Below, piece after piece: positions 1 through 64,000 of a DNA stretch of 64,000 nt. Origin of the DNA: an uncultured Alphaproteobacteria bacterium. Its GTDB lineage: Bacteria; Pseudomonadota; Alphaproteobacteria; RF32; CAG-239. The notes beneath the pieces are model-generated. The model did not search any database and was not told the DNA's origin. It saw nothing but the letters and a program-made list of their open reading frames with translations. The translations under genes and the position numbers were made by a program. Within the stretch, counting starts at the first letter, position 1. Every line of letters begins with the position of its first letter. The DNA is taken from contig CALXTQ010000014.1 of NCBI GenBank assembly GCA_944391485.1, positions 1 through 64,000 of the forward strand. Reading direction: 5' to 3'.

Positions 1-165
1 TACAACCGGAGGATATAGTCCCAACTATTAAGAGTCAATAGCTGAGTTACAGAGCTATATCCAGACTCTGCTTGTGTATAAGACGAACGTCAATTCGTCC
101 GGACTATTTTTAGCCCATCGATAACCGCGTTGCCACGGTTATTGTTTTAATGTCTTTTTTTAATC
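1..165 (+). ncRNA. 3' part of a structured RNA of unknown class
   Basis: No reading frame is convincing here, but base pairing is dense. ATAGTCC (15-21) pairs perfectly with GGACTAT (101-107) and encloses a bipartite hairpin (31-36 with 64-69, 38-43 with 53-58) and a second hairpin (82-87 with 94-99). A competing 8-bp helix, 11-18 with 55-62, excludes the first arrangement. A terminator follows at 121-161. The 5' part lies outside the window. The string around 10-21 resembles the P7 segment of group I introns, and a cis-regulatory leader or small RNA is equally possible. The structure is seen; the identity is not established. Confidence 0.35.
121..161 (+). terminator. Rho-independent terminator
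   Basis: A 7-bp stem, ATAACCG (121-127) with CGGTTAT (136-142), is followed by a T-rich tract that ends in a run of T at 153-161. It would end the structured RNA upstream and separates it from the XRE gene. Confidence 0.55.
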
Positions 166-190
166 TACCGTTAAAATCAGACAAAAATTT

Positions 191-230
191 ATTATCTACA
201 TAGGGAACTATAATGACCTATGTAGATAAT
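191..230. promoter_or_regulatory. 14-bp inverted repeat enclosing a TATAAT box
   Basis: ATTATCTACATAGG (191-204) and its perfect reverse complement (217-230) flank a 12-base spacer holding TATAAT (209-214). The start codon of the XRE gene is at 255. A perfect palindrome this long around a consensus -10 box is the expected form of an autorepressor operator. No run of T follows, so it is unlikely to be a terminator. Operator function is inferred. Confidence 0.55.
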
Positions 231-254
231 GTCAAGTAGTTTTATAGTATTTTC

Positions 255-491
255 ATGAATAAAAGAGAAGCTCAAAATTTAAGCGATGAGGTTGTCCTAC
301 TCCTGAAGCAGGAAAGAATAAAACAGGGGATAACTCCTTATCGCCTCGCTAAAGATACTGGTTTAAGCAAAAATTCAGTTCTTAATATTGAGCGTTTATC
401 CCAAAAACCCGCTTTATACACCTTGATGATCATCGCCAATTATCTCGACGTCAGTTTAGGCAAAGTCATTTCGGAAATCGAAAACAAATAA
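255..491 (+). CDS. XRE-family helix-turn-helix regulator, 78 aa
   Basis: A small DNA-binding protein of the Cro/C1 type. The helix-turn-helix spans about residues 18-68: a helix with QERIKQGITPYRLA, the recognition helix with TGLSKNSVLNIE, then PALYTLMIIANYLDVSL. It has no further domain. The ATG at 255 stands directly behind the inverted repeat at 191-230, which fits a dimeric autorepressor. Single-domain XRE proteins of this size occur in phage remnants, antitoxin systems and as free regulators; no partner toxin is adjacent (the next gene is recN on the other strand), so its targets are unknown. Confidence 0.85.
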   Translation: MNKREAQNLSDEVVLLLKQERIKQGITPYRLAKDTGLSKNSVLNIERLSQKPALYTLMIIANYLDVSLGKVISEIENK

Positions 492-549
492 TCCTTTTAC
501 AAACGGGCGCCGCGCCGCGGCAAAAGGCGCCTGTCCGGCAGCGACAGCT

Positions 550-582
550 GCAAAAAACCTCCCGCCGGGAGGTTTTATTTTG
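550..582. terminator. Bidirectional Rho-independent terminator
   Basis: AACCTCCC (556-563) pairs with GGGAGGTT (567-574) across a 3-base loop, with A-runs on the left and T-runs on the right. It serves both the XRE gene (plus) and recN (minus), which converge here. Confidence 0.85.
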
Positions 583-595
583 CGCAGGCAAACTG

Positions 596-2260
596 TCAGG
601 CGTCGATGAGAACGCGGGCGGCGGCCCGGGCTTCGTCGGTTATGACCTCGCCGGCGAGCATGCGGGCGATTTCCTCGTGCTTTTCGCGGCTGCCCAGCTC
701 GCGCACCGTCGTGGTGGTTATGTTGCCTTCCGTCGCTTTTTCTACCTTAAAATGATTGTTGCCCTTGGAGGCGACCTGCGGCGAATGGGTTACAACCAAA
801 ACTTGTACCTTTTCCGCCAATCTGGCCAGTCTGTCGCCGACGGCCTGCGCCGTGGCGCCCCCGACCCCGGCATCCACCTCGTCAAAAATCATGGTCGACA
901 CACTGGAACTCTGCGCCAGATTGACTTTCAGCGCCAGCATAAAACGCGACAGTTCGCCGCCCGAAGCGATTTTGTTAATCGGCCCCTGCGGCGAATTGGG
1001 ATTGGTGGCAACCGTGAACGACACGCTGTCAAATCCGTTTTCCGACCAGCCGCTTTCATCCAGTTTGTCAATCGCCGTTACGAATTTGGCCTTTTCCATT
1101 TTGAGCGGCGGCAACTCCGCCATAACCTTGTTGTCCAGCTTTAACGCCGCGGCTTTGCGACGCGAGCTCAGCTCGTTGGCCGACTGCACGTAGTCCAGCT
1201 TTGCCTGCTCTTCTTCGCGGCGCAGGCTGTTGATCCCCTCTTCGCCCAGCTCAATGCTGCTGAGGCGGCTGCGAAAATCCTCCAGCGTGCCGGCCAGATC
1301 TTCTACCGTTACCTGATGCTTGCGCGCCAGTCCTTTCAGCGTGAACAGCCGGTTTTCGATATTTTCCAGCTCATTCTGGTTGAGGTTGATATTCTGCGAA
1401 GCGGCTTCCACCTCGTTGACAACCTCCGTGATGTCTATCAGCGCCTGATCCAGCATATTGACAATCTCGTCATATTTGCCGCCGACCACGCCGTTGGCCT
1501 TGTCCATGGCCGACTGCGCCTGGCGGATGGCGGTCTGTACATCGGCGCCCTGCGTCAGCGCGCCGTAAGCATAGTTCAGGCTCTCGATGATTTTCTCCGA
1601 GTTCATCAGCTCCAGACGCCTTTGCATCAGCTCTTCTTCTTCGCCCGGAACCGGATGCACTTTTTCCAGCTCGGCAACCCAGTGGCGCAGCGCGTCTTCA
1701 TCGCTTTTGGCCTTTTCAATATTCGCCTCGGCTTCTATGCGCGCCGCTTTTGCCGTTTTGTAAGCCTGATATTTTTCCCTTACCACCGCCAGCAGGTTTT
1801 TATAATCGCCGTACGCATCCAAAATGTCGCGGTGATTGGCAGGATTTAACAGTCCCTGATTGTCAAACTGGCCGTGAACCTCCACCAGATTGCGGCCGAT
1901 TTCCTTCAGCAGTTTGGCGCTGACCGGCTGGTCGTTGAAAAAGATTTTGCCTTTGCCGTCGCGGTTCAGCGTGCGCTTGATACAGATTTCGGAGCCGGTT
2001 TCCAGCTCAAACTCCTCGCACAGCGCAAACAGCGGATTATTTTTGTCATTGACCTCAAAAACCGCCGACACGCTTAATTTGTCTTCTCCCTGACGGATGA
2101 GCGAGGTTTCGGCGCGGCTGCCCAGTACCAGCCCCAGAGAATCCAGCAGAATGGACTTTCCGGCGCCGGTTTCGCCCGTCAAAACGCTCAGGCCAGGCTT
2201 GAAGTCCAAGTCCAGCTTGTCTATCAGAACAACATTGCGTATCGACAGAGACTGCAGCAT
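596..2260 (-). CDS. recN: DNA repair protein RecN
   Basis: SMC-like ATPase acting in recombinational repair of double-strand breaks. At 554 residues it has the usual RecN length. The Walker A motif GETGAGKS is at residues 29-36, a long charged coiled-coil middle follows, and the C-terminal half carries the ABC signature (GGELSRFMLALK) and Walker B (MIFDEVDAGVGG), followed by the VTHSPQVAS switch region. It is the last gene of lpxC-bamD-recN, starting 3 bases after bamD ends, as in the 3' end of alphaproteobacterial dcw clusters. The usual downstream ligA is not here; a regulator and a terminator follow. Confidence 0.97.
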   Translation of the reverse strand: MLQSLSIRNVVLIDKLDLDFKPGLSVLTGETGAGKSILLDSLGLVLGSRAETSLIRQGEDKLSVSAVFEVNDKNNPLFALCEEFELETGSEICIKRTLNRDGKGKIFFNDQPVSAKLLKEIGRNLVEVHGQFDNQGLLNPANHRDILDAYGDYKNLLAVVREKYQAYKTAKAARIEAEANIEKAKSDEDALRHWVAELEKVHPVPGEEEELMQRRLELMNSEKIIESLNYAYGALTQGADVQTAIRQAQSAMDKANGVVGGKYDEIVNMLDQALIDITEVVNEVEAASQNINLNQNELENIENRLFTLKGLARKHQVTVEDLAGTLEDFRSRLSSIELGEEGINSLRREEEQAKLDYVQSANELSSRRKAAALKLDNKVMAELPPLKMEKAKFVTAIDKLDESGWSENGFDSVSFTVATNPNSPQGPINKIASGGELSRFMLALKVNLAQSSSVSTMIFDEVDAGVGGATAQAVGDRLARLAEKVQVLVVTHSPQVASKGNNHFKVEKATEGNITTTTVRELGSREKHEEIARMLAGEVITDEARAAARVLIDA

Positions 2261-2263
2261 GCC

Positions 2264-3013
2264 CTAACCCTGATTTTTGACAATCTTTTTGGCTTTGGCC
2301 GTCCATTGGCTGCGCGGATAGTTGTAGGCCAGAATACGGTACGCGCCGCGCGCCTCGTCATCAAGCCCCAGAATGGTATAAATCTCCACCTGGCGGTACA
2401 AGGCCTCCTCAATATGCGACGTGGTCTGATACTGGTTGACAACGACCGAAAAACGGTTGAGCGAAGACAGGTAGTTTTCCTGACTCAGGTAATAGCGCCC
2501 GACTTCCATCTCCTTGCCAGCCAGATGGTCATAAGCCAGATCCAGCTTGAGGCGGGCGTCTTTGGCATATTCGCTGTTCGGGAACCGCGCGATAACCTGC
2601 TGCAGCGCCTGCAATGCCTTCTCCGTGTTGGACTGGTCGCGGTCAACGTCGGTAATCTGCTCGTAATAGCACAGCGCTTTCAGATAATAGGCATAGGCAA
2701 TGTCCTTGTTGCCGGGATGAAACTTGATGAAGCGGTCGAGGCTCATGATCGCGTCATCGTACTTTTTGTCTTTGTAATAGGCGTAGGCTCCCATCAGTTT
2801 GGCTTTGGTCGCCCATCTGGAATAAGGGTGCTCCAGTTCGACTTTTTCAAAAGTTTCGGCAGCGCGCGCGTAAGACGTGCGATCCAGATAATCGTGCGCC
2901 TGATTATAAAGCTGCTCCGCCGTCTGCGGAACTTCCGTCTCCTTGGTGGAAGAACAGCCCGACATCCAGACGGAACATAAGACGCAAAAAAGAGTAACCT
3001 TGATTTTTGACAT
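2264..3013 (-). CDS. bamD: Outer membrane assembly lipoprotein BamD
   Basis: Component of the BAM complex that inserts beta-barrel proteins into the outer membrane. A signal peptide ends in a lipobox (WMSGC), so the mature protein is lipid-anchored. TPR-like repeats follow (YNQAHDYLDRTSYARAAETFE, YAYYKDKKYDDAIMSLDRFI, YYLKALCYYEQITDVDRDQ), the last containing the conserved BamD segment around DVDRDQ. A frame extends 8 codons further to 3037, but that start overlaps lpxC; the Met at 3013 gives a normal signal peptide and a 10-base gap after lpxC, so it is preferred. It sits between lpxC and recN, the standard alphaproteobacterial order. Confidence 0.95.
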   Translation of the reverse strand: MSKIKVTLFCVLCSVWMSGCSSTKETEVPQTAEQLYNQAHDYLDRTSYARAAETFEKVELEHPYSRWATKAKLMGAYAYYKDKKYDDAIMSLDRFIKFHPGNKDIAYAYYLKALCYYEQITDVDRDQSNTEKALQALQQVIARFPNSEYAKDARLKLDLAYDHLAGKEMEVGRYYLSQENYLSSLNRFSVVVNQYQTTSHIEEALYRQVEIYTILGLDDEARGAYRILAYNYPRSQWTAKAKKIVKNQG

Positions 3014-3023
3014 GTCTTTTACC

Positions 3024-3872
3024 TTATACCAATTCATAATTCGATTTGTCGCTGAACAAAAGCTTCAGCAGCTGGTTGTTGTGATAATGCCCGGTTCTGG
3101 AGGCGGTCAGCTCACCGATAATGCGGTGCCCCGACGTATACATGTCGCCGATTGCGTCCAGAACCTTGTGGTTGACGCATTCGTGCGGAACCTTAAAGCC
3201 GCCTTTGTTCAAAATCGTTTCGCCGTCCAGAACAACCGTGTTGTCCAGACTGCCACCTTTGGCCAGCCCCAGCGAATGCAGGTAATCCACCTGATATTTT
3301 TCGCAAAACGTGCGGCAGGGCGCAATCTCTCTTTCAAAAACCTCCGGCGTGATATCGCCGTCAAAAACCTGATGGCCGACAATTTTGGACGGGAAATCTA
3401 TCTCAAACCGGATGCGGAAAGAATCCGCCGGCCTGAGGCAGACCCTGCCGCCTTTGTCATCGGCAAAACAGACTTCTTTCAAAACCTTTAAGTCCAGACG
3501 CGCTGCCCCAAGCTCCTTCAGCCCGGCATTTTTCAGGGCATCGTAAAAAATCTTGGAGCTGCCGTCCATAATCGGCATCTCCCGACCGTTTACCTCTATC
3601 AGCGCATTGTCTATGCCGCAGACCGACAACGCCGCCATTATGTGCTCAATGGTGGAAACGGCAAAATCATTCCCGTCGCCAAGGCAGGTGCAGTTGCGGG
3701 TATCCACAACATTAGAATACAGCGCGCGCATTTCGGGCGCTCCCGGAAGATCTGTCCGGCGGAACACAATGCCCGTATCGGCCGGCGCCGGATATACCGC
3801 CATCTCGGCTTCCGCTCCGGAATGGATGCCTACCCCCCTGAATTTTACGCTTTGCGCTATCGTCGTCTGCAT
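3024..3872 (-). CDS. lpxC: UDP-3-O-acyl-N-acetylglucosamine deacetylase LpxC
   Basis: Zinc deacetylase catalysing the first committed step of lipid A synthesis. The EHIMAALSVCGIDNA segment carries the first zinc-ligand histidine, and HKVLDAIGD carries the second histidine and the aspartate; the catalytic histidine is in the C-terminal SGHRIIGELTASRTGHYHNN segment. At 282 residues it is slightly shorter than the roughly 305 of E. coli because the C-terminal tail ends early. A strong ribosome-binding site (GAGGAGAA) precedes the ATG. The RNase P RNA ends only about 20 bases upstream with no visible terminator, so lpxC may be transcribed by readthrough from rnpB. Confidence 0.97.
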   Translation of the reverse strand: MQTTIAQSVKFRGVGIHSGAEAEMAVYPAPADTGIVFRRTDLPGAPEMRALYSNVVDTRNCTCLGDGNDFAVSTIEHIMAALSVCGIDNALIEVNGREMPIMDGSSKIFYDALKNAGLKELGAARLDLKVLKEVCFADDKGGRVCLRPADSFRIRFEIDFPSKIVGHQVFDGDITPEVFEREIAPCRTFCEKYQVDYLHSLGLAKGGSLDNTVVLDGETILNKGGFKVPHECVNHKVLDAIGDMYTSGHRIIGELTASRTGHYHNNQLLKLLFSDKSNYELV

Positions 3873-3891
3873 TTCGTTCTCCTCAAATAAT

Positions 3892-4291
3892 TCAGGCAGC
3901 CTGTAAGCCGGGTTCTGTACGCCTTGCGGCGCGATAGCTATTCATCTGGGCCGAACGTTGCCGTACGGCTCAACGCGACCTACCTCTGGAGTGGATTGGA
4001 AACCATCCGTATGACCGGAGCCGAAGCTCCCGCCCTCCTAACTTGGTCTTGCTTCAGACAGGGTTTACCTGGCCGGAGCTGTTGCCAGCTCCGCGGTGGG
4101 CTCTTACCCCGCCTTTTCAACCTTACCCGCTTTCTTGCCGCCGGCTCCGGCGGCCACGGGCGGTATATTTCTGCGGCACTTTCCCTCGGGTCTCCCCGGC
4201 CGGACGTTATCCGGTGTCTTGTTTCCTTGAAGCCCGGACTTTCCTCACGAACGGATTTTACTTTCCGCCGCGCAGCTATCCGGCTGCCTGT
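3892..4291 (-). ncRNA. rnpB: RNase P RNA, type A
   Basis: Catalytic RNA that trims tRNA 5' ends. The minus strand shows the hallmark GAGGAAAGTCCGGGCTTC near the 5' end (plus-strand 4228-4245 region). The P1 helix is visible as CAGGCAGCC at the 5' end (4282-4290) pairing with GGCTGCCTG at the 3' end (3893-3901), setting ends near 4291 and 3892 and a length of about 400 nt. Several GC-rich hairpins fill the interior. It sits directly ahead of lpxC, between the two halves of the dcw cluster. Confidence 0.95.
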
Positions 4292-4354
4292 CAAACAGAT
4301 TAATCGCTGCGCGCCATTATTGCAAGTGCTTTATGAAAAGATTGAGCAATTTTA

Positions 4355-4388
4355 ACACAAAAAAAAGAGCTCTCTCTCGAGAGCCCTT
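4355..4388 (-). terminator. Rho-independent terminator after the 4412-5158 gene
   Basis: On the minus strand GGGCTCTC pairs with GAGAGCTC (4379-4386 with 4367-4374, one G-U pair) across a 4-base loop and runs into about 12 T. It separates the orphan gene from rnpB. Confidence 0.85.
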
Positions 4389-4411
4389 CTTTGTGTTTCC
4401 AACCTCATACA

Positions 4412-5158
4412 TTATGCAACGCGTGGTGGTTGGAATGTCGTTTGGCCGATTGATTTGGGTTTTCCCATCTGGTCGTCGTAAAATTCTGATTTCTCTGCAG
4501 AGAAGTAACCCAGAACTTTATAAGAGGCCAGCTTCCCATCGTTTCCCCACCAAACGATATAATTACAGCCATAAACATCATTCATGTCCGTAATATTTAT
4601 CATCGGCGTGGTCAGGAACTCCAGCCCTCCCCAAAGGACACCAAAGGTATTCACGTCGGAGTAGACCCAATATGACGTTACATTTCCTTTCGGAACATAC
4701 ACGTCATAGTCAAACTCCGTATGGGAGAACTCGTATTTTTTCGCCAGCACGTCTTTGGGAATGGCATAATACTCATTCTTTATGACGTTCTGGGCCGCAA
4801 CCTTGGTTTCGTCAAGCTCTATTTCGTGCTCAACATAACCGTCAATCACGGTTGTCAGCTTTTCACCCGGCTTCACATTCCGCCACACACGGATTTTCTC
4901 GGTCTTTACAGCCGCATAGACACCATGCTTGCGAAGCATCTTTTTGCCGTGCTCTTTGTAGTCTACAAAGAAGTACTGCACACCAATTTCGTTAAAAAGC
5001 GATTTCGGCATTTCTACTTCTTTTCCGTCCACAACAGCAATAGCCTTTCCATCAATCACCGTTATGTAGTTTCCTACAAAGGTCTCCGCCTCTTGTGCAT
5101 TGATACGAGTAAATACCACATTGTCCGCAGTACGGAACACTTTATTAAAATTTTTCAT
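4412..5158 (-). CDS. Unrecognised protein, 248 aa
   Basis: I do not recognise this protein. It has no signal peptide or membrane segment, is rich in aromatic and charged residues, contains one cysteine (in YGCNYIVWW), and its C-terminal half is dense in Trp, Tyr and Phe (YWVYSDVNTFGVLWGGLEF). The N-terminal third repeats short beta-prone strings such as YITVIDGKAIAVVDGK, suggesting an all-beta fold. It is a single transcription unit with its own terminator, placed between rnpB and mraZ, outside the usual dcw gene set, behind 346 bp of A+T-rich noncoding DNA. Acquisition by insertion is possible but not shown. Confidence 0.8.
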   Translation of the reverse strand: MKNFNKVFRTADNVVFTRINAQEAETFVGNYITVIDGKAIAVVDGKEVEMPKSLFNEIGVQYFFVDYKEHGKKMLRKHGVYAAVKTEKIRVWRNVKPGEKLTTVIDGYVEHEIELDETKVAAQNVIKNEYYAIPKDVLAKKYEFSHTEFDYDVYVPKGNVTSYWVYSDVNTFGVLWGGLEFLTTPMINITDMNDVYGCNYIVWWGNDGKLASYKVLGYFSAEKSEFYDDQMGKPKSIGQTTFQPPRVA

Positions 5159-5504
5159 AATTATAATCGGGCGTTTGGTTCATCTACACTCAAGAGCCCA
5201 TCCTCAAGCAAGATACATATAATATTTTAACAACTAATATAATATCATATTTTCCAAGGAGTGTAAATAGACGAAATCAACAAAAATTTAGATTTAAGCA
5301 AGGGCAAAAAATTGTTATTTTTTATCCCCAAGAAATTATTTAGCTTAACCTAAAGTCTAGAGCCAAATTTGGGAGAATCGCAGCAACCTCAATTAGAACA
5401 AACCAAGAACAGTTAACAAAATCCTAAAATTTCCCATTGAAACCCATAAAATACCATGTTATACCATAATACATGTTCAATATTGCGGTAAGAGGATTCG
5501 GGGT
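5159..5504. other. A+T-rich divergent intergenic region before mraZ
   Basis: 346 bp between divergent genes with no convincing ORF. Near mraZ there is a possible sigma-70 promoter, TTGAAA followed 17 bases later by TATACC, in the stretch 5430-5465, and short direct repeats of ATACCAT. One TGGGA occurs upstream (about 5369-5373); the triple TGGG box bound by E. coli MraZ is not evident. The leftmost part should carry the promoter of the minus-strand gene but no good match was found. Confidence 0.4.
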
Positions 5505-5972
5505 TTGAGAAAAACTTTTCTCTTTTTAGACACGATCATTAACAAGGTGGACGCCAAAGGGCGCGTTTCACTCCCCTCAGATTACCGCGCAATCGTTAAA
5601 GAATTATCAACCGAAATCGTCTGTTACCGCAGTCTGACGGCTCCGTGCATCGAAGGCTGCACCGAAGAACTGCTGGACAAGCTGGCCGACGATATCGACA
5701 ATGCCACTGACTTTTTCTCAGAAACGCAGGACAACCTGACCAACCTCATTTTCGGCGATGCCAGACGTTTTGGCTTTGATTCGACCGGCCGCATTGTTCT
5801 GACCGAAAAACTGATGAAACACGCCGGTATTACCGATACGGCCGTTTTTGTGGGCAAAGGGCGTAAATTTCAAATCTGGAATCCCGACAATTGGGCCAGA
5901 GAGGAAACCCGGATCCGCGCCGAAGCCCTGAAAAATCGCCCCAGTCTGGCGCGCAAACCGGAGAATGACTGA
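5505..5972 (+). CDS. mraZ: Transcriptional regulator MraZ
   Basis: AbrB-like double-domain DNA-binding protein, first gene of dcw clusters and a repressor of its own operon in E. coli. The first repeat carries the conserved INKVDAKGRVSLPSDYR near residues 12-28 and the second FDSTGRIVLTEKLMKHAGI. The start is a TTG at 5505 preceded by AAGAGGA eight bases upstream; no ATG is available between the ribosome-binding site and the conserved segment. The C-terminal tail, rich in Arg and Glu, is longer than in E. coli. Its stop overlaps the rsmH start by one base (TGATG), indicating coupled translation. Confidence 0.93.
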   Translation: MRKTFLFLDTIINKVDAKGRVSLPSDYRAIVKELSTEIVCYRSLTAPCIEGCTEELLDKLADDIDNATDFFSETQDNLTNLIFGDARRFGFDSTGRIVLTEKLMKHAGITDTAVFVGKGRKFQIWNPDNWAREETRIRAEALKNRPSLARKPEND

Positions 5973-6886
5973 TGGAAACACGGCAGAAACATATTCCGGT
6001 TATGCTGAAAGAAGTGCTGGAAAATCTGGCGCCGCAGGACGGCGAAGTTTATGTTGACGCTACATTCGGCAACGGCGGCTACACCGAAGCCATTTTGAAA
6101 ATCGCGGCCTGTAAAGTCATCGCTCTCGACCGGGATCCGACTGTTCTGCCGCGGGTCGGAGAGCTTAAGGCAAAATACGGCGACAGATTTGACTTTCGCG
6201 CCGGATGCTTCGGCGATTTTCAAACTCTTGTCGGACAAAAGATAAACGGCGCCGTATTTGACATCGGCGTTTCTTCCATGCAGCTGGATCAGGCAGAGAG
6301 AGGCTTTTCCTTTTCCAAGGACGCGCCTTTAGACATGCGGATGTCCTGCGCCGGACGCTCCGCCGCCGATATTGTCAACACTATGCCGGAAAAGGAACTG
6401 GCAGACCTGATTTATAAATACGGCGAAGAACGTAAATCCCGCCAGATTGCGGCGAAAATTGCCGAATACCGCCGCACAAAACCGATTGAAACCACAAAAG
6501 AACTGGCAGAGATCATCTATACCGTTATTCATAAAACCCCCAACGCCATTGATCCGGCGACAAGGACTTTTCAGGCCCTGCGCATCGCCGTCAACAATGA
6601 ACTTGAGGAACTTGAAAACGGGCTTAAAGGTGCCGTCGACTGTCTGGCCGCGGACGGACGCCTTGTCGTCGTAACTTTCCACTCTCTTGAAGACAGGATC
6701 GTTAAGACATATTTCAAAGAACAATGCGGACAAACGGCCCGGGCATCCCGATATATGCCCGAGCTGCCGCAGACTGACGACGTAAGCTTAAAAGCCTGCT
6801 CCCGAGCAATCGCCCCGTCTCAGGAAGAGACCGAGGCCAACCCCCGGGCACGCTCTGCAAAACTGCGGCTTGCCGTCAAGAAATAA
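5972..6886 (+). CDS. rsmH: 16S rRNA m4C1402 methyltransferase RsmH
   Basis: SAM-dependent enzyme that N4-methylates C1402 in the ribosomal P site. The opening HIPVMLKEVLENL and the SAM-binding DATFGNGGYTEAIL match the family; FDIGVSSMQLDQAERGFSF and the C-terminal VVTFHSLEDRIVK are RsmH signatures. The length of 304 residues is typical. It overlaps mraZ by one base, the standard second position of a dcw cluster, and ftsL follows after 31 bases with its own AAAGGA ribosome-binding site. Confidence 0.97.
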   Translation: METRQKHIPVMLKEVLENLAPQDGEVYVDATFGNGGYTEAILKIAACKVIALDRDPTVLPRVGELKAKYGDRFDFRAGCFGDFQTLVGQKINGAVFDIGVSSMQLDQAERGFSFSKDAPLDMRMSCAGRSAADIVNTMPEKELADLIYKYGEERKSRQIAAKIAEYRRTKPIETTKELAEIIYTVIHKTPNAIDPATRTFQALRIAVNNELEELENGLKGAVDCLAADGRLVVVTFHSLEDRIVKTYFKEQCGQTARASRYMPELPQTDDVSLKACSRAIAPSQEETEANPRARSAKLRLAVKK

Positions 6887-6917
6887 CAACACGCAAACCT
6901 AGAAAGGATATGCGACC

Positions 6918-7304
6918 ATGAATAGTACAAAAACTGCAACTCTGAGCCTTTGGGTAACTCTTACCTGTCTGGTCGGTTTTGGTATGTTCGTCATGAAAAA
7001 TCAGGTGCAGAATCTGGAAAGCCAGCTTGCCGGTATCAACCGCAATATTCAGGACGATATTAAAACTATTCATATTCTGAAAGCCGAATGGAGCCATCTC
7101 AACACTCCCTCCCGTCTCAGATCCCTCGCCATGAAACATATTTCGCTGAATCCGGTTAAGGCTGAACAAATTATTAACTATTCTGCGTTACCATTTGAAT
7201 ATGAATCGGGCGAATCTGGCAGAAGGCTTCTCGCCCAGAAAAACATTAGCAATCAGGCTGAGCGTAATAAAAGGCTGAAAAGACTCGTAAAAGCTCAGCG
7301 CTAA
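6918..7304 (+). CDS. ftsL: Cell division protein FtsL
   Basis: Small bitopic membrane protein of the divisome, in other bacteria a partner of FtsB and FtsQ. Residues about 8-24 form a single transmembrane helix, followed by a coiled-coil (VQNLESQLAGINRNIQDDIKTIHILKAEWSHLNTPSRLRSLA), which is the FtsL/DivIC arrangement. Sequence conservation in this family is low, so the call depends on this architecture and on the position between rsmH and ftsI. The basic C-terminal tail (NKRLKRLVKAQR) is unremarkable. Confidence 0.88.
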   Translation: MNSTKTATLSLWVTLTCLVGFGMFVMKNQVQNLESQLAGINRNIQDDIKTIHILKAEWSHLNTPSRLRSLAMKHISLNPVKAEQIINYSALPFEYESGESGRRLLAQKNISNQAERNKRLKRLVKAQR

Positions 7305-7351
7305 CTGAATAATCCGGACCAACCGGAACAAAATTTAGGGCAGAAGCATTG

Positions 7352-9097
7352 ATGTTGGGAAAGTACTTTTCTGGCGAAAGGAAAAAAAACTTTTATCTCC
7401 CCGGAGAAGAAATCAAAATCGATAAAAGTTTTTCTTTCAACAATTATACCTGCGAAAAAGATCCGCTGGCTACCTGCAAAAGCCGGGTCGCCTTTGCTTC
7501 GCTCATGTTTATGCTCGTCTATGTCGTCATTTGCGGCAGATTGTTTTCAGTCTGTATTTCAACCGACACTTCTTCCGCTAAAACTTATGACGAAACAGAC
7601 CATTTGCGCGCTTATGCCGCAAATCCCATTAAACGAGCGGATATTGTCGACAGAAACGGAACTATTGTCGCCACGTCGCTGCCAACCGTAAACCTCTATG
7701 CTAATCCCAAAAAAATTCTCAATGCAAAAAAAGCCGCCGCAGAATTAAGCCGTATTCTGCCCGATATCAGGTATGAAGATATTCTCGACAAACTGCAGCG
7801 GCGGCGGTCGAGTTTTGTATATATCAAACGCAACCTTTCTCCGTCCCAGCAGTACCAGATCAACTATCTCGGCATTCCCGGCCTCGAATTTGAAAACGGC
7901 GAAAAAAGAATTTATCCGCACAAAAACCTTTTCGCTCATGTTTTAGGAAACACCAATATCGACAATATCGGCATCTCCGGTATTGAAAAACAGCTCAACG
8001 AAAGGCTGACGCAATCGGATATTCCTCTTACCCTGACAATAGACGCCGGCGTTCAGGATACTATCAGAGAGCAGCTGGCCGCCGCTGTCCGGCAGTTTAA
8101 GGCGGAAGGAGCCGCAGCAATTCTGATGGATGTCAGAAACAGTGAAATTATCGCGATGATCTCCCTGCCGGATTATGATCCCAATCTCAACAACTACAAA
8201 ACGGAACGGGCGCAGTTTAATTTTGCTACCAAAGGTGTGTACGAACCGGGATCTGTGTTGAAAATCTTTAATGCGGCCCTCGGCCTCGAAAGCGGAAAAG
8301 TTAAAGTAACAGACAGTTTTGATGCTACAAAACCCCTAAAGCTGAAATACAACACCATCAAAGATTACCGGGGCGAAAACCGCTGGCTGACAGTGCCCGA
8401 AATTCTGATCTATTCGTCCAATATCGGCTCGGCACAAATTGCCCTGAAAGTAGGCCGACAGGAACAGCAGAACTTTTTGGAAAAACTCGGATTTTTTGCG
8501 CCCGTGCAAAGCATTGAAGTGGCAGAAAAAGGACACCCTCTGGTACCGCGCCGCTGGGGAGAAGAAACAATCGCCACCGTCGGCTACGGTTATGGCATTT
8601 CCGTGACGCCGCTGCATCTGGTTACGGCGTTCTCCGCCATTGTCAACGGCGGGGTTTATCATGCTCCGACCCTGGTTAAAGACCATCCCGGCGAGGATAC
8701 GCACAGGGTCGTTTCTTTCAATACGTCAAAAGAAATCCGCAAACTGTTAAGAGGTGTCGTCGTCGAAGGTTCCGGAAAACGGGCAAATGTTCCCGGTTAT
8801 GAGGTTGCGGGCAAAACCGGAACCGCCAACAAGCTTGTCAACGGCAAATATGTCGACAAAAAAGTCATGACCTCTTTTCTAGCAACCTTTCCGGCCTCTG
8901 CACCACAATACGCCCTGTTCCTGATGATGGACGAACCGAAAGCCACAAAAGAAACCTGGGGCTTTGTAACTTCCGGCTGGAATACGGTTCCGACCGCCGG
9001 AAAAATCATTTCGGCCATTGCTCCGCAGCTTAATATCAAAGCCAATTATGATATCGACGAATTGCGCCGCAACAGAATTATCGAAGCTTCTTACTGA
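7352..9097 (+). CDS. ftsI: Peptidoglycan transpeptidase FtsI (PBP3)
   Basis: Septal class B penicillin-binding protein that crosslinks peptidoglycan at the division site. One N-terminal transmembrane helix (about residues 50-68) is followed by the pedestal domain (NPIKRADIVDRNGTIVATS) and the transpeptidase domain with SxxK in PGSVLKIF, SxN in YSSNIGSA and KTG in VAGKTGTAN. A TTG three bases upstream is an alternative start; the ATG at 7352 is chosen. In a standard dcw cluster murE and murF would follow; here the cluster stops and a terminator and yacG on the other strand follow. Confidence 0.96.
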   Translation: MLGKYFSGERKKNFYLPGEEIKIDKSFSFNNYTCEKDPLATCKSRVAFASLMFMLVYVVICGRLFSVCISTDTSSAKTYDETDHLRAYAANPIKRADIVDRNGTIVATSLPTVNLYANPKKILNAKKAAAELSRILPDIRYEDILDKLQRRRSSFVYIKRNLSPSQQYQINYLGIPGLEFENGEKRIYPHKNLFAHVLGNTNIDNIGISGIEKQLNERLTQSDIPLTLTIDAGVQDTIREQLAAAVRQFKAEGAAAILMDVRNSEIIAMISLPDYDPNLNNYKTERAQFNFATKGVYEPGSVLKIFNAALGLESGKVKVTDSFDATKPLKLKYNTIKDYRGENRWLTVPEILIYSSNIGSAQIALKVGRQEQQNFLEKLGFFAPVQSIEVAEKGHPLVPRRWGEETIATVGYGYGISVTPLHLVTAFSAIVNGGVYHAPTLVKDHPGEDTHRVVSFNTSKEIRKLLRGVVVEGSGKRANVPGYEVAGKTGTANKLVNGKYVDKKVMTSFLATFPASAPQYALFLMMDEPKATKETWGFVTSGWNTVPTAGKIISAIAPQLNIKANYDIDELRRNRIIEASY

Positions 9098-9274
9098 CCT
9101 CGCCTTTTCCGATAACGGCAAAAAATTTCAGATAACAAAACCCGGGATTTTTTGTAAAACATCAACAGTCTTCCGCGGATGACTTTACGATACTTTTCCA
9201 CAGAGCCCGGACAAGCGCACCGGCAGGAACTGTTTCGGTATTATTTATACGCCGCGGCAGCAGCTTTTTTGATA

Positions 9275-9315
9275 AAGAAAAAGGCCGCGAATTTTCTATC
9301 GCGGCCGTTTCTTAT
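9275..9315. terminator. Bidirectional terminator between ftsI and yacG
   Basis: GGCCGCGA (9283-9290) pairs with TCGCGGCC (9299-9306), with A-rich sequence to the left and T-rich to the right, where the two genes converge. The rest of the 9098-9311 gap shows nothing else recognisable. Confidence 0.75.
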
Positions 9316-9533
9316 TCTTCGGGAGGATTTTGCCTGTTGAGCTCCTTTTCCAGCTCCTCATAATCCTCGTCGTCCATTTCCTGCGCCGGAATCCGGTAAC
9401 TTTCGTTGAACCAGTTGCCCAAATCTATATCGGCGCAGCGTTTGGAACAGAAAGGCTTATACTTGTTTGCAGGAACGACTTTTTTGCAAATTGGACATTT
9501 GTACAGCTTTACAACTTTTTCGTCGCCGCTCAT
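9312..9533 (-). CDS. yacG: Zinc-binding DNA gyrase inhibitor YacG
   Basis: Small zinc-finger protein; the E. coli homologue binds GyrB and inhibits gyrase. The zinc ligands CPIC and CSKRC (spacing C-x2-C ... C-x3-C) are followed by the signature [13 protein letters not shown] and an acidic tail. The Met at 9533 is preferred over an upstream one at 9569 because it makes an ATGA overlap with the rng stop codon, which suggests coupled translation. Maf, RNase E/G and YacG form a common alphaproteobacterial trio. Confidence 0.93.
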
Positions 9534-10699
9534 CCCGCAATTCTCCCCGTTCCCTGACAGGCTTCGCATTCAACCGTCAGAACATCCGAGAGCGTCGGAC
9601 GGCGGCGCACGCGAAGAATCTCAACATTGCCGGCCCGGCTTACGCCCAGAACCCTGGCTTTCAGGGGATCGTCCGCCAAAGCTTCTTCCAAAGCTTCGAC
9701 TACCGGCTTCAAAAATTTGTATTCGGACGAACCGGCGAAATCAATGATTATTTTGCCGGATAAATTCCGCAGGCGGATCTGGCGGGCAATTTCTTCGGCA
9801 GCTTCAATATTCAGGCGCGAGATGGACCCGTTGCCGCGGTCATCGCCGCTGTCTACGTCTATGGCGACCAGCGCTTTGGTCTCCTCAATGTGGATGCGGC
9901 CGCCGCTCTTCAGTCCGACTGTTTTCTGCAGCGCTTCGTAAACGGCATCTTCTATTCCGTATTCCTTAAACGGGTCTGCTTTGATTTCAACCGCAAAACG
10001 ATCGCCGTATTTTTCCTTAATTTCAGCTTCCATATTGCGGGAATTGGTTACAACTTTGGAAACGGTCTCCATGTCGCGATTCAAATGCTCAAAAAGAGAA
10101 TCGGCCTTGCTGTAAAGCAGGCTGGGCGCCTTGGCGCTGCGGGCCCTGACGCGGATTGCCTCATAGGCGCCGCGCAGCTCGGTCATCTCCGCCGCAATTG
10201 CAGCAAAAGGAACTTCTACCGATGACGTGCGCAGTATCCAGCCTTCCTGACCGGTGGTATTTTCCAAAACCTTTTCCTTATATTCCGCAAGCTTTTCTTT
10301 GTCTTCTATGCGGGAAGAAGCCTCTACCGTCAGGCGGTACGGGCAGTAAACAATATGGCTGCCGACAAGCTGCACGCCGCGGATAACCCGGGCGCCTTTT
10401 TCGGCGCGCTTTTCCTGAATAACCTGCACAACGATACTCTGGCCTTCAGTCATATTCGCTTCCCGCATGCCGGCTTCCTCTGCATTCAAAAAAGCATCAT
10501 GGCCGTCATTGATATCTATAAAAAAACCGACTTTGTCATGAGCCAAGTCGATTTTGCGGGTTATTTTTCCAAGGTAAATGTTACCTTCGGCGGCTTTGCC
10601 GTCAGCGGTGATTTCCAGTTCGCAGAGCCTGCCTCCCGACAAAAGGGCAATGCTTGTCTCTGCATTTTTTTTCTCATAAAGCACAGTATCTATTTTCAT
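9530..10699 (-). CDS. rng: Ribonuclease E/G family endoribonuclease
   Basis: Endoribonuclease acting in rRNA maturation and RNA decay. The N-terminal 120 residues contain the interrupted S1-like domain ([26 protein letters not shown]). The catalytic aspartates lie in [12 protein letters not shown] and IIDFAG, and CEACQGTG near the C-terminus corresponds to the zinc-link motif, with one cysteine on each side. At 389 residues it is shorter than E. coli RNase G (about 490) and ends right after the zinc link, so the small dimerisation domain is lacking or minimal. It overlaps maf and yacG by 4 bases each. Confidence 0.93.
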
Positions 10700-11265
10700 T
10701 TTACACCAACCCCATTCAGCAGATTTTTTGTTTCATACAGCGGAAGCCCGATAATCCCGGAATATGAACCGATTATCTTTCTGACATAAGCTTCCATATC
10801 CTCTATGCGGTAGCCGCAGGCTCCTTTCCAGCTGCCGGAGGCAACATAGCCACGGATTTCGGCCGCCGTAAACTTTTTCATTAATATCCGGGTGGAGACG
10901 CTCCTGACCGACAGGCGCCCTTTTCCGTCCATGACGCAAACGGCGCTGATAACCCTATGAGCCTTGCCGGACAATGCCTGCATGACTTTTGTCTGTTCTT
11001 CTTCCGTCCGGGCTTTGTGCAGAATCTTTGTTCCGACAACGACAACCGTATCGCAGGCAAGAACATTTTCGCCGGGATTGCTCTCGGCAACCCGGCGGGC
11101 TTTTTCTACCGCCATGCGTTTGACATAAGCCGTGGCTTTTTCAAAACGTTTTTCGCTTTCGTCAATATCCGCAGGCTGTATTTTTTTGGGAATAAAGCCA
11201 ATTTGCGCCAACAGCTGCTTGCGCTGAGGAGAACCGGACGCCAGAATAAAGTCCTTTGTTTCCAT
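10696..11265 (-). CDS. maf: Maf-family nucleotide pyrophosphatase
   Basis: House-cleaning hydrolase of noncanonical or regulatory nucleoside triphosphates, linked to division arrest in several bacteria. The opening ILASGSPQRKQLL, the central ENVLACDTVVVVG and the C-terminal IGSYSGIIGLPLYE are Maf signatures. The open frame extends 53 codons upstream into dksA, but the Met at 11265 starts precisely at the conserved domain and lies just after the dksA stop, so it is chosen, giving 189 residues. Substrate preference cannot be read from the sequence. Confidence 0.93.
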   Translation of the reverse strand: METKDFILASGSPQRKQLLAQIGFIPKKIQPADIDESEKRFEKATAYVKRMAVEKARRVAESNPGENVLACDTVVVVGTKILHKARTEEEQTKVMQALSGKAHRVISAVCVMDGKGRLSVRSVSTRILMKKFTAAEIRGYVASGSWKGACGYRIEDMEAYVRKIIGSYSGIIGLPLYETKNLLNGVGVK

Positions 11266-11278
11266 GACGATACCCGGC

Positions 11279-11704
11279 TTAAGCTTCGTCGTCGTAAGTT
11301 TTTTCCATTCTTTCGTGGCGCTCCTGAGCCTCAATCGAAAGCGTCGCAACCGGGCGGGCTTCCAAACGGTCGATGCCGATCGGCTCGCCGGTTTCCTCGC
11401 AATAACCGTAAACGCCGTCTTCAATGCGCTTCAGAGCTTCGTTGATCTTGCTGATGAGCTTGCGGGCGCGGTCTTTGGTGCGAAGATCCAGGGCCTTGTC
11501 TGCCTCGAGAGAGGCACGGTCAAGCTGATCGGGCTGGTTCAGGCCACCCTGACGCAGATCTTCCAGCGTGTCTTTGGACTGCTCCAAAAGAGATTTTTTC
11601 CAGCTTAAAAGCTTCTGGCGGAAATACTCAACCTGATACTCGTTCATATACTCTTCGTCGGGCGAAGGTCTGTAATCAGGGGGAAGAATTACTGCGGTAT
11701 CCAT
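11279..11704 (-). CDS. dksA: RNA polymerase-binding transcription factor DksA
   Basis: Secondary-channel regulator that works with ppGpp on rRNA and biosynthetic promoters. The N-terminal two thirds form a long coiled coil (EYQVEYFRQKLLSWKKSLLEQSKDTL), followed by the globular segment GVYGYCEETGEPIGIDRLEARPVATLSIEAQERHER. Only one of the four zinc-finger cysteines of E. coli DksA is retained (YCEE); the others are Thr or Ser/Ala, as is common among alphaproteobacterial DksA proteins. Zinc binding is therefore doubtful. The tip acidic residues of the coiled coil appear to be present. maf follows after 13 bases. Confidence 0.93.
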   Translation of the reverse strand: MDTAVILPPDYRPSPDEEYMNEYQVEYFRQKLLSWKKSLLEQSKDTLEDLRQGGLNQPDQLDRASLEADKALDLRTKDRARKLISKINEALKRIEDGVYGYCEETGEPIGIDRLEARPVATLSIEAQERHERMEKTYDDEA

Positions 11705-11800
11705 CTTAATCTACTCCTTTGGATTTATAATTTTTTTCATATAGCAAGCAAAATACAGATTTCAATTACTAACTGCAAGCAAAAAATCGTTTAATCACAG

Positions 11801-12220
11801 CTATTTCATTAATTTTGCCAACTCGACCTCAACTCTTAATTCTATCTCTTCGATAATCTCTTTCAGACGCTCATCGGCTCCTTCAAAACGGCGGTCTTTT
11901 ACAAAGCGCGAAATCTCTATCAGCTTGTCTTTGGAAATATAACCCGCCAGCAGACCGTCTCTGATGTCTTCCAGTTTTTCCAGAAGCGTCGCGCCGCGTT
12001 TGACCATTTTGCGGCGCATTTCGCGCTCTTCCTCGCCATTGACCATCTGCGCCGCAAAAATCGCGTCATTGACGGAAATGCCGGACGCCCCGCCGACCGG
12101 CGAGCCGGAATTCTGCATGCTCTCGCGCAGATAGAGGGAAAAACTGTCCCTCGACGAACTTTTCTTTACCTTTCCGGCGTTCAGCTCCGCCGCCTTGTTT
12201 ACGTCATTAACTTTTATCAC
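11801..12220 (-). CDS. fliX: Flagellar assembly regulator FliX
   Basis: Class II flagellar regulator; in Caulobacter FliX controls the activator FlbD and ties late flagellar gene expression to assembly of the basal body. The conserved C-terminal half is clear: RRGATLLEKLEDIRDGLLAGYISKDKL, then LKEIIEEIELRVEVELAKL at the end. The N-terminal 60 residues are Ser/Gly-rich and probably flexible. It lies 14 bases after the prepilin-like gene and probably shares its transcript, more than 20 kb from flbD. No assembly protein is adjacent. Confidence 0.92.
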   Translation of the reverse strand: MIKVNDVNKAAELNAGKVKKSSSRDSFSLYLRESMQNSGSPVGGASGISVNDAIFAAQMVNGEEEREMRRKMVKRGATLLEKLEDIRDGLLAGYISKDKLIEISRFVKDRRFEGADERLKEIIEEIELRVEVELAKLMK

Positions 12221-12234
12221 CCTATGCGTTTCCC

Positions 12235-12783
12235 TTACTGAAATTCCCAGTTAATCTGATTTTCGTCGCTGTCCTGACAAGCAGCTGCCGCCTCGCTCAT
12301 CTCCACCGGAAGCGTTTTGGTTCCTGTCGCCACCCAAGGCCATTTATAAACGGTATCGTTAACCTTCAGCGTTACCAGATCAGACGTATTGTCAACAGTC
12401 CAGGTCATAATAGCCAGTTCCAGACAAGCCTTATAAGGCAGGCTCATAAAGCGGATATCAAAAGTCTCCTCACTGCCCGCGAGCCGCACTTCGCCGCGAA
12501 AAACATGATGAAGAGCATCCTCTCCCTGAATCATGTCTTTGGGCGCCACGCGTTCCGATATCAGGCTAGATACGGAAAGCTTTTTGTAATTGCCGTCCGC
12601 CACATAACGGTTGTTTATTACCTTTTTCAGCTCCTCAACCTGCTGGCCGATGCGGCTGAGGCGATATTTGTCATACATGGACGTTACCAGCGAGGCGATA
12701 CTGACGGACATCGCCCCGAGGAAACCAAGGATGAGAATAATTTCCACCATCGTATGACCTTTTTCGTTCGTCCGTTTCAGCAT
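12235..12783 (-). CDS. Type IV prepilin-like protein
   Basis: The N-terminus has the prepilin form: a short basic leader ending in Gly (residue 9), His at +1, MV, Glu at +5, and a hydrophobic helix (IILILGFLGAMSVSIASLV), which prepilin peptidases recognise. The remaining 130 residues hold two cysteines about 50 residues apart (CLELA and ACQDS), compatible with the disulfide loop of pilins. No assembly ATPase, prepilin peptidase or other pilus gene lies nearby. It precedes fliX by 14 bases, an unexpected pairing. Major or minor pilin status cannot be decided. Confidence 0.8.
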   Translation of the reverse strand: MLKRTNEKGHTMVEIILILGFLGAMSVSIASLVTSMYDKYRLSRIGQQVEELKKVINNRYVADGNYKKLSVSSLISERVAPKDMIQGEDALHHVFRGEVRLAGSEETFDIRFMSLPYKACLELAIMTWTVDNTSDLVTLKVNDTVYKWPWVATGTKTLPVEMSEAAAACQDSDENQINWEFQ

Positions 12784-12935
12784 TACCCGTCTCCTGTTTG
12801 CGCTTTGTTCATTTTATTACAATAAAGATTTTCGGTAAACAATAAAATTTATAATATTAAATTCTTTATTTTTGGGAAAAATCCGCTATATTATGTGTTG
12901 TGTTATATAAGCTTTGTTTTATAAAGGATTTTATC

Positions 12936-13490
12936 ATGAAAAAAATTTCCGCCCTTTTGACCGCAATTTCGGTTTTTGCCCTGAGCAGCACCGCCCGCGC
13001 CGAAGATCTGAACGAATACATCCCCTATGTCGGCGTTGACTATACCTATACCGACGGCGTCGCCAAATTCGAACGGCCGCATTTTAATTCCGGTTCCGTC
13101 AACGTCGGTACTTATTACAACCGCTATTTCGGAACGGAATTGTTTTACCAGTATTCGGACGATTACAAAGACGGACACGGCGCCGACCGCTTCAAAACGT
13201 CTTTTCAAGCTTACGGCCTGGACCTGATGGGATATCTGCCTTTGTGGTGCGATAACGTGATTTCTCTTGTCGGAACGGTCGGTATCGGCGAATATACCTT
13301 TCATCATGAGTTCAGCAATGCCAAAGACCGCCGCGACCACGGCTACGGCTATCGCGCCGGCATCGGACTGCTTTACAACTTTACCGAAAACTGGGGCGTC
13401 CGCGCTATGGTCCGTTATGTCGGCCTCGACCAGATTGAAGATTTTGACCATATGATGGAATATTCCGCCGGCATCCGGTATACTTTTTAG
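12936..13490 (+). CDS. Outer membrane beta-barrel protein (OmpA-like barrel)
   Basis: A signal peptide (MKKISALLTAISVFALSSTARA) leads to alternating hydrophobic/polar strands (YIPYVGVDYTYTDG, NVGTYYNRYFGTELFYQYS, YRAGIGLLYNFTENWGVRAMVRYVG) and ends in an aromatic residue (YSAGIRYTF), the C-terminal signal used by the BAM complex. About 160 mature residues fit an eight-stranded barrel. Codons upstream of Met at 12936 are ignored because they give no signal peptide; AAAGGA stands ahead of that ATG. The long antisense frame over 12903-14042 is a shadow. Confidence 0.85.
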   Translation: MKKISALLTAISVFALSSTARAEDLNEYIPYVGVDYTYTDGVAKFERPHFNSGSVNVGTYYNRYFGTELFYQYSDDYKDGHGADRFKTSFQAYGLDLMGYLPLWCDNVISLVGTVGIGEYTFHHEFSNAKDRRDHGYGYRAGIGLLYNFTENWGVRAMVRYVGLDQIEDFDHMMEYSAGIRYTF

Positions 13491-13508
13491 GCTTAAGCGG
13501 AGGCACGC

Positions 13509-14033
13509 ATGAAAAAACTTTCGGTTCTTCTGGCTTTGACCCTGCTTTCCGCCGCCTGCTCCGATTCCGGGAAAGAAGCTGAAAACGCTCCTCTTTCCGA
13601 AAATCAGGCTGAGAAACAAACGGTGGAATCCGGCGAAACAATTGTCGTAAAACCCGAATATGACGTTAAATATGAGGAAACGACATACAGTTATGCCGCA
13701 GGGGCTCTGCCCGCGCAATGCGACAAAGGCAGCGACATCATCTGCGCCATTGAACAGATGGCCAAATGCACGATTGATCCCAAACAGGAAGAATGCCTCG
13801 CGGCAAAGCTTCCAAAGTTTGTATTTATGCCGGATGAAGAAAGCCTGCAGCGGCCTTCCGAGATGAGCTTCCGCGTAACCAAGATCAAACCTGTTTCTGC
13901 AGACATGATAGAAGTTTATACGGAAAGCAGCTGCAACGGCGTCTGGTTCGGGCTCTGCAAAGGCAACATCATTTATGTTCTCAGCAACAAAAGCGGAAAA
14001 TGGGTTGTCAAAGACGTTTATGCCAGAGAATAA
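13509..14033 (+). CDS. Unrecognised lipoprotein, 174 aa
   Basis: The signal peptide MKKLSVLLALTLLSAAC ends in a lipobox (SAAC), so the protein is probably anchored to a membrane facing the periplasm. A short acidic linker is followed by a compact domain with six cysteines after the lipid-anchored one (QCDKGSDIICAIEQMAKC, EECLAAK, SSCNGVWFGLC), likely disulfide-bonded. It begins 18 bases after the beta-barrel gene with an own ribosome-binding site (GCGGAGG) and ends at a terminator. No family recognised. Confidence 0.85.
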   Translation: MKKLSVLLALTLLSAACSDSGKEAENAPLSENQAEKQTVESGETIVVKPEYDVKYEETTYSYAAGALPAQCDKGSDIICAIEQMAKCTIDPKQEECLAAKLPKFVFMPDEESLQRPSEMSFRVTKIKPVSADMIEVYTESSCNGVWFGLCKGNIIYVLSNKSGKWVVKDVYARE

Positions 14034-14046
14034 ATTATTCATCTGA

Positions 14047-14076
14047 AAAAAGGAGGCTGACGCCTCCTTTTTTTAA
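14047..14076. terminator. Bidirectional terminator
   Basis: AAGGAGGC (14050-14057) pairs with GCCTCCTT (14062-14069) across four bases, with A-run before and T-run after. It separates two convergent lipoprotein genes. Confidence 0.9.
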
Positions 14077-14474
14077 TTGATACTTTCGTCGACTTCGTAA
14101 GTTGAAACTGTCGGAGAAGTTGTTTCGGTAACCGTCTCATCGACAGTAACGTTACTCGGATTGTTCTGCATCGGAGCCACCGTCTGTCCGGCCGGAAGCT
14201 GGCTGGAATTGTTGACCGCCGCAGGCGCCGGAATATCCGCCGGCGCAACATCTACGCCGGGATCCCCCGGAAGCGGTTTCATATCGTTATTCTGGTTGAC
14301 GGGAGCGGCAGGCGCCGGAGAGATAACCTCATATCCTTCTTCCACAACCAGAATATTGGCGGAATCAGGATTTCCCACATCCGAAGAAACCTGCGTCTGG
14401 GCATTGGCATTTTGAGAATCGCATCCCATCAGAGCCAAGGCCGAAACGCTTAACAGTGCCAGTGTTTTTTTCAT
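14073..14474 (-). CDS. Unrecognised lipoprotein, low complexity
   Basis: The Met at 14474 begins a clear lipoprotein signal (MKKTLALLSVSALALMGC); 11 codons upstream are discarded. The mature part, about 115 residues, is rich in Pro, Ala, Thr, Val and Asn with no predicted globular core (APAAPVNQNNDMKPLPGDPG, TVTETTSPTVSTYEVDESIN). It resembles a disordered periplasmic tether. Its function is unknown; it ends in the terminator shared with the opposite lipoprotein. Confidence 0.75.
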   Translation of the reverse strand: MKKTLALLSVSALALMGCDSQNANAQTQVSSDVGNPDSANILVVEEGYEVISPAPAAPVNQNNDMKPLPGDPGVDVAPADIPAPAAVNNSSQLPAGQTVAPMQNNPSNVTVDETVTETTSPTVSTYEVDESIN

Positions 14475-14708
14475 ATCAAACCCCTTTGTGTAATTATAAA
14501 CAGTCATCAGAGCTGATATATGCCTTAATCTACCTTATTCAATAGCCAGAAAAAGGTTTTCCGCCGTTTCAGAAACGAATCATAAGGCCTCAGGAATCTT
14601 GTCCGCCGCGGATTGCGGGGAGACCAGAAACATATAAATTTTATGGTTGACGATACTGCCGGATATGTTAGAATTATTGGGTTTGAACAACAAGAATGGA
14701 GAAGACAG

Positions 14709-15425
14709 TTGACGCTGCGCAAGAAAGCAATCATTTGGGATCTGGACAATACCCTTTACCGTATTACCCCGGAATTTGCAGATACTCTCGACGAGGTTAT
14801 GGCTCAGGCTCTAGTTGAGGATCTGGGCGTTAAGATGGATTTGGCCAAAGCCAAGGCAAAAGTAAAAGAATCTTACAGAATTTACCGCGACGGCGGCGAA
14901 CTGTTTTACCGTGAAGACGGTATTAACCCGTGGGATTTGTTTGAAGCATATCACAAACGCAAACCGGTAGAACTGATTGTGCCTTTTGAAGGACTGGCGC
15001 AAAAACTGGCTACTCTTCCCGTCGAACAGTACATATTCACGACCAGCAGCCACTCAACGGCCGAAAAAATACTGAAGCAAATCGGGCTGTACGAACTGTT
15101 CAAAGGACGTTTTTATTCTGTAGAGGATTTTAATACTCTGAAGAAAAACGAAAGCGCCGATGTTTATCAGCAGCTTTGCGACAGAATCGGACTTAAGCCG
15201 CAGGACTGCGTTTTTGTCGACGACAGTTATTCAAACCTTGAGTTTCCCAAAGAGTTGGGCATGACGACCGTCAGAATTTACTATAATGAAAATTCCGCAA
15301 AGGACAAAACATACATCGACGCGGCATACAAAGGCATCAACAGTTTTCTGGACGCCTTTACGGCGGAAACAGCCTCCGATACCGCTTCCGTAAAATTCGG
15401 TAAACAGTCTATGGCCTGCGGTTAA
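14709..15425 (+). CDS. HAD-family pyrimidine 5'-nucleotidase
   Basis: Hydrolase of the haloacid dehalogenase superfamily, of the subgroup annotated as pyrimidine 5'-nucleotidase. Motif I is WDLDNTLY near the N-terminus, motif II is FTTSSH, the motif III lysine is in LKKNESADVYQQL, and motif IV is VFVDDSYSNLEF. The TTG at 14709 has GGAG seven bases upstream and starts right at the domain; the frame is open to 14613 but those codons look noncoding. In alphaproteobacteria this gene often neighbours dapE or dapD, as here. It overlaps the opposite gene by 17 bases at the 3' end. Confidence 0.85.
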   Translation: MTLRKKAIIWDLDNTLYRITPEFADTLDEVMAQALVEDLGVKMDLAKAKAKVKESYRIYRDGGELFYREDGINPWDLFEAYHKRKPVELIVPFEGLAQKLATLPVEQYIFTTSSHSTAEKILKQIGLYELFKGRFYSVEDFNTLKKNESADVYQQLCDRIGLKPQDCVFVDDSYSNLEFPKELGMTTVRIYYNENSAKDKTYIDAAYKGINSFLDAFTAETASDTASVKFGKQSMACG

Positions 15426-16134
15426 ATTTCCGGCACAGATCGTTTTCAAACTTATAGTTTGTGTGGTTATCCAATTTTCCCTGCTCCTGCATCAGTTCTT
15501 TTTTGAAGTGCTGTATGAGCGGGGAAATTTCTTTTATATAATCTTCAGTCAAACGGTTGGTCGCTTCATCTATTTCAGAAATTCCGCCGACCGGGATGGG
15601 ACTGATATGTCCGGATATTTCGGAAACCGACCGGCGCAGTCCGGGAATAAAATACTCCAGCGCCGCGGCGTTAATCTGATGATGCGTCTGCTCATGTCTC
15701 ATCACAACATTATAATCACAGCTGTCCGGCACAAGCTGATTGGAAATAAATATCACGGGGTCCTGATATCCGATAAATACTTCCAGCTTTTCCGGCACAA
15801 CGCAGATTATACCGTCATCAGCGACTCTGCCGGCCGTTTCCAGCTGTATTTCCCAGTTAACGCCGATGACCGCCAGACCAGAAGCAAACAGCCCCTGTTC
15901 CACAATGCCGTATTGCTTTCCGAGTTCTGTCAGTTCTTTCTGATTCATGGAGAAATCATAACGAAGACGCCCGTACGAAGTTTTAAATACAATCTCCGGT
16001 TCGGAAATCAGTTCCGCGCAGGGGCCGGCGCCGGGATTAAACGGATTTTTGCCGTCATCTGCCCGGCTTTTATCTGCCAGACCGCCGCAAAGCAAAAAAA
16101 ACAAAACCGTTAATATAAAAAAAAGCTTTTTCAT
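15409..16134 (-). CDS. Secreted protein with an HExxH zinc-protease motif
   Basis: A signal peptide (MKKLFFILTVLFFLLCGG) precedes about 220 residues. HEQTH at residues 147-151 is a canonical zincin HExxH motif in a helix-like context (VVMRHEQTHHQINAAALEYF), and Glu residues in SEIDEATNRL some 40 residues later could supply the third ligand. Cysteines at C39, C111, C139 and near the C-terminus (LCRKF) may form disulfides. No peptidase family is recognised with confidence, so activity is inferred. The gene stands alone between the HAD gene (convergent, overlapping by 17 bases) and a divergent secreted protein. Confidence 0.82.
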   Translation of the reverse strand: MKKLFFILTVLFFLLCGGLADKSRADDGKNPFNPGAGPCAELISEPEIVFKTSYGRLRYDFSMNQKELTELGKQYGIVEQGLFASGLAVIGVNWEIQLETAGRVADDGIICVVPEKLEVFIGYQDPVIFISNQLVPDSCDYNVVMRHEQTHHQINAAALEYFIPGLRRSVSEISGHISPIPVGGISEIDEATNRLTEDYIKEISPLIQHFKKELMQEQGKLDNHTNYKFENDLCRKFNRRP

Positions 16135-16177
16135 GTATTTTATTATAGGAAATATTTATTAAAATAGGGTTGAGAAA

Positions 16178-16951
16178 ATGTGGAAAACACATCTTGCTTT
16201 TGGAATCGCTGCGGCGCTTATTGCCTCAGCCGCTTTGGCGCAGCCGGGCCGGTATGTCCGCAAGCAGCTGAAGCCGCAGTTTTTTATTCCCGAAAAAGAG
16301 CTTAACCGGCAGGAAGAACTGCCAGAATTTAACTATTATCCTTTGGGCGGACAAACAGGCGCCGATGAAGCGCAGGCGGCTCCGCAGCCCGGACAAGACG
16401 ACCTTTCCGCGGCGTCCGGCAATATTTTGCAACAACCGGAAGAAACGGTGGCAACCGCAACGGCCGACAATCCTGAAAAGATGGCAGAACAGCTTCCGCC
16501 GCCGTCTCTGCCGGCAGAAAACACGACCGAAAGCGCCTTTAACAATTATGACAAGCAGGAACTGGCATCGCTGCCCGAATACAAACAAAAATACACCGAT
16601 TACGTTCATGATCTGAAAATTATCGCACAGACGGGAAAAGCTCCCGATAACCCGCGGGTGTTGAAAGATCTGGCGAAAATGAACTCCAATGACAGAATAA
16701 CCGTTGACGATACTTTCGGCCTGATGCCCCGTGCGGAGACAAACAGCAAAAACAGTTCGGCCACGGCAGACAGAAGTCTCCCGGAAACAGCCACCCAAAC
16801 GAAACCGGCCGAAAGCACCCCAACAGGACTTGAAGAGAACCGCGTAGCAATATCCGCCACCGAGGAAGAGAAACATCCTGAAACAGCTGCTCAAACAGAA
16901 CCGACCGAAAGCACCCCGGCAGAACCAGCTAAGCAAAAAAACTTTTTATAA
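16178..16951 (+). CDS. Secreted or periplasmic low-complexity protein
   Basis: A signal peptide ends at ALA-QPG (about residue 22). The mature chain is rich in Pro, Glu, Ala and Gln and has only one segment that looks folded (about residues 125-185, YDKQELASLPEYKQKYTDYV and onward). Near the C-terminus a 14-residue unit, PETAxQTxPxESTP, occurs twice 35 residues apart. No cysteines and no recognised domain. It starts 43 bases from the divergent HExxH gene and its 3' end overlaps dapE by 23 bases. Confidence 0.75.
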   Translation: MWKTHLAFGIAAALIASAALAQPGRYVRKQLKPQFFIPEKELNRQEELPEFNYYPLGGQTGADEAQAAPQPGQDDLSAASGNILQQPEETVATATADNPEKMAEQLPPPSLPAENTTESAFNNYDKQELASLPEYKQKYTDYVHDLKIIAQTGKAPDNPRVLKDLAKMNSNDRITVDDTFGLMPRAETNSKNSSATADRSLPETATQTKPAESTPTGLEENRVAISATEEEKHPETAAQTEPTESTPAEPAKQKNFL

Positions 16952-18062
16952 ATTCAAAATAGATATTTGTCAGCTTTTCGATATTTTCAACCGTTTCGCA
17001 CTCATTGGTTTTGTGAATGCTGCCATTGGTCAGTCCAAACTCGACGACAGGACAGTATTTTTTCACAAAACGGGCATCCGATGTGCCGCCTTTGGTTGAA
17101 TACTCTGGTTGAATGCCGCTGACTTTCCGAACGGCTGCCGACAGTTTTTCAACATCGGGACTGATTTTGCTCAAAAAAGCCTCGCCGGCAATTTCGTAAT
17201 CCAGCTTAAACCGTCCCGGCGCACGGCTGATAATTTCTTCCACCCATCTGACAATCGACGTCCCGCTGTGGCTGCTGTTGAAACGAATGTCAATCTGGGC
17301 AAAAGCCTCGGCTGGTATGACGTTTGACGCCAGATTTCCAACATCTACCGTCGTAATCTGAAGCGTTGACGGATCAAAAAACTCATTACCGTTATCGAGC
17401 GGAGACCGCGTCAGCTCTGCTAGCAGAGTTACCAGATTGTGTATCGGATTGACGGCCAGGTGCGGATAAGCCGTGTGTCCGGCCTCGCCGTATGACGTTA
17501 TTTTCAGCACAATATCACCGCGGCGGCCGATTTTTATTTCCTCGCCGATCCGCCGCGGATTTGACGGTTCGCCGACAAGGCAGAAATCAAATTTTTCTCC
17601 CCGGGCAGAAAGGCGTTCCAGCATTTTATCCGTCCCGTCAACCAGAGGCTCTTCCTCATCGCCGGAAATAAGCAGGCTTATCCGCCCAGCACCGCCCGAC
17701 GCAAGATATTTCTTTGCCGCCGCCGCGAAACAGGCCGTGCCGCCTTTCATATCGGCAATGCCGCGGCCGTAGAGAATACCGTCTGCTACTACGGCATCAA
17801 AGGGCGGATATTTCCAACCAGAAAAATCGCCGGCCGGAACCACATCCATATGTCCGGAAAAAAGAAGATGCCGGCCGCCACTTCCCGCCGTTGCAAAAAG
17901 ATTGCCGACTTTCTGACCGCCGGGAGCGTCAATATCCGTGATTTTCCCGGAAAAGCCCGCTTTTTTCAAAACCGACAGCAGATATTCCAAAGCCGGCCCG
18001 ACATTATTCTCATCTGTTTTGAAACGAACCAGTTCCCGGCATAATTCCAGCGCTTCCGACAT
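16929..18062 (-). CDS. dapE: Succinyl-diaminopimelate desuccinylase
   Basis: Di-zinc M20 hydrolase of the succinylase route to meso-diaminopimelate and lysine: N-succinyl-LL-DAP is cleaved to LL-DAP and succinate. Zinc ligands and catalytic residues are visible in FSGHMDVVPAGD, YGRGIADMKGG and LISGDEEE; the dimerisation lid follows with AGHTAYPHLAVNPI, and the end carries GGTSDARF and HKTNECE. The length of 377 residues is typical. The product feeds peptidoglycan synthesis by the enzymes of the nearby cell-wall genes. It is divergent from the GNAT leader region. Confidence 0.96.
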   Translation of the reverse strand: MSEALELCRELVRFKTDENNVGPALEYLLSVLKKAGFSGKITDIDAPGGQKVGNLFATAGSGGRHLLFSGHMDVVPAGDFSGWKYPPFDAVVADGILYGRGIADMKGGTACFAAAAKKYLASGGAGRISLLISGDEEEPLVDGTDKMLERLSARGEKFDFCLVGEPSNPRRIGEEIKIGRRGDIVLKITSYGEAGHTAYPHLAVNPIHNLVTLLAELTRSPLDNGNEFFDPSTLQITTVDVGNLASNVIPAEAFAQIDIRFNSSHSGTSIVRWVEEIISRAPGRFKLDYEIAGEAFLSKISPDVEKLSAAVRKVSGIQPEYSTKGGTSDARFVKKYCPVVEFGLTNGSIHKTNECETVENIEKLTNIYFEFIKSFFA

Positions 18063-18111
18063 AATTTTTCCTCCGTATTCTGAAAAAAAATTATAGAAGC
18101 GCCAAATTTAT

Positions 18112-18139
18112 TTGACAACTAAAATATCGGCGTTATCAT
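18112..18139 (+). promoter_or_regulatory. Sigma-70-type promoter of the leader-GNAT operon
   Basis: A perfect -35 box TTGACA (18112-18117) is followed after 16 bases by TATCAT (18134-18139). Transcription would start near 18146, about 20 bases ahead of the leader ORF. Confidence 0.75.
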
Positions 18140-18166
18140 AAAAAACAGATTTGTAAAGGATTTAAT

Positions 18167-18232
18167 ATGTTTGATATTGCATTGCACATTGCCCGCCGAG
18201 GGACTCTTCGCAAAAATAACTTGCGACGATGA
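18167..18232 (+). CDS. Putative 21-codon leader peptide
   Basis: An ATG with a strong ribosome-binding site (AAAGGA, 7 bases away) opens a 21-codon frame ending in TGA at 18230-18232. Six of 21 residues are arginine, including two pairs (ARRG and a C-terminal RR). It lies between the promoter and an intrinsic terminator, ahead of the GNAT gene, which is the layout of ribosome-mediated attenuation. The codons of a small hairpin, TCGCAA with TTGCGA, fall within the frame. Translation is inferred from the start signals only; the sequence could equally be an untranslated regulatory RNA. Confidence 0.5.
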   Translation: MFDIALHIARRGTLRKNNLRR

Positions 18233-18268
18233 TTTATGCGTTTTAAACACACAAATAAATTCAGTTGC

Positions 18269-18298
18269 AAGATTTGAAGAAATTCAAATCTTTTTTTT
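18269..18298 (+). terminator. Intrinsic terminator inside the GNAT leader
   Basis: AGATTTGAA pairs perfectly with TTCAAATCT across a GAAA loop and is followed by eight T. It lies 26 bases ahead of the GNAT start, downstream of a good promoter, so the operon must be expressed by antitermination or readthrough. Confidence 0.85.
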
Positions 18299-18323
18299 AT
18301 TTTCAGACAAAGAAGAGAACCTT

Positions 18324-19103
18324 ATGAAAAATTTAGAAAACCTACAATTCAAAAAACTGCAAATGACAATCCGGGACCTGCGGAGCCTGCTGGATCTGCA
18401 GGATAAGATTATTGCCAACTTCAAACCCGAAGAGCAGAATTTTATTCTGCACAGAACAATCGACGACTTCAGCAACGCCCTGAAAAGCGACCATATGTAC
18501 GTTTTCGGATTATATGACGGCGACAGACTTGTTTCGCAATCCATTCTCTCCCTGCCCGGGAACAAAGACAAAAGAGATCTGCCGGAGTTTGCCGGCGAAT
18601 ACAAAAATTCTGAAATTGCCGTTTATAAAGCCGTTTTGGTTGATCCTGAATATCGCGGGCACGGCCTGATGAAAGTTATGCTGAGGGAACGGGAAAGGGT
18701 CGCCAAAGAACACGGCCGGAAACTGGCCATCACCCAGATTGCGGCAAAAAACCCGGCCAGCTGGGTTAACGCCGTCCAATACGGCATGCAGATTATGCGG
18801 GCCGCGCATGACCCGGAAGACAACGCAGAGGTCATCTATCTGCAAAAACGGCTGGACGGAGAAAAAGATCCGCGGCTGATGACGGATAAAACCTATGCCA
18901 TCAAATACAGCAAAGAAATTCCCTGGGAAATTCTGTTCAACAAAATGGTCAATATCTCAAAGGCCGGCTGGGTCGGAACAGCATGGGACAAGGAAAACAA
19001 CAATATTCTGTGGCACCGGCGGGCCAGCACCGCCGAAAAGGTCTTGTGCGGACAACGCAACAGTAATTTTTGCTGGGGAAAGGTAAGCAGCTATGTTAAA
19101 TAA
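18324..19103 (+). CDS. GNAT-family N-acetyltransferase, 259 aa
   Basis: Acyl-CoA-dependent acetyltransferase of unknown substrate. The GNAT core is visible in the middle: KAVLVDPEYRGHGLMKVMLRERERVAKEHG, with the acetyl-CoA-binding RGHGLM loop, then AVQYGMQIMRAAHDPEDNAEVIYLQKRL. An N-terminal 50-residue helix region and a C-terminal 70-residue extension are not recognised. The Met at 18324 is chosen because it has AGAGAA upstream and lies after the attenuator; the open frame to 18171 crosses the terminator. The next acetyltransferase gene overlaps by 11 bases, so both form an operon. Confidence 0.85.
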   Translation: MKNLENLQFKKLQMTIRDLRSLLDLQDKIIANFKPEEQNFILHRTIDDFSNALKSDHMYVFGLYDGDRLVSQSILSLPGNKDKRDLPEFAGEYKNSEIAVYKAVLVDPEYRGHGLMKVMLRERERVAKEHGRKLAITQIAAKNPASWVNAVQYGMQIMRAAHDPEDNAEVIYLQKRLDGEKDPRLMTDKTYAIKYSKEIPWEILFNKMVNISKAGWVGTAWDKENNNILWHRRASTAEKVLCGQRNSNFCWGKVSSYVK

Positions 19104-19650
19104 ACTGAATATGCCCGAAAAAATGGAAAATGCAGACATCAGAATTATGAAAGTCGTTCCCGACATGTGCGATGATCTTTTTGAGGCAATAGAATCTTCG
19201 CGGGAATTTCTGCGCCAGTATCTGTTCTGGGTTGACGGGGTTAAAAATCCGGCGGACGAAGCGGCCTCCATCCGGATGTTTCTCGAAAACTGGGACAAAG
19301 GAGACTCTTTCATCTATGCCGTTTATGAAAAAAACAGCGGCCGGCTTGCAGGAACCATTGACGCCCATGCCATAAACCGCAATGATCATGTTGCCTATAT
19401 CGGCTACTGGCTGAGAAAGGACCAAACCGGACACGGCTTTATCAGCAAAGCGCTGGCTCCTCTGGAAAAAATTCTTTTCGATCAGGGAATTCACCGGATA
19501 GTCATCATGTGCGAGGTTTCCAACCTGCCGTCCGCCGCCGTTGCCGAGCGCAATCATTATGTTTTTGAGGGAATTGCCAAAGAGCGCATCTGGTCTTACG
19601 GCGAGTTTCATGACGCCAAAATTTACGCAAAGCTGGCATCGGCTTTATAA
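19093..19650 (+). CDS. GNAT-family N-acetyltransferase (RimJ/RimL type)
   Basis: Matches the subgroup that acetylates protein N-termini or small amino compounds. Visible are IRIMKVVPDMCDDLFEAIESSREFLRQYLFW at the N-terminus, YIGYWLRKDQTGHGFISKALAPL with the acetyl-CoA loop, and CEVSNLPSAAVAERNHYVFEGIAKER near the end. The 185-residue length fits. Ribosomal protein acetylation is one possibility for RimL-like enzymes, yet antibiotic or metabolite acetylation is equally possible. It shares the attenuated transcript with the upstream GNAT gene. Confidence 0.88.
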   Translation: MLNKLNMPEKMENADIRIMKVVPDMCDDLFEAIESSREFLRQYLFWVDGVKNPADEAASIRMFLENWDKGDSFIYAVYEKNSGRLAGTIDAHAINRNDHVAYIGYWLRKDQTGHGFISKALAPLEKILFDQGIHRIVIMCEVSNLPSAAVAERNHYVFEGIAKERIWSYGEFHDAKIYAKLASAL

Positions 19651-19736
19651 TAGGCCGGTTTTATAACGTTTTGTATTAAAATCTGACGGCACTTTCAGTT
19701 TTGAGCAAGCTCAGTTTTTTAATGAAAATGCAATTA

Positions 19737-19767
19737 AAAAAGCACCTGATTTAAGGTGCTTTTTTAC
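19737..19767. terminator. Bidirectional terminator between GNAT genes and trcR
   Basis: AGCACCT (19741-19747) pairs with AGGTGCT (19754-19760), preceded by an A-run and followed by six T. Confidence 0.9.
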
Positions 19768-19771
19768 GTTT

Positions 19772-20593
19772 TTATTTTTCAGCTTTCTTTTTGGCCGGAG
19801 CTTTTTCAGCTGCTTTTTTCGCCGTTTTTTTCTTTACCGTTTTCTCTTTTTTGACGGCCGACTTTTTTTCTTTGGCAGCTTTTTCCTTTTTGGGAGCTGC
19901 TTTCTTTTCTGTTTTGGCTTTTGCCGTCTTTTCTTTTTTCGGTGCGGCTTTTTTAACCTTTGGCTCTTTTACGGCTTTTTCCTTTTTGGCAACCGCCTTC
20001 TTAGTGGTTGTTTTCTTCGCGGCTTTTTCGGAAGTCTTTTTAGCCTTTTTGACAACCTTGACTTTCGGCTTATTGCGGTTTTTGGAAATCGTAATCGCGT
20101 TATCCAGATCCTTTTCGGAGCACAGACCGATTGCTACCGGATTCTTAGCGCGGAGATTGGCCATATCTTTATGGGTGCCGCTGCGGATAGCCTCAATCGT
20201 GGGTTTGGTTGTTCCGATAATCTTGCAAATCTGCGAATCGATAACTTCCGGACAATTTTTCAAAATCCACAAAATGGCCGCAGGTTTATCGCTACGCTGC
20301 GACGGAGACAGCATTTTCTTGGCTTTGGCGTTTTTCAGCTTAACATTGCGCTCAATCTCATTAGGAGTTAATGAAGCTCTGGGATCCGCCTCGCATCTTC
20401 TAATTTCGACAATTGTCAGCTGGTTGTTGTCAACCGGACTTACGCCTATGATATTAGACGCGACATCACCATCGGCAATGGCCTGAATTTCCAACTCGTG
20501 CAATTCGCAAAATTCGGCAATCTGACGAAAAGTCAGGGTCGTATTCTCTACCAGCCATACCGCCGTTGCCCTGGGCATTAAAGGAGCTGTCAT
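19772..20593 (-). CDS. trcR: Cell cycle transcriptional regulator TrcR with histone H1-like tail
   Basis: The N-terminal 180 residues belong to the DUF1013/TrcR family, an alphaproteobacterial DNA-binding regulator that associates with RNA polymerase in Caulobacter: PRATAVWLVENTTLTFRQIAEFCELHELEIQAIADG and KPAAILWILKNCPEVIDSQICKIIGTTKPTIEAIRSG contain two helix-turn-helix-like segments. The final ~90 residues are almost only Lys, Ala, Thr, Glu and Pro in KKAxKK repeats, resembling eukaryotic histone H1 tails or AlgP/HU-type tails. Such a tail is an addition to the compact family domain and should bind DNA nonspecifically. Ribosome-binding site AAAGGA precedes the ATG. Confidence 0.92.
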   Translation of the reverse strand: MTAPLMPRATAVWLVENTTLTFRQIAEFCELHELEIQAIADGDVASNIIGVSPVDNNQLTIVEIRRCEADPRASLTPNEIERNVKLKNAKAKKMLSPSQRSDKPAAILWILKNCPEVIDSQICKIIGTTKPTIEAIRSGTHKDMANLRAKNPVAIGLCSEKDLDNAITISKNRNKPKVKVVKKAKKTSEKAAKKTTTKKAVAKKEKAVKEPKVKKAAPKKEKTAKAKTEKKAAPKKEKAAKEKKSAVKKEKTVKKKTAKKAAEKAPAKKKAEK

Positions 20594-20629
20594 AATCTTA
20601 TCCTTTCTTAATTATTTTTCTTTTTTATA

Positions 20630-20664
20630 AAAAAACATTCTCTATCGGAAGAATAGAGAATGTT
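20630..20664 (-). terminator. Terminator after the PPC-like gene
   Basis: A 12-bp perfect stem (20634-20645 with 20653-20664) with a 7-base loop runs into seven T on the minus strand. It separates the PPC-like gene from trcR downstream. Confidence 0.9.
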
Positions 20665-20707
20665 TCGGTATTATACAAGTTATTTTTTGCTAAATTATTT
20701 CATATGT

Positions 20708-21550
20708 TTAATATTTATTGTAATTATTATAAATATTAGCCATATTGAGATAGCCGACCTGCAGCATCTGAGCCGTCGCCTGATATCTGGTCGCCTGAAT
20801 TTCCAAAGCATTAACCGACGACAGCGTACCGCTGGCGCTCGTCTGGGTCAAAGGAACTTTGCTTTCCGTTTTGTTTTTGGTGTCTTCGGAGATAGTTTCT
20901 TTCATGACATAGTCATGACGATAGCTGTCTCCCTGCTGGATCTGGAGCGCGTAAGACAATTCGTCATTTTTGCCAACCGTATCGTCCCTGCTGATTTTGA
21001 AATAATAAGTCGTGTCCTTCTTGGCTTTATATTCGCCTTTCAGCATGCTTTCCAGCGCTTCCCGTTCGTCGGAGCCCTTTTCGGCGCCGCTGTCGCCGAC
21101 AAGAACTTCCTTGCCGCCACGACCGACGGTATAAACCTCCAGCCTGAAGCCGGGCGCCGTCAGCGCCAAAAGATCCTGGTTAGCCTCTTCTTCTTTCTTT
21201 TTTTCCTGCTCGGCAGCCCAGCCTTCCGGATCAGTAAGTTTTTTCAGCTCGTCGAGCTTTTCTTCATATTTGGAAAGATCCAAAACCTTTTCGTTGCTGT
21301 CATCACCGCCGCGCAGCGAAACCGACAGTTTGCCGTTTGACTGAACCTGAATTTTATAAATATCAACAGAGTCATATTTTGAGGCCAGCTGACCAATCGC
21401 CGTGGTACGGGAATAATTCAAACGGGTATAGCCGAGGTCGCGGGCATTGGCAAACGTCTCGTCAACATTGTTCATGTCCTGCAGCGTTTTTTCCCAGGCG
21501 CTGATACCATTCTCATCTTTATTGCTGGAACTAGGAATTGTGCTAACCAT
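20708..21550 (-). CDS. Unrecognised protein with a PPC-like beta-sandwich
   Basis: 280 residues without signal peptide or membrane segment. The middle resembles a pre-peptidase C-terminal (PPC) domain: DSVDIYKIQVQSNGKLSVSL, FRLEVYTVGRGGKEVLV, then DTTYYFKISRDD and LSYALQIQQGD, interrupted by a charged coiled insert (about residues 93-125). The C-terminal 40 residues form an amphipathic helix (VNALEIQATRYQATAQMLQVGYLNMANIYN) reminiscent of termini of flagellar axial or other type III exported proteins. Export by the flagellar apparatus would explain the missing signal peptide, but this is conjecture; no flagellar gene is adjacent. Confidence 0.75.
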   Translation of the reverse strand: MVSTIPSSSNKDENGISAWEKTLQDMNNVDETFANARDLGYTRLNYSRTTAIGQLASKYDSVDIYKIQVQSNGKLSVSLRGGDDSNEKVLDLSKYEEKLDELKKLTDPEGWAAEQEKKKEEEANQDLLALTAPGFRLEVYTVGRGGKEVLVGDSGAEKGSDEREALESMLKGEYKAKKDTTYYFKISRDDTVGKNDELSYALQIQQGDSYRHDYVMKETISEDTKNKTESKVPLTQTSASGTLSSVNALEIQATRYQATAQMLQVGYLNMANIYNNYNKY

Positions 21551-21618
21551 TCAAAATCTCCTTACTGTCTCAGTTTATATGATATCATAAATAAATATAA
21601 TTCTCAACACTTTGTTGA

Positions 21619-23208
21619 TTATTCATAAATAAGTTTATACAAGGGGACGGTTTTCCCGGTGCGCTCCAGGCTTTTGTCCCCGAGGAAATCGAAGCTGAAC
21701 CTGTCATCATCGGCAAGTTTCTGCCTTGTCTCTTCATCCGTAATAATTTCTCCCGCATAGGCCTGCTCAAAAACATCTTGAACATAAGGAGACAAATTGG
21801 GTTCGTCTTCGGAAGACATAAACAAAATACTGCATTTGTTGTCAATAATCAGATTTTCATTGTCTAATTCATCCTCATATATTTCGACGTCCTTATAAAA
21901 CTCGGTCGCAAATTTCAAAGCGTTGTTCAATTTTGAAAAGGTTACGGAAGTGATGTAATTGTCTTCAATAACGTTATTTCCCCCGAATTTGCCGATCAGA
22001 TTGGAGACAATATTGCGAATTTCTCCCTTGACCTTGCCAAAATCTTCGCGGTCACCGGGCTGCGCCTCTTCATAAAAACGAACGCTGTTCTGAATGCTGA
22101 CAACACAGTTAAACATGATATCCGGCTCTTTTTTCAACTCCTCCAGCCTGTTGGCCGTTACACGGTATTTGTTCAGGCTGTTCCATTTTTCAAACGTTGC
22201 CTTCAGGATATGGGTATCAAGAGGCTTTTCGTCAATAAGCTGAGACATTAAATATGCTCCGACGCCGGTTAAAAAAATCGCAACCTTATTATCTTTATAA
22301 GTTCTTTTGGCCTCATAAAACGCTTCTACATCGCCCATGCCGCCGTCTATAATACCAAAAGCCTCATGCAAAATGGAATTGGCCTGCGTTATGCTGAGAC
22401 CGTTATAGCGGCAGAGTTCAAAACAGCCGCCGTAAATGACAAGCTTTATGCCCAACCGCATAAAATCATCCTGCAGAGAGGCTGAACCGTCCAGATTTGA
22501 AATAACCTGACTCAGATACTCAACCATATACCGCTTATATTCCAGCGGCGCCTCAGGAAAAGCCGGGGCCAGAGCCGGTTCGAAATTGTCATTCAGATTA
22601 TAGTTATGGATGATTAGATCAGCTTTATCAAAAAACTTTTTTTCACTGATGACTTTTTTGCGCTGGATTTTGCCCGAATTAAAAACATACCACGGCACTT
22701 TTTTCAGCACCAGCGGCACGGCCAGCAGAATAAACAACGCGAAAAAAATAATAAACAAAAGAGTTCTGGTTACGCTCTCCGGCGCTATGATCTCAATAAC
22801 CGGGATCAGCAGCGTTACCAGAATATTGGCAGACAGCAGACAGAAAATAATAATCGCGATCAGTTTGAAAATCGCCGTGAAAACATTCTGCCCTGACGGC
22901 GTCTGATCCGGTTCCTGAGTTACGATGGAATAATCGCTCTTCGGTTGCCCGGCAGAACCGTAACCGGATGATGAAACGGATCTTTTTTCTTTCTTTTTGG
23001 ACAATCCGCTGACATATTCTACCGTTTCGTTATAGGAATTATCCTGAACATCAAAGTCTTCTTTTATGATTTTGACGGCAACTTTTTCTCGTTCCTTCTC
23101 CCGGGCAACGCGGATGGCCTCCTGCCTCTGGTCGCTGGAAAAACGATCCTCAAGCTTCCAGCCGTCTCCCCGGTCGGTATATACCTCGTAATGTGAAATT
23201 CTTACCAT
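21619..23208 (-). CDS. Membrane protein with a degenerate class III cyclase-like domain
   Basis: 529 residues. An N-terminal cytosolic module (VRISHYEVYTDRGDGWKLEDRFSSDQRQEAI) resembles one found in alphaproteobacterial cyclase-domain proteins. Two or more transmembrane helices follow at about residues 115-165 (IFKLIAIIIFCLLSANILVTLLIPV and TLLFIIFFALFILLAVPLVL). The C-terminal region ends like nucleotide cyclases (EQAYAGEIITDEETRQKL ... FLGDKSLERTGKTVPLYKL), but the metal-binding aspartates and the substrate residues are not evident, so it is probably not an active cyclase. The function is likely sensory or structural. Monocistronic, 68 bases from the PPC-like gene downstream. Confidence 0.75.
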   Translation of the reverse strand: MVRISHYEVYTDRGDGWKLEDRFSSDQRQEAIRVAREKEREKVAVKIIKEDFDVQDNSYNETVEYVSGLSKKKEKRSVSSSGYGSAGQPKSDYSIVTQEPDQTPSGQNVFTAIFKLIAIIIFCLLSANILVTLLIPVIEIIAPESVTRTLLFIIFFALFILLAVPLVLKKVPWYVFNSGKIQRKKVISEKKFFDKADLIIHNYNLNDNFEPALAPAFPEAPLEYKRYMVEYLSQVISNLDGSASLQDDFMRLGIKLVIYGGCFELCRYNGLSITQANSILHEAFGIIDGGMGDVEAFYEAKRTYKDNKVAIFLTGVGAYLMSQLIDEKPLDTHILKATFEKWNSLNKYRVTANRLEELKKEPDIMFNCVVSIQNSVRFYEEAQPGDREDFGKVKGEIRNIVSNLIGKFGGNNVIEDNYITSVTFSKLNNALKFATEFYKDVEIYEDELDNENLIIDNKCSILFMSSEDEPNLSPYVQDVFEQAYAGEIITDEETRQKLADDDRFSFDFLGDKSLERTGKTVPLYKLIYE

Positions 23209-23229
23209 CGTCGAAATTCTTTCAGTTCA

Positions 23230-23268
23230 AAAAAAACCTGCATTTATATTACAAAATGCAGGTTAATA
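23230..23268 (-). terminator. Terminator after rpmE
   Basis: An 11-bp stem (AACCTGCATTT with AAATGCAGGTT, 23235-23245 and 23254-23264) is followed by eight T on the minus strand. Confidence 0.9.
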
Positions 23269-23287
23269 AAGATTAAATCTTCAGAAC

Positions 23288-23536
23288 TTATTTGTTGCCG
23301 GAAACGGAAGTATCCGTCTTCAGACCAAATGCGGCAAATTTGCTGTTGAACTTGGATACCTGACCGCCGGTATCGACCATGCGGTGAACGCCCGTCCACG
23401 CCGGATGAGACTTCGGATCAATTTCCAAATTCATTTTATCCCCGGCTTTGCCCCAGGTAGATCTTGTTTTAAATTCTGAACCATCAGTCATCACATATGT
23501 AATCTCGTGATAATCTGGATGAATACCGTTTTTCAT
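23288..23536 (-). CDS. rpmE: 50S ribosomal protein L31
   Basis: Ribosomal protein of the large-subunit central protuberance. [28 protein letters not shown] and the C-terminal [28 protein letters not shown] match L31 of the form without the CxxC zinc motif; the signature HPAWTG is visible. 82 residues, with a terminator directly downstream and 103 bp of A+T-rich DNA upstream that should hold its promoter. Confidence 0.96.
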
Positions 23537-23639
23537 TTGTTTACTCCAAAAAACTTAAGTCAATGACACATAAAGTTAGCGCTTTTATACATTAGACTTA
23601 CAAATTACGCAAGCATTAATTTACAATTTTTTAAATTTT

Positions 23640-24638
23640 TTATTTAAGTTCGTCTATTTCCACAATATTGCGCTTTGACGCGTCATCCGCAATGTTGATG
23701 ACCTTAATGCTGAAATTCTTGTATCCCCTGTTGAGAAGAAACGACCGAATTTCAACCGCGCGATACAGGCTGAAGCGCTTTTTCTTGAAGCTGTCTTCTC
23801 CATTGTCAAAATTATACGCCAAAATAGCAATCTTGTTGTTTTTCGGGTCCTCAAAACCATCAATAATCTTAACGATTTTGGCTTTGTTTTCTTCCGAAAG
23901 CTCGGATGAATCCTCCGGAAAGACTATCCGTCCGGAAACGCTGTCTTCTTCCGCAGAAATTGTCTGGCGCGGAAGCTGAGGAGTCGTTTGCGGCGCGGGT
24001 ACAGCCTTATGAGCCTCGGACGCCGGAGCGCTCCGGCTCTCTTTCTGATCCGCGGGAACCGCGGCTGTTTCTGCTTTTACCGGACTTTGAGAAACATTGC
24101 CTTTTATACTGTTTTCAGAAGCCTTCACAGGTTTATTCTCAGCTGGCTGTCCGACTTCGGCAACAAACTCCCGAGGCGCCGGGGCTGTTTTTGCCTCAAT
24201 CCGGGTATCTGTGGCAGACGTTCCCTCTGTCCGGGCAACAGCCGCAGCAGAGTTTTCCGCCCGCGCGGCCGGAACCTGTGAAACGGCGGAAACCTCATTC
24301 CGCTTGTCCGCATCAGCAGATTCCGATGTTGTTTTCTGTTCCGGTTTGACGGCATTTGGCGCCGGCGTTGCCGCTTTTACGACATCAGCTTCTTTTGCAA
24401 CGGCAGATTTTCTGATCTTGCTCTTTTTTGTCTTACGGGTAGCTTTAGACTGCTTCTTTTTGACTGCGGGCGCTTTTTTCACAATCGGGAAAAGCGGTTC
24501 CGGGTTAATCTCCGGTCCGGCGGATACCGGCCCGAGATCGTTAAGAACAGACAAATCGACATAAACATCATCGGCAACCGCCTGGGATGATATGGCAAAT
24601 GCCGCTCCGGTCAAAGCAATAAGAAATTTTTTATTCAT
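23640..24638 (-). CDS. Secreted protein with an OmpA-like C-terminal domain
   Basis: Signal peptide MNKKFLIALTGAAFAISSQAVA, then a basic segment (KKAPAVKKKQSKATRKTKKSKIRKS), a long Ala/Pro/Glu/Thr-rich linker to about residue 225, and a folded end of about 100 residues. That end (RIVFPEDSSELSEENKAKIVKIIDGF ... IAILAYNFDNGEDSFKKKRFSLYRAVEIRSFLLNRGYKNFSIKVINI) follows the OmpA/MotB peptidoglycan-binding pattern, though the usual Asp/Arg pair that grips diaminopimelate is only partly matched (RAVEIRSFL). It probably spans the periplasm. It follows the inositol-phosphatase gene by 23 bases. Confidence 0.8.
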   Translation of the reverse strand: MNKKFLIALTGAAFAISSQAVADDVYVDLSVLNDLGPVSAGPEINPEPLFPIVKKAPAVKKKQSKATRKTKKSKIRKSAVAKEADVVKAATPAPNAVKPEQKTTSESADADKRNEVSAVSQVPAARAENSAAAVARTEGTSATDTRIEAKTAPAPREFVAEVGQPAENKPVKASENSIKGNVSQSPVKAETAAVPADQKESRSAPASEAHKAVPAPQTTPQLPRQTISAEEDSVSGRIVFPEDSSELSEENKAKIVKIIDGFEDPKNNKIAILAYNFDNGEDSFKKKRFSLYRAVEIRSFLLNRGYKNFSIKVINIADDASKRNIVEIDELK

Positions 24639-24661
24639 TTCTTTTCCCCATCAATTAAATT

Positions 24662-25465
24662 TTACTTCTGCAACAGCTCGACCACCTTTGTATTCATGCT
24701 GGCGTTGACGGCTATCAGGTTTCCGCTTTCCAGAACCGCGTTCAGATTTTCGCTGCGGATATCCTTCTGGCGGTAATCATAAATATACCCTCCGGCTTCC
24801 TTGACCAGAAGCATGCCGGCGGCAATATCATTCGACTGGCAGCCCAGACTTACCGCGGCATCCAGCTTGCCGGCGGCAACATAAGCCAGATCCATTGACA
24901 CGGCGCCTAAAACACGCACGTTATCAAGCTCGCGGACAATGTTATCGTGAATCCGGAGATAACCGCCGATCTCGGAATTGTAGCTTACCGTGGCGCTGAC
25001 CAACGCTTCGGTCAGATCTTTGCGGGAAGAAACGCGCAGGCGCTCATGATTGCGAAATCCTTCCTTAAACGCTCCCTTGCCCTTTTCCGCAAAATAGAGC
25101 TCGTCCGCCGCCGGATTATAGACAACGGCGGCCGTTACCGCATTGTTCTCAAAAACCGCGACGGAAACCGAAAAATGAGCAATTCCGTGAGCAAAGTTTG
25201 TCAGCCCGTCCAAAGGCGAAATCATAAAGTACGATCCCTTCGGCTTGGGCTGGCCGTTTTTGGCAAAAGCATAAGATGGTTTGATTTTGCCAAGTTCTAC
25301 CTGCAGCGATTTTTCGACTCTGGTATATGCAGAGACGACAAAATCCCTGTAACTTTTGACAGACGCCTGCAGCCGCTCCACTTCGCTGAAATCGCGGTTC
25401 AGCGATGCGGAGGCCTTTTTAACAGCGTTTATCAGAAGAGTCATAAAGGGCGAAAGATAGGTCAT
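24662..25465 (-). CDS. Inositol monophosphatase family protein (SuhB-like)
   Basis: Mg-dependent phosphatase fold of the IMPase/FBPase superfamily. The central ISPLDGLTNFAHGIAHFSVSVAVF corresponds to the signature DPLDGTxNF with Ser replacing the first Asp, and CQSNDIAAGMLLVKEAGGYIYD corresponds to the second motif W(D)xAAG with a change at the first position. The missing metal-ligand Asp in the first motif makes catalysis uncertain. In E. coli SuhB also binds RNA polymerase in rRNA antitermination, a role that needs no catalysis. The ATG overlaps the efp stop by one base (TAATG), so they are translated together. Confidence 0.88.
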   Translation of the reverse strand: MTYLSPFMTLLINAVKKASASLNRDFSEVERLQASVKSYRDFVVSAYTRVEKSLQVELGKIKPSYAFAKNGQPKPKGSYFMISPLDGLTNFAHGIAHFSVSVAVFENNAVTAAVVYNPAADELYFAEKGKGAFKEGFRNHERLRVSSRKDLTEALVSATVSYNSEIGGYLRIHDNIVRELDNVRVLGAVSMDLAYVAAGKLDAAVSLGCQSNDIAAGMLLVKEAGGYIYDYRQKDIRSENLNAVLESGNLIAVNASMNTKVVELLQK

Positions 25466-26028
25466 TATTTGGCTCTTTCTACATAATTGGCTTCCGCGGT
25501 GCCGACAACAATCTTGTCTCCTGTGTTGATGAACGGCGGAACCATTGTGCGGACACCGTTGTCCAGAATGGCCGGCTTATAAGAAGACGCCGCTGTCTGC
25601 CCCTTTACGACAGGCTCCGTTTCGGCAACGGTACAGACGACCTGCAACGGCAGTTCAACGGAAATGGGCTTGCCTTCGATAAAGTCTACATGAACAGCCA
25701 TTCCGTCCGTCATAAACGGCCGGGAATCTCCTAAAATGTCAGCAGGCATGGTAAACTGCTCGAAAGTATCACTTTCCATAAAAGTCAAACCATTGGCATC
25801 TTCGAACAAAAACTGGCAGTCTCTTTCCTCAACCATCAGTTTTTCGACGTTATCTTCCGTGCGGAAACGCTCGTTGGTCTTGGTGCCTTCCTCCACCGAC
25901 TTTAATTCAACCTGCATAAAAGCTCCGCCTTTGCCCGGTTTGATGTGCATAGCCTTGACGACAGTCCAGGGCTTGCCTTTATACTCGATAACCCAGCCAA
26001 TTCTGATGGATCCTGCTAACTGTTTCAT
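25465..26028 (-). CDS. efp: Elongation factor P
   Basis: tRNA-shaped factor that relieves ribosomes stalled at polyproline. Three beta-barrel domains are expected; visible are IRIGWVIEYKGKPWTVVKAMHIKPGKGGAFMQVELK with the tip lysine K33 in the PGKGGA loop, YQ-less FLFEDANGLTFMESDTFEQF, and the C-terminal DNGVRTMVPPFINTGDKIVVGTAEANYVERAK. Lys33 is the position beta-lysylated by EpmA in bacteria having that enzyme; no epm gene lies in the window. Downstream translation is coupled to the phosphatase-family gene. Confidence 0.96.
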   Translation of the reverse strand: MKQLAGSIRIGWVIEYKGKPWTVVKAMHIKPGKGGAFMQVELKSVEEGTKTNERFRTEDNVEKLMVEERDCQFLFEDANGLTFMESDTFEQFTMPADILGDSRPFMTDGMAVHVDFIEGKPISVELPLQVVCTVAETEPVVKGQTAASSYKPAILDNGVRTMVPPFINTGDKIVVGTAEANYVERAK

Positions 26029-26114
26029 ATATTTTCTCCGTATTTACAATTTTGAAATTCTGCGGATATTCGCATTCCTTGTTTCGGGCACCTGCCCGGA
26101 CTTTAATTGGCAAA

Positions 26115-26660
26115 TTAATCTAAACTTTGTTTTTTAGCAACAAGAATCTTATACGAACTGTCATTTAAAATGACAATGTCCGCGGCAAGACCGGCAAAAT
26201 CGACATTTTCATCCCGGATGTCGGCCGCCGACTGAATCAAAAAAAGCTCCGAGTACCATTTCAGCAGGGCTGCCGTATTTTCATATCCGTTCTGCCAGAC
26301 GCCGAAAGCCAGAAAATCCGGCTCGCATTCGCTGGCAATCATCGCCTCGTGGCGCCGGCTGCGGCTGATTATGCCGATGACGGCATCTTTTCCCACCGTT
26401 TTTCTGGCTTTGTCAAACTCCTGTCTGATGCTATCGGCTTTGCTCAGATCCAGCAGCAAGCCGTCCAGATTATAATCCCGGCACATGCGGGCGGCCTCTT
26501 CGCCGCCGGAAAGAACAATTTTTCCGGCCGCAGACGCCTGTCCGGCAAATTTTCTGACAAAGGCCGGCGACAGACTTGAAGTCAGAAGATAACATTCCAG
26601 AGCATCGTCTTGAATCAATGCGTCATTTTCTTCGGTAATTTTGATAATAAACTTTTGCAT
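26115..26660 (-). CDS. Divergent thiamine-phosphate-synthase-like (ThiE/TenI) protein
   Basis: About 181 residues from the Met at 26660; the open frame to 26786 covers the divergent promoter region and is discarded. The pattern of ThiE-like TIM barrels is recognisable: YLLTSSLSPAFVRKFAGQA at the start, CRDYNLDGLLLDLSK, then AVIGIISRSRRHEAMIASECEPDFLAFGVW, equivalent to the G.S.H..EA..A...GADY..FGP signature, and a C-terminal AADIVILND. Substrate-binding residues are not conserved, so thiamine synthesis is doubtful. It precedes efp by 86 bases and is divergent from the zapA operon. Confidence 0.65.
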   Translation of the reverse strand: MQKFIIKITEENDALIQDDALECYLLTSSLSPAFVRKFAGQASAAGKIVLSGGEEAARMCRDYNLDGLLLDLSKADSIRQEFDKARKTVGKDAVIGIISRSRRHEAMIASECEPDFLAFGVWQNGYENTAALLKWYSELFLIQSAADIRDENVDFAGLAADIVILNDSSYKILVAKKQSLD

Positions 26661-26752
26661 AATCTCTGTTTGCCGCTTGTAATTGAATTTAAGAACATAT
26701 AATATGCACTCACTATAGTGGAAGAATCTTTGAAAAGAAAGAGAAATCTGTG

Positions 26753-27022
26753 ATGGAAACAAAGAATCAGAATCTGACCAGAACACAGGATGCCCTGGCC
26801 AGCCTCAGCGAAGCGCTTCTCAAGCTGAACGCGGCGGCCGACGCCAAAAAGGAACTGCTGAAGAAACAGAACAAACAGACGGCCGAAACAATCGAAAACC
26901 GCGAAAAACGTCTGGAAATCCTTAAAGCATCTTCAGAAAAAATTTCGGCGCAGATTGATCATATCATAGAAAATTTGGATAAAGTTTTGGAAAACGATGG
27001 CACAGGTAACAATAACAATTAA
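26753..27022 (+). CDS. Small coiled-coil protein (DUF4164-like)
   Basis: 89 residues, almost wholly a heptad-repeat coiled coil (QDALASLSEALLKLNAAADAKKELLKKQNKQTAETIENREKRLEIL). Genes of this sort commonly sit directly ahead of zapA in Alphaproteobacteria. A GTG three bases upstream of the ATG is an alternative start. The 3' end overlaps zapA by 26 bases, so they are co-transcribed and may be translationally coupled. Function is unknown; a division-related role is guessed from context. Confidence 0.85.
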   Translation: METKNQNLTRTQDALASLSEALLKLNAAADAKKELLKKQNKQTAETIENREKRLEILKASSEKISAQIDHIIENLDKVLENDGTGNNNN

Positions 27023-27341
27023 TTCCCGCGAATATGCGGTTGCCTGCGAGGATGGACAAGAAGTCCGCATTCTGCAGCTGGCCCGCCTTCTTGACGAGAA
27101 AGCGAAACTGCTGACCCAAGCCAGCGGCCAGGTCAACGAAAACATGCTTCTGGCCATGGTCGGACTGCTTCTGGCCGATGAACTGAGCGAGCTCAAGAAA
27201 AACGGCGCGGCACCAGCCCCGGTCGAAATCCAGTCCGCTAATGCCACACTCAGCGAAGAAATCGACGCCGGTCTGGCAGAAAAAATAAATCAAATCGCAC
27301 AAGAAATAAATTCTGTTGCAAAAAAAATCGAATCAATGTAA
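26997..27341 (+). CDS. zapA: Cell division protein ZapA
   Basis: FtsZ-associated protein that bundles protofilaments in the Z-ring. The N-terminal VTITINSREYAVACEDGQEVRILQLARLLDEKAKLL is the ZapA globular domain, and the rest is a tetramer-forming coiled coil with the conserved NENMLLAMVGLLLADELSEL. 114 residues. The 6S RNA begins about 10 bases after the stop, the standard alphaproteobacterial and gammaproteobacterial neighbour. Confidence 0.95.
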   Translation: MAQVTITINSREYAVACEDGQEVRILQLARLLDEKAKLLTQASGQVNENMLLAMVGLLLADELSELKKNGAAPAPVEIQSANATLSEEIDAGLAEKINQIAQEINSVAKKIESM

Positions 27342-27349
27342 ACTTATCG

Positions 27350-27516
27350 CATAGAGGGTGAGCTGTCCGGTACGTAATATCCGCAGATCTTCCGAGCCAA
27401 CGTTATTTTACAGGGAGCCGTCCCTGACACGACCGAGGTCCTGTTATATGGCGCCCACCTTATGAGAAGCGGTTCGATAAGAATGTTAAGGTACGGCTGA
27501 GACGGCACCCTCCAAA
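27350..27516 (+). ncRNA. ssrS: 6S RNA
   Basis: RNA that mimics an open promoter and sequesters sigma-70 RNA polymerase. Supported by position directly after zapA and by fold: the closing stem GAGGGTG (27354-27360) pairs with CACCCTC (27506-27512), with extended partial pairing inwards and an apical hairpin (CAGGGAGCCGTCCCTG) in the middle. The length of about 165 nt fits. The usual following gene for 5-formyltetrahydrofolate cyclo-ligase is absent; ymdB follows. End points are estimates. Confidence 0.8.
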
Positions 27517-27521
27517 TTTTT

Positions 27522-27541
27522 AAATCCCAGGCGGGATTTTT
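27522..27541 (+). terminator. Terminator of the zapA-6S RNA unit
   Basis: AAATCCC (27522-27528) pairs with GGGATTT (27533-27539) across four bases and continues into T. It lies just ahead of the ymdB ribosome-binding site. Confidence 0.75.
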
Positions 27542-27566
27542 GTGTTTTAAATTCAGGAAGAAAAAC

Positions 27567-28349
27567 GTGAAAATTATATACTGCGGAGACGTTGTCGCCC
27601 GGGCCGGCAGAGAAGCTGTTCTGAACAACATCGACACTTTGAAAGACACTTATCATCCCGACATCCTTATCGTTAATGTTGAAAACGCCGCTCACGGTTT
27701 TGGCGTTACTCCGGGAATCTGCAGAGAATTTTTGGACAAAGGTGTTGATGTTCTGGTAACGGGAAACCATGTCTGGCAGCAAAGAGAACTTATCCCTTTT
27801 CTGGCGGAAAACAAAAGGATTATTCGGCCGCTGAATTATCCGGAAAATCTTCCCGGAGCGGGATTTTGCGAAGTCGAGCTTCCCAACGGACGCAGAATTC
27901 TGGTTACGCAGCTTTTGGGACGGCTCTTTATGGAAGCGGTCGATTGTCCAGCTCAGGCCATAGAGAAGCTGCTTAAAAATTATACTCTCGGCAAAAATAT
28001 CGACGCTATCTTTGTCGATATTCATGCGGAAGCAACCTCAGAAAAACTGTCAACCGGATATTTTCTGGATGGAAGAGTTTCCGTCGTGGCCGGGACACAT
28101 ACCCATGTTCCGACCGCAGACGCGAGAATCCTGCCCAAAGGAACCGCCTATATTACAGACGTCGGCATGTGCGGCGACTATGAATCCGTCCTGGGTTTTG
28201 ACACGGAAGAACCCGTCAACCGCCTGACACGCAAATATACGGGCGGCAGACTGGTGCCAGCCAAAGGTCCGGGCACCCTGTTCGGCATTTATGTCGAAAC
28301 CGACGACACCACGGGTCTGGCGCAAAGCATTGTTCAGATAAAAATCTGA
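27567..28349 (+). CDS. YmdB-family metallophosphoesterase
   Basis: Calcineurin-like phosphodiesterase of the TIGR00282/YmdB family; the Bacillus enzyme hydrolyses 2',3'- and 3',5'-cyclic nucleotides. Metal ligands are seen in IYCGDVVARAG, NVENAAHGFGVT, VTGNHVWQQ, DIHAEATSEK and GTHTHVPTAD, and VGMCGDYESVLGF is typical. The GTG at 27567 with AGGAAG upstream is chosen because it starts at the conserved strand; the earlier frame from 27540 overlaps the terminator. In Alphaproteobacteria it often follows zapA and 6S RNA. Confidence 0.93.
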   Translation: MKIIYCGDVVARAGREAVLNNIDTLKDTYHPDILIVNVENAAHGFGVTPGICREFLDKGVDVLVTGNHVWQQRELIPFLAENKRIIRPLNYPENLPGAGFCEVELPNGRRILVTQLLGRLFMEAVDCPAQAIEKLLKNYTLGKNIDAIFVDIHAEATSEKLSTGYFLDGRVSVVAGTHTHVPTADARILPKGTAYITDVGMCGDYESVLGFDTEEPVNRLTRKYTGGRLVPAKGPGTLFGIYVETDDTTGLAQSIVQIKI

Positions 28350-28418
28350 CAAAATCCGAAAACCGCTATGCGGTTATCCCGTTGCCGGCGGCGAAAAAAA
28401 TTCGGCCGCACAGCCTCC

Positions 28419-29600
28419 TCAGCGGAGGCCGGTGTAGATTTTGCTGTCGTCCGGGATTTTGGCGCCGATGCCTTTTTTTATCTTTTCCATCCGCACAAAA
28501 CCCATTTCGCCGTTATCTATCATGACGCGGCTCCAGACTTTGTCCGGCGTATAACCGGTCAGGCGCACTGTTTTCCGGGCCGGAAGCTCTGTCATAACAT
28601 CAAAATCATCCGACGGGCCGTACATAACCTTCACTTTGCCGGTTACGTGATAAAGCATGTTCAGATCTTCCGTATTGGCGGGAATTTCCAGTATTTTTGA
28701 CACAACGACATCATCAACCGTCTCACCGCCGGTGCGAAATTTTACTTCCTGATAATAGGTTATCTCGTCGCTTTTGGTAAAGTTCTTCATAAATTCCGTT
28801 TCCGTTACGACTTTTCGGGACAGAGCAATAATAATCGTCCCCCCTATCAGACCGGGAATGATCAGTTGCAGAATTTTCAAAAAACGGTAATTCCAGGGCT
28901 GCGGACGACTGACGGGCCCCGGATTGACAAGCGCCATAAAACGGCGGAGCAGTTTTTTCTGATAGTCATCGGCAAACTCCTGAGCCTGCAAGGCCGAAAG
29001 ATAAGCCTGAGAAAATTTTTGCTCCTGATAATAGGCCAGCGCATTATGAACCAGAAGCCTGAAATTTTCCCGACGGTTATCGTCCAGATCTCTGATATTG
29101 TCAATAACAGCCCTTAGGCAAAGCCTGAAAGCCGTCGGGTTCCACCATCCCAAAAACCAGTTAATGAGAGATGTCTGAAAAACCGCCGCTCCGGCTTCGC
29201 GGCTGCTGCAGATTTCCTGCTCGTCTGAATAGGAATAACCGACCAGCCTGCCGATAACCTGACGCAGATGAAGTGCTCGCAGAGAGACCTCCTCGCCGCC
29301 TTTCCGGCTTTTATAAATTTTCAGGGAAAACATATCGGGAAAAGTCTCCGCCGGGTAGGCCTGCGCCAGCAAATCGTATGTCAGGCGCAAAACATCGTCT
29401 TTGACAATATCATAAGCAACAGATAGCTTCTGAAAATTCTCAAGAGCCTCTTCACTGGTGTTATGGTCGGGATGCCAGAACTTGGCTTTATCACGGTAAT
29501 TGATTTTTATCATATGTTCGTCAGCGTCAAAAGATACGCCCAATGCGGCGTAATAGCCTTTCGGATCATATGAATAGGTTTTATTTTCGCTGCGGCTCAT
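28419..29600 (-). CDS. Membrane-anchored J-domain protein with SH3-like C-terminus
   Basis: 393 residues. Residues about 15-80 are a J-domain (GYYAALGVSFDADEHMIKINYRDKAKFWHPDHNTSEEALENFQKLSVAYDIV) with intact HPD, so it should stimulate a DnaK/Hsp70 partner. A helical middle region with TPR-like spacing follows, then one transmembrane helix at about residues 245-265 (ILQLIIPGLIGGTIIIALS) and a C-terminal region ending in a bacterial SH3-like pattern (VKVMYGPSDDFDVMTELPARKTVRLTGYTPDKVWSRVMIDNGEMGFVRMEKIK). The ATG overlaps the upstream gene by 4 bases, making it the last gene of the fliF operon. Not a known flagellar protein. Confidence 0.85.
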   Translation of the reverse strand: MSRSENKTYSYDPKGYYAALGVSFDADEHMIKINYRDKAKFWHPDHNTSEEALENFQKLSVAYDIVKDDVLRLTYDLLAQAYPAETFPDMFSLKIYKSRKGGEEVSLRALHLRQVIGRLVGYSYSDEQEICSSREAGAAVFQTSLINWFLGWWNPTAFRLCLRAVIDNIRDLDDNRRENFRLLVHNALAYYQEQKFSQAYLSALQAQEFADDYQKKLLRRFMALVNPGPVSRPQPWNYRFLKILQLIIPGLIGGTIIIALSRKVVTETEFMKNFTKSDEITYYQEVKFRTGGETVDDVVVSKILEIPANTEDLNMLYHVTGKVKVMYGPSDDFDVMTELPARKTVRLTGYTPDKVWSRVMIDNGEMGFVRMEKIKKGIGAKIPDDSKIYTGLR

Positions 29601-31237
29601 ATATAAATCCCGTTTTTCAAAAGTTCATTGCCGGTTTTATCATCACATATTTTAATAAACTTTTCCTTAACGTTCACCCGGATTGTGCCGCTGTAATCCA
29701 TTTCGCGCAGCGTGGTTTTGAAAACCCTCATGATATCGGCTATCAGATCTTCGCCAATGTTCTTTTCCGTTCTGACGACAAGATCAAAACGGCGGTCCTT
29801 TTCCAAGGAATATCCGTCGAACTGAAAGTTTCCGAGCCTGCTGAAAACCGTATCGACAACAAAGCGGGTGCCGTATTTTTCTCGTTTTGTTTTTTTGTTT
29901 TCCTCTTCTTCATCCGCTAGATTCCTGACGGCAATTCTTATTTTGCTGATAAATTCTCCCGTGTAATAGGGAATTTCCACAATTCTCCAGGCTATGGAAT
30001 CCTGCCGAGCGCCGGCAAACAGACTGCCGAGTTTGGCCGCCACTTCCCTACCCTCCGCCGTAACGGACAGCTTATCCGCAAGATCGCTGCCCAGCCAGGC
30101 GTTCACGTCATGGCGGCTAACCGCTTTCATATACGAAAACAAATTGGACAGCAGTTTATCGTTTCCGGCCGGAAGCCGGTCAATAACAGCCGCCGCCAGG
30201 GCATTCTGGCCTGACGCGCGCAACGGCTCAAGCATTTTCAGCAAATTGTCGAGAAGTCCTTCCGTTTTCGGCTGACGCGCAGACGGCGCCAAAACCTGCC
30301 GCATTCCGGGAAGCTGCATTGATCGCAGAATATTGTCAGACATTCTTTCTATGAAATCCTGCGTGTCCAGCAGAATAATACTGCCGTTTTCAAGTTTCAG
30401 CGGCGTCTGCGGCAAGATGTCGCCCAACGGCGTCTTAAAAAACAACGGACCGCCGCCTTCCCTGATGACGGCTTCGCCCGGCAGCTGGTGGCCCTTCAGC
30501 GGCAGAAGCTCCATCTTTATCATATCTGCCAGACGGCGGATGCCGTCAGTATTCGGAAAGTCAACTGTGTGCGCCGAAAAATAATTTTTAACGGCCAGTT
30601 TGATCCTTTCTGCCGCATTTTCAAAAGGCATTTTCAACTCTGCGGCCTTATTTTCCCCGCCCAAAACAGAGGTCAGCGAAAACTCGGCAAAACTGCCGCG
30701 AAACGCATCGGCAAGAGGTTTGACAACCTGAGACGGAATCTCCAGTTCACGACCGATGTTTTCAATAAAAGCCTCCAGGCGAAGCGGGCTCAGAACCGTT
30801 TTGGGCAGCGAGGTTCCCGTTTCGCTGACTACGGCGGCGGAATATCCTGTCCGCGCTGCCGCGGCCGGCTGAAACAAAAACTTTTCCGGCGGCTGGTTAT
30901 TGATGCTGCCGAGCTGAACCCTGATGGCCGCACCGCCGCCCTGGGCCTTCAGGCCGACGGACACTTCTCCATTTTCAGGCAGGGAAAGCGCCTGGCCAAG
31001 TTTCAGGCGAACCGGAATTTCTACCGTCTGCCCGCTTACGGAAAAAGAAATTTTTCCGTTGAGGCTGTTTATTTTGACAGCTCCGTTTTCTATCATGGCT
31101 TTCAGCATCAGGCTGTCGCCGCTTTTTATCTGTTCCCTGATTTCCGGCGGCAGTTCCTCCAATGTTCCGCTGATTCCCGTATCGGCGGAAGAAGGCGGAA
31201 GAACACTGCCGGTCAGAGGCGGAAGAAGACTATCCAT
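29597..31237 (-). CDS. FliK-like protein of the flagellar operon, 546 aa
   Basis: Unidentified large soluble protein. It has no signal peptide, an N-terminal segment that looks disordered followed by a beta-rich domain (GDSLMLKAMIENGAVKINSLNGKISFSVSG), a helical Ala/Leu-rich middle, and a C-terminal domain (FVVDTVFSRLGNFQFDGYSLEKDRRFDLVVRTEKNIGEDLIADIMRVFKTTLREMDYSGTIRVNV) that recalls the FliK C-terminal core in which short beta strands flank a helix. A distinct FliK is encoded at 43698-45341. It overlaps flhG by 8 bases and the J-domain gene by 4, so it is translated with them. Role in export or switching is inferred from context only. Confidence 0.8.
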   Translation of the reverse strand: MDSLLPPLTGSVLPPSSADTGISGTLEELPPEIREQIKSGDSLMLKAMIENGAVKINSLNGKISFSVSGQTVEIPVRLKLGQALSLPENGEVSVGLKAQGGGAAIRVQLGSINNQPPEKFLFQPAAAARTGYSAAVVSETGTSLPKTVLSPLRLEAFIENIGRELEIPSQVVKPLADAFRGSFAEFSLTSVLGGENKAAELKMPFENAAERIKLAVKNYFSAHTVDFPNTDGIRRLADMIKMELLPLKGHQLPGEAVIREGGGPLFFKTPLGDILPQTPLKLENGSIILLDTQDFIERMSDNILRSMQLPGMRQVLAPSARQPKTEGLLDNLLKMLEPLRASGQNALAAAVIDRLPAGNDKLLSNLFSYMKAVSRHDVNAWLGSDLADKLSVTAEGREVAAKLGSLFAGARQDSIAWRIVEIPYYTGEFISKIRIAVRNLADEEEENKKTKREKYGTRFVVDTVFSRLGNFQFDGYSLEKDRRFDLVVRTEKNIGEDLIADIMRVFKTTLREMDYSGTIRVNVKEKFIKICDDKTGNELLKNGIYI

Positions 31238-32039
31238 TTATCAGTTTCCTGGCTATGGCGATGACATCTTCGGCCGCTTCGGAAGTCGGATAGCGGCTGA
31301 TGAGCGGGGTCTGGTTGCGAATGGCGTCCCGCACCCGGGTATCTCTGCGGATTATACCTAATAGCTCCGGCGAGATTTTCAAGAAATTTTGGCAGGCTTT
31401 TAGAAGTGTGTCATATGTGCGCTGCCCTTCGCGCAGAGAATTGGCCTGATTTATCACGACATTGAGGCTGCACCGCGGATACTGCATTGTCATGATTTTT
31501 ATAAAGGCATAAGCATCCGTCAGTGATGTCGGCTCATCCGTGCACAGCACAATTATCTTTTCGGCCATGCCCGACAAAATCCGCACCGGTTTTTCCACGC
31601 CGGCTCCCATATCCAAAATGACCTTATCATAAGACGAAGCCAGAATCGACAGGTCTTCTCCCAGTATCTGCAGTCGGCCGACGGGCATGGAAGCCAGACC
31701 AGCGGAACCGGAGCGGCCGGCAATAACGTCAAAATGGCCTTTGTCGCAATGGCAGACAACCTGATTGAGACTCATGGCGCCGGATATCACGCTGCCGAGA
31801 TCGCTGCGAACCATCAGCCCCAGCTGAATGTCAATATTTGCCAGCCCCAAATCGCCGTCAAACAGCAGCGTTTTCTGCTGATAACCGCTCAACGCATGCG
31901 CCAGAGTTATGGAAAACCACGTTTTTCCCACGCCGCCTTTGCCCGAAGCAACGGCAATCATGTTGCGGCCCTTCCTCGTGCTGCGGGGCGCGACGCCTCT
32001 GGGCATTGTCTTTAATTCTTCCGTATTCTGTTCCACCAT
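31230..32039 (-). CDS. flhG: MinD-like flagellar number regulator FlhG
   Basis: ParA/MinD-type ATPase that, with FlhF, sets flagellar number and place. IAVASGKGGVGKTWFSITLAHAL holds the deviant Walker A, LLFDGDLGLANIDIQLGL and VILDMGAGVEK follow, with the MinD-like C-terminal region (VVINQANSLREGQRTYDTL). The Met at 32039 is chosen; the frame to 32141 overlaps flhF and lacks family similarity. A conserved N-terminal DQAxxLR activation motif of FlhG is only loosely represented in the first 20 residues. Follows flhF by 17 bases. Confidence 0.93.
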   Translation of the reverse strand: MVEQNTEELKTMPRGVAPRSTRKGRNMIAVASGKGGVGKTWFSITLAHALSGYQQKTLLFDGDLGLANIDIQLGLMVRSDLGSVISGAMSLNQVVCHCDKGHFDVIAGRSGSAGLASMPVGRLQILGEDLSILASSYDKVILDMGAGVEKPVRILSGMAEKIIVLCTDEPTSLTDAYAFIKIMTMQYPRCSLNVVINQANSLREGQRTYDTLLKACQNFLKISPELLGIIRRDTRVRDAIRNQTPLISRYPTSEAAEDVIAIARKLING

Positions 32040-32056
32040 ATTTCCTCCCCGTTCAA

Positions 32057-33013
32057 TCAGGCCAGCACCAGTTTTGCCAGAGATTTGCCGTCTACTTCCG
32101 CCAATCCCGCGGCTATGCTGCCGCTGACCCCGGCAGCGCAAAAACTCATTTCACAGCAGGAAGCCACCGACAAAAGCGCCCCTATCCGGCGGGTCAGATC
32201 CAGCCGCGTCGGCAGCAGCAGCTTTGCGCCGATATTGCAAAAGATATCCGCAATTTCTACGGCTTCCAGCGTATTTTTTCCGGCATCCATAGTCAGGACG
32301 ACATCCGCCCGCACCGCTTCGGACAAGCCGCTGACTTTGTCGACCTGCGCTTCGGAAAAAGGATTGATGCCCGGCGTGTCTATGAGCGTCAGGTCATAAC
32401 GGCCGTTCAGGCTTTTGACCGCGTCAAACAGGCCGCGGCTGCCCGCAACCTCAAAAAAAGGCGTTTCGAGTATATCCGCAAAGGCCTTGAGCTGTGTTCC
32501 GGCCGCCGCCCGGACATTATCCGCCGAAATAATGCAGCAGCTGATATTCCGGAGTTTTGCCCTGGTTGCCACTTTGGCGATTGCCGTCGATTTTCCGGAC
32601 CCAGGCACGCCCATAAACAATTTTACGGGCATTTGCGAATCCAAAATATTTTTGAAGGAAAAAATATCCGCAAAACAGAGTTCCAGAAGCTTCCGATCCT
32701 CAAAGACACCCTTTTCGGCGCTTATACGGCGGGCGGAAGACAATATCCGATCGCGGACGACATCCAAAACGCCATGATAGTCCAGACATTCCCGGATCAC
32801 GGAATCGTTAAAAATCCTGCGGGCGGGACAAACTTCCAACTCTTCCCGCTCATCGAACAGAAGCTCTTCGTCATCTTCGACGGCGGCGGTCAGCAAAATC
32901 CTGCCGTCAGGCGTTTTTTCGTGAGAAATGATGACGGCGTCCGCGCCCAGAGCCTCTTTAACCAGAGCAAAGGCTTCTGCCATGTCGGAAGCGGTAAAAT
33001 TTTTTAATTTCAT
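32057..33013 (-). CDS. flhF: SRP-type GTPase FlhF
   Basis: GTPase of the signal recognition particle family that directs flagella to the cell pole. The N-terminal MKLKNFTASDMAEAFALVKEALGADAVIISHEK is the typical B domain. The G domain shows GVPGSGKSTAIAKVATRAKL, DNVRAAAGTQLKAFADIL, LIDTPGINPF and a VLTMDAGKN segment in place of the standard TKLD. At 318 residues it is compact compared with the 380-480 of better studied FlhF proteins, owing to a short B-N linker. It lies between flhA and flhG. Confidence 0.92.
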   Translation of the reverse strand: MKLKNFTASDMAEAFALVKEALGADAVIISHEKTPDGRILLTAAVEDDEELLFDEREELEVCPARRIFNDSVIRECLDYHGVLDVVRDRILSSARRISAEKGVFEDRKLLELCFADIFSFKNILDSQMPVKLFMGVPGSGKSTAIAKVATRAKLRNISCCIISADNVRAAAGTQLKAFADILETPFFEVAGSRGLFDAVKSLNGRYDLTLIDTPGINPFSEAQVDKVSGLSEAVRADVVLTMDAGKNTLEAVEIADIFCNIGAKLLLPTRLDLTRRIGALLSVASCCEMSFCAAGVSGSIAAGLAEVDGKSLAKLVLA

Positions 33014-33023
33014 CCGCTACCTC

Positions 33024-35147
33024 CTAAATCTGTCCGACTGTTTTGATTTTGGCTTTCGGATGAATTTCATTCTGCGACATGACAACCGTCAGCGGCCGGA
33101 AACGTTCGATAATCGAACGCACAAAAGGACGAATCCCCGGGCTGGTCAACAATACGGCGCTTTCGCCTTTTATGGCCAGTTCTTCCAGAGTGTTGCGCAC
33201 CTTGGTTATGAACCCCTGCAATGCCGTCGGCGCCATAGCCAGCTGGCGCTCGTCGCCTTCGCCGATGATTGCTTCCGCAAAGGCATGCTCCCATTCCGGA
33301 GACAGCGTTACAAGCGGAATTACTCCGAATTCGTTGGTATTGGCATTGGACAGCTGCCGCGCCAGACGGGTGCGGACATGCTCCGTAATCAGCATCAGGC
33401 TGTGGGTTGTCGTAACAGCCTCGGAAATACCTTCCAGAATCGTCGGCAAATCGCGGATGGAAACTCTTTCCTGAAGCAGGTTCTGCAAAATGCGCTGAAC
33501 AGCGCCCAGGCTGACCTTGCCCGGAATAAGCTCTTTGACGAGCTTCTGCTGTTCCTTGTCCATCTCGTCCAGCAGCTTCTGCGTTTCCGCATAAGACAGA
33601 AGCTCAGGCATGTTGTCTTTGACCAGTTCGGTAATATGAGTCGTAACAACCGTCGAGGGATCAACAACCGTGTAGCCGCGAAACATTGCTTCTTCCCGAT
33701 ACGACTGGTCAACCCACATGGCTTTCAGGCCGAATGTCGGCTCGGTGGTATTTTCTCCCGGCAGGGTTATCGGCTCGCCGCGGGGATCCATGACCAGTAG
33801 CTGCGTCGGCCGCAGTTCGCCGCGCCCGGCTTTGACTTCCTTGATGTAAATATTATACTCGTTCGCTTCCAGCTGCATATTGTCCTGAATGCGGATGGAT
33901 GGCATGACAAACCCGAGTTCGGACGCAAGAGCCCGGCGAAGAGCCTTAATCTGATCCGTCAGTTTCCGGTTTGTCTCCTCATTGATCAACGGCAGCAGGC
34001 CGTAGCCGATTTCCAGACGGATGAGGTCAATGCGCAGAGCGTTGGCAATGGGCTCGTCGGCCGCTGCCTTGGCTGTTCCTTTCTTCTGCTCCTGTTCCAT
34101 AACCTCGAGGGCTTTTTCCTGAGCGATTTTCTGCTGTTTGTTCAGGTAATAGGCCGTCGCGCCCGTCAGAGCCGCCAGCAGAACAAACGGAAAAGCCGGC
34201 GTACCGGGCAGCATTCCGAGAGCCAATGCCATAAAAGACGACATTCCCAAGGCTTTCGGATAATTGGCAAGCTGATCAAACAGCACCTTATCCGTAGCAT
34301 CCGTCATACCGGCTTTGGATACCAGAATACCGGCGGCTACGGAAATAATCAGCGCCGGAACCTGAGCAACCAGACCGTCGCCGACCGTCAGTCTGGTATA
34401 GGTTTCTGCCGCGGCGGAAAAACTCATGCCATTTTGCACCATACCGATAATAATGCCGGCAACAACGTTGATAAAAGTGATAATCAAACCGGCAATGGCG
34501 TCTCCGCGGACAAATTTCGACGCACCGTCCATTGCTCCGTAGAAAGAACTTTCCTTCGACAGATCTTCACGGCGGGACCGTGCCTCTTCTTCGGTAATCA
34601 GCCCCGAGGAGAGGTCGGCATCAATCGCCATCTGCTTGCCGGGCATGGCATCCAACGCAAAGCGGGCGGCAACCTCGGCTATTCGGCCGGAACCTTTGGT
34701 AATGACCACAAAGTTTACGATGACCAAAATGGAGAAAACAATAACGCCGATGACAAAACTGTTGCCCATAATGAAACCGCCGAACGCCTCAATAACTTCA
34801 CCGGCGGCATCGGGTCCCATATACCCGTTGGCCAGAATCAGTCTGGTTGAAGCCAGGTTCAGAGCCAGTCTGTACATCGTGGTTATCAGCAAAACCAGCG
34901 GAAAAGCGCTGAACTCTATGGGCTTTTCAATAAAAATCGCCGTCATCAGCACAATACAGGCCATCGTGATGGACAAGGACAAGGCAATATCCAGCAGCCA
35001 GGCCGGCATCGGCAAAATCAGGATAACCAGCATCAAAACTATGGCCAGGGCAAAAAAGATATCCCCCCTTTTGGTAGAGGAAACCAACAGATCCTTAAAA
35101 GACTTGCCGCCAAACATCGCGGCATTATTTTGCGGTTTTTTAGCCAT
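33024..35147 (-). CDS. flhA: Flagellar export gate protein FlhA
   Basis: Integral membrane component of the flagellar type III export gate, acting in proton-driven export and chaperone-substrate docking. The N-terminal 330 residues hold about eight transmembrane helices with the FHIPEP family signature region (STRLILANGYMGPDAAGEVIEAFGGFIMGNSFVIGVIVFSILVIVNFVVITKGSGRIAEVAARFALDAMPGKQMAID); the cytoplasmic domain continues to residue 707. Its length is standard. It is directly upstream of flhF in the operon and 15 bases after flbD. Confidence 0.97.
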   Translation of the reverse strand: MAKKPQNNAAMFGGKSFKDLLVSSTKRGDIFFALAIVLMLVILILPMPAWLLDIALSLSITMACIVLMTAIFIEKPIEFSAFPLVLLITTMYRLALNLASTRLILANGYMGPDAAGEVIEAFGGFIMGNSFVIGVIVFSILVIVNFVVITKGSGRIAEVAARFALDAMPGKQMAIDADLSSGLITEEEARSRREDLSKESSFYGAMDGASKFVRGDAIAGLIITFINVVAGIIIGMVQNGMSFSAAAETYTRLTVGDGLVAQVPALIISVAAGILVSKAGMTDATDKVLFDQLANYPKALGMSSFMALALGMLPGTPAFPFVLLAALTGATAYYLNKQQKIAQEKALEVMEQEQKKGTAKAAADEPIANALRIDLIRLEIGYGLLPLINEETNRKLTDQIKALRRALASELGFVMPSIRIQDNMQLEANEYNIYIKEVKAGRGELRPTQLLVMDPRGEPITLPGENTTEPTFGLKAMWVDQSYREEAMFRGYTVVDPSTVVTTHITELVKDNMPELLSYAETQKLLDEMDKEQQKLVKELIPGKVSLGAVQRILQNLLQERVSIRDLPTILEGISEAVTTTHSLMLITEHVRTRLARQLSNANTNEFGVIPLVTLSPEWEHAFAEAIIGEGDERQLAMAPTALQGFITKVRNTLEELAIKGESAVLLTSPGIRPFVRSIIERFRPLTVVMSQNEIHPKAKIKTVGQI

Positions 35148-35162
35148 GTTTATTTTTTATTC

Positions 35163-36479
35163 CTAAAGACCTTCCGGAACATCAAATCCTTCGTCCTGAT
35201 ATTGTTTGAGTTTGTTGCGCAGAGTCCGGATAGAAATACCCAGAATATTGGCCGCCGTCGTGCGATTGCCGTAAGTATGCTTCAGCGTGTCTATAATCAA
35301 ATTCCGTTCCATGCTGGCCAGCGTATTTCCTGAAAATCCGTCCGCCGGCGAAGCGCTTTCGGCCTTTTCGATAACGGCGTCGGGACTGTTGAGGATAACG
35401 GCGTCATCGTCGATTTCTGTCCCGCCGGCGAGCAGCACGGCGCGATGTACGGTGTTTTCGAGTTCTCGGACATTTCCGGGCCAGAGATAATTCATCAGCT
35501 TTTCTTCCGCCGCCTTTGAAATCGGCTTCAGGGGAATATCGTTCAGTTCGGAATATTTTTTGGCAAAATGTTTGGCTAAGACAACAATGTCTCCCGGACG
35601 GTCTTTCAGCGGCGGAATATTAATATTTACGACATTCAGACGGTAATACAGATCCTGACGGAAAGTACCGTTTTTTACGGCTTCTTCAAGATTGCGGTTA
35701 GACGTCGCGATAATCCTTGTATTGACCTTTACCGGCGCACGGCCGCCGATGCGATCGATTTCTTTTTCCTGAATCGCGCGCAGAAGCTTGGCCTGAATTT
35801 TGATATCCATTTCCGAAATCTCATCCAGAAGCAGCGTGCCGTCAGAAGCCTCCTCAAATTTGCCGATGCGGCGGGCGACCGCTCCGGTAAAAGCTCCCTT
35901 TTCATACCCAAACAGCTCTGATTCAAGAAGGGTTTCGGGAATGGCGGCGCAGTTGACGGCCACAAACTTCTTATTGGCGCGTTTTGAATTGTCATGAATA
36001 AAACGCGAGAAAATTTCCTTACCGGTTCCCGACTCTCCCGTCAGGAGAATGTTTGCTTCCGAGGGGGCGATCTGTTTTGCCAGCTTTAAAACCTGCTCGG
36101 TTTTCTTATCGCCGTAAATCAGCGCGTGGTTTTCTCTTGTGGCCGCGGCCAGAACCGCTCCGATCAGCTCCGGATCCGGCGGCAGGGGAATATACTCCCT
36201 GGCTCCGGCCTTAATTGCCCGAACCGCCAGAACAGGATCATTGGCCACACCGGCCGCTACGACCAAGACGTTAATTCTCTCCTGTTCAAGGCTGGATATA
36301 AATTTGTGCACGTCAAGCTTGACATCGATCATAACCAGTTCTACGGATTTTCCCGAACGCAGGATATCAAGCGCGGATTCTATCTTGTCGGCAATTGAAA
36401 CATGCCCGCCTTGCTCGATGGCAATTTTGCTCGCCGCACCGATCTGACCGTCTAATGTTCCAACAATCAATAATTCCAT
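35163..36479 (-). CDS. flbD: Sigma-54-dependent flagellar activator FlbD
   Basis: Enhancer-binding protein that activates late flagellar genes. The N-terminal 120 residues form a degenerate receiver domain lacking the usual acidic pair near the start. The AAA+ domain has Walker A GESGTGKE, the sigma-54 contact loop GAFTGA, and LLLDEISEMD; the C-terminus is a Fis-type helix-turn-helix (NRTTAANILGISIRTLRNKLKQY). Position between fliN and flhA is that of Caulobacter flbD. In Caulobacter FliX, not a sensor kinase, controls FlbD; a fliX gene is at 11801-12220, and a matching sigma-54 promoter lies ahead of fliK. Confidence 0.93.
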   Translation of the reverse strand: MELLIVGTLDGQIGAASKIAIEQGGHVSIADKIESALDILRSGKSVELVMIDVKLDVHKFISSLEQERINVLVVAAGVANDPVLAVRAIKAGAREYIPLPPDPELIGAVLAAATRENHALIYGDKKTEQVLKLAKQIAPSEANILLTGESGTGKEIFSRFIHDNSKRANKKFVAVNCAAIPETLLESELFGYEKGAFTGAVARRIGKFEEASDGTLLLDEISEMDIKIQAKLLRAIQEKEIDRIGGRAPVKVNTRIIATSNRNLEEAVKNGTFRQDLYYRLNVVNINIPPLKDRPGDIVVLAKHFAKKYSELNDIPLKPISKAAEEKLMNYLWPGNVRELENTVHRAVLLAGGTEIDDDAVILNSPDAVIEKAESASPADGFSGNTLASMERNLIIDTLKHTYGNRTTAANILGISIRTLRNKLKQYQDEGFDVPEGL

Positions 36480-36505
36480 TTATCCCTCTGCCGTTCCGTT
36501 CCGGT

Positions 36506-36859
36506 TTATTTGGTAACCGATTTTACAATCTCGGTCATCGTGATGCCCAGTTTGTCGTCCACGACAACAACTTCGCCGCGGGCAACCAGATTGTTGTTGA
36601 CATAAATGTCTATCGCCTCGCCGACTTTGCGGTCCAGTTCTATGATCGCGCCCTTGTTTAATTTCAGCAGCTGACTAACCTTCATTTTGGTTTTGCCCAA
36701 AATGGCGGACACTTTTACCGGAATGTCATAAACCGCTTCCAAATCGCTGGCCGAGCTCGGAATGTCAAAATCATCCATCCCGTTATCTTTCTTCAATACG
36801 GGATCATCTTCCATCGCGGAGCTTTCGCTCAATTCATCCAGTTCCAAATCTTTGCTCAT
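36506..36859 (-). CDS. fliN: Flagellar motor switch protein FliN
   Basis: C-ring component that with FliG and FliM controls rotation. The last 80 residues form the SpoA domain (YDIPVKVSAILGKTKMKVSQLLKLNKGAIIELDRKVGEAIDIYVNNNLVARGEVVVVDDKLGITMTEIVKS); the N-terminal 40 residues are acidic and flexible. The 117-residue length is standard. fliM is not in the window. Confidence 0.96.
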   Translation of the reverse strand: MSKDLELDELSESSAMEDDPVLKKDNGMDDFDIPSSASDLEAVYDIPVKVSAILGKTKMKVSQLLKLNKGAIIELDRKVGEAIDIYVNNNLVARGEVVVVDDKLGITMTEIVKSVTK

Positions 36860-36882
36860 CGTTTTTCTCCATTAAACACGGC

Positions 36883-37578
36883 CTATTTATCAGCCAAAAG
36901 TTCCTCTACTTTCTCAACCAGTCTGCCGGTATTGCGCTCGACGCCGCCGTTCTCCCATTCAACCCTGCAGTCCGCTTTGCCGAGAGACGCATCTTTATGC
37001 AGAGAAATCTTGCCTTCAAAATCATGGCTGTTTGCCAGCTTTGCAATATTTTCCTGCACGTATGATATAATATCGGGATGAATATAGAAAGACAATTTTG
37101 CTTCATTTTTAAAATTTTTGAAATTTTCGCTGATAAAACCGTTGACAATTTCTACGGCATGTTCTTCGCTCAGCCCGGGCACAAGCTTTTCAACAATTGT
37201 CTTGACCAGCTCCATGGATTGCTTTTCCCTTTCGGTTTCGGCCGACGACGTGTCTGCCACCAGCGCCGTCAGTTTCTGGCTGATATTTTCCAAAAGGGCC
37301 GAAACAGTCGCGTCAATCCCCTCCTGAGAAGTTTTGAAGCCGCGCTCGTAAGCATCCTGCTCGGCAGTTTTGATTCTGTCGGCAACCTCTTCTTCCGTAT
37401 AGCTTTTTACTTCCGGTTCCTCCGCCGGCAGCTCCGCAAAGTCGGCATCAACAGGCTCTGAGGATTCTGGCTCGGACGGCTGCAAAAAAACTTCCGGTTC
37501 CTCCGCCGGCTCCAGCTTGTTTTTTTTGTTTTCCCCAACAACAAAATTATCAAACAAAAATTTCTTCAGCTCGCTCAT
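36883..37578 (-). CDS. fliH: Flagellar assembly protein FliH (FlbE)
   Basis: Regulator of the export ATPase FliI and a C-ring tether in other bacteria. It occupies the place of Caulobacter flbE between fliG and fliN. The N-terminus carries an export-gate-like hydrophobic start (LKKFLFDNFVVGENKK) followed by an acidic Pro/Glu stretch; the middle is helical (EEEVADRIKTAEQDAYERGF) and the C-terminal half matches the FliH/HrpE core (EKLVPGLSEEHAVEIVNGFISENFKNFKNEAKLSFYIHPDIISYVQENI). Sequence similarity in this family is low, so the position supports the call. Confidence 0.88.
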   Translation of the reverse strand: MSELKKFLFDNFVVGENKKNKLEPAEEPEVFLQPSEPESSEPVDADFAELPAEEPEVKSYTEEEVADRIKTAEQDAYERGFKTSQEGIDATVSALLENISQKLTALVADTSSAETEREKQSMELVKTIVEKLVPGLSEEHAVEIVNGFISENFKNFKNEAKLSFYIHPDIISYVQENIAKLANSHDFEGKISLHKDASLGKADCRVEWENGGVERNTGRLVEKVEELLADK

Positions 37579-37593
37579 CTGCCAAACCTAAAA

Positions 37594-38616
37594 TCAGTAA
37601 ATCAGCTCGTCGTTGTCTTTGCCTTCGCTGATGACTATCTCGCCGGCATTGGACAATTCCTTAGTCGTCGTAACAATGTACTGCTGAGCTTCTTCAACAT
37701 CGCGCAAACGCACGGGGCCCATGGCCTCCATATCTTCCTTGATGATCTTTCCGGCGCGCGACGACATGTTGTTGAAGAACAGATCCTTGATTGTATCGGA
37801 CGCTCCTTTCAGGGCTATTGCCAGTTTATCCTTATCGACATTCCGAAGCAGTATCTGAATACCCTGCGCGTCGACGCGGACCAGATCCTCAAACGTAAAC
37901 ATAAGAGATTTGACGCGTTCGGCACTCTCGCGGTTGCGTTCTTCCAAAGCTTCCATAAAGCGCGTTTCGGTATTGCGGTCCAAAGAATTGAAAATATCGG
38001 CGATGAGTTCGTGAGAATCCCGGCGGGTCGATTTGGAAAGGTTGGACATAAACTCTTTGCGGAGAGTCTTTTCCAATCCGTCCAATACTTCTTTCTGAAC
38101 GGAATCCATGCGAAGCATGCGCATGACGATCTCCATGGCAAAATTTTCCGGTAGCAGGGCGATAACTTTCGCTGCGTGCTCCGCCTTGATTTTTGAAAGA
38201 ATGACAGCAATTGTCTGCGGATATTCGTTTTTCAGATAATTGGCCAGAACATGTTCGTTGACGTTGCCGAGCTTGTCCCACATCGTACGACCGGCCGGTC
38301 CGCTGATTTCTTCCATAATCGCGGAAACGCGATCCTTGTCCAGAGCCTTGGACAGCAGGCGCTCGGTGCTTTCGTAAGTTCCTATCAGAGCGCCGGTGTT
38401 GGAAGCCTTTTCCACAAATTCCTGAAACAACTGCTCCACAACATTGGAGTTTACTTTTCCGAGGCTGGCCATAATGACAGAAAGTTCCTTGATCTCCTCG
38501 TCATCCATCAGAGCAAATATCTGGGCTGACTTGTCTTCATCCAGCGACATCATTAAAATGGCCGCCTTCTGCTGTCCCGAAATCAGATTATAATCATCTA
38601 TCACATTTTGTTTCAT
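37594..38616 (-). CDS. fliG: Flagellar motor switch protein FliG
   Basis: Rotor protein linking the MS-ring to torque generation. Armadillo-like N and middle domains are visible ([36 protein letters not shown] and [47 protein letters not shown]), including the EHPQT-like motif. The C-terminal domain ([75 protein letters not shown]) holds the charged torque helix. 340 residues. Lies 15 bases after fliF. Confidence 0.97.
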
Positions 38617-38631
38617 ATTCTGGTCCCAACC

Positions 38632-40263
38632 TTAATTGTTATCATTGGAATAAAGCCAGCTGCGGATAAGGCTGACCGCCGCTTCAGGATTTTTCTCAAC
38701 AATATCGTTGATCTTCTTGAGCGAGGAAACCTTAATACGCCCGTCGATTTTGTTCATATTAATCAGCTCTTCTATCTCACCGTCCTCATCATTGAGGAAG
38801 TTGGACAGCAGCAGATTGTCCTCTTCGGCATTGTCGCCGAGGAGACGGCCCTCGCCGCCCTGGCGCGTCGTGTCAAACGCATTGTTGATAAGCGGGCGGA
38901 TAACCAATAAAATAACCAAAATCGCTACGATTGCAACGCCTATACCTTCGGCTATGCGGATCAGCTCGTCTTTGGTAAAGCCCAAAATGAGCGTTTCCTC
39001 AATATCCATGGCATCAGGCGCAAAATTAATAAATTTCATATTGGCGACTTCCACCATATCGCCGCGGTCGGCATCAAAGCCTACCGCCGACTTGACCAAA
39101 GAGCGGATCTGATCCATTTCTTCCGGGGTTCTGTCGCGATAAACGAGCTTGCCGGCAGCGTCTTTTTCATAAATGCCGTCAACCATTACAGCGACGCTCA
39201 GCCTTCTGACCGTTCCCGTGTTTTTGACCTTGTTGCGGACAACTTTGGATATTTCATAGTTAATCGTCTCTTCCGTACGCGAATTCTGGGAAAAAGTTCC
39301 GGCATTGTTCAGGACATTGTCGCCGTTCGGAATATTCTGCGCCACCGTTACCGGGGACTCCCGGGTGTTGTTGGTGCCTTCTTCCGTAACCGTTGCCTGA
39401 GAACGCACGACCTGACTGTCGGGATCATAAATTTCCTCATTGGTAACAATCTGGTCAAAATCCATGTCCAGATTGACCTGAGCCCGGACTTTTCCTTCTC
39501 CGACCGTCCGCTCGAGAAGGCTCTGGACCTCCTGCGACATCTTACGCTCCTGCTCGCGCTTCAAAATCTCGTTATTGGCGGCGGAAATCGCTTCTTCATC
39601 CTCAAAATTGTTGGTCAGTAGATTGCCGGCATTGTCAACAATGGCCACATTCTTGACATCCAGCTTGGGAACGGCTGCGGCTACCAGCTTCTGGATAGAC
39701 TGAATGCTCTGCAGGTTCAGTTTGCCGCTCTGAGTCTTTATGACCACAGAGGCCGTCGGTGTCTGCTCTTCGCGCGAAAACATTTCGCGTTTGGGGAGTA
39801 CCAGATGAACCCTGGCGTATTTGATGTTGTCGACCGAACGAATCGTCCGCGCCAGTTCTCCCTCTAAAGCGCGTATCAGATTGACGTTCTGAACAAAATT
39901 GGTTGATCCCAGCGCATCGGTATTGTCAAAAATCTCATAACCGACATTGGCTCCTTTTGAGGCCAGAGCCAGTTCCGCCGTATCCACGCGGAGTTTGTTG
40001 ACTTCATCTTGGGGAACAAGTATTTCCGTACCGTTTTTGGTTAATTTGAATTTAACGTTCGCGGCCTCCAGATTATTAACGATCTGCTTGGCGTCTTCCA
40101 GTTCCAAATCAGTGTACAGCACCGCGTAATCGGCCGAGCTCATCTTGGTGGCCAGATAAACAAAAAAACTTATCAAAAAAATGATAATGGCAGAAATTGC
40201 AGCCAGACGCCCCGGCGACAAGTTCTTTATACTCTGCAAAAAATTATTCACTAGATTCCCCAA
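38632..40263 (-). CDS. fliF: Flagellar MS-ring protein FliF
   Basis: Inner-membrane ring on which the flagellum is built. Two transmembrane helices are seen, one near residues 20-40 (LAAISAIIIFLISFFVYLATK) and one near 445-465 (GVAIVAILVILLVIRPLI). The periplasmic ring-building motifs lie between them: DLELEDAKQIVNNLEAANVKFKL, FVQNVNLIRALEGELARTI and the beta-collar region. The C-terminal 30 residues are the FliG-binding tail (KIDGRIKVSSLKKINDIVEKNPEAAVSLIRSWLY). First gene of a ten-gene operon. Confidence 0.97.
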   Translation of the reverse strand: MGNLVNNFLQSIKNLSPGRLAAISAIIIFLISFFVYLATKMSSADYAVLYTDLELEDAKQIVNNLEAANVKFKLTKNGTEILVPQDEVNKLRVDTAELALASKGANVGYEIFDNTDALGSTNFVQNVNLIRALEGELARTIRSVDNIKYARVHLVLPKREMFSREEQTPTASVVIKTQSGKLNLQSIQSIQKLVAAAVPKLDVKNVAIVDNAGNLLTNNFEDEEAISAANNEILKREQERKMSQEVQSLLERTVGEGKVRAQVNLDMDFDQIVTNEEIYDPDSQVVRSQATVTEEGTNNTRESPVTVAQNIPNGDNVLNNAGTFSQNSRTEETINYEISKVVRNKVKNTGTVRRLSVAVMVDGIYEKDAAGKLVYRDRTPEEMDQIRSLVKSAVGFDADRGDMVEVANMKFINFAPDAMDIEETLILGFTKDELIRIAEGIGVAIVAILVILLVIRPLINNAFDTTRQGGEGRLLGDNAEEDNLLLSNFLNDEDGEIEELINMNKIDGRIKVSSLKKINDIVEKNPEAAVSLIRSWLYSNDNN

Positions 40264-40567
40264 TCTATAAATATTTTGAATATAAACTCCCTAATTACTT
40301 TATCTATTAACTTAATTTTGCTTTTATTGAAACGATATTTTGAGATATTCACAACCGGAAACCGGACTAGAACAGCGCGAGGACAGAGAGGCCGGCCCGC
40401 GCTGTCAGAGAAAGGGCGTTGACTGCAGGTATGTTCATGACGAAGGTTTCCAGCCCGGGAATCGCAGAAAAAATCTACGTCTGAATAAAATTTGTGTCAA
40501 AAAATGCCCTGCCTTTTCTGGGCAGGGCGGATTTTTAGGAGTTTCTCAATAATATTACCGATCAGGA
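40264..40567. other. Intergenic region between flgE and fliF
   Basis: 304 bp. The right part of this stretch near flgE holds a terminator (40495-40533). The part adjoining fliF is A+T-rich and must contain the promoter of the fliF operon; scattered TTAA and GTTAA half-sites (around 40305-40320) recall CtrA boxes but the TTAA-N7-TTAA spacing is not met, and no sigma-54 sequence is present. Between them, 40367-40438 on the minus strand is open for 23 codons after an ATG but has no ribosome-binding site, so it is not called as a gene. Confidence 0.5.
40495..40533 (-). terminator. Terminator after flgE
   Basis: GCCCTGCC (40506-40513) pairs perfectly with GGCAGGGC (40521-40528) across seven bases, with six T beyond it on the minus strand. 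It ends the fliK-flgD-flgE operon; a T-run also lies on the plus side. Confidence 0.9.
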
Positions 40568-42811
40568 TTAGGTCATCCGCGTCAGTTCATCCAGCATCTC
40601 GTCGGCCGTGGTGATAATTTTGGTTGCGGCCGAATACGCGCGCTGGGTTACAATCATGTTTGAGAACTCGGTAGCCAGATCCACGGTGGATGATTCCAGC
40701 GCCTTGGAGGTGATTTCACCGGCGCCGTTGGTTCCGGCCTGTTTCAGCAGAGCCTGACCGGACGCATCTGTTTCTATCCAGGAGTTGCCCGTCAGAGAAT
40801 TCATGCCGTTTGGATTGGCAAAAGTCGCCACCGGCAAAATCGCTATCGGGCGGGTTTCGCCGTTATCGAACAACGCTGTTACAACGCCGCTTTCGCTGAT
40901 GCTGACACCGGAGTAGCTTCCGAACTTCGCGCCGTCCTGCTTAATGTAGTTGGTTGTGAACGAACCGGAAAGGTTGGTCAAACCATCATTGGTGCCGATA
41001 TTACCCATGTCGAGCTTGATTCTGGTTCCCTGGTCGGGATCGCCGTCCATGTTTTCGGCGCCGTTGGCCCATTCAATGGCCATTTCGTCAACATTGAAGT
41101 ATTTCGGCGTACCGTCGGAATTGAACCGGACAGCCGGAACAACCGCACCCTGTTCGACTTCCGTTTCGTTGACAATAAAGGTGCTTTTTAAGGTTGCTTC
41201 CTTGTTCTTTATCGACTCCCAGCCGGTTTCGGTGCGGATGGTACCGTCAATTGCCTCGCCCAGCCCCTGAGTATCAATCGTGATATCGCCGCCGGTGGCC
41301 GTAGGCATAATTTCGAGCGACGAACCGCTGGCGACAAACCGATCCGGTTCGCTGGCGTTCAGTTTCAGGACATTGCCCAAAATGCTGACCATTTTTGCAA
41401 CATCCACATTGCCGCCGCTGATGGCGTCATGGATGTCAACGGTGATCTCATCGCCGCCGGCAACGGTACCGTCGGTAAAGGTATATTTCTTACCATCAAT
41501 AGTCAGGGTGTGGCCGACATAGGCCGCGGACGTCGTATCCTTGAAGTCAATGCGGGCTGTATTCTTGATGTCGTCATCAATTGCCTGGATCGTAAAGATA
41601 CCTGTCGGAATTCCGGTATCCGGGCGCGGATTGGCAGCGCTCTGGACACAGGCAAGGGTCTTGCTGGCGTTAATCGTCAGTTCGGAACCGGCCACAGACT
41701 GCACGATCTGGATGCTGTTTCCATCCGCGCTGAAACGGTTTGCCGAAGGCATGTTGTTTTTCAGAGCCGTTTCAAACGCTTTGGTAAAGTCGCTGGTCGA
41801 AACAATACTGTCGGCAATATTGACGGCAATATTCTTGGTTGTTCCGTCATCAGGCGGAATGGTGGCCGTGCCGTTTGTGAAAATAAAGTTATAGGTAATG
41901 CCGGTACCCGCATCCGTAATCGCAATGCTGGAACCGTTCTGCGGAATGGAGGTAAATTCCAGCTGTCCGGCCGCATAATAAACGTCCGACGTGGTATCTC
42001 CGGAGTTTTCTGAATTGCCGTACAATGTTACATTGGCCGCGCCGCTCGGAATCGAAGTGGACATAGCCCAGCCGTTGGAACTGGTTTTGGTATATTCCAG
42101 GCTCATGTTGCTGGCATTGCCGAGGCTGTCGTAAATCAGAGCCGATACTTTGCGTTTGCCGCCGGCAGACGCGTTGTTCGGATCATAAATCGGATCCGAT
42201 GATGGCAGGTTAGCGCCGAGACTGATCTGCTGCGTCGGAGTAGCCGTACCGCCGATGTTGGACAGGTTTACCGGACGCAGGTTACGGTTATCGACAATAT
42301 TGTCGTTGATGTAAATCGTATTGCCGTTTTCATCGTAATAAGCCTTCATATAGTTAATGCCGTTTACATTGACAACCGTCGCATTCGGATTGCCGTCCCA
42401 AGGCAGCAGGGACCAGGCCTGAGCATAAAAACCGCCGGTATTTTTCAGATATCCGTTTTCGTCAACGGTAAAGTTTCCGGCACGGGTATAGGCCCACAGG
42501 TCTCCTTCTCCCGGATTGGCCGCCTGGTTGACCACAAAATATCCGGCGCCGCTGATGGCCACGTCCGTCGACGAAGAGGTCGAAGACAGCAGGCCCTGAA
42601 CATCTACGCCCTGTTTGGGAACAGACTGCACGCCGCCCGGGGAATATAAACTTGAATTGGTTTGTTTTGTTACCAGGGTCTGGAACGCCACATTGGTGTT
42701 TTTGTAACCCACGGTATTTACATTCACGATATTGTCAGAAATAGCCCCCATCGCGCTGGATTGGGCAGCAAGACCTGAAATACCGGATTGCATTGCACCA
42801 AAAATACTCAT
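40568..42811 (-). CDS. flgE: Flagellar hook protein FlgE
   Basis: Structural protein of the flexible hook, exported by the flagellar type III system. The N-terminal MSIFGAMQSGISGLAAQSSAMGAISDNIVNVNTVGYKNTNVAF and the C-terminal SSTVDLATEFSNMIVTQRAYSAATKIITTADEMLDEL are the D0 coiled-coil halves of axial proteins. Length of 747 residues is much above the 402 of E. coli and still above that of Caulobacter (about 590); the additional mass sits in the surface domains (about residues 200-560), rich in Thr, Asn and Asp. A predicted substrate of the FliK ruler. Last gene in its operon. Confidence 0.95.
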   Translation of the reverse strand: MSIFGAMQSGISGLAAQSSAMGAISDNIVNVNTVGYKNTNVAFQTLVTKQTNSSLYSPGGVQSVPKQGVDVQGLLSSTSSSTDVAISGAGYFVVNQAANPGEGDLWAYTRAGNFTVDENGYLKNTGGFYAQAWSLLPWDGNPNATVVNVNGINYMKAYYDENGNTIYINDNIVDNRNLRPVNLSNIGGTATPTQQISLGANLPSSDPIYDPNNASAGGKRKVSALIYDSLGNASNMSLEYTKTSSNGWAMSTSIPSGAANVTLYGNSENSGDTTSDVYYAAGQLEFTSIPQNGSSIAITDAGTGITYNFIFTNGTATIPPDDGTTKNIAVNIADSIVSTSDFTKAFETALKNNMPSANRFSADGNSIQIVQSVAGSELTINASKTLACVQSAANPRPDTGIPTGIFTIQAIDDDIKNTARIDFKDTTSAAYVGHTLTIDGKKYTFTDGTVAGGDEITVDIHDAISGGNVDVAKMVSILGNVLKLNASEPDRFVASGSSLEIMPTATGGDITIDTQGLGEAIDGTIRTETGWESIKNKEATLKSTFIVNETEVEQGAVVPAVRFNSDGTPKYFNVDEMAIEWANGAENMDGDPDQGTRIKLDMGNIGTNDGLTNLSGSFTTNYIKQDGAKFGSYSGVSISESGVVTALFDNGETRPIAILPVATFANPNGMNSLTGNSWIETDASGQALLKQAGTNGAGEITSKALESSTVDLATEFSNMIVTQRAYSAATKIITTADEMLDELTRMT

Positions 42812-42833
42812 TTTTTTATCTCCTAAAATTCCA

Positions 42834-43685
42834 TTATATTAATCCGAAAGCTGCGGCTTTTAATGCTGCTGCGGCCGCGGTTCCGGCAAAATCGGCAACG
42901 GCTTCTGCCACGCCGCCCTCTTCTTCAGGAGGGGTTGTTTCACTGTCATCTCCGCCTTCGCCATCACCGGGAACTTCATCGCCGGGTTTGGTATCGTCTT
43001 TGTCAAAATAATCGTCGTTTCTGACAGTCAAAATATCGTTCAGGTTGGCGGTTACGGCATCGCCCAAGCCTACGTAAACACCGTTTGAGTCGCTAGCGAC
43101 ACCCGTTACGCGGCCGAAGACAGTCGTCATGACGCTGGGGGTTCCGTTGCCGCTCTCGGCTTTGGCAGTTACCTCAATCTGATAAGCACCGTCTTCCAGC
43201 TGGTTGCCGTCTGAATCCTTGCCGTCCCATGTAAATTCATGTGTTCCGGCCGTAATTTTTCCCTGTTCCGAATATACTATCTTGCCGTTCATATCTTTGA
43301 CGGTAATGACCGCGCTCTTTACATTCTCCTCAAACGTATAGGTAGCTTTGGCTTTTCCGCCCTCAAGCGGCATAACGTCACCCAAAACTTGCGCAACCTT
43401 GCCAATGTAGGATACGGCCTGGGCTCCCAGGTTTGCAATATTCATCGACAACAGGCTGTCCAGCTTGGTATTGGTCTTAATGGCCTGCTCAACGCTCGAA
43501 TACTGAACCAGCTGGTTGGTAAATTCGGCGGTATCCATCGGATCAAGAGGATCCTGATATTTGAGCTGGGTCGTCAGCAAGGTCAGAAATGTATTCATAT
43601 CTGCGGACAACTGCTGAGAATCGGCAGATGCGGTTGACATTCCTGACTGCGTGTAATAACCGTTAATAGAGTTTACATCCGTCAT
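42834..43685 (-). CDS. flgD: Flagellar hook assembly scaffold FlgD
   Basis: Hook cap that guides FlgE polymerisation. The N-terminal module (MNTFLTLLTTQLKYQDPLDPMDTAEFTNQLVQYSSVEQAIKTN) is the conserved FlgD start, followed by the Ig-like beta-sandwich (GEQGKITAGTHEFTWDGKDSDGNQLEDGAYQIEVTA). The acidic C-terminal extension (DDTKPGDEVPGDGEGGDDSETTPPEEEGG) ending in an Ala-rich helix is unusual. Located 22 bases upstream of flgE and 12 bases after fliK. Confidence 0.95.
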   Translation of the reverse strand: MTDVNSINGYYTQSGMSTASADSQQLSADMNTFLTLLTTQLKYQDPLDPMDTAEFTNQLVQYSSVEQAIKTNTKLDSLLSMNIANLGAQAVSYIGKVAQVLGDVMPLEGGKAKATYTFEENVKSAVITVKDMNGKIVYSEQGKITAGTHEFTWDGKDSDGNQLEDGAYQIEVTAKAESGNGTPSVMTTVFGRVTGVASDSNGVYVGLGDAVTANLNDILTVRNDDYFDKDDTKPGDEVPGDGEGGDDSETTPPEEEGGVAEAVADFAGTAAAAALKAAAFGLI

Positions 43686-43697
43686 CGTTCATCTCCC

Positions 43698-45341
43698 TTA
43701 AACTCTGATGTTGAGTCCAGATTTTCCGTCCCAGGTTTGGGGCTGGAACATATCTCCGCTTACGAGATCAATACTTGTCTCTTTTTCGAAAATGTCTCCG
43801 ATGAAGTTACGCAGGCCGTTTTCTCTTTCTTGATTTTGGCCGGCCTGATCCCGATAGCTGAAGCTAAAGGACCCCTCATCGGTTTGGAAACCGGCATCGT
43901 TGAATGCCTTTTCCAAAGACTGCATTTCTTTCTGGAGAGCCTCCATTGTTTCCGGACGGCTGGAGATAATATGCGCCGACAACTTTCCGTCTTTGCCGAG
44001 TTGCATTTTGATTTCGATATGTCCCAAATCTTCCGGTTTCAGCGAAATGTCGATTTTGTCAACGCCTTTAACGGCCGATTTGGTAATATTGACCTTTACC
44101 TGTTCCACGACTTCGCGGCTCATGCCTTTGTAAACGTCGCGGAAAGAGGTCTGAGTATTCTGATTGGCCGCCTCGGCCCTTGCCGCCTGAACAAATTCAC
44201 TTCCGGCCGCCGCGTGGGGCAATGCCGACAAAGCGCCGTCAACAACAGCGGAAACCTGCGCCTGAGCCGGCGCGGCATCTGAACCGGCAGGCTGCTGCAG
44301 CGGAACATTTGCTTGAACGGCGGCAGCCTGCGGCTGCATCTGATACTGACTCTTATTTAAATTCGCAGGCGTATTTTCGGACTGAACAGCCGTCTTGGCA
44401 ACAGGCGTTCCTTCCGAGACCAATGCGGCCTCTTCCACGGCTTTGACATCAGCCAGCAGATCGCGAGCCGATTTCAGGGAAACTTCTTCTTCGCGGGTTT
44501 CAACCGTAATTTTCATTTTCTGTTCAGCGCCAATAACTTCCGAAAGCTTAGCGGCCTGTTCCGCCGTTTTTGAATCGGCGGCGGCGCCTAAAATTTCCTT
44601 ATGCAGAACAGCTTCTTTTACTTCCTTCTGCTGAGCAGCGCCGGCCTTGGCCGCCAGAACAGCGTCAAAGCTATCGTCTCCTTCTGTCGGAAGCATTCCC
44701 GAAATATCAATATTCTTCCGGTTTTCATTCGCGGGAATAATCTGCAGCGGCTGTTCTCCGCCTTCCGGCGACACAATCATCAGCCCCGGCTCTTCAGACA
44801 ACGCGGCGGCCAGTTCGGCGCCGTCAACTGCCTCAATGTTTCCGGTCAGGGGATTCAGAACATTAACAATGCCCATTCCCGCCAGTTCGGCCAGCGAGAT
44901 GACTCTCGCCACATTTTCCGCCCGGTCGGTCACATCCTGCCCGGCAGCGTCGACGTCAGCGCTTTCCTTATCATTTTGCGAAGCATTTTCCTTTACTGGA
45001 GCGTTGTCTTTTTCAATACGTCCGTCCGTTTTTTCAGCCGGAGATTTTTCGGCTGCGGCGGCGGAAGCTTCTCCGCGGCTGTTTGTCTTGTCGTTTTTAT
45101 CTTCCCGAGATGCTTTGGATTTTTTATCCGCGCCGGTATTTTCACGCACATTTCCGTCATTATTCCGACTGTCCGCCTTTTCCGCCCGGCGGGAAGAAGA
45201 TTCCGCCTTCTGTGCAGAAACAGTCTGATCCGGTTCATTGCGAGCCAAAAGCTGGGCAAAACCTTCCCCGATCACATCGGCGGAATTTATTCTGCCCAAC
45301 AACTGGTTTACGATACTGCTGTTTATTTCCTTGATTTCCAT
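43698..45341 (-). CDS. fliK: Flagellar hook-length control protein FliK
   Basis: Molecular ruler that is exported intermittently, measures hook length and switches export to filament substrates. The first 400 residues are low-complexity (Glu, Lys, Ala, Asn) and probably unfolded, as expected for the ruler part. The C-terminal Flg_hook domain (VKVNITKSAVKGVDKIDISLKPEDLGHIEIKMQLGKDGKLSAHIISSRPETMEALQKEMQSLEKAFNDAGF) is clear. The Met at 45341 is chosen over one at 45362. It opens the hook operon behind the sigma-54 promoter. Confidence 0.93.
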   Translation of the reverse strand: MEIKEINSSIVNQLLGRINSADVIGEGFAQLLARNEPDQTVSAQKAESSSRRAEKADSRNNDGNVRENTGADKKSKASREDKNDKTNSRGEASAAAAEKSPAEKTDGRIEKDNAPVKENASQNDKESADVDAAGQDVTDRAENVARVISLAELAGMGIVNVLNPLTGNIEAVDGAELAAALSEEPGLMIVSPEGGEQPLQIIPANENRKNIDISGMLPTEGDDSFDAVLAAKAGAAQQKEVKEAVLHKEILGAAADSKTAEQAAKLSEVIGAEQKMKITVETREEEVSLKSARDLLADVKAVEEAALVSEGTPVAKTAVQSENTPANLNKSQYQMQPQAAAVQANVPLQQPAGSDAAPAQAQVSAVVDGALSALPHAAAGSEFVQAARAEAANQNTQTSFRDVYKGMSREVVEQVKVNITKSAVKGVDKIDISLKPEDLGHIEIKMQLGKDGKLSAHIISSRPETMEALQKEMQSLEKAFNDAGFQTDEGSFSFSYRDQAGQNQERENGLRNFIGDIFEKETSIDLVSGDMFQPQTWDGKSGLNIRV

Positions 45342-45383
45342 GGCGAACCATCTCCAAAACAAATTTTCACCTGAAGGAATATA

Positions 45384-45400
45384 TGCAAACAGCGTGCCAA
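45384..45400 (-). promoter_or_regulatory. Sigma-54 promoter of the fliK-flgD-flgE operon
   Basis: The minus strand reads TTGGCACGCTGTTTGCA, an exact match to the -24/-12 consensus TGGCAC-N5-TTGCA. Transcription would start near 45373, about 30 bases ahead of the fliK start. FlbD, encoded at 35163-36479, is the natural activator. An enhancer site for it should lie within roughly 100-200 bp, on the side of 45400-45600 or downstream. Confidence 0.9.
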
Positions 45401-45566
45401 ATTTAAAAAAATGAAAAAAATATCTTTATACCGAAAGAATACGGCCACGGAAACATAAGAACCGCGCAACGGATCTTTGCATTTCCGCTTTTCTTAGCAG
45501 AGGCAAGGCACTCTCTGAACCGGCCTCATCTCCGGAGCATAAACGGCAAGAACTTTTCCGACGCAT

Positions 45567-45594
45567 AAAAAAGCGCCCTGCCGGGCGCCTAAAG
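45567..45594 (-). terminator. Terminator after flaF
   Basis: GCGCCC (45573-45578) pairs with GGGCGC (45583-45588) across four bases; six T follow on the minus strand. It ends the flaF unit and isolates it from the hook operon. Confidence 0.9.
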
Positions 45595-45619
45595 CAAAAT
45601 CTTAAGACGACGGAACGTC

Positions 45620-46009
45620 TCATTCGCCGTTGTCGGCAAGATTATCGGTTTTACCGCCGGTCAAACCTTTAGCAATATTCATATTGATATTAATCAGAAT
45701 ATTCAGATTATCGGGATTGGGTTCCGCCAAAACATTCACCGTCCGCTGGAACACGAACAGAGCAAGATTCATAATATTGGCCCGAACTTCGGCTGGCTGG
45801 GGGCAGTCGCTCTCTTTCATGGCGCTGGCAATGATCGTCCACAGGCGGCGGTTTTTCTCCAAAGCTTCCGGAAGTTCGTGTTTTCTTTCCTCCCAGTGCT
45901 CCTTTATCAGGTTGAGAGCGGAGGCCGTTCGTATCAGGGCGCGGCTTTCAAGTTCGTTCTGCCCCAGAGAAAGCACGTCGTTTGCGGAATATTGCTGCGA
46001 TACATTCAT
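45620..46009 (-). CDS. flaF: Flagellar biosynthesis regulator FlaF
   Basis: Small helical alphaproteobacterial protein which, in Caulobacter, promotes flagellin synthesis or secretion in balance with the translational repressor FlbT. Visible family segments: DVLSLGQNELESRALIRTASALNLIKEHWEE and LWTIIASAMKESDCPQPAEVRANIMNLALFVFQRTVNVL. 129 residues. The usual neighbours, flagellin genes and flbT, are absent from the window. It is a single unit with own terminator. Confidence 0.92.
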   Translation of the reverse strand: MNVSQQYSANDVLSLGQNELESRALIRTASALNLIKEHWEERKHELPEALEKNRRLWTIIASAMKESDCPQPAEVRANIMNLALFVFQRTVNVLAEPNPDNLNILININMNIAKGLTGGKTDNLADNGE

Positions 46010-46071
46010 AATCTTTACCCAAAAAAACTAAATCTAAAATCTTTTTTAATATAATTTAGTTAAATTATGGT

Positions 46072-46087
46072 TATATTCTAGAATATA
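46072..46087. promoter_or_regulatory. 16-bp perfect palindrome in the flaF/solute-binding gene spacer
   Basis: TATATTCTAGAATATA is an uninterrupted perfect palindrome located 62 bases ahead of flaF (minus) and 34 bases ahead of the solute-binding protein gene (plus). It is compatible with an operator for a dimeric regulator, but A+T-rich palindromes of this size can arise by chance. Confidence 0.4.
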
Positions 46088-46121
46088 TTTTGGCCAATTA
46101 CAAACTTTTTAAGGTTTCGTC

Positions 46122-46970
46122 ATGACAAAATTTGCAAAATGCACGGTCTTTTTTCTTCTGGCGACGCTGTTTTCTGCCAGCGCTTTTGCTATGGTTGAAA
46201 TAAAAAAAGAAAAAAACATAACTAAAGAAGAACTGAGAGTTACGTCTTTTCTCGATTATCCGCCTTTCGGCAACTATGCCAACCCGCCTTACCGCGAAAC
46301 GTTTGATTCCGTATTCAGATCTCTTATTGAAGAATATGCTCCCAAACATAATTTTGAACTCGCTTACGTTATCAATAAAAACTATCCCGTGCTGGTTCGC
46401 GATGTCAGACGCGGCGAAATAGACGTCCTGCTGGGCATGTACCACGAAACGAAAATTTATAACGGTCTCGAATATATTTTTCCCGCCGTTGTCAACAACC
46501 CGCTTGTGGTCATTATGCTTCCGGGACGGATACACGAGGTTTCGACCAAAAGCGACCTGAAAAAGCTTAGGGGTGTCATGAACGCGCACGAACATATCAG
46601 CGATTATGTCGCCGGAGAACTTAAAAGCTACAATATAAAGAAATTTGACAAGTCCGTCGACGTTTACGAACAGCTTTTTACCGGAAAAGCCGATTATGTT
46701 CTCGGCAGTCTTTATTTTAATATGATCGAGACTTCAAAACTCGGCCTGCGCAGTAAAGTAAGCTTTTCCAAACAAGCTTTATGGAATATGCCAATGTTCA
46801 TCGGGGTTTCCAAACTTTCCCGCAATAAGAAAATGCTGATAAAAACTTTGGAAGCCCTTATGGAAAAACCGGAAACGCGCACCAATATCAATAACAGACT
46901 GCGCGATATGGTCATGCAGGCCGAAAAAGACTATATCGGCGTCGTTCCTCCCGCCTATACGAAAAAATAA
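46122..46970 (+). CDS. Periplasmic solute-binding protein (family 3 type)
   Basis: Signal peptide MTKFAKCTVFFLLATLFSASAFA, then a two-lobe ligand-binding protein fold of the type associated with polar amino acids: LRVTSFLDYPPFGNYANPPYRETFDSVFRSLIEEYA, VRRGEIDVLLGMYHETKIYNGLEYIFPAVVNNPLVVIM and LLTGKADYVLGSLYFNMIETSKLGLRSKVSFS-like segments. The start (DYPPF) is standard for the family. No ABC permease or ATPase gene is adjacent, so it may be an orphan binding or sensor protein. Confidence 0.88.
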   Translation: MTKFAKCTVFFLLATLFSASAFAMVEIKKEKNITKEELRVTSFLDYPPFGNYANPPYRETFDSVFRSLIEEYAPKHNFELAYVINKNYPVLVRDVRRGEIDVLLGMYHETKIYNGLEYIFPAVVNNPLVVIMLPGRIHEVSTKSDLKKLRGVMNAHEHISDYVAGELKSYNIKKFDKSVDVYEQLFTGKADYVLGSLYFNMIETSKLGLRSKVSFSKQALWNMPMFIGVSKLSRNKKMLIKTLEALMEKPETRTNINNRLRDMVMQAEKDYIGVVPPAYTKK

Positions 46971-46982
46971 AAGGCGATCCTA

Positions 46983-47010
46983 TTGACCTTTAAAATGTAA
47001 TTGTTAAAAT
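46983..47010 (+). promoter_or_regulatory. Probable sigma-70 promoter of fzlA
   Basis: TTGACC (46983-46988) and TAAAAT (47005-47010) are separated by 16 bases, 36 bases ahead of the fzlA start. Matches are good but not perfect. Confidence 0.5.
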
Positions 47011-47046
47011 CGGAGACAAAACAACCGTAAAAACAAGGGGCATAAT

Positions 47047-47712
47047 ATGGTACTTCTGATACATCATCCGGTCTCTCCGGCGTCGCGAAAAGCGCGGATT
47101 CTAATGGCCGAGAAAAGGATGCTCTTTGTTCTGAAAGAAGAAGAGCCGTGGAATCCCTCCCCCGACATGTATAAGCTGACACCGTCGGGCGAAGTGCCCG
47201 TGTTTATTTCCGACGGCAACGTAATCGCCGGAAATTATGCCATTACCGAATATTTGGAGGAAGTGAGCCGCGACGTGCGCCTTCTGCCGGCAGACGCCAG
47301 ACAGCGGGCCGAAACACGCCGCCTGATGGAATGGTTTGACGAAAAATTTTACAAAGAAGTTTACAGAAATATTGTTCTGGAAAAAGTACATAAACGTTTT
47401 GGTTCGGGAAACCCGCCGGATTCCAGAGTTTTGAAAGTCGGTATCAATAACCTGAACTTTCATCTGGAATATGTTGACTGGCTTGCCGAGCGCCAGAATT
47501 ATCTTGCGGGGGAAGATTTTTCGCTTGCGGACATAACGGCGGCAGCGCATTTGTCGGTTATTGACTATCTGGGAGACATCCCCTGGGACAGCTATAAAAA
47601 CGCCAAACTGTGGTACTCCAAAATCAAGTCCCGTCCCAGCTTTAAAGATATCCTCAGAGATAACATCAAAGGCATACTTCCCGCAAAACACTATGCAAAC
47701 CTGGATTTTTAA
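47047..47712 (+). CDS. fzlA: FtsZ-binding cell division protein FzlA
   Basis: Glutathione-S-transferase-like protein that, in Caulobacter, binds FtsZ filaments and is needed for constriction. The N-terminal thioredoxin-like domain (LLIHHPVSPASRKARILMAEKRMLFVLKEEEPWN) is followed by EYLEEVSRD, RRLMEWFDEKFYKEVYRNIVLEKVHKRFG, LAGEDFSLADITAAAHLSVIDYLGDIPWDSYKNAKLWYSKIKSRPSF and the terminal HYANLDF, all characteristic of FzlA rather than of catalytic GSTs. 221 residues. It is directly followed by a lipoprotein gene with no gap. Confidence 0.9.
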   Translation: MVLLIHHPVSPASRKARILMAEKRMLFVLKEEEPWNPSPDMYKLTPSGEVPVFISDGNVIAGNYAITEYLEEVSRDVRLLPADARQRAETRRLMEWFDEKFYKEVYRNIVLEKVHKRFGSGNPPDSRVLKVGINNLNFHLEYVDWLAERQNYLAGEDFSLADITAAAHLSVIDYLGDIPWDSYKNAKLWYSKIKSRPSFKDILRDNIKGILPAKHYANLDF

Positions 47713-48174
47713 ATGAAAAAGACTTGTGTTATTTTTAGTTTTCTCGCTCTTTGCGCCTGCACTTCCTTTCAGGAGGGAAAAGGACAGGTCATTTATCACT
47801 GGGAAAGAGAAAATACCGGCGTCGAAAAATTTGCCCGCGACCATTCGGAATGCATGCGGCAGGCGGAAGACTTCAAACTGCTGCCGGACGTGCGCACCTG
47901 GTTCTTTTCCGAAGAGGTCAAGATGAACATCCGCGCGGACTGGCACTCCGAAAAGGGTATCTGGGCCAGTTATGTTCCCTATCCGGGCGCCATGCCGGTT
48001 ATGGTGAATAGCCTGCGCAACGATTATGATTCCAGCCCGAAAAAATACCGCCTCTGCATGGAAGATCGCGGTTACTGGCACAGAACATACAACCTGCCCA
48101 GCATTACAAACATCTTTATTTACCGTCCGCAGAGCGTTCTGCAGAATGATCCGATAAACGGCGGCGCATACTAA
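47713..48174 (+). CDS. Unrecognised lipoprotein, 153 aa
   Basis: Signal peptide with lipobox (MKKTCVIFSFLALCAC), then a charged, aromatic domain with two further cysteines (SECMRQAE and RLCMEDRGYWHRTY), probably a disulfide pair. The start codon immediately follows the fzlA stop, so they are co-transcribed; the family is not recognised. Its last 59 bases overlap the 3' end of the opposite efflux gene. Confidence 0.8.
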   Translation: MKKTCVIFSFLALCACTSFQEGKGQVIYHWERENTGVEKFARDHSECMRQAEDFKLLPDVRTWFFSEEVKMNIRADWHSEKGIWASYVPYPGAMPVMVNSLRNDYDSSPKKYRLCMEDRGYWHRTYNLPSITNIFIYRPQSVLQNDPINGGAY

Positions 48175-49588
48175 ATTCATAAAATTCCGACTGATAACCG
48201 CCGCCGACAGCTTTATAATAGGCAATGATGCTCTGGTAGATGGCTCCGTTGCCGGCCGCCAGTTCCGTCTGGGCTTTCAGGAGATCCTGTTCGGCCGTCA
48301 GCATATCGCTGAATTCGATCAGTCCCTGGCGGTATTTCTGTAGCGTATACCGCATCACTTTTTTCATATTCTCCACGGACTGATAATCGGATTTGTTTTT
48401 CTGGTATGCCTTGTCAACCGACACCATGGCATCTTTTATTTCGCCCACCGCATTCAGCAGCGTATTTTTGTAAAGCTCGACATATTCCTGCGCCGTTTCC
48501 TTTTGGAGCTGCACATTGTTAACCAGCTGCCCCCAGTGGAAAACCGGCAGAGAAATCGCCGGCGTATAGCTGAAGGCTTCGCTCGCGGGCGTAAACAGAG
48601 AAGTGCCGCGGATTGACTGATAACCGAACAGAGCGCTGATGCTGACATTGGGATACAGCTCGGCCACCGCCTGACCGATCGCCGCGTTTTGGGCAACAAG
48701 ATTCTGCTCGGCCGCCCTGACGTCTGGCCGCAGCCGGACGATCTCTGCCGGAATTTCAAACAGCGTGTCTATCTCAAAATCGAAACGGCCGCTGACCAGA
48801 TTGTGGCGGATCGGATCCAACTGGACTTCCAGCCGTCCCGGCAAAACGCCGGTAAGCACAGCCAGAGCGTTTTTGTCGGCCTCAATCTGGTATTCCAGCT
48901 GAGGAATGAGGCTTTTGGTCGTTTCTACGGCATATTGGGCCTGATTATAAGCTATGTCGTCCGTCAGACCAAAACTGCGTTTTTCTGCGACAATGCCGAA
49001 AATATCCTCCTGAAGCCGGAGATTTTGCTCCGCAATGCGCAGCTGTTCCTGAGCTATGCGCAGTTTGACATAAGTTCCCGCCACTTCGGAAACCAGCGTA
49101 ACCCTGACATTGTCCAGATTGGCCGCCGCCGCCTCAAACAGCGCGCGGTTTTGTTCCGTCAGTCTACGGCCGGCACCCCAGATGTCCAATTCCCAGCTGG
49201 CGTCCAGCCCGGTTTGATAATAATTTGTTTTGATGGCCATTCCGATGTTTTTGCTCGGTTTGGCATAATCGTATTTTGTTCCGACATCAAGAACCGGCAG
49301 GTACTGCCCCGCATCAATGTTCAGAACCGTTCGCGCTTCGCGGAGTTTCTGCACCGCCACGCGTACATTCGGACTGCCGGCAATTGCGCAGTCTATCAGA
49401 TAATTCAGCGTCTCGTCGTTAAATTGTTTATACCAGTCCTGCGGAATAACCCTTTTGGTTCCGTCTTTCAGCTCCAGAGATTCGCCGATCTGCTGCTCCG
49501 TCAGAAACCCCGGCCGCCGGTAATCGGGGCCGACCGTGCAGGAAGCCAGCAAAAAAGCGGGAATCATCAGCAAATATTTATTTTTCAT
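48116..49588 (-). CDS. RND efflux outer membrane factor (NodT/OprM type)
   Basis: Outer membrane channel of a tripartite drug efflux pump. Lipobox in [15 protein letters not shown] with the standard PDYRRP mature start, then the duplicated OEP helices ([40 protein letters not shown] and [48 protein letters not shown]). Residues after GGGYQ form an extra 24-residue charged tail that overlaps the convergent lipoprotein gene. It overlaps the pump gene by 11 bases, so the three genes form an operon MFP-RND-OMF. Confidence 0.93.
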
Positions 49589-52500
49589 TTTTTACGCTTC
49601 CTTTTTTTGCAGCCGGTTTGCGGCCGAGTTTTATCCCCAGCGGGTTGCCCTTTCGAGCTGTTTCGGCCTGTACCGCGGCTTCATCCCGGCCGTGCCCAGC
49701 CCATTCTTTCAGGGTCTCAAACAACGCAAACAAAGCGGGAATAAAAATTATTCCGACAAAAGTGGCGGCAATCATACCGAAAAATACCGAAGTGCCGATG
49801 GCAATCTGGCTCGACGCACCGGCTCCCGTGGCGATAATCATCGGGAAAACGCCGAGAATAAAGGTCAGAGCCGTCATCAAAACCGCCCGAAATCTTTCGC
49901 CGGCTCCTTTTTTGGCCGCGTCCAAAATCGTATCGCCGTCGTCGCGGTAAGCTTTGGTAAACTCCACGATCAAAATCGCGTTTTTGGCGGCAAGACCTAT
50001 GAGCATAATCAGTCCCAGCTGGGCGTAAATACTGAGTGACTGTCCCATCAGGTGCAGGCCTATCAGAGCGCCGAGTATCGCAAATATCGTCGAAAACATG
50101 ACGGCAAAAGCCAGCATCCAGCTTTCGTAGAGCGCGACAAGAAACAAGTAGCAGAAAACCAGCGCCAGAATAATCAGGAAAGTTGCCAGACCGGCGGCTT
50201 CCACTTCCTGCAGGCTCAATCCCGTCCAGGCAATCGAAAATCCTTTGGGAAGAAGCTTATCCGCCGACGCGCGAATGGCATCGATGGCGGTTCCGGTGCT
50301 CACGCCCGGGTTGGCCTGAGCGGTTATCGACGCGTCCGTATACTGGTTATAACGATAAATAATCTTCGGAGAGACAGAAGTTTTTACCGTTGCAAAGCTC
50401 TTGACCTTTATCAGGTTTCCGGTATTGGACCGCACATAGAGATTCTCAACGTCCTCAATGCTACGGCGGTAAGCGAAGTCCGCCTGAATGATGACTTTGT
50501 TTATCTGTCCGCTCAGAGTTATGTTATTGACGTAACGCGACCCGAGATTATTCTGCAGCGCCTCAAAAAGCGCGGATACCGGAATATTGTAAGATTCAAG
50601 CTTGGTCCTGTCTATGTCGAGGTAAACATGCGGCGTGTCTGCCGTAAAAGTACTGAAAGCATAGGACAATTCCGGCGAGGCGTTGAGACCGCCCAAAAAT
50701 TTTTCCATGACTCCGTAAAGCTCCAGAGGCGTAATATCGCCGTTTGTCGCCAGAAGTTCCAGAGACAGACCGTTGCTTTTGCCGATGCCGGGAATGGATG
50801 GCGGCGCAAAAAAGTTTATTTCAGCCCGGGAATCGCGGCCGAATTCTTCCAGCAGCCGACTGGTCAGCGCCTCGATCGACAAGGATTTTGACTTGCGTTC
50901 CGACCAGTCGTCCAGCCCCACGACACCGAGCGCCACGTTTTCTCCGCCGCCGCCCAAAAGCGAATAGCCGGCCACGGAAATAAAATATTTGACACCTTTG
51001 ATTTTCAGGGCGCGCGCCGTTACGTCATTCATGACCGCATTGGTTTCGTTAATGCCCGAAGTATCGGGAAGCTGAATGTTGGCAAAAATAATTCCCTGAT
51101 CCTCTTCCGGCAGAAAAGATGTCGGTGTCAGGGCAAATCCGAGGCCGATAACGGCAATGGTTCCCACGGTAACCAGAGCCGTCGTTTTCAGGTAAGACGA
51201 AAAAAAGCCGACCACGCCGAGATATTTGTTTTTGAAAAAATCAACCGTTTCGTCGAACCATTTGAAAAAACCGCGCGGATTTTCCCGCTGATCGCCGCGG
51301 AGGAAAATGGCGCAAAGCGACGGGCTCAGTGTCAGGGCATTGAAGGCGGAGAAAACAACTGCCGTCGCAATGGTTACGGCAAACTGCTGATAAATTTTTC
51401 CGGTAATGCCGGCCATCAGTCCGACCGGAATAAAAATCGAAAGAAGAACAAACGTCGTGGCAATAATCGCGCTGGCAATCTGCTGCATCGCCCTGACCGA
51501 TGCCGACTTGGCATCCATATTTTCGTAAACCATCAGATACTGGACGCGTTCCACAACGATAATCGCGTCGTCTACAACCAGGCCGATGGCCAGAATCATG
51601 GCAAACAGAGTCAGAATATTAATGTCGAATCCCAGAATATAAATAACGGCGAAAGTAGCAATCAGCGAAACGGGAATCGTAATCAGCGGAATCAGGGTTG
51701 TTTTGATTTTCTGCAAAAAAACGTAAGTTACCAGCACAACCAGCGAAAACGTGATAAACAGCGTTTCGATAATACTCTGGATGGAAGCGCGAACATAGCC
51801 GGTAGAATCGTAGGCTACCTTAAATTCCATATCATCGGGAAAAGTTTCGCTTAATGTCTTTATCTCCTTGCGGACATTATTCATAATGTCCAGAGAGTTG
51901 GAATTGGGCGTCTGACTCAGGCCGATGATGACCGCGGGGGCATTGTCAAAATGGGCATTCATATTATAAGTGTCGGCACCGAGTTCTATTCTGGCAACGT
52001 CTTTCAGGCGGATGATGCCGCCGTCGGACGAGGTGGCGACGACAATATTTTCAAAGTCGTCCACATTGTTCAGCAACCCTTTGGCCGTCAGCGACAGCAC
52101 AAGTCCAGAATCCGACGGACTGGGCGCCGAGCCGATTTCGCCAATCGAGGCCTGAATGTTCTGTGATGAAACGGCTTTGACAATATCCGTGCTGTCGAGG
52201 CCGAGAGACGATATTTTTTCGGTATTCAGCCAGATACGCATACTGTACTGCGGCCCGTAAATCGACACGTCGCCTATCCCGGGCACACGGGCCAGAGGAT
52301 TTTTGATGTTGGTGTAAGCAAAGTTGCTGAGATAAAGGTCGTTGTAAGTGTTGCCGGGAGAGCGCAGCACCAGCATGCCGAGGATGTTGGACATCTGGGT
52401 GCTGACGTCTATTCCTTCCTGATTGACCAGCGCCGGCAGCTGGGACGTTACCTGTTGCAGCCGGTTCTGCACCTTTACCTGGGCAATATCAGGATCCGTT

Positions 52501-52793
52501 CCGACATCAAATGTAATTGTCAGCGTATACTGGCCGTTGTCGTCCGACGTCGAGGACATGTAAAGCATGTTTTCAACGCCGTTCATCTGGTTTTCAATGG
52601 GAACAGCCACCGTATCGACCAAAACCTGAGCGCTTGCCCCGGGATAGGTGGTCGACACCACAATCTGCGGCGGCGTGATCTGCGGATACTGAGAAATCGG
52701 CAAAACAGCAATCGACAACAGGCCGAGCAGAATCATTATAATGGAAATAACGCCCGCAAAACGCGGTTTATCAATGAAATATTCAGAGAACAT
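49578..52793 (-). CDS. RND multidrug efflux permease (HAE1/AcrB family)
   Basis: Proton-driven inner-membrane pump of the hydrophobe/amphiphile efflux-1 type, 1071 residues, 12 transmembrane helices in two halves ([44 protein letters not shown] start). The proton-relay aspartate pair is in [15 protein letters not shown] and the lysine is in [14 protein letters not shown]. Large periplasmic loops with the AcrB pattern lie between helices 1-2 and 7-8. The end is a charged Lys/Arg tail. No TetR or MarR regulator gene is adjacent. Substrates cannot be inferred. Confidence 0.95.
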
Positions 52794-53956
52794 TATTTAT
52801 TCTCCCTGGAACTCTTGGCGTTTTCGGCCAGTCTGACCTTTATTTTCCGGTCCGGGGAAATCTGCCCGACCTTGTCCAAAACTATGTAATCTCCTTTTTT
52901 GAAGCCGTTGCGCACCAGATAATTGTCTCCGGAGGAGGAAATGATGTCTATTTTGACTTTGTCCAGCCGGCTGCCGTTGACAATGTATACAAAATTTCCC
53001 GAGGATTCCATATTAACCAACCGCTGCGCAATCAGGACCGCGTTTTTATAATTTTTTTCGACAATGACATCGACATATGCGTTTGAAACCAGCTTTTTAT
53101 CGGCATTTTCAAAATCGGCAAAGACGGCGATCGAACTTGTTGCCCTGTTTATTTCGTTGTCGGCAAACTGATAGGTTCCGGTTTTTTCAAAAAGACTGCC
53201 GTCGGCCAGCTTTAATTTTATTTTTTCGCCGGCAAAAAGCTGCCCTTTTCCGATTTCTTCAATGTAATCCCTGTCCGTGATGGAAAAGACAACGCGTATC
53301 GGGTCAAACTGAATCAGGCGCAGCAGCGGCTGGGACGACGGCGAAACATAATCGCCGCGCGTCAGGGTTACATTGCCGACAATACCGGAAATCGGAGCCT
53401 GAATTACCGTATATTCGTAATTTACACGGGCCAGGTCATAATTGGCCCGGGCTTCCGCAAGCTGTGCCTCCGCAGATAGATAGGACGCCTTGGCATTGTC
53501 GATTTCGGTTTTAGACATGGCCTTTTCCCCGGCATTCCGAACTCTCTGATAATATATCCGGGCATTGTTATAGTCGGCCTGAGCCTGCAAAACAGCCGCC
53601 TTGGCCGCATTCATCCGCGCGCGGTATTCGTCCTGACGGATGACCAGCAGCGTGTCGCCCTGTTTGACCTCCTGTCCGCCTTCAACCAGAATATCCTCCA
53701 GAAAGCCGTTTATATAGGGCAGAATATTGACGTCATTAATCGGCGTTACGTAACCGATGTAATTTTTCTCGACTGTCATGTCTCTTATGTCGAGAGGCGC
53801 CACGTTCAGCGTCAGTTCGGCCTTGTCCCGGCCGACGGCGGCAGCATTTTCGGACGAAGGCCTGTCCCGCAAGGCAAAATATGCCAAAATCAAGGCAATA
53901 ATAGCCAATACCGACAACAAAACGCCGTAAGTCTTTTTTTCTTCTTTCTGCTGCAT
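52793..53956 (-). CDS. RND efflux periplasmic adaptor (AcrA/MexA type)
   Basis: Membrane fusion protein linking the RND pump to the outer membrane factor. An N-terminal transmembrane helix ([20 protein letters not shown]) replaces the lipobox. The lipoyl halves ([37 protein letters not shown] and [50 protein letters not shown]) flank an alpha-helical hairpin of about 70 residues. Its stop overlaps the pump start by one base (TAATG). First gene of the efflux operon. Confidence 0.94.
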
Positions 53957-54389
53957 CTTGCAAATCCCCGTTCTTAAACTTTTTATTTATGACTAAAGTT
54001 TAAATAATGGGGATTGGTTCTAATTCAAGTACAGACAAAAGATTGTTTTTTATGCGGGCGGAAGAATGCAACATACGAATATTTCCCGGAAAAAAAGGTC
54101 CTCAAAAAGCGGAGAAAAGAAGCCGGGGCGACTGACGAAACTTCCGACGGCCGGCCTGATATGACAGACGGAGAGAAGTACAACGCGTTGGCGACAGACG
54201 GGAAGAAGCACGGCACATTGGCGGCTGACGGAGAAAAAAGAGTGGCGGCGAATTTGCTGACGGTAAAACTGTGGGATTTTTAATATTTTTCTTTGCTGTA
54301 AGCAAAATCCGTTGTAAACTTGATGTTAAATTTGTGCCGGAACATAGGTCCGGTCACTGTCAATCAAACAAGAGGAATATTTTCTGAAC
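53957..54389. other. Intergenic stretch with a doubtful ORF and short degenerate repeats
   Basis: 433 bp between the efflux operon (minus) and the glycosyltransferase gene (plus). A frame at 54014-54283 (TTG start, 89 codons) has no ribosome-binding site and an unconvincing charged product, and is not called as a gene. Between about 54160 and 54250 a 30-bp unit ending in TTGGCG and beginning with GACAGACGG recurs about three times with divergence. Around 54293-54320, TTGCTG and TAAACT with 16-base spacing could be the promoter of the glycosyltransferase gene. Confidence 0.45.
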
Positions 54390-55550
54390 ATGGAAAAAAA
54401 CAATGATACCGCGCCTGTGGTTCTGCAGGTGCTTCCGGAACTGGAAACCGGCGGTCTGGAGACGGGAACCGTCGAAATGGCCTGCGAACTGCAAAAGCAC
54501 GGCATAAAAAACTTTGTCGCGTCTCAGGGCGGACGCATGGTTCATGATCTGGAAAAGGCCAAGGTCCCGCATATTACGCTGCCCTTGAAAACCAAGAACC
54601 CCTTCAAGATGCTCAGCAACGCCAAAAAGCTGGAAAAGGTCATCCGCGAAAACGGCATCAACATTGTTCATGCCCGCTCCAGAGCTCCCGCATGGAGCGC
54701 CTACTGGGCGGCAAAGCGCGCCGGCGTCCATTTTATGACGACTTTTCATGGCACATACGGTCTCGGCCCTTTCGGCATCAAGAAGCTTTATAACCGGGTT
54801 ATGACCTACGGCGAAAGAGTTATCGCCATTTCCAACCATATCCGGAACCATATGATTAAAAACTATAAAACGGATGACGGCAAAATCCGGCTCATCTTCC
54901 GCTGCGCGGACATTGAAAAGTTTAATCCGGCAGCCGTATCCCAGGAACGGATGATCAAAAAAATCAAGGAATACAATATTGCTGAAGACAAACCCGTCAT
55001 TCTACTTCCCGGACGCATTACGCACTGGAAAGGTCAGCACCTGCTGATTGAAGCGCTGCACCTGATGAAACATAAAGATTATTACTGCATTATCGCCGGC
55101 GCGGAACAGGGCCGCACCGATTATCTGAACCACATCAAAAACCTGGCCCGCAAATACAATCTGCAGGATCGCGTCGGCTTCTTTGGAATTTACAGCGACG
55201 CTCCGGCGCTGATGATGGTTTCGAACATTATTCTTTCGACGGCAATCGAACCCGAGGCCTTCGGCCGCATTGCCGTCGAAGGGCAGGCAATGGGCAAAAT
55301 CGTTATCGCCTCGAATATCGGAGGGTCTCTGGACAATCTGATCGACGGCAAAACCGGACGCCTGTTTGCCAGCAACGACGCCCAATCTCTGGCCGATGCC
55401 ATTGACTGGGCGCTGGACCTGCCGGAAGAAGAAAAGAAAAAAATCTCCGAAGCGGCGGTCAAAAACGTAAAAGACAACTTCACAAAAGAAATAATGTGTG
55501 ATAAAACTATCAAGGTTTATAAAGAACTTATGGCTCTTGATAAACATTAA
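54390..55550 (+). CDS. Glycosyltransferase family 4
   Basis: GT-B fold retaining glycosyltransferase. Glycine-rich acceptor loop ELETGGLETGTVEMACEL, the typical INIVHARSRAPAWSAYWAAKRAG and TTFHGTYG segments, then the nucleotide-sugar site in VILLPGRITHWKGQHLLIEALHL and the EX7E-like EPEAFGRIAVEGQAMGKIVIASNIGG. 386 residues, no membrane helix, so it probably acts on the inner face of the inner membrane in lipopolysaccharide or capsule synthesis. Sugar specificity is unknown. thrS follows after 32 bases. Confidence 0.92.
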   Translation: MEKNNDTAPVVLQVLPELETGGLETGTVEMACELQKHGIKNFVASQGGRMVHDLEKAKVPHITLPLKTKNPFKMLSNAKKLEKVIRENGINIVHARSRAPAWSAYWAAKRAGVHFMTTFHGTYGLGPFGIKKLYNRVMTYGERVIAISNHIRNHMIKNYKTDDGKIRLIFRCADIEKFNPAAVSQERMIKKIKEYNIAEDKPVILLPGRITHWKGQHLLIEALHLMKHKDYYCIIAGAEQGRTDYLNHIKNLARKYNLQDRVGFFGIYSDAPALMMVSNIILSTAIEPEAFGRIAVEGQAMGKIVIASNIGGSLDNLIDGKTGRLFASNDAQSLADAIDWALDLPEEEKKKISEAAVKNVKDNFTKEIMCDKTIKVYKELMALDKH

Positions 55551-55582
55551 AACAATTTAATTTAACAAAGGAAAATTTTAAA

Positions 55583-57514
55583 ATGGTTGCGATAAAATTA
55601 CCTGACGGTAGTATTTTAGAGATGGAAAGCGGGGTCAACGGTTTTGACGTCGCGAACAAGATCAGTCCGAATTTGGCCAAAGCCGCTTTGGCTGTTACTG
55701 TTAACGGAAAAACACAGGATTTGAGCACTCCCATCACTACCGACGCAACCGTAACCATCATTACCGGTAAGGATAAGGAAGGCCTGCATATCCTGCGCCA
55801 CTCCTGCTCGCACGTTATGGCACAGGCGGTCAAAGAACTCTGGCCTGACGTTCAGGTTACCATCGGCCCGGCCATTGAAAACGGCTTTTATTATGACTTT
55901 GCCCGCAAAGAACCGTTTACAACCGAAGATTTTGAAAAAATCGAAAACAAAATGCACGAAATCGTCAAACGCGACGAAAAACTCGAGCGTATTGTCATGC
56001 CGCGCAACGAGGCAATCAAATACTTTAAGGATCTCGGCGAACATTATAAAGCCGAAATTATCGAAGACCTTCCGGAAGACGAAACGATTTCGCTGTACCG
56101 CCAGGGATCGTTTACCGATCTGTGCCGCGGACCGCACGTCCCCTCCACCGGCAAAATCGGCGATGCGTTCAAACTGATGAAAGTGGCGGGCGCATACTGG
56201 CGTGGCGATTCCAGCAAGGAAATGCTGCAGCGTATTTATGCAACGGCCTGGGTGGACAAAAAAGACCTTAAAGCTTATCTGGAAATGCTGGAAGAAGCCG
56301 AAAAACGCGATCACCGCAAACTTGGCAAGGAAATGGACCTGTTTCATTTTGAGCCGGAATATGCTCCCGGCGCGGTCTTCTGGCATGACAAGGGCTATAA
56401 GATTTACCGCAAACTGATTGAATACATGCGCAACCGTCAGGAGCACAACGGCTACTGCGAGATCTCGACGCCGCGCATTATGGACCGCTGTCTGTGGGAA
56501 ACCTCGGGGCACTGGGACAAATACGGCGCCCACAACTATTCGGGCAGCACCGAAGACGGCAAGATGTTCTGCGTAAAACCCATGAACTGTCCGGGCGGCC
56601 TTTTGGTTTATAAACAGGGTATAAAGTCATACCGCGATCTGCCGCTGCGTATGGCCGAGTTCGGCAAAGTTAACCGTTATGAGGCTTCGGGATCGCTGAT
56701 GGGACTGATGCGCGTCCGCGAATTTACGCAGGACGACGCCCATATTTTCTGTACGCCGGAACAGATGGAAGAAGAGTGCATCAGCACGCTGAAGCTGATT
56801 TTGGATATTTATAAGGACTTCGGGTTTGAAGACGTCAAAATCTATCTGTCGACACGCCCGGACAGCATTTACCGCATCGGTTCGGACGAAATCTGGGATA
56901 TCTGCGAAAACGCTCTGGCCAACGCGCTCAATTCGCACGGTTACAAGTTTGAAATCAATGAAGGCGAAGGCGCCTTTTACGGTCCGAAACTTGAATTTAT
57001 CCTGCGCGATGCTATCGGCCGCGAATGGCAATGTGGCACGATCCAGGTAGATATGAACCTGCCGCAGCGTTTTGATATTTCCTATATTGGCGAAGACGGA
57101 GAAAAACACCAGCCGGTTATGCTGCACCGCGCTTTGTTCGGCTCCATTGAGCGTTTTCTCGGTATCTTAATCGAGAATCACGCAGGAAAACTGCCGCTGT
57201 GGCTGTCTCCGGAACAGGTTGTCGTCTGCCCGATTGTCAGCGATTATGACAGCTATGCCGAAGAGGTAACCCAAAAGCTAAAAAACGCCGGGTTATATGC
57301 TAAGGCAGACCTGCGCAACGAAAAGATCAATTACAAAGTGCGTGAACATTCTGTTGCCAAAATTCCGGTCATTGCCGTTGTCGGCGCCAAGGAAAAAGAA
57401 AACGGCACGGTTACCGTCCGCCGGCTGGGTTCCGAAAAGCAGGAAGTTATGAAGCTGGATGACTTTGTGACCGCTCTGGTTAAAGAAGCCCAAATGCCGC
57501 ATCTGCACGAATAA
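55583..57514 (+). CDS. thrS: Threonyl-tRNA synthetase
   Basis: Class II aminoacyl-tRNA synthetase charging tRNA-Thr. Domains in order: TGS domain (residues 1-60), editing domain (HVMAQAVKELWPDVQVTIGPAIENGFYYDF and its HxxxH), catalytic core with MNCPGG and FGKVNRYEASGSLMGLMRVREFTQDDAHIF, motif 3 around LHRALFGSIERFLGIL, and the anticodon-binding domain starting LPLWLSPEQVVVCPI. 643 residues, the usual length. A good ribosome-binding site (AAAGGA) precedes the ATG. A terminator follows. Confidence 0.98.
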   Translation: MVAIKLPDGSILEMESGVNGFDVANKISPNLAKAALAVTVNGKTQDLSTPITTDATVTIITGKDKEGLHILRHSCSHVMAQAVKELWPDVQVTIGPAIENGFYYDFARKEPFTTEDFEKIENKMHEIVKRDEKLERIVMPRNEAIKYFKDLGEHYKAEIIEDLPEDETISLYRQGSFTDLCRGPHVPSTGKIGDAFKLMKVAGAYWRGDSSKEMLQRIYATAWVDKKDLKAYLEMLEEAEKRDHRKLGKEMDLFHFEPEYAPGAVFWHDKGYKIYRKLIEYMRNRQEHNGYCEISTPRIMDRCLWETSGHWDKYGAHNYSGSTEDGKMFCVKPMNCPGGLLVYKQGIKSYRDLPLRMAEFGKVNRYEASGSLMGLMRVREFTQDDAHIFCTPEQMEEECISTLKLILDIYKDFGFEDVKIYLSTRPDSIYRIGSDEIWDICENALANALNSHGYKFEINEGEGAFYGPKLEFILRDAIGREWQCGTIQVDMNLPQRFDISYIGEDGEKHQPVMLHRALFGSIERFLGILIENHAGKLPLWLSPEQVVVCPIVSDYDSYAEEVTQKLKNAGLYAKADLRNEKINYKVREHSVAKIPVIAVVGAKEKENGTVTVRRLGSEKQEVMKLDDFVTALVKEAQMPHLHE

Positions 57515-57534
57515 GCCGGTTCAGGCGATATTTA

Positions 57535-57566
57535 ATCCCTCCGCTATTTGGCGGAGGGATTTTTTT
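57535..57566 (+). terminator. Terminator after thrS
   Basis: ATCCCTCCGC pairs perfectly with GCGGAGGGAT (57535-57544 with 57551-57560) and is followed by seven T. Confidence 0.95.
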
Positions 57567-57664
57567 ATCCTATCCTAAGATAAATCTTAAGTTTTATCTA
57601 CGCTTGCCAGCGTGGCGGCAGCAATGTTTCAATCCCTGTTATGGTTTTCCGCAATGTCGCAATA

Positions 57665-57693
57665 AAACAGCCCCGCAGTCAGCGGGGCTGTTT
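57665..57693 (-). terminator. Terminator after the cysteine-rich secreted protein gene
   Basis: ACAGCCCCGC pairs with GCGGGGCTGT (57667-57676 with 57682-57691) across five bases; T-rich sequence lies beyond on the minus strand. Confidence 0.85.
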
Positions 57694-57694
57694 G

Positions 57695-60007
57695 TTAATA
57701 CTGGCAGAGATAGCAGGACTTGATGCTGCTGTAACTCCAGGATGATGAAGAACCGCCGCAGTTACCGTGTTTGTTGTCCCAGTCGCAGTCATAATAATCG
57801 TTATCATTTTTATTATCTGTACCAAAACCGGGGCTGATTATGTTACAGCCTTTTTTAGCTCGAACATTTCGGGTTGATCCCTTTGTATCCGTACCACCGA
57901 GACGAATACGAGGTTCCCAACCATCGCTGAGTTTCCTGCCAAAACACATCTGGCTCCTCCAGCCACCACTATTTTCGTAGCACATATTCATATAATTCGT
58001 ATAAAGCTGCGAGTGTCCCTGAAGTCTTACTTTGCCGGACGGGTTGATATTTACCCGGTTAACATCCAGTATCGCCATATGGTAAATAAACAGGTTGGCC
58101 GGGCCTTTAACCGAAGTATTGTTCTGATTCAGATTGATTGTTCCGCCAAGCGTCGCGTCTTTGGTAACATGCGCCGAAGAACATTCACCGACATTCAGCG
58201 TTGATATTTTTAAATCTCCCGAACTGTACGGGTGAATCTGAACAACGGAAGTATTGCTGATGTCCAGAGTCGAAATTGTTCCGCCGGTAAGATCGCCCTC
58301 CGCGCCGTCTTTAATATAAAGCGTCGACAAAGTCGCCCCTTTGCTGACAGTAACCTTGGTTGCCGCACCGTTGCCGACATTTGCATTGTCAACGGTTACC
58401 GTTCCGTTGATTTTTACGCCGCTGCCAAAACTGATTCTTCCGGCATGAGCAACAATTGGCCCTTCATAAGTGCCGCTTTTCAGCGTCAGATAGACGGATG
58501 AACTGTCCAAATCGCCGTATTTGATATTGCCGCTGAGGGTTGCCGCCGCGCTGCCCCATACGGCAATGGTTTTGGCCTTGTAAACCGGATTGCCGCTGGT
58601 CAGCCCGTTGACATTGAAAGTTCCGCCATCATAAACCTTAAAAACAAATCCTTTATTGGCTGCGGAACTGGCTCCGGTTCCCATCGTTATGCTTCCTTTA
58701 TCAAGAATCACTACCGTTCCCGTATCCTTGAAAGTAACATTGTCCCACTTGGCCTGGAAGTCGACCAGAAATTCGTTTGAACCAGACGGCATGACATCTA
58801 CGCCGTCAATGCTTTTATTGAGAAGATAAGCGCTTTCTACCGACGAAGCCGTTACCGTCGGTTTCGACAAGGAAGCACAGGCCGGATAAGCCGTCAGCTT
58901 CGACGGGCCGTAAATATAACGGTAGTCCGAGCAAGCGGCATCTTTCCAGGAAGTGTTTTGGAAAGGCATTTTTCCGTCTTCAATAATATAGGCCTCGGCT
59001 TTGTTGGACAGGCTGTAAATGGTGCCGTTGGTATCTTCGGCAAATTTTCCGGAAGTCAAAAGCTCCGTACGGCAGCTGGCTTTACAATACTGCGTGCTGG
59101 CCGGACAATAATAATCCGAACCGAATTTTTTCGCCTCTTCGGCTGTGCAGATATTCGACGTATATCCCTGTTCCGAACAGTAATCGGCCACGCTTTTGCA
59201 TTCATTATATGTCGTAACGCCGTCTATCGTACATGACGAGGCGTTAACTGCCGGGCCATAATCGCAGTCCCTGTAATTTTCAGGACATTTGCAAGCCTGA
59301 TATTTTCCATCGCATTCCTCGCCGATACCAACCTGATTATTGACGCAGGTTTCGGTATAATTATCCGGACAGCCGCAATCGCTGTACAAAATTACCTTGC
59401 TTGTGGCATTCAGCCGGCCGCCGCTTTTGAAGAAGTTATTGCTGATACAGCTTTTGCCTTTCAGGATTTTCGGCTGTATGCAGCTCTGAACTTGGCCGCT
59501 GTAAATGCCTCCGGAAGGAATATCGGCAGCATCGGCAATGTATTTATAGGTTGAAGGACTGCAAACGCAAATTTTGTTTCCCGTCGCCGCGCAGGTATTG
59601 GCGGCATAAGTTCCGCCGGTACAGGACTTTTCCGTTACCGAAGAAGATAAGCAGCATTCTTTATAGTAGCCGCTTTCCAAACCGCATTCGCCGACCGGCT
59701 CGGAAGAAATTCCCGAAGCTGACAAAACCGAAAAACTGCTGCTGCAGCTTTGTATTGTAAAGCCGTTTTTGGCACACTGCCCCTTGACATTATAATCGTC
59801 AGAATCCAAGCTTTCAGTGCCGCAAGTCCCATTTGAGACAAAGCAGACGCGCGCAAGCTGATAAGAGGCATCAGAATCTTGGATAGGCTTTAGCCCGATA
59901 GGTGTGTATATATGTGTGTCTGTAAAGATATGATTCTCAGAGGCGTTGCCAGGACCGGCCAATAAAATCACAACAAAAAACAAAAAGATTTTAAAAACAG
60001 CAATCAT
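57695..60007 (-). CDS. Large secreted cysteine-rich protein with repetitive beta region
   Basis: About 770 residues. The ATG at 60007 has GGGG eight bases upstream and starts a signal peptide (MIAVFKIFLFFVVILLAGPGNA); a GTG at 60016 is less likely. Residues 50-385 carry about 29 cysteines in short EGF-like or keratin-like units (CSPSTYKY, CGCPDNYTETCVNN, CKCPENYRDCDYG). Residues about 400-680 have few cysteines and repeated short beta strands (GTVVILDKGSITMGTG, KINGTVTVDNANVGNGAATKVTVSKGATLSTLYIKDGAEGDL), compatible with a beta-helix. The last 40 residues again hold four cysteines. Likely exported to the cell surface; adhesion is inferred. No known family recognised. Confidence 0.85.
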   Translation of the reverse strand: MIAVFKIFLFFVVILLAGPGNASENHIFTDTHIYTPIGLKPIQDSDASYQLARVCFVSNGTCGTESLDSDDYNVKGQCAKNGFTIQSCSSSFSVLSASGISSEPVGECGLESGYYKECCLSSSVTEKSCTGGTYAANTCAATGNKICVCSPSTYKYIADAADIPSGGIYSGQVQSCIQPKILKGKSCISNNFFKSGGRLNATSKVILYSDCGCPDNYTETCVNNQVGIGEECDGKYQACKCPENYRDCDYGPAVNASSCTIDGVTTYNECKSVADYCSEQGYTSNICTAEEAKKFGSDYYCPASTQYCKASCRTELLTSGKFAEDTNGTIYSLSNKAEAYIIEDGKMPFQNTSWKDAACSDYRYIYGPSKLTAYPACASLSKPTVTASSVESAYLLNKSIDGVDVMPSGSNEFLVDFQAKWDNVTFKDTGTVVILDKGSITMGTGASSAANKGFVFKVYDGGTFNVNGLTSGNPVYKAKTIAVWGSAAATLSGNIKYGDLDSSSVYLTLKSGTYEGPIVAHAGRISFGSGVKINGTVTVDNANVGNGAATKVTVSKGATLSTLYIKDGAEGDLTGGTISTLDISNTSVVQIHPYSSGDLKISTLNVGECSSAHVTKDATLGGTINLNQNNTSVKGPANLFIYHMAILDVNRVNINPSGKVRLQGHSQLYTNYMNMCYENSGGWRSQMCFGRKLSDGWEPRIRLGGTDTKGSTRNVRAKKGCNIISPGFGTDNKNDNDYYDCDWDNKHGNCGGSSSSWSYSSIKSCYLCQY

Positions 60008-60012
60008 GGCAC

Positions 60013-60094
60013 ACACCCCATAATTATCATATTGAACTAAAGCCTATGATTCCATGATACAGATCATAGAGCGTTTTGTCAACTATTTATGGGG
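60013..60094 (-). promoter_or_regulatory. Promoter of the cysteine-rich gene with nested inverted repeats
   Basis: On the minus strand TTGACA (60077-60082) and TATCAT (60054-60059) are separated by exactly 17 bases. CTATGAT (60044-60050) and ATCATAG (60063-60069), a 7-bp inverted repeat with 12-base spacer, bracket the -10 box. An outer repeat, CCCCATAA (60016-60023) with TTATGGGG (60087-60094), brackets the whole promoter; its inner arm overlaps the ribosome-binding site of the gene. This arrangement suggests a dedicated repressor with two site classes. Confidence 0.65.
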
Positions 60095-60120
60095 CGTGTT
60101 GTCTTTTTGGCTAATTGTTT

Positions 60121-60639
60121 TTAAATGAGCCCAAGTTTGCGCAGGGGTTCAAGCACTTTTTCCTTATTGCGCTTTTTCAGCGGGCGTATCGGCCGGCCGG
60201 CATAAACAGTCCAGGGCTCGAACTTGTACCGCGGCGGCACAAAACTCAGAGCGCCGATGCTGACCCCTTCAGGAATGTCGTTGTCGGGCATGATAACGGA
60301 ATTGGTGCCGACGCCGGTATATTTTCCGAGAGTTACTCCGCCGGTTATTTCCGGCACATCGGGAACGGAATGCGTAACCAGTTCGTTTACATAGTCATTG
60401 CTGGACAGCCAGATTTTGACGCCGGCGGCAAGGCTGGAATAACTGCCCATTTTGAAAGTCAGTTTTCCGTCGCCGCCCGCAATATATGCTCCCGCGGCGA
60501 TTTCACAGTCAGACCCGATCTCGCAGGCACTGGATATGCGGCAGAAGTCGGAAATACGCACATTATCTCCGACCGTAACCAGATCCGGTTTTTTGATGAC
60601 TACATATTCGCCCAAAACAAAATTTTTTCCGTGTTTCAT
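60121..60639 (-). CDS. Left-handed beta-helix (hexapeptide-repeat) acyltransferase
   Basis: Trimeric acyltransferase fold of the xenobiotic/sugar acetyltransferase type. Hexapeptide units occur throughout (VTVGDNVRISDFCRISSACEIGSDCEIAAGAYIAGG, VTLGKYTGVGTNSVIMPDNDIPEGVSIGALSFV), ending in the YAGRPIRPLKKRNKEK segment of CatB/WbbJ-like enzymes. A catalytic histidine is probably in THSVPDVPEITGG. The acceptor is probably a surface sugar, unproven. It follows the promoter of the secreted-protein gene and is transcribed separately. Confidence 0.88.
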   Translation of the reverse strand: MKHGKNFVLGEYVVIKKPDLVTVGDNVRISDFCRISSACEIGSDCEIAAGAYIAGGDGKLTFKMGSYSSLAAGVKIWLSSNDYVNELVTHSVPDVPEITGGVTLGKYTGVGTNSVIMPDNDIPEGVSIGALSFVPPRYKFEPWTVYAGRPIRPLKKRNKEKVLEPLRKLGLI

Positions 60640-60745
60640 GATATCCTCCGTTTCACATTATGAAACAAGGTTATCAATCGGCGTAGCAAAAAACAAATCA
60701 CTTAAAAATAAGAGATGTTTCAATGTATGAATTTGTAAGATTTTG

Positions 60746-61072
60746 TTACTGAAGCAGCGTCAGCACCGCGCTACGCACATTTTTGTCCTTGCTGCGGTAA
60801 CAGTTCAGAAGCTGTTTTTCCTCATCCGTTACCAGAATATCGTCCTCAACGGCTATGCCGGCAAAGAAATCCACCACGGATATGTTCATTACACTTAAGA
60901 TTTTGAGCAGACGGGCGCAGGATATCCGGTTTATGCCGGCCTCATATTTCTGAACCTGCTGAAAAACAACGCCTATTTCTTTGGCCAGCCTTTCCTGGCT
61001 GAAATTCCGGAGCTCGCGAAAATAACGCAGGCGTCTGCCGAGCTCGATATCTATCTCTCCCACTTTTGACAC
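60746..61072 (-). CDS. XRE-family regulator, 108 aa
   Basis: Helix-turn-helix protein of the alphaproteobacterial type: IELGRRLRYFRELRNFSQERLAKEIGVVFQQVQKYEAGINRISCARLLKILSVMNISVVDFF is the DNA-binding domain, with a 40-residue C-terminal helical tail. The start is a GTG at 61072 with a GGAGG ribosome-binding site five bases away. It is separated from a structured RNA (61104-61372) by an intrinsic terminator, so expression may depend on that RNA. Targets are unknown. Confidence 0.88.
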   Translation of the reverse strand: MSKVGEIDIELGRRLRYFRELRNFSQERLAKEIGVVFQQVQKYEAGINRISCARLLKILSVMNISVVDFFAGIAVEDDILVTDEEKQLLNCYRSKDKNVRSAVLTLLQ

Positions 61073-61092
61073 AACACACCTCCAAGTATCTC

Positions 61093-61122
61093 AAAAAACA
61101 AAAACCACCTGTAAAAGGTGGT
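61093..61122 (-). terminator. Intrinsic terminator between the structured RNA and the XRE gene
   Basis: ACCACC and GGTGGT pair on the minus strand (61117-61122 with 61104-61109, 7-base loop), followed by two T-runs. Three bases of its 5' arm also belong to the competing helix 61120-61129. Confidence 0.9.
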
Positions 61123-61372
61123 CGGAGAGCTGAGAAATCACATCTATAGAAATGACATTTTAGCCTTTAAGGAAATTCCTCTGAACATCCGCTAAAATCT
61201 CCCCGACCATTTATAATCTGTCGGGTTTTACACATAAGCCTCTAGCATAAGTATTTAAAGGTTTGTGCTTTCGGTGAAACTTGCCACCGCCATAGATTAA
61301 AGGCTTCTCAGGGCCCCGATTCTTTTACAAGAACCTTGAAAGCTGTGTCTTAAAACAGCCTTCTTTGTGTAA
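61104..61372 (-). ncRNA. Structured RNA with mutually exclusive helices ahead of an XRE gene
   Basis: A noncoding transcript of about 270 nt on the minus strand. A 7-bp helix 61372-61366 with 61234-61228 closes a domain containing three further hairpins (61362-61355 with 61346-61339; 61335-61329 with 61324-61318; 61306-61301 with 61241-61236, itself enclosing 61289-61285 with 61276-61272). Next, GUCGGG (61207-61202) can pair with CCCGAC (61225-61220), or as part of GGUCGGGGAG (61208-61199) with CUCUCCGACC (61129-61120). The latter is continuous with 61198-61191/61164-61157 and conflicts with the terminator stem. It is no tmRNA, SRP RNA, 6S or RNase P RNA that I recognise. Confidence 0.6.
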
Positions 61373-61480
61373 GATATACGAAATTTAAAATTTTGCAAAA
61401 ATTATTTAGCAATGCACAGCCGCTTTGCGCGGGAATCAAGTTCCCGTCCCGAGGGAGAAAGATTAGAACATGTTAATATG

Positions 61481-62644
61481 TTACTTGCCGGAGCCTTTTG
61501 CCGGCACGGCAGCCTTACGCAGATTATCGTCAACATAATGACGGACAGTCCGGCCAAATGTCTGGTTAATGTAATTGGTGAGCTCCGTCGGATGTTCCGC
61601 ATATTTTTCCGCTTCAGCCTGCGCCTGCAGCAGCTCGTCTATTTTCATAACCTTTTCTAGAGCGTCGCGCTTTTCGGCGGCTTTGGGCGCTCCCCGAACC
61701 GCCGCAATGTTGAACAGAACATGCGCCCGGTAAATGTCTTTCGGAAAGGCGCTACCGGTTGCCAGGATATCACCTAGCTGCGTCATGGCCTCGACATGCC
61801 CCTGATTAATGGCCATTTTCAGAAAACGCACCGCGTTGCCATAGTTTTTGGTAATGCCGTCGCCATTCAGATACATCAGCGCCAGTACATATTCGGCATC
61901 GTCATAATGAACATTCGCCGCCTCGCGAATCAGAGATACGGCTTTCTTATAGTCTTTGGGAACAACAAACCCTTTATAATAGGCATAGCCGAGCATGAAT
62001 TTGGCGGTCGGATTGTCTTTTCTGGCGGCTTGCTTAAACAGCTCCATAGCTGCCCGGCTGTTTTTTCCGACATTCTCGCCGCTCAGATAAATAAACGCCA
62101 GATTAACGGACGCCTCGACATTTCCGAGCTTGGCTGCGCGGTCAAACATGGCGGCAGCTTTCAGATAATTTTTTTCCGTGCCGATACCGCTGTAATACAG
62201 GCTCCCCACATTATTGACGGCGATGCTGTCATTCTGGGCCGCAGCCATGGAATAATAGCGAAAGGCCTTTTCATAATCTTTGGAAACGCCGTTTTCACCA
62301 TAAAGGTACATATATCCCAAAGTCAGCTGGGAGTTGACATCGCCTTCTTCCGCCTGACGGGTAACCCGCTCGACAAAACTTTCCTTTCCCTCATTGGGGC
62401 GCGCTTTTACTTTCGGCGCTTCTTTCTTTTTGCCAAAACTGAAATTCATGAATGAGAAAATGCCTTTATCCTCATCCTCTTTGTCCGCCGAGACACTTTC
62501 TTTCTCCTCTTTCAGAGAATCTACGGCATCCATGAGCGTCAGTTCCTGCTTATTATCGTTCTGTCCGATATCAAGCTGCGGCTGCGCCGCGGCGGCAGAA
62601 ACGCTTCCCAGCAAAAATAAAAACACCCACATATATTTCCGCAT
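61481..62644 (-). CDS. Secreted Sel1-repeat (TPR-like) protein
   Basis: Signal peptide MRKYMWVFLFLLGSVSAAAAQ, an acidic/basic linker of about 70 residues, then six Sel1-like repeats from about residue 95 to 310 (VNSQLTLGYMYLYGENGVSKDYEKAFRYYSMAAA and five similar 36-residue units), and a C-terminal helical segment (ALEKVMKIDELLQAQAEAEKYAEHPTELTNYI). Sel1 repeats mediate protein-protein contacts, commonly in periplasmic or secreted complexes. It stands alone, 27 bases after the next gene upstream on the same strand, so it could be co-transcribed with it. Confidence 0.9.
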   Translation of the reverse strand: MRKYMWVFLFLLGSVSAAAAQPQLDIGQNDNKQELTLMDAVDSLKEEKESVSADKEDEDKGIFSFMNFSFGKKKEAPKVKARPNEGKESFVERVTRQAEEGDVNSQLTLGYMYLYGENGVSKDYEKAFRYYSMAAAQNDSIAVNNVGSLYYSGIGTEKNYLKAAAMFDRAAKLGNVEASVNLAFIYLSGENVGKNSRAAMELFKQAARKDNPTAKFMLGYAYYKGFVVPKDYKKAVSLIREAANVHYDDAEYVLALMYLNGDGITKNYGNAVRFLKMAINQGHVEAMTQLGDILATGSAFPKDIYRAHVLFNIAAVRGAPKAAEKRDALEKVMKIDELLQAQAEAEKYAEHPTELTNYINQTFGRTVRHYVDDNLRKAAVPAKGSGK

Positions 62645-62671
62645 TTTATCTTTCTCCCGACGGATTATTAC

Positions 62672-64000
62672 CTAACGGCCCGACCTGGTGGCCTTTAACC
62701 TCTGCTTTCTATAATATAAGGCAATCTCGCGTTTCGTCAAACGCTTTTCATCGCCGGTGCGCTTTCCTTTTTTCTGTCCGGCAGCCTCAGCAACGGCCCG
62801 ATCGTAGTCCTGCCAGTAATTTCCAGCATAATTGTCCTTGTAGATATTTTTGTTCATCAGATCGCGGAACTTTTTGGCCTTGCCGTATCCATCCCAGTTT
62901 TTCCGGTCGGCCGCCGGATTGTATCTGGTTCCGGGAACCGCATTCAGCAGCGACGAATCTTTTTGCAATTTTTCATCCGCGTAATACTGCCTTATCTTAT
63001 GATATTTTTTGGCAATAAACGGCGCATAGCGGCGCGAAATTTCATACAGGCTGCCGATGTCGAAACCGTTGTCGGAAGCCGCCGCCCTGTTCAGCGGATC
63101 TTCCGGAGAAAACTCCTTGTCTAGATCCAGAATCTTAAACGGACGAACCATATAGTCTTTTTTTATCAAATTCCGGCAAATTTCATAGGTATCGTCCGGA
63201 TAATCGGCCGGAATCCGCAGCGCCTTGAAATCTTCCTCTATCCAGCGAACCTTGTCCAGAACCTGCATGTTATATTCATGAATGGCTTTTTTGTTTGTTT
63301 TTTGCATGCCAAGTTTTTTGATGTCAATAAAAGCCTCTATCTGCCGGATCTCTTCTGGAGACATTTTATCCCGATTTTCGGCCAGATATTCTTCCCGAAC
63401 CCTGATCTGCTCGTAATCATGATGCGTCAGCAAATCCGCCTTATAATACAACATATGAATTTTTATCTGCGCTTCGGCGCTGAGGGTGTCCGTTTTAATC
63501 TGATCTCCGTCCATACCCGCATTGACTTTCAGGTGCAGAAACATTTTGACATCATAATAACTTTTTTTGTTTTTCCGGTATCTTTCCTCATTTCCTTCTT
63601 TTTCCATATCCAGCTCATAAAAAGAAGTGCGGGTTTCCTCATCATTGATATTCAGGCGTTTACAGGCCCTGAAATCCTGCATTGTTTCTTCTACACCGGA
63701 ATAATATTTGCGGGTAACGGTCAGGCGCAGAATATCGTTAACGCGCTCATGCGGCTTTTTAACAGCGGCAATCTCTCGTTCGTAGCGCTCCCTGTCTCCG
63801 TGGCGAAGATAATCTTCCCGAATCTTTTGCAGATCTTCCTCGTAGTCCACACGGTAACTTATTATTTTCTGAATTGCCCGTTTCGGTTTTTTCATCACGG
63901 GCAGAATTATATAAACGCCGTTATTTTCCGAATCACGATATTCGACGCGCATGCAGGTAAAAGGCGTTACATCCTTAAACCGGTATTCACTCTCAACCGT
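62672..64000 (-). CDS. Unrecognised protein, probably 5'-truncated by the window edge
   Basis: The frame is open from 62672 to the end of the window. A Met at 63952 would give 426 residues, but no ribosome-binding site precedes it and the upstream codons read like protein (ESEYRFKDVTPF), so the gene likely starts beyond 64000. The product is very rich in Lys, Arg, Asp, Glu and Tyr, is mostly helical (EDLQKIREDYLRHGDRERYEREIAAVKKPHERVNDILRL), has few hydrophobic stretches and ends in a basic tail (KRLTKREIALYYRKQRLKATRSGR). No domain recognised; no signal peptide in the visible part. Confidence 0.75.
   Translation of the reverse strand, partial: TVESEYRFKDVTPFTCMRVEYRDSENNGVYIILPVMKKPKRAIQKIISYRVDYEEDLQKIREDYLRHGDRERYEREIAAVKKPHERVNDILRLTVTRKYYSGVEETMQDFRACKRLNINDEETRTSFYELDMEKEGNEERYRKNKKSYYDVKMFLHLKVNAGMDGDQIKTDTLSAEAQIKIHMLYYKADLLTHHDYEQIRVREEYLAENRDKMSPEEIRQIEAFIDIKKLGMQKTNKKAIHEYNMQVLDKVRWIEEDFKALRIPADYPDDTYEICRNLIKKDYMVRPFKILDLDKEFSPEDPLNRAAASDNGFDIGSLYEISRRYAPFIAKKYHKIRQYYADEKLQKDSSLLNAVPGTRYNPAADRKNWDGYGKAKKFRDLMNKNIYKDNYAGNYWQDYDRAVAEAAGQKKGKRTGDEKRLTKREIALYYRKQRLKATRSGR

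Follow-up and report, generated by a model that had tools for sequence, protein, structure and literature searches.

The locus and the parts of the element

In the window (the whole 64,000-nucleotide stretch of DNA that was analysed), the element occupies 61363-61093 on the minus strand, where it lies ahead of an XRE gene; it belongs to a structured RNA family that is present in many copies. It is flanked by this XRE gene (60746-61072, minus) on one side and by a Sel1-repeat gene (61481-62644, minus) on the other. The window also carries a class A RNase P RNA at 3888-4291 on the minus strand (Rfam RF00010, 278 bits) and a 6S RNA at 27357-27512 on the plus strand (Rfam RF00013, 64.7 bits). The pieces named in the original prediction were all found on the minus strand where it had placed them: CCCGAC at 61225-61220, GGTCGGGGAG at 61208-61199, CTCTCCGACC at 61129-61120 and the terminator at 61123-61093. 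The features of the window copy are as follows.

61373-61378, minus: candidate -10 TATATC, in an over-represented TATAAT-like zone upstream of H1; promoter not certain
61338-61363, minus: 5' hairpin GAAGGCUGUUUUAAGACACAGCUUUC, from the sequence and minimum-free-energy fold; varies from copy to copy
61318-61335, minus: H0 hairpin GGUUCUU-GUAA-AAGAAUC; homologues have a hairpin at the equivalent position (GUACC..GGUAC etc.)
61300-61317, minus: H1 hairpin GGGGC-CCUGAGAA-GCCUU with an 8-nt loop1; homologues have a 7-9 nt loop
61305-61311, minus: PK1 5' strand CUGAGAA, in loop1 of H1; own versus swapped partner test
61290-61297, minus: PK2 5' strand AUCUAUGG, in the linker 3' of H1; own versus swapped test, 8 bp in the window copy
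61272-61289, minus: H3 hairpin CGGUG..CACCG; position conserved in alignment A2
61220-61225, minus: anti-P strand CCCGAC; pairs with GUCGGG at 61207-61202
61199-61208, minus: helix P 5' strand GGUCGGGGAG (the same as GGTCGGGGAG); P has 10 covarying pairs
61157-61198, minus: H4 hairpin with a near-invariant internal loop, G-N-AUGU-Y-CA / UAAAG; covariation and conservation across the class
61136-61156, minus: H2 hairpin GUCAU..GUGAUU, whose loop carries the PK2 3' strand; 6 pairs, 5 changed on both sides
61142-61149, minus: PK2 3' strand CUAUAGAU, in the H2 loop; own versus swapped test
61130-61136, minus: PK1 3' strand UUCUCAG, adjoining the P 3' strand; own versus swapped test
61120-61129, minus: helix P 3' strand CUCUCCGACC (the same as CTCTCCGACC); 61123-61120 common to P and the terminator
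61093-61123, minus: intrinsic terminator GACCACCT-TTTAC-AGGTGGTT with an 8-bp stem and a U tract
60746-61072, minus: downstream XRE (HTH_3) gene with a GTG start; Shine-Dalgarno sequence UGGAGG at 61084-61079; Pfam PF01381, 5.5e-11

Conservation of the RNA reaches at least as far 5' as 61335, with H0, and probably takes in the 5' hairpin at 61363-61338 too. In the gut lineage, TATAAT-like hexamers (at least 5 of 6 bases) are enriched 50-60 nt upstream of H1, with 44 in two 5-nt bins as compared to about 9 per bin. The window copy has no good -35; the promoter, which the original prediction had called unclear, is uncertain, with TATATC as its candidate -10. The 269-nt RNA has a fold of -92.3 kcal/mol as compared to -63.3 kcal/mol for dinucleotide shuffles (z = -6.25; 0 of 200 shuffles match it), and the opposite strand folds less well (z = -3.92). 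G-U pairs are frequent on the element strand, which argues for an RNA rather than a DNA function.

A multicopy family in Alphaproteobacteria and on plasmids

In a nucleotide search run against 57 relatives, genomes of the window's family each contained numerous matches to 61210-61104, whereas sequence conservation of the 5' part was confined to one congener. We built a covariance model, R1, from 28 homologues (alignment A1); it spans 94 positions and 27 pairs and does not include the upstream domain. With R1, copies were found in 126 of 152 genomes from the window's family (E≤0.001), in 45 of 49 genomes in a sample of the order and in 39 of 385 genomes sampled across Alphaproteobacteria. The window's own genome holds four strong copies and a weak one, and two genomes of about 1.5-1.6 Mb in the order sample hold at least 85 and at least 71, lower bounds because scoring covered no more than 86 candidates in each genome. 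Homologues are present in Agrobacterium vitis (chromosome and Ti plasmid), Rhizobium, Shinella, Microvirga, Methylobacterium, Celeribacter, Paracoccus, Sphingomonas and Rickettsiales, and hundreds of rhizobial plasmids carry the element. Outside Alphaproteobacteria, homologues occur in a few Acidobacteria (Granulicella rosea) and Verrucomicrobia. A phage record from human gut holds a copy (MT835859.1, 16542-16655; 73.5% identity, E 2e-8). On L305 (genome G453) the downstream module appears twice, at 1901-1987 and 2020-2107, 32 nt apart, possibly a tandem arrangement.

Covariation of the nested helices and two interlocked pseudoknots

The original prediction had proposed looking for covariation in homologues, and compensatory changes are abundant there. 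Pairing was counted for the nested helices P, H4 (outer and inner stems) and H2 in 102 and 83 distinct rows aligned with the covariance model, where it holds in 97.2% and 96.2% of cells; these alignments were fitted to the structure, so that the independent test is the upstream domain, outside R1. Both sides have changed in 22 of 27 nested pairs, none of 500 shuffles reaches any of the measures, and sliding the partner columns by 1-3 positions destroys the signal. Helix P is paired in 98-99% of cells over its 10 pairs, 6 of which show changes on both sides, and H4 covaries in all 7 outer and 4 inner pairs. The internal-loop bases of H4 (AUGU-Y-CA/UAAAG) are near-invariant across the class, as in the conserved core of an aptamer.

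For the upstream domain, we located H1 from its stem alone, blind to the pairing partner, in 247 of 259 usable homologues (loop of 7-9 nt), and compared the pairing of each copy with its own partner to that with swapped partners. The H1 loop pairs with its own linker before P (PK1) over 6.15 bp as compared to 3.84 bp for swapped partners (sd 0.07), and PK2 joins the linker after H1 to the H2 loop over 7.43 bp as compared to 4.94 bp, with 239 distinct linker sequences; z is about 34 and about 37 (n = 247 for both), which is not a strict probability, the sequences being related, and subsets of distinct sequences agree. When the gut/rumen lineage is divided by hand from the others, using record titles and genome kinship, z is 26 for PK1 and 39 for PK2 within it and 18 and 9 in the other lineages; both pairings are also present in individual Acidobacteria. 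PK1 and PK2, both outside R1, covary even more strongly than the nested helices. In the window's genome, PK2 is kept in 5 of 5 copies and PK1 in 4 of 5. In the genome with at least 85 copies (G022), the PK2 helix differs in each of the 38 copies examined and reaches at least 7 bp, mostly 8, in 35 of them. A third pairing (PK3), between the H3 loop and AUAUCC, can be seen clearly by eye in many gut relatives (GGAUAU/AUAUCC) but is weak in the window copy, at only about 4 bp; a coarse test gave a modest difference, 7.45 versus 6.69.

Taken together, P, PK1 and PK2 form two interlocked pseudoknots that join the upstream and downstream domains. The original prediction had described a multibranched domain closed by a 7-bp helix. 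The helices that it drew are present, but the closing stem is really PK1 (CUGAGAA/UUCUCAG) together with PK2 (AUCUAUGG/CUAUAGAU), which look like such a stem because a nested folding program cannot draw a pseudoknot with the 10-bp helix P.

Alternative pairing of helix P and the terminator

Two mutually exclusive helices had been proposed for GUCGGG, the second of them taking bases from the terminator's 5' arm, and both parts of this proposal hold up: the GGUCGGGGAG/CUCUCCGACC helix and the upstream anti-P pairing are each conserved, and G-A-C-C (61123-61120) is common to the 10-bp helix P and the 5' arm of the terminator. In the gut lineage, the anti-P run is 8.26 bp long as compared to 5.31 bp for shuffled upstream sequence and 8.00 bp (sd 0.04) for swapped partners; it reaches at least 7 bp in 87% of copies, versus 16% with shuffled upstream sequence. 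Covariation of anti-P is slight (8.26 versus 8.00) because its sequence is nearly invariant. In 84% of gut-lineage copies, a terminator-like 3' arm is complementary to the end of P over at least 5 bp and is followed by a T-rich tail. Because anti-P is conserved and this arm is so frequent, the alternative pairing and the terminator are lineage-wide and no accident of the window copy. P, anti-P and the terminator thus have bases in common that are conserved in the gut lineage, the geometry of a riboswitch-type expression platform with predicted switching.

In nested energy calculations, which leave out the pseudoknots, the fold with anti-P and terminator has -88.0 kcal/mol as compared to -75.3 kcal/mol when P is forced; as isolated duplexes, PK1 and PK2 are estimated at -7.5 and -6.5. 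In this model, the two states are plausibly close in energy.

Many copies outside the gut lineage are without the terminator, and 34 of 84 have another conserved hairpin, GCGGGGRCGNACCGC, 3' of the element (e.g. L096, L129, L139 and L163); the output may differ in these lineages. Kissing of this rhizobial hairpin with the H0 loop looked plausible by eye and failed the swap test (4.94 versus 5.00). In non-gut copies, CUCCCC can pair with the Shine-Dalgarno region over at least 6 bp in 34%, versus 2% in random windows, a control that ignores the purine-rich nature of the Shine-Dalgarno sequence, so that this pairing is no more than a lead.

Genes downstream of the element

Among gut-lineage elements, 154 of 159 are followed by an open reading frame on the same strand (called by a simple finder, not from annotation), and the quartiles of the distance to its start codon are 44/50/54 nt. 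Across Alphaproteobacteria the element stands before hundreds of unrelated genes. Those that follow it in the gut lineage bear no relation to one another and include glycosyltransferases (10 of 94), XRE-type regulators, outer-membrane and BspA-like proteins, pilins, nucleases and SLOG proteins. The XRE gene is just one among dozens of kinds. Elsewhere the downstream genes encode TraM, RovC/DUF2285 and HTH proteins and restriction enzymes, and one copy precedes a gene for a GGDEF protein. Such tight spacing to same-strand starts of unrelated genes places the element in cis, in the 5' leader, as is the case for riboswitches.

Nearly all copies examined in the genome with more than 80 copies precede pilin-like genes: a pilin-like protein (GRSMIEMLGVLAIIGVLSVGG...) follows 37 of 38 copies with called genes (L212-L251). 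Pilin-like genes are very greatly expanded in this genome. In a Rickettsiales metagenome-assembled genome, consecutive copies at L126:5972-6059 and 7058-7148 each have a pilin-like gene (GFSLVELSIVLVILG) directly 3' of them.

TraM is the antiactivator of TraR and sets the threshold of Ti-plasmid conjugation. On pTi_CFBP6549, pTi-SAKURA and pSinA, the element ends immediately 5' of traM (L313:7990-8240, L314:8001-8221 and L318:1501-1751), and 259 plasmid records match at least 80% of a query made of the traM leader. In the Ti copy, P (GGCCGGGGG/CCCCCGGCU), PK1 (UUAGAAU/AUUCUAA) and PK2 (AGAUGAA/UUCAUCU) all persist despite base changes. With a leader RNA on traM, the question of what adjusts TraM becomes directly testable.

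Proposed mechanism and alternatives

The evidence points to the element being the 5' leader of the XRE-gene mRNA and a member of a new class of cis-regulatory RNA, in which P would be set against the upstream anti-P hairpin and the terminator, and we consider this likely. By comparison of homologues, the upstream domain (H0, H1, linker and H3) and the downstream domain (P, H4 and H2) are locked by the two interlocked pseudoknots, as loop1 of H1 pairs with the linker 3' of H2 and the linker 3' of H1 pairs with the H2 loop. Helix P (GGUCGGGGAG/CUCUCCGACC) stacks beside PK1 and draws bases from the terminator arm. We infer an ON state in which the domains dock, whether or not a ligand, ion or protein takes part, so that P forms, the terminator is weakened and the gene is read. 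In the corresponding OFF state, the domains would not dock, the 5' strand of P would be held in the anti-P hairpin, leaving CUCUCCGACCACC free, the terminator would form and transcription would stop; the polarity of the two states is likewise inferred. A sensor or docking site would most plausibly lie in the near-invariant H4 internal loop (AUGUYCA/UAAAG).

A narrower form of this reading, to which we give tentative credence, is a small-molecule riboswitch proper, in which the H4/PK core would be the aptamer for a metabolite or second messenger whose binding stabilises docking and P. The near-invariant unpaired core throughout the class and the expression-platform geometry suit it, as do the large number of copies per genome and the diversity of their targets, which recall second-messenger riboswitches, and the copy before the GGDEF protein. 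The downstream genes offer neither a coherent pathway nor a ligand, however, and a protein or signals of a general kind would explain the data just as well; because these genes are accessory (surface proteins, glycosyltransferases, regulators and TraM) and do not make up one pathway, a general signal is more probable than a metabolite from a single pathway. A passive structured leader, serving as an mRNA stabiliser or protein-binding site and free of any conformational switch, seems rather unlikely. Its fold would be strongly conserved, as observed, anti-P barely covaries, and TraM protein was reported lower in A. tumefaciens when hfq is mutated (PMC4201532), so that an RNA-binding protein could act; but a passive leader leaves aside the bases that P and the terminator share in most gut-lineage copies and the two conserved alternative partners of GGUCGGGG.

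The fixed spacing to unrelated same-strand genes speaks against the independent small RNA that the original prediction had kept as its main alternative. Although the element has its own candidate promoter and terminator, and a terminated leader would be freed as an RNA of about 270 nt, a trans-acting role is improbable: its location is that of a leader, its terminator bases are common with P, and each of its many copies is internally complementary in its own way. Likewise improbable is a mobile repeat, either of the MITE type or a cassette of promoter and leader, that spread by transposition or recombination with a structure serving mobility. The element is indeed multicopy, dispersed, plasmid-borne and found in scattered phyla and one phage record; yet mean identity among the copies of G022 is 71%, unlike the near-identical copies of a MITE, nearly all of these copies have compensated, copy-specific helices, and orientation and distance to genes are fixed. 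The switching leader would itself allow for copies that multiplied through duplication of gene cassettes.

Beyond the window copy, it is possible, somewhat short of an even chance, that the switching leader represents a global, previously undescribed riboswitch-like class of Alphaproteobacteria in which a private pseudoknot pair closes each copy like a lock. If so, private locks would stop more than 80 copies per cell from cross-pairing while all of them answer one signal, and the TraM brake on Ti-plasmid conjugation would gain an RNA layer. A ligand, if it exists, would be a new signal by which bacteria of gut, soil and plants control their surface and mobile genes. The more than 80 leader copies of one genome, with their copy-specific compensated helices, offer a natural setting in which to study RNA tertiary pairing and the ways in which cells avoid crosstalk among similar RNA switches.

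Comparison with known RNAs

The RNA is large, common and absent from Rfam, and plasmids that rank among the best studied in microbiology carry it. Rfam 15 (4227 families) gave no match to the window copy or to a diverse sample of homologues, neither at gathering threshold nor at E≤10, in keeping with the original prediction, which had not recognised the aptamer as a known class and had proposed this search. tmRNA, SRP RNA and known riboswitches were ruled out, with no Rfam or ARAGORN match. Searches of the literature for a leader RNA of traM, for riboswitch candidates from Alphaproteobacteria and for orphan riboswitches, with subscription journals and preprints mostly outside their scope, found no description of this RNA. 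Matches to the Aggregatibacter sRNAs RF02732 (JA04) and RF02731 (JA03) are at chance level, with 22 and 13.5 bits, far under the gathering scores of 81 and 44 (E>1), and the JA04 match lies mostly on the terminator hairpin. Since every covariance-model test failed, membership in any known class is unsupported.

The Rhizobiales sRNA Atu_Ti1 (RF02506), found on Ti plasmids, lies like the element in the traB-traM neighbourhood, but at another place and on another strand (L313:6355-6446, minus), and does not match it. Terminator-type riboswitches, such as the c-di-GMP classes, occur in many copies per genome. With these riboswitches the element has in common a position in the 5' leader, an unpaired conserved core, an antiterminator/terminator geometry and many scattered targets; it is unlike those in Rfam in that it matches none by sequence or covariance model, is larger, has two interlocked pseudoknots and has hypervariable but compensated helices. 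EAR lies upstream of exopolysaccharide genes. Like the EAR and put antitermination leaders, the element is a large structured cis RNA that would act on transcription; in contrast to them, it often stands before single small genes, is without an Rfam match and has a local terminator within it. We place the element in a new class of cis-regulatory leader RNA that probably works like a transcriptional riboswitch or attenuator.
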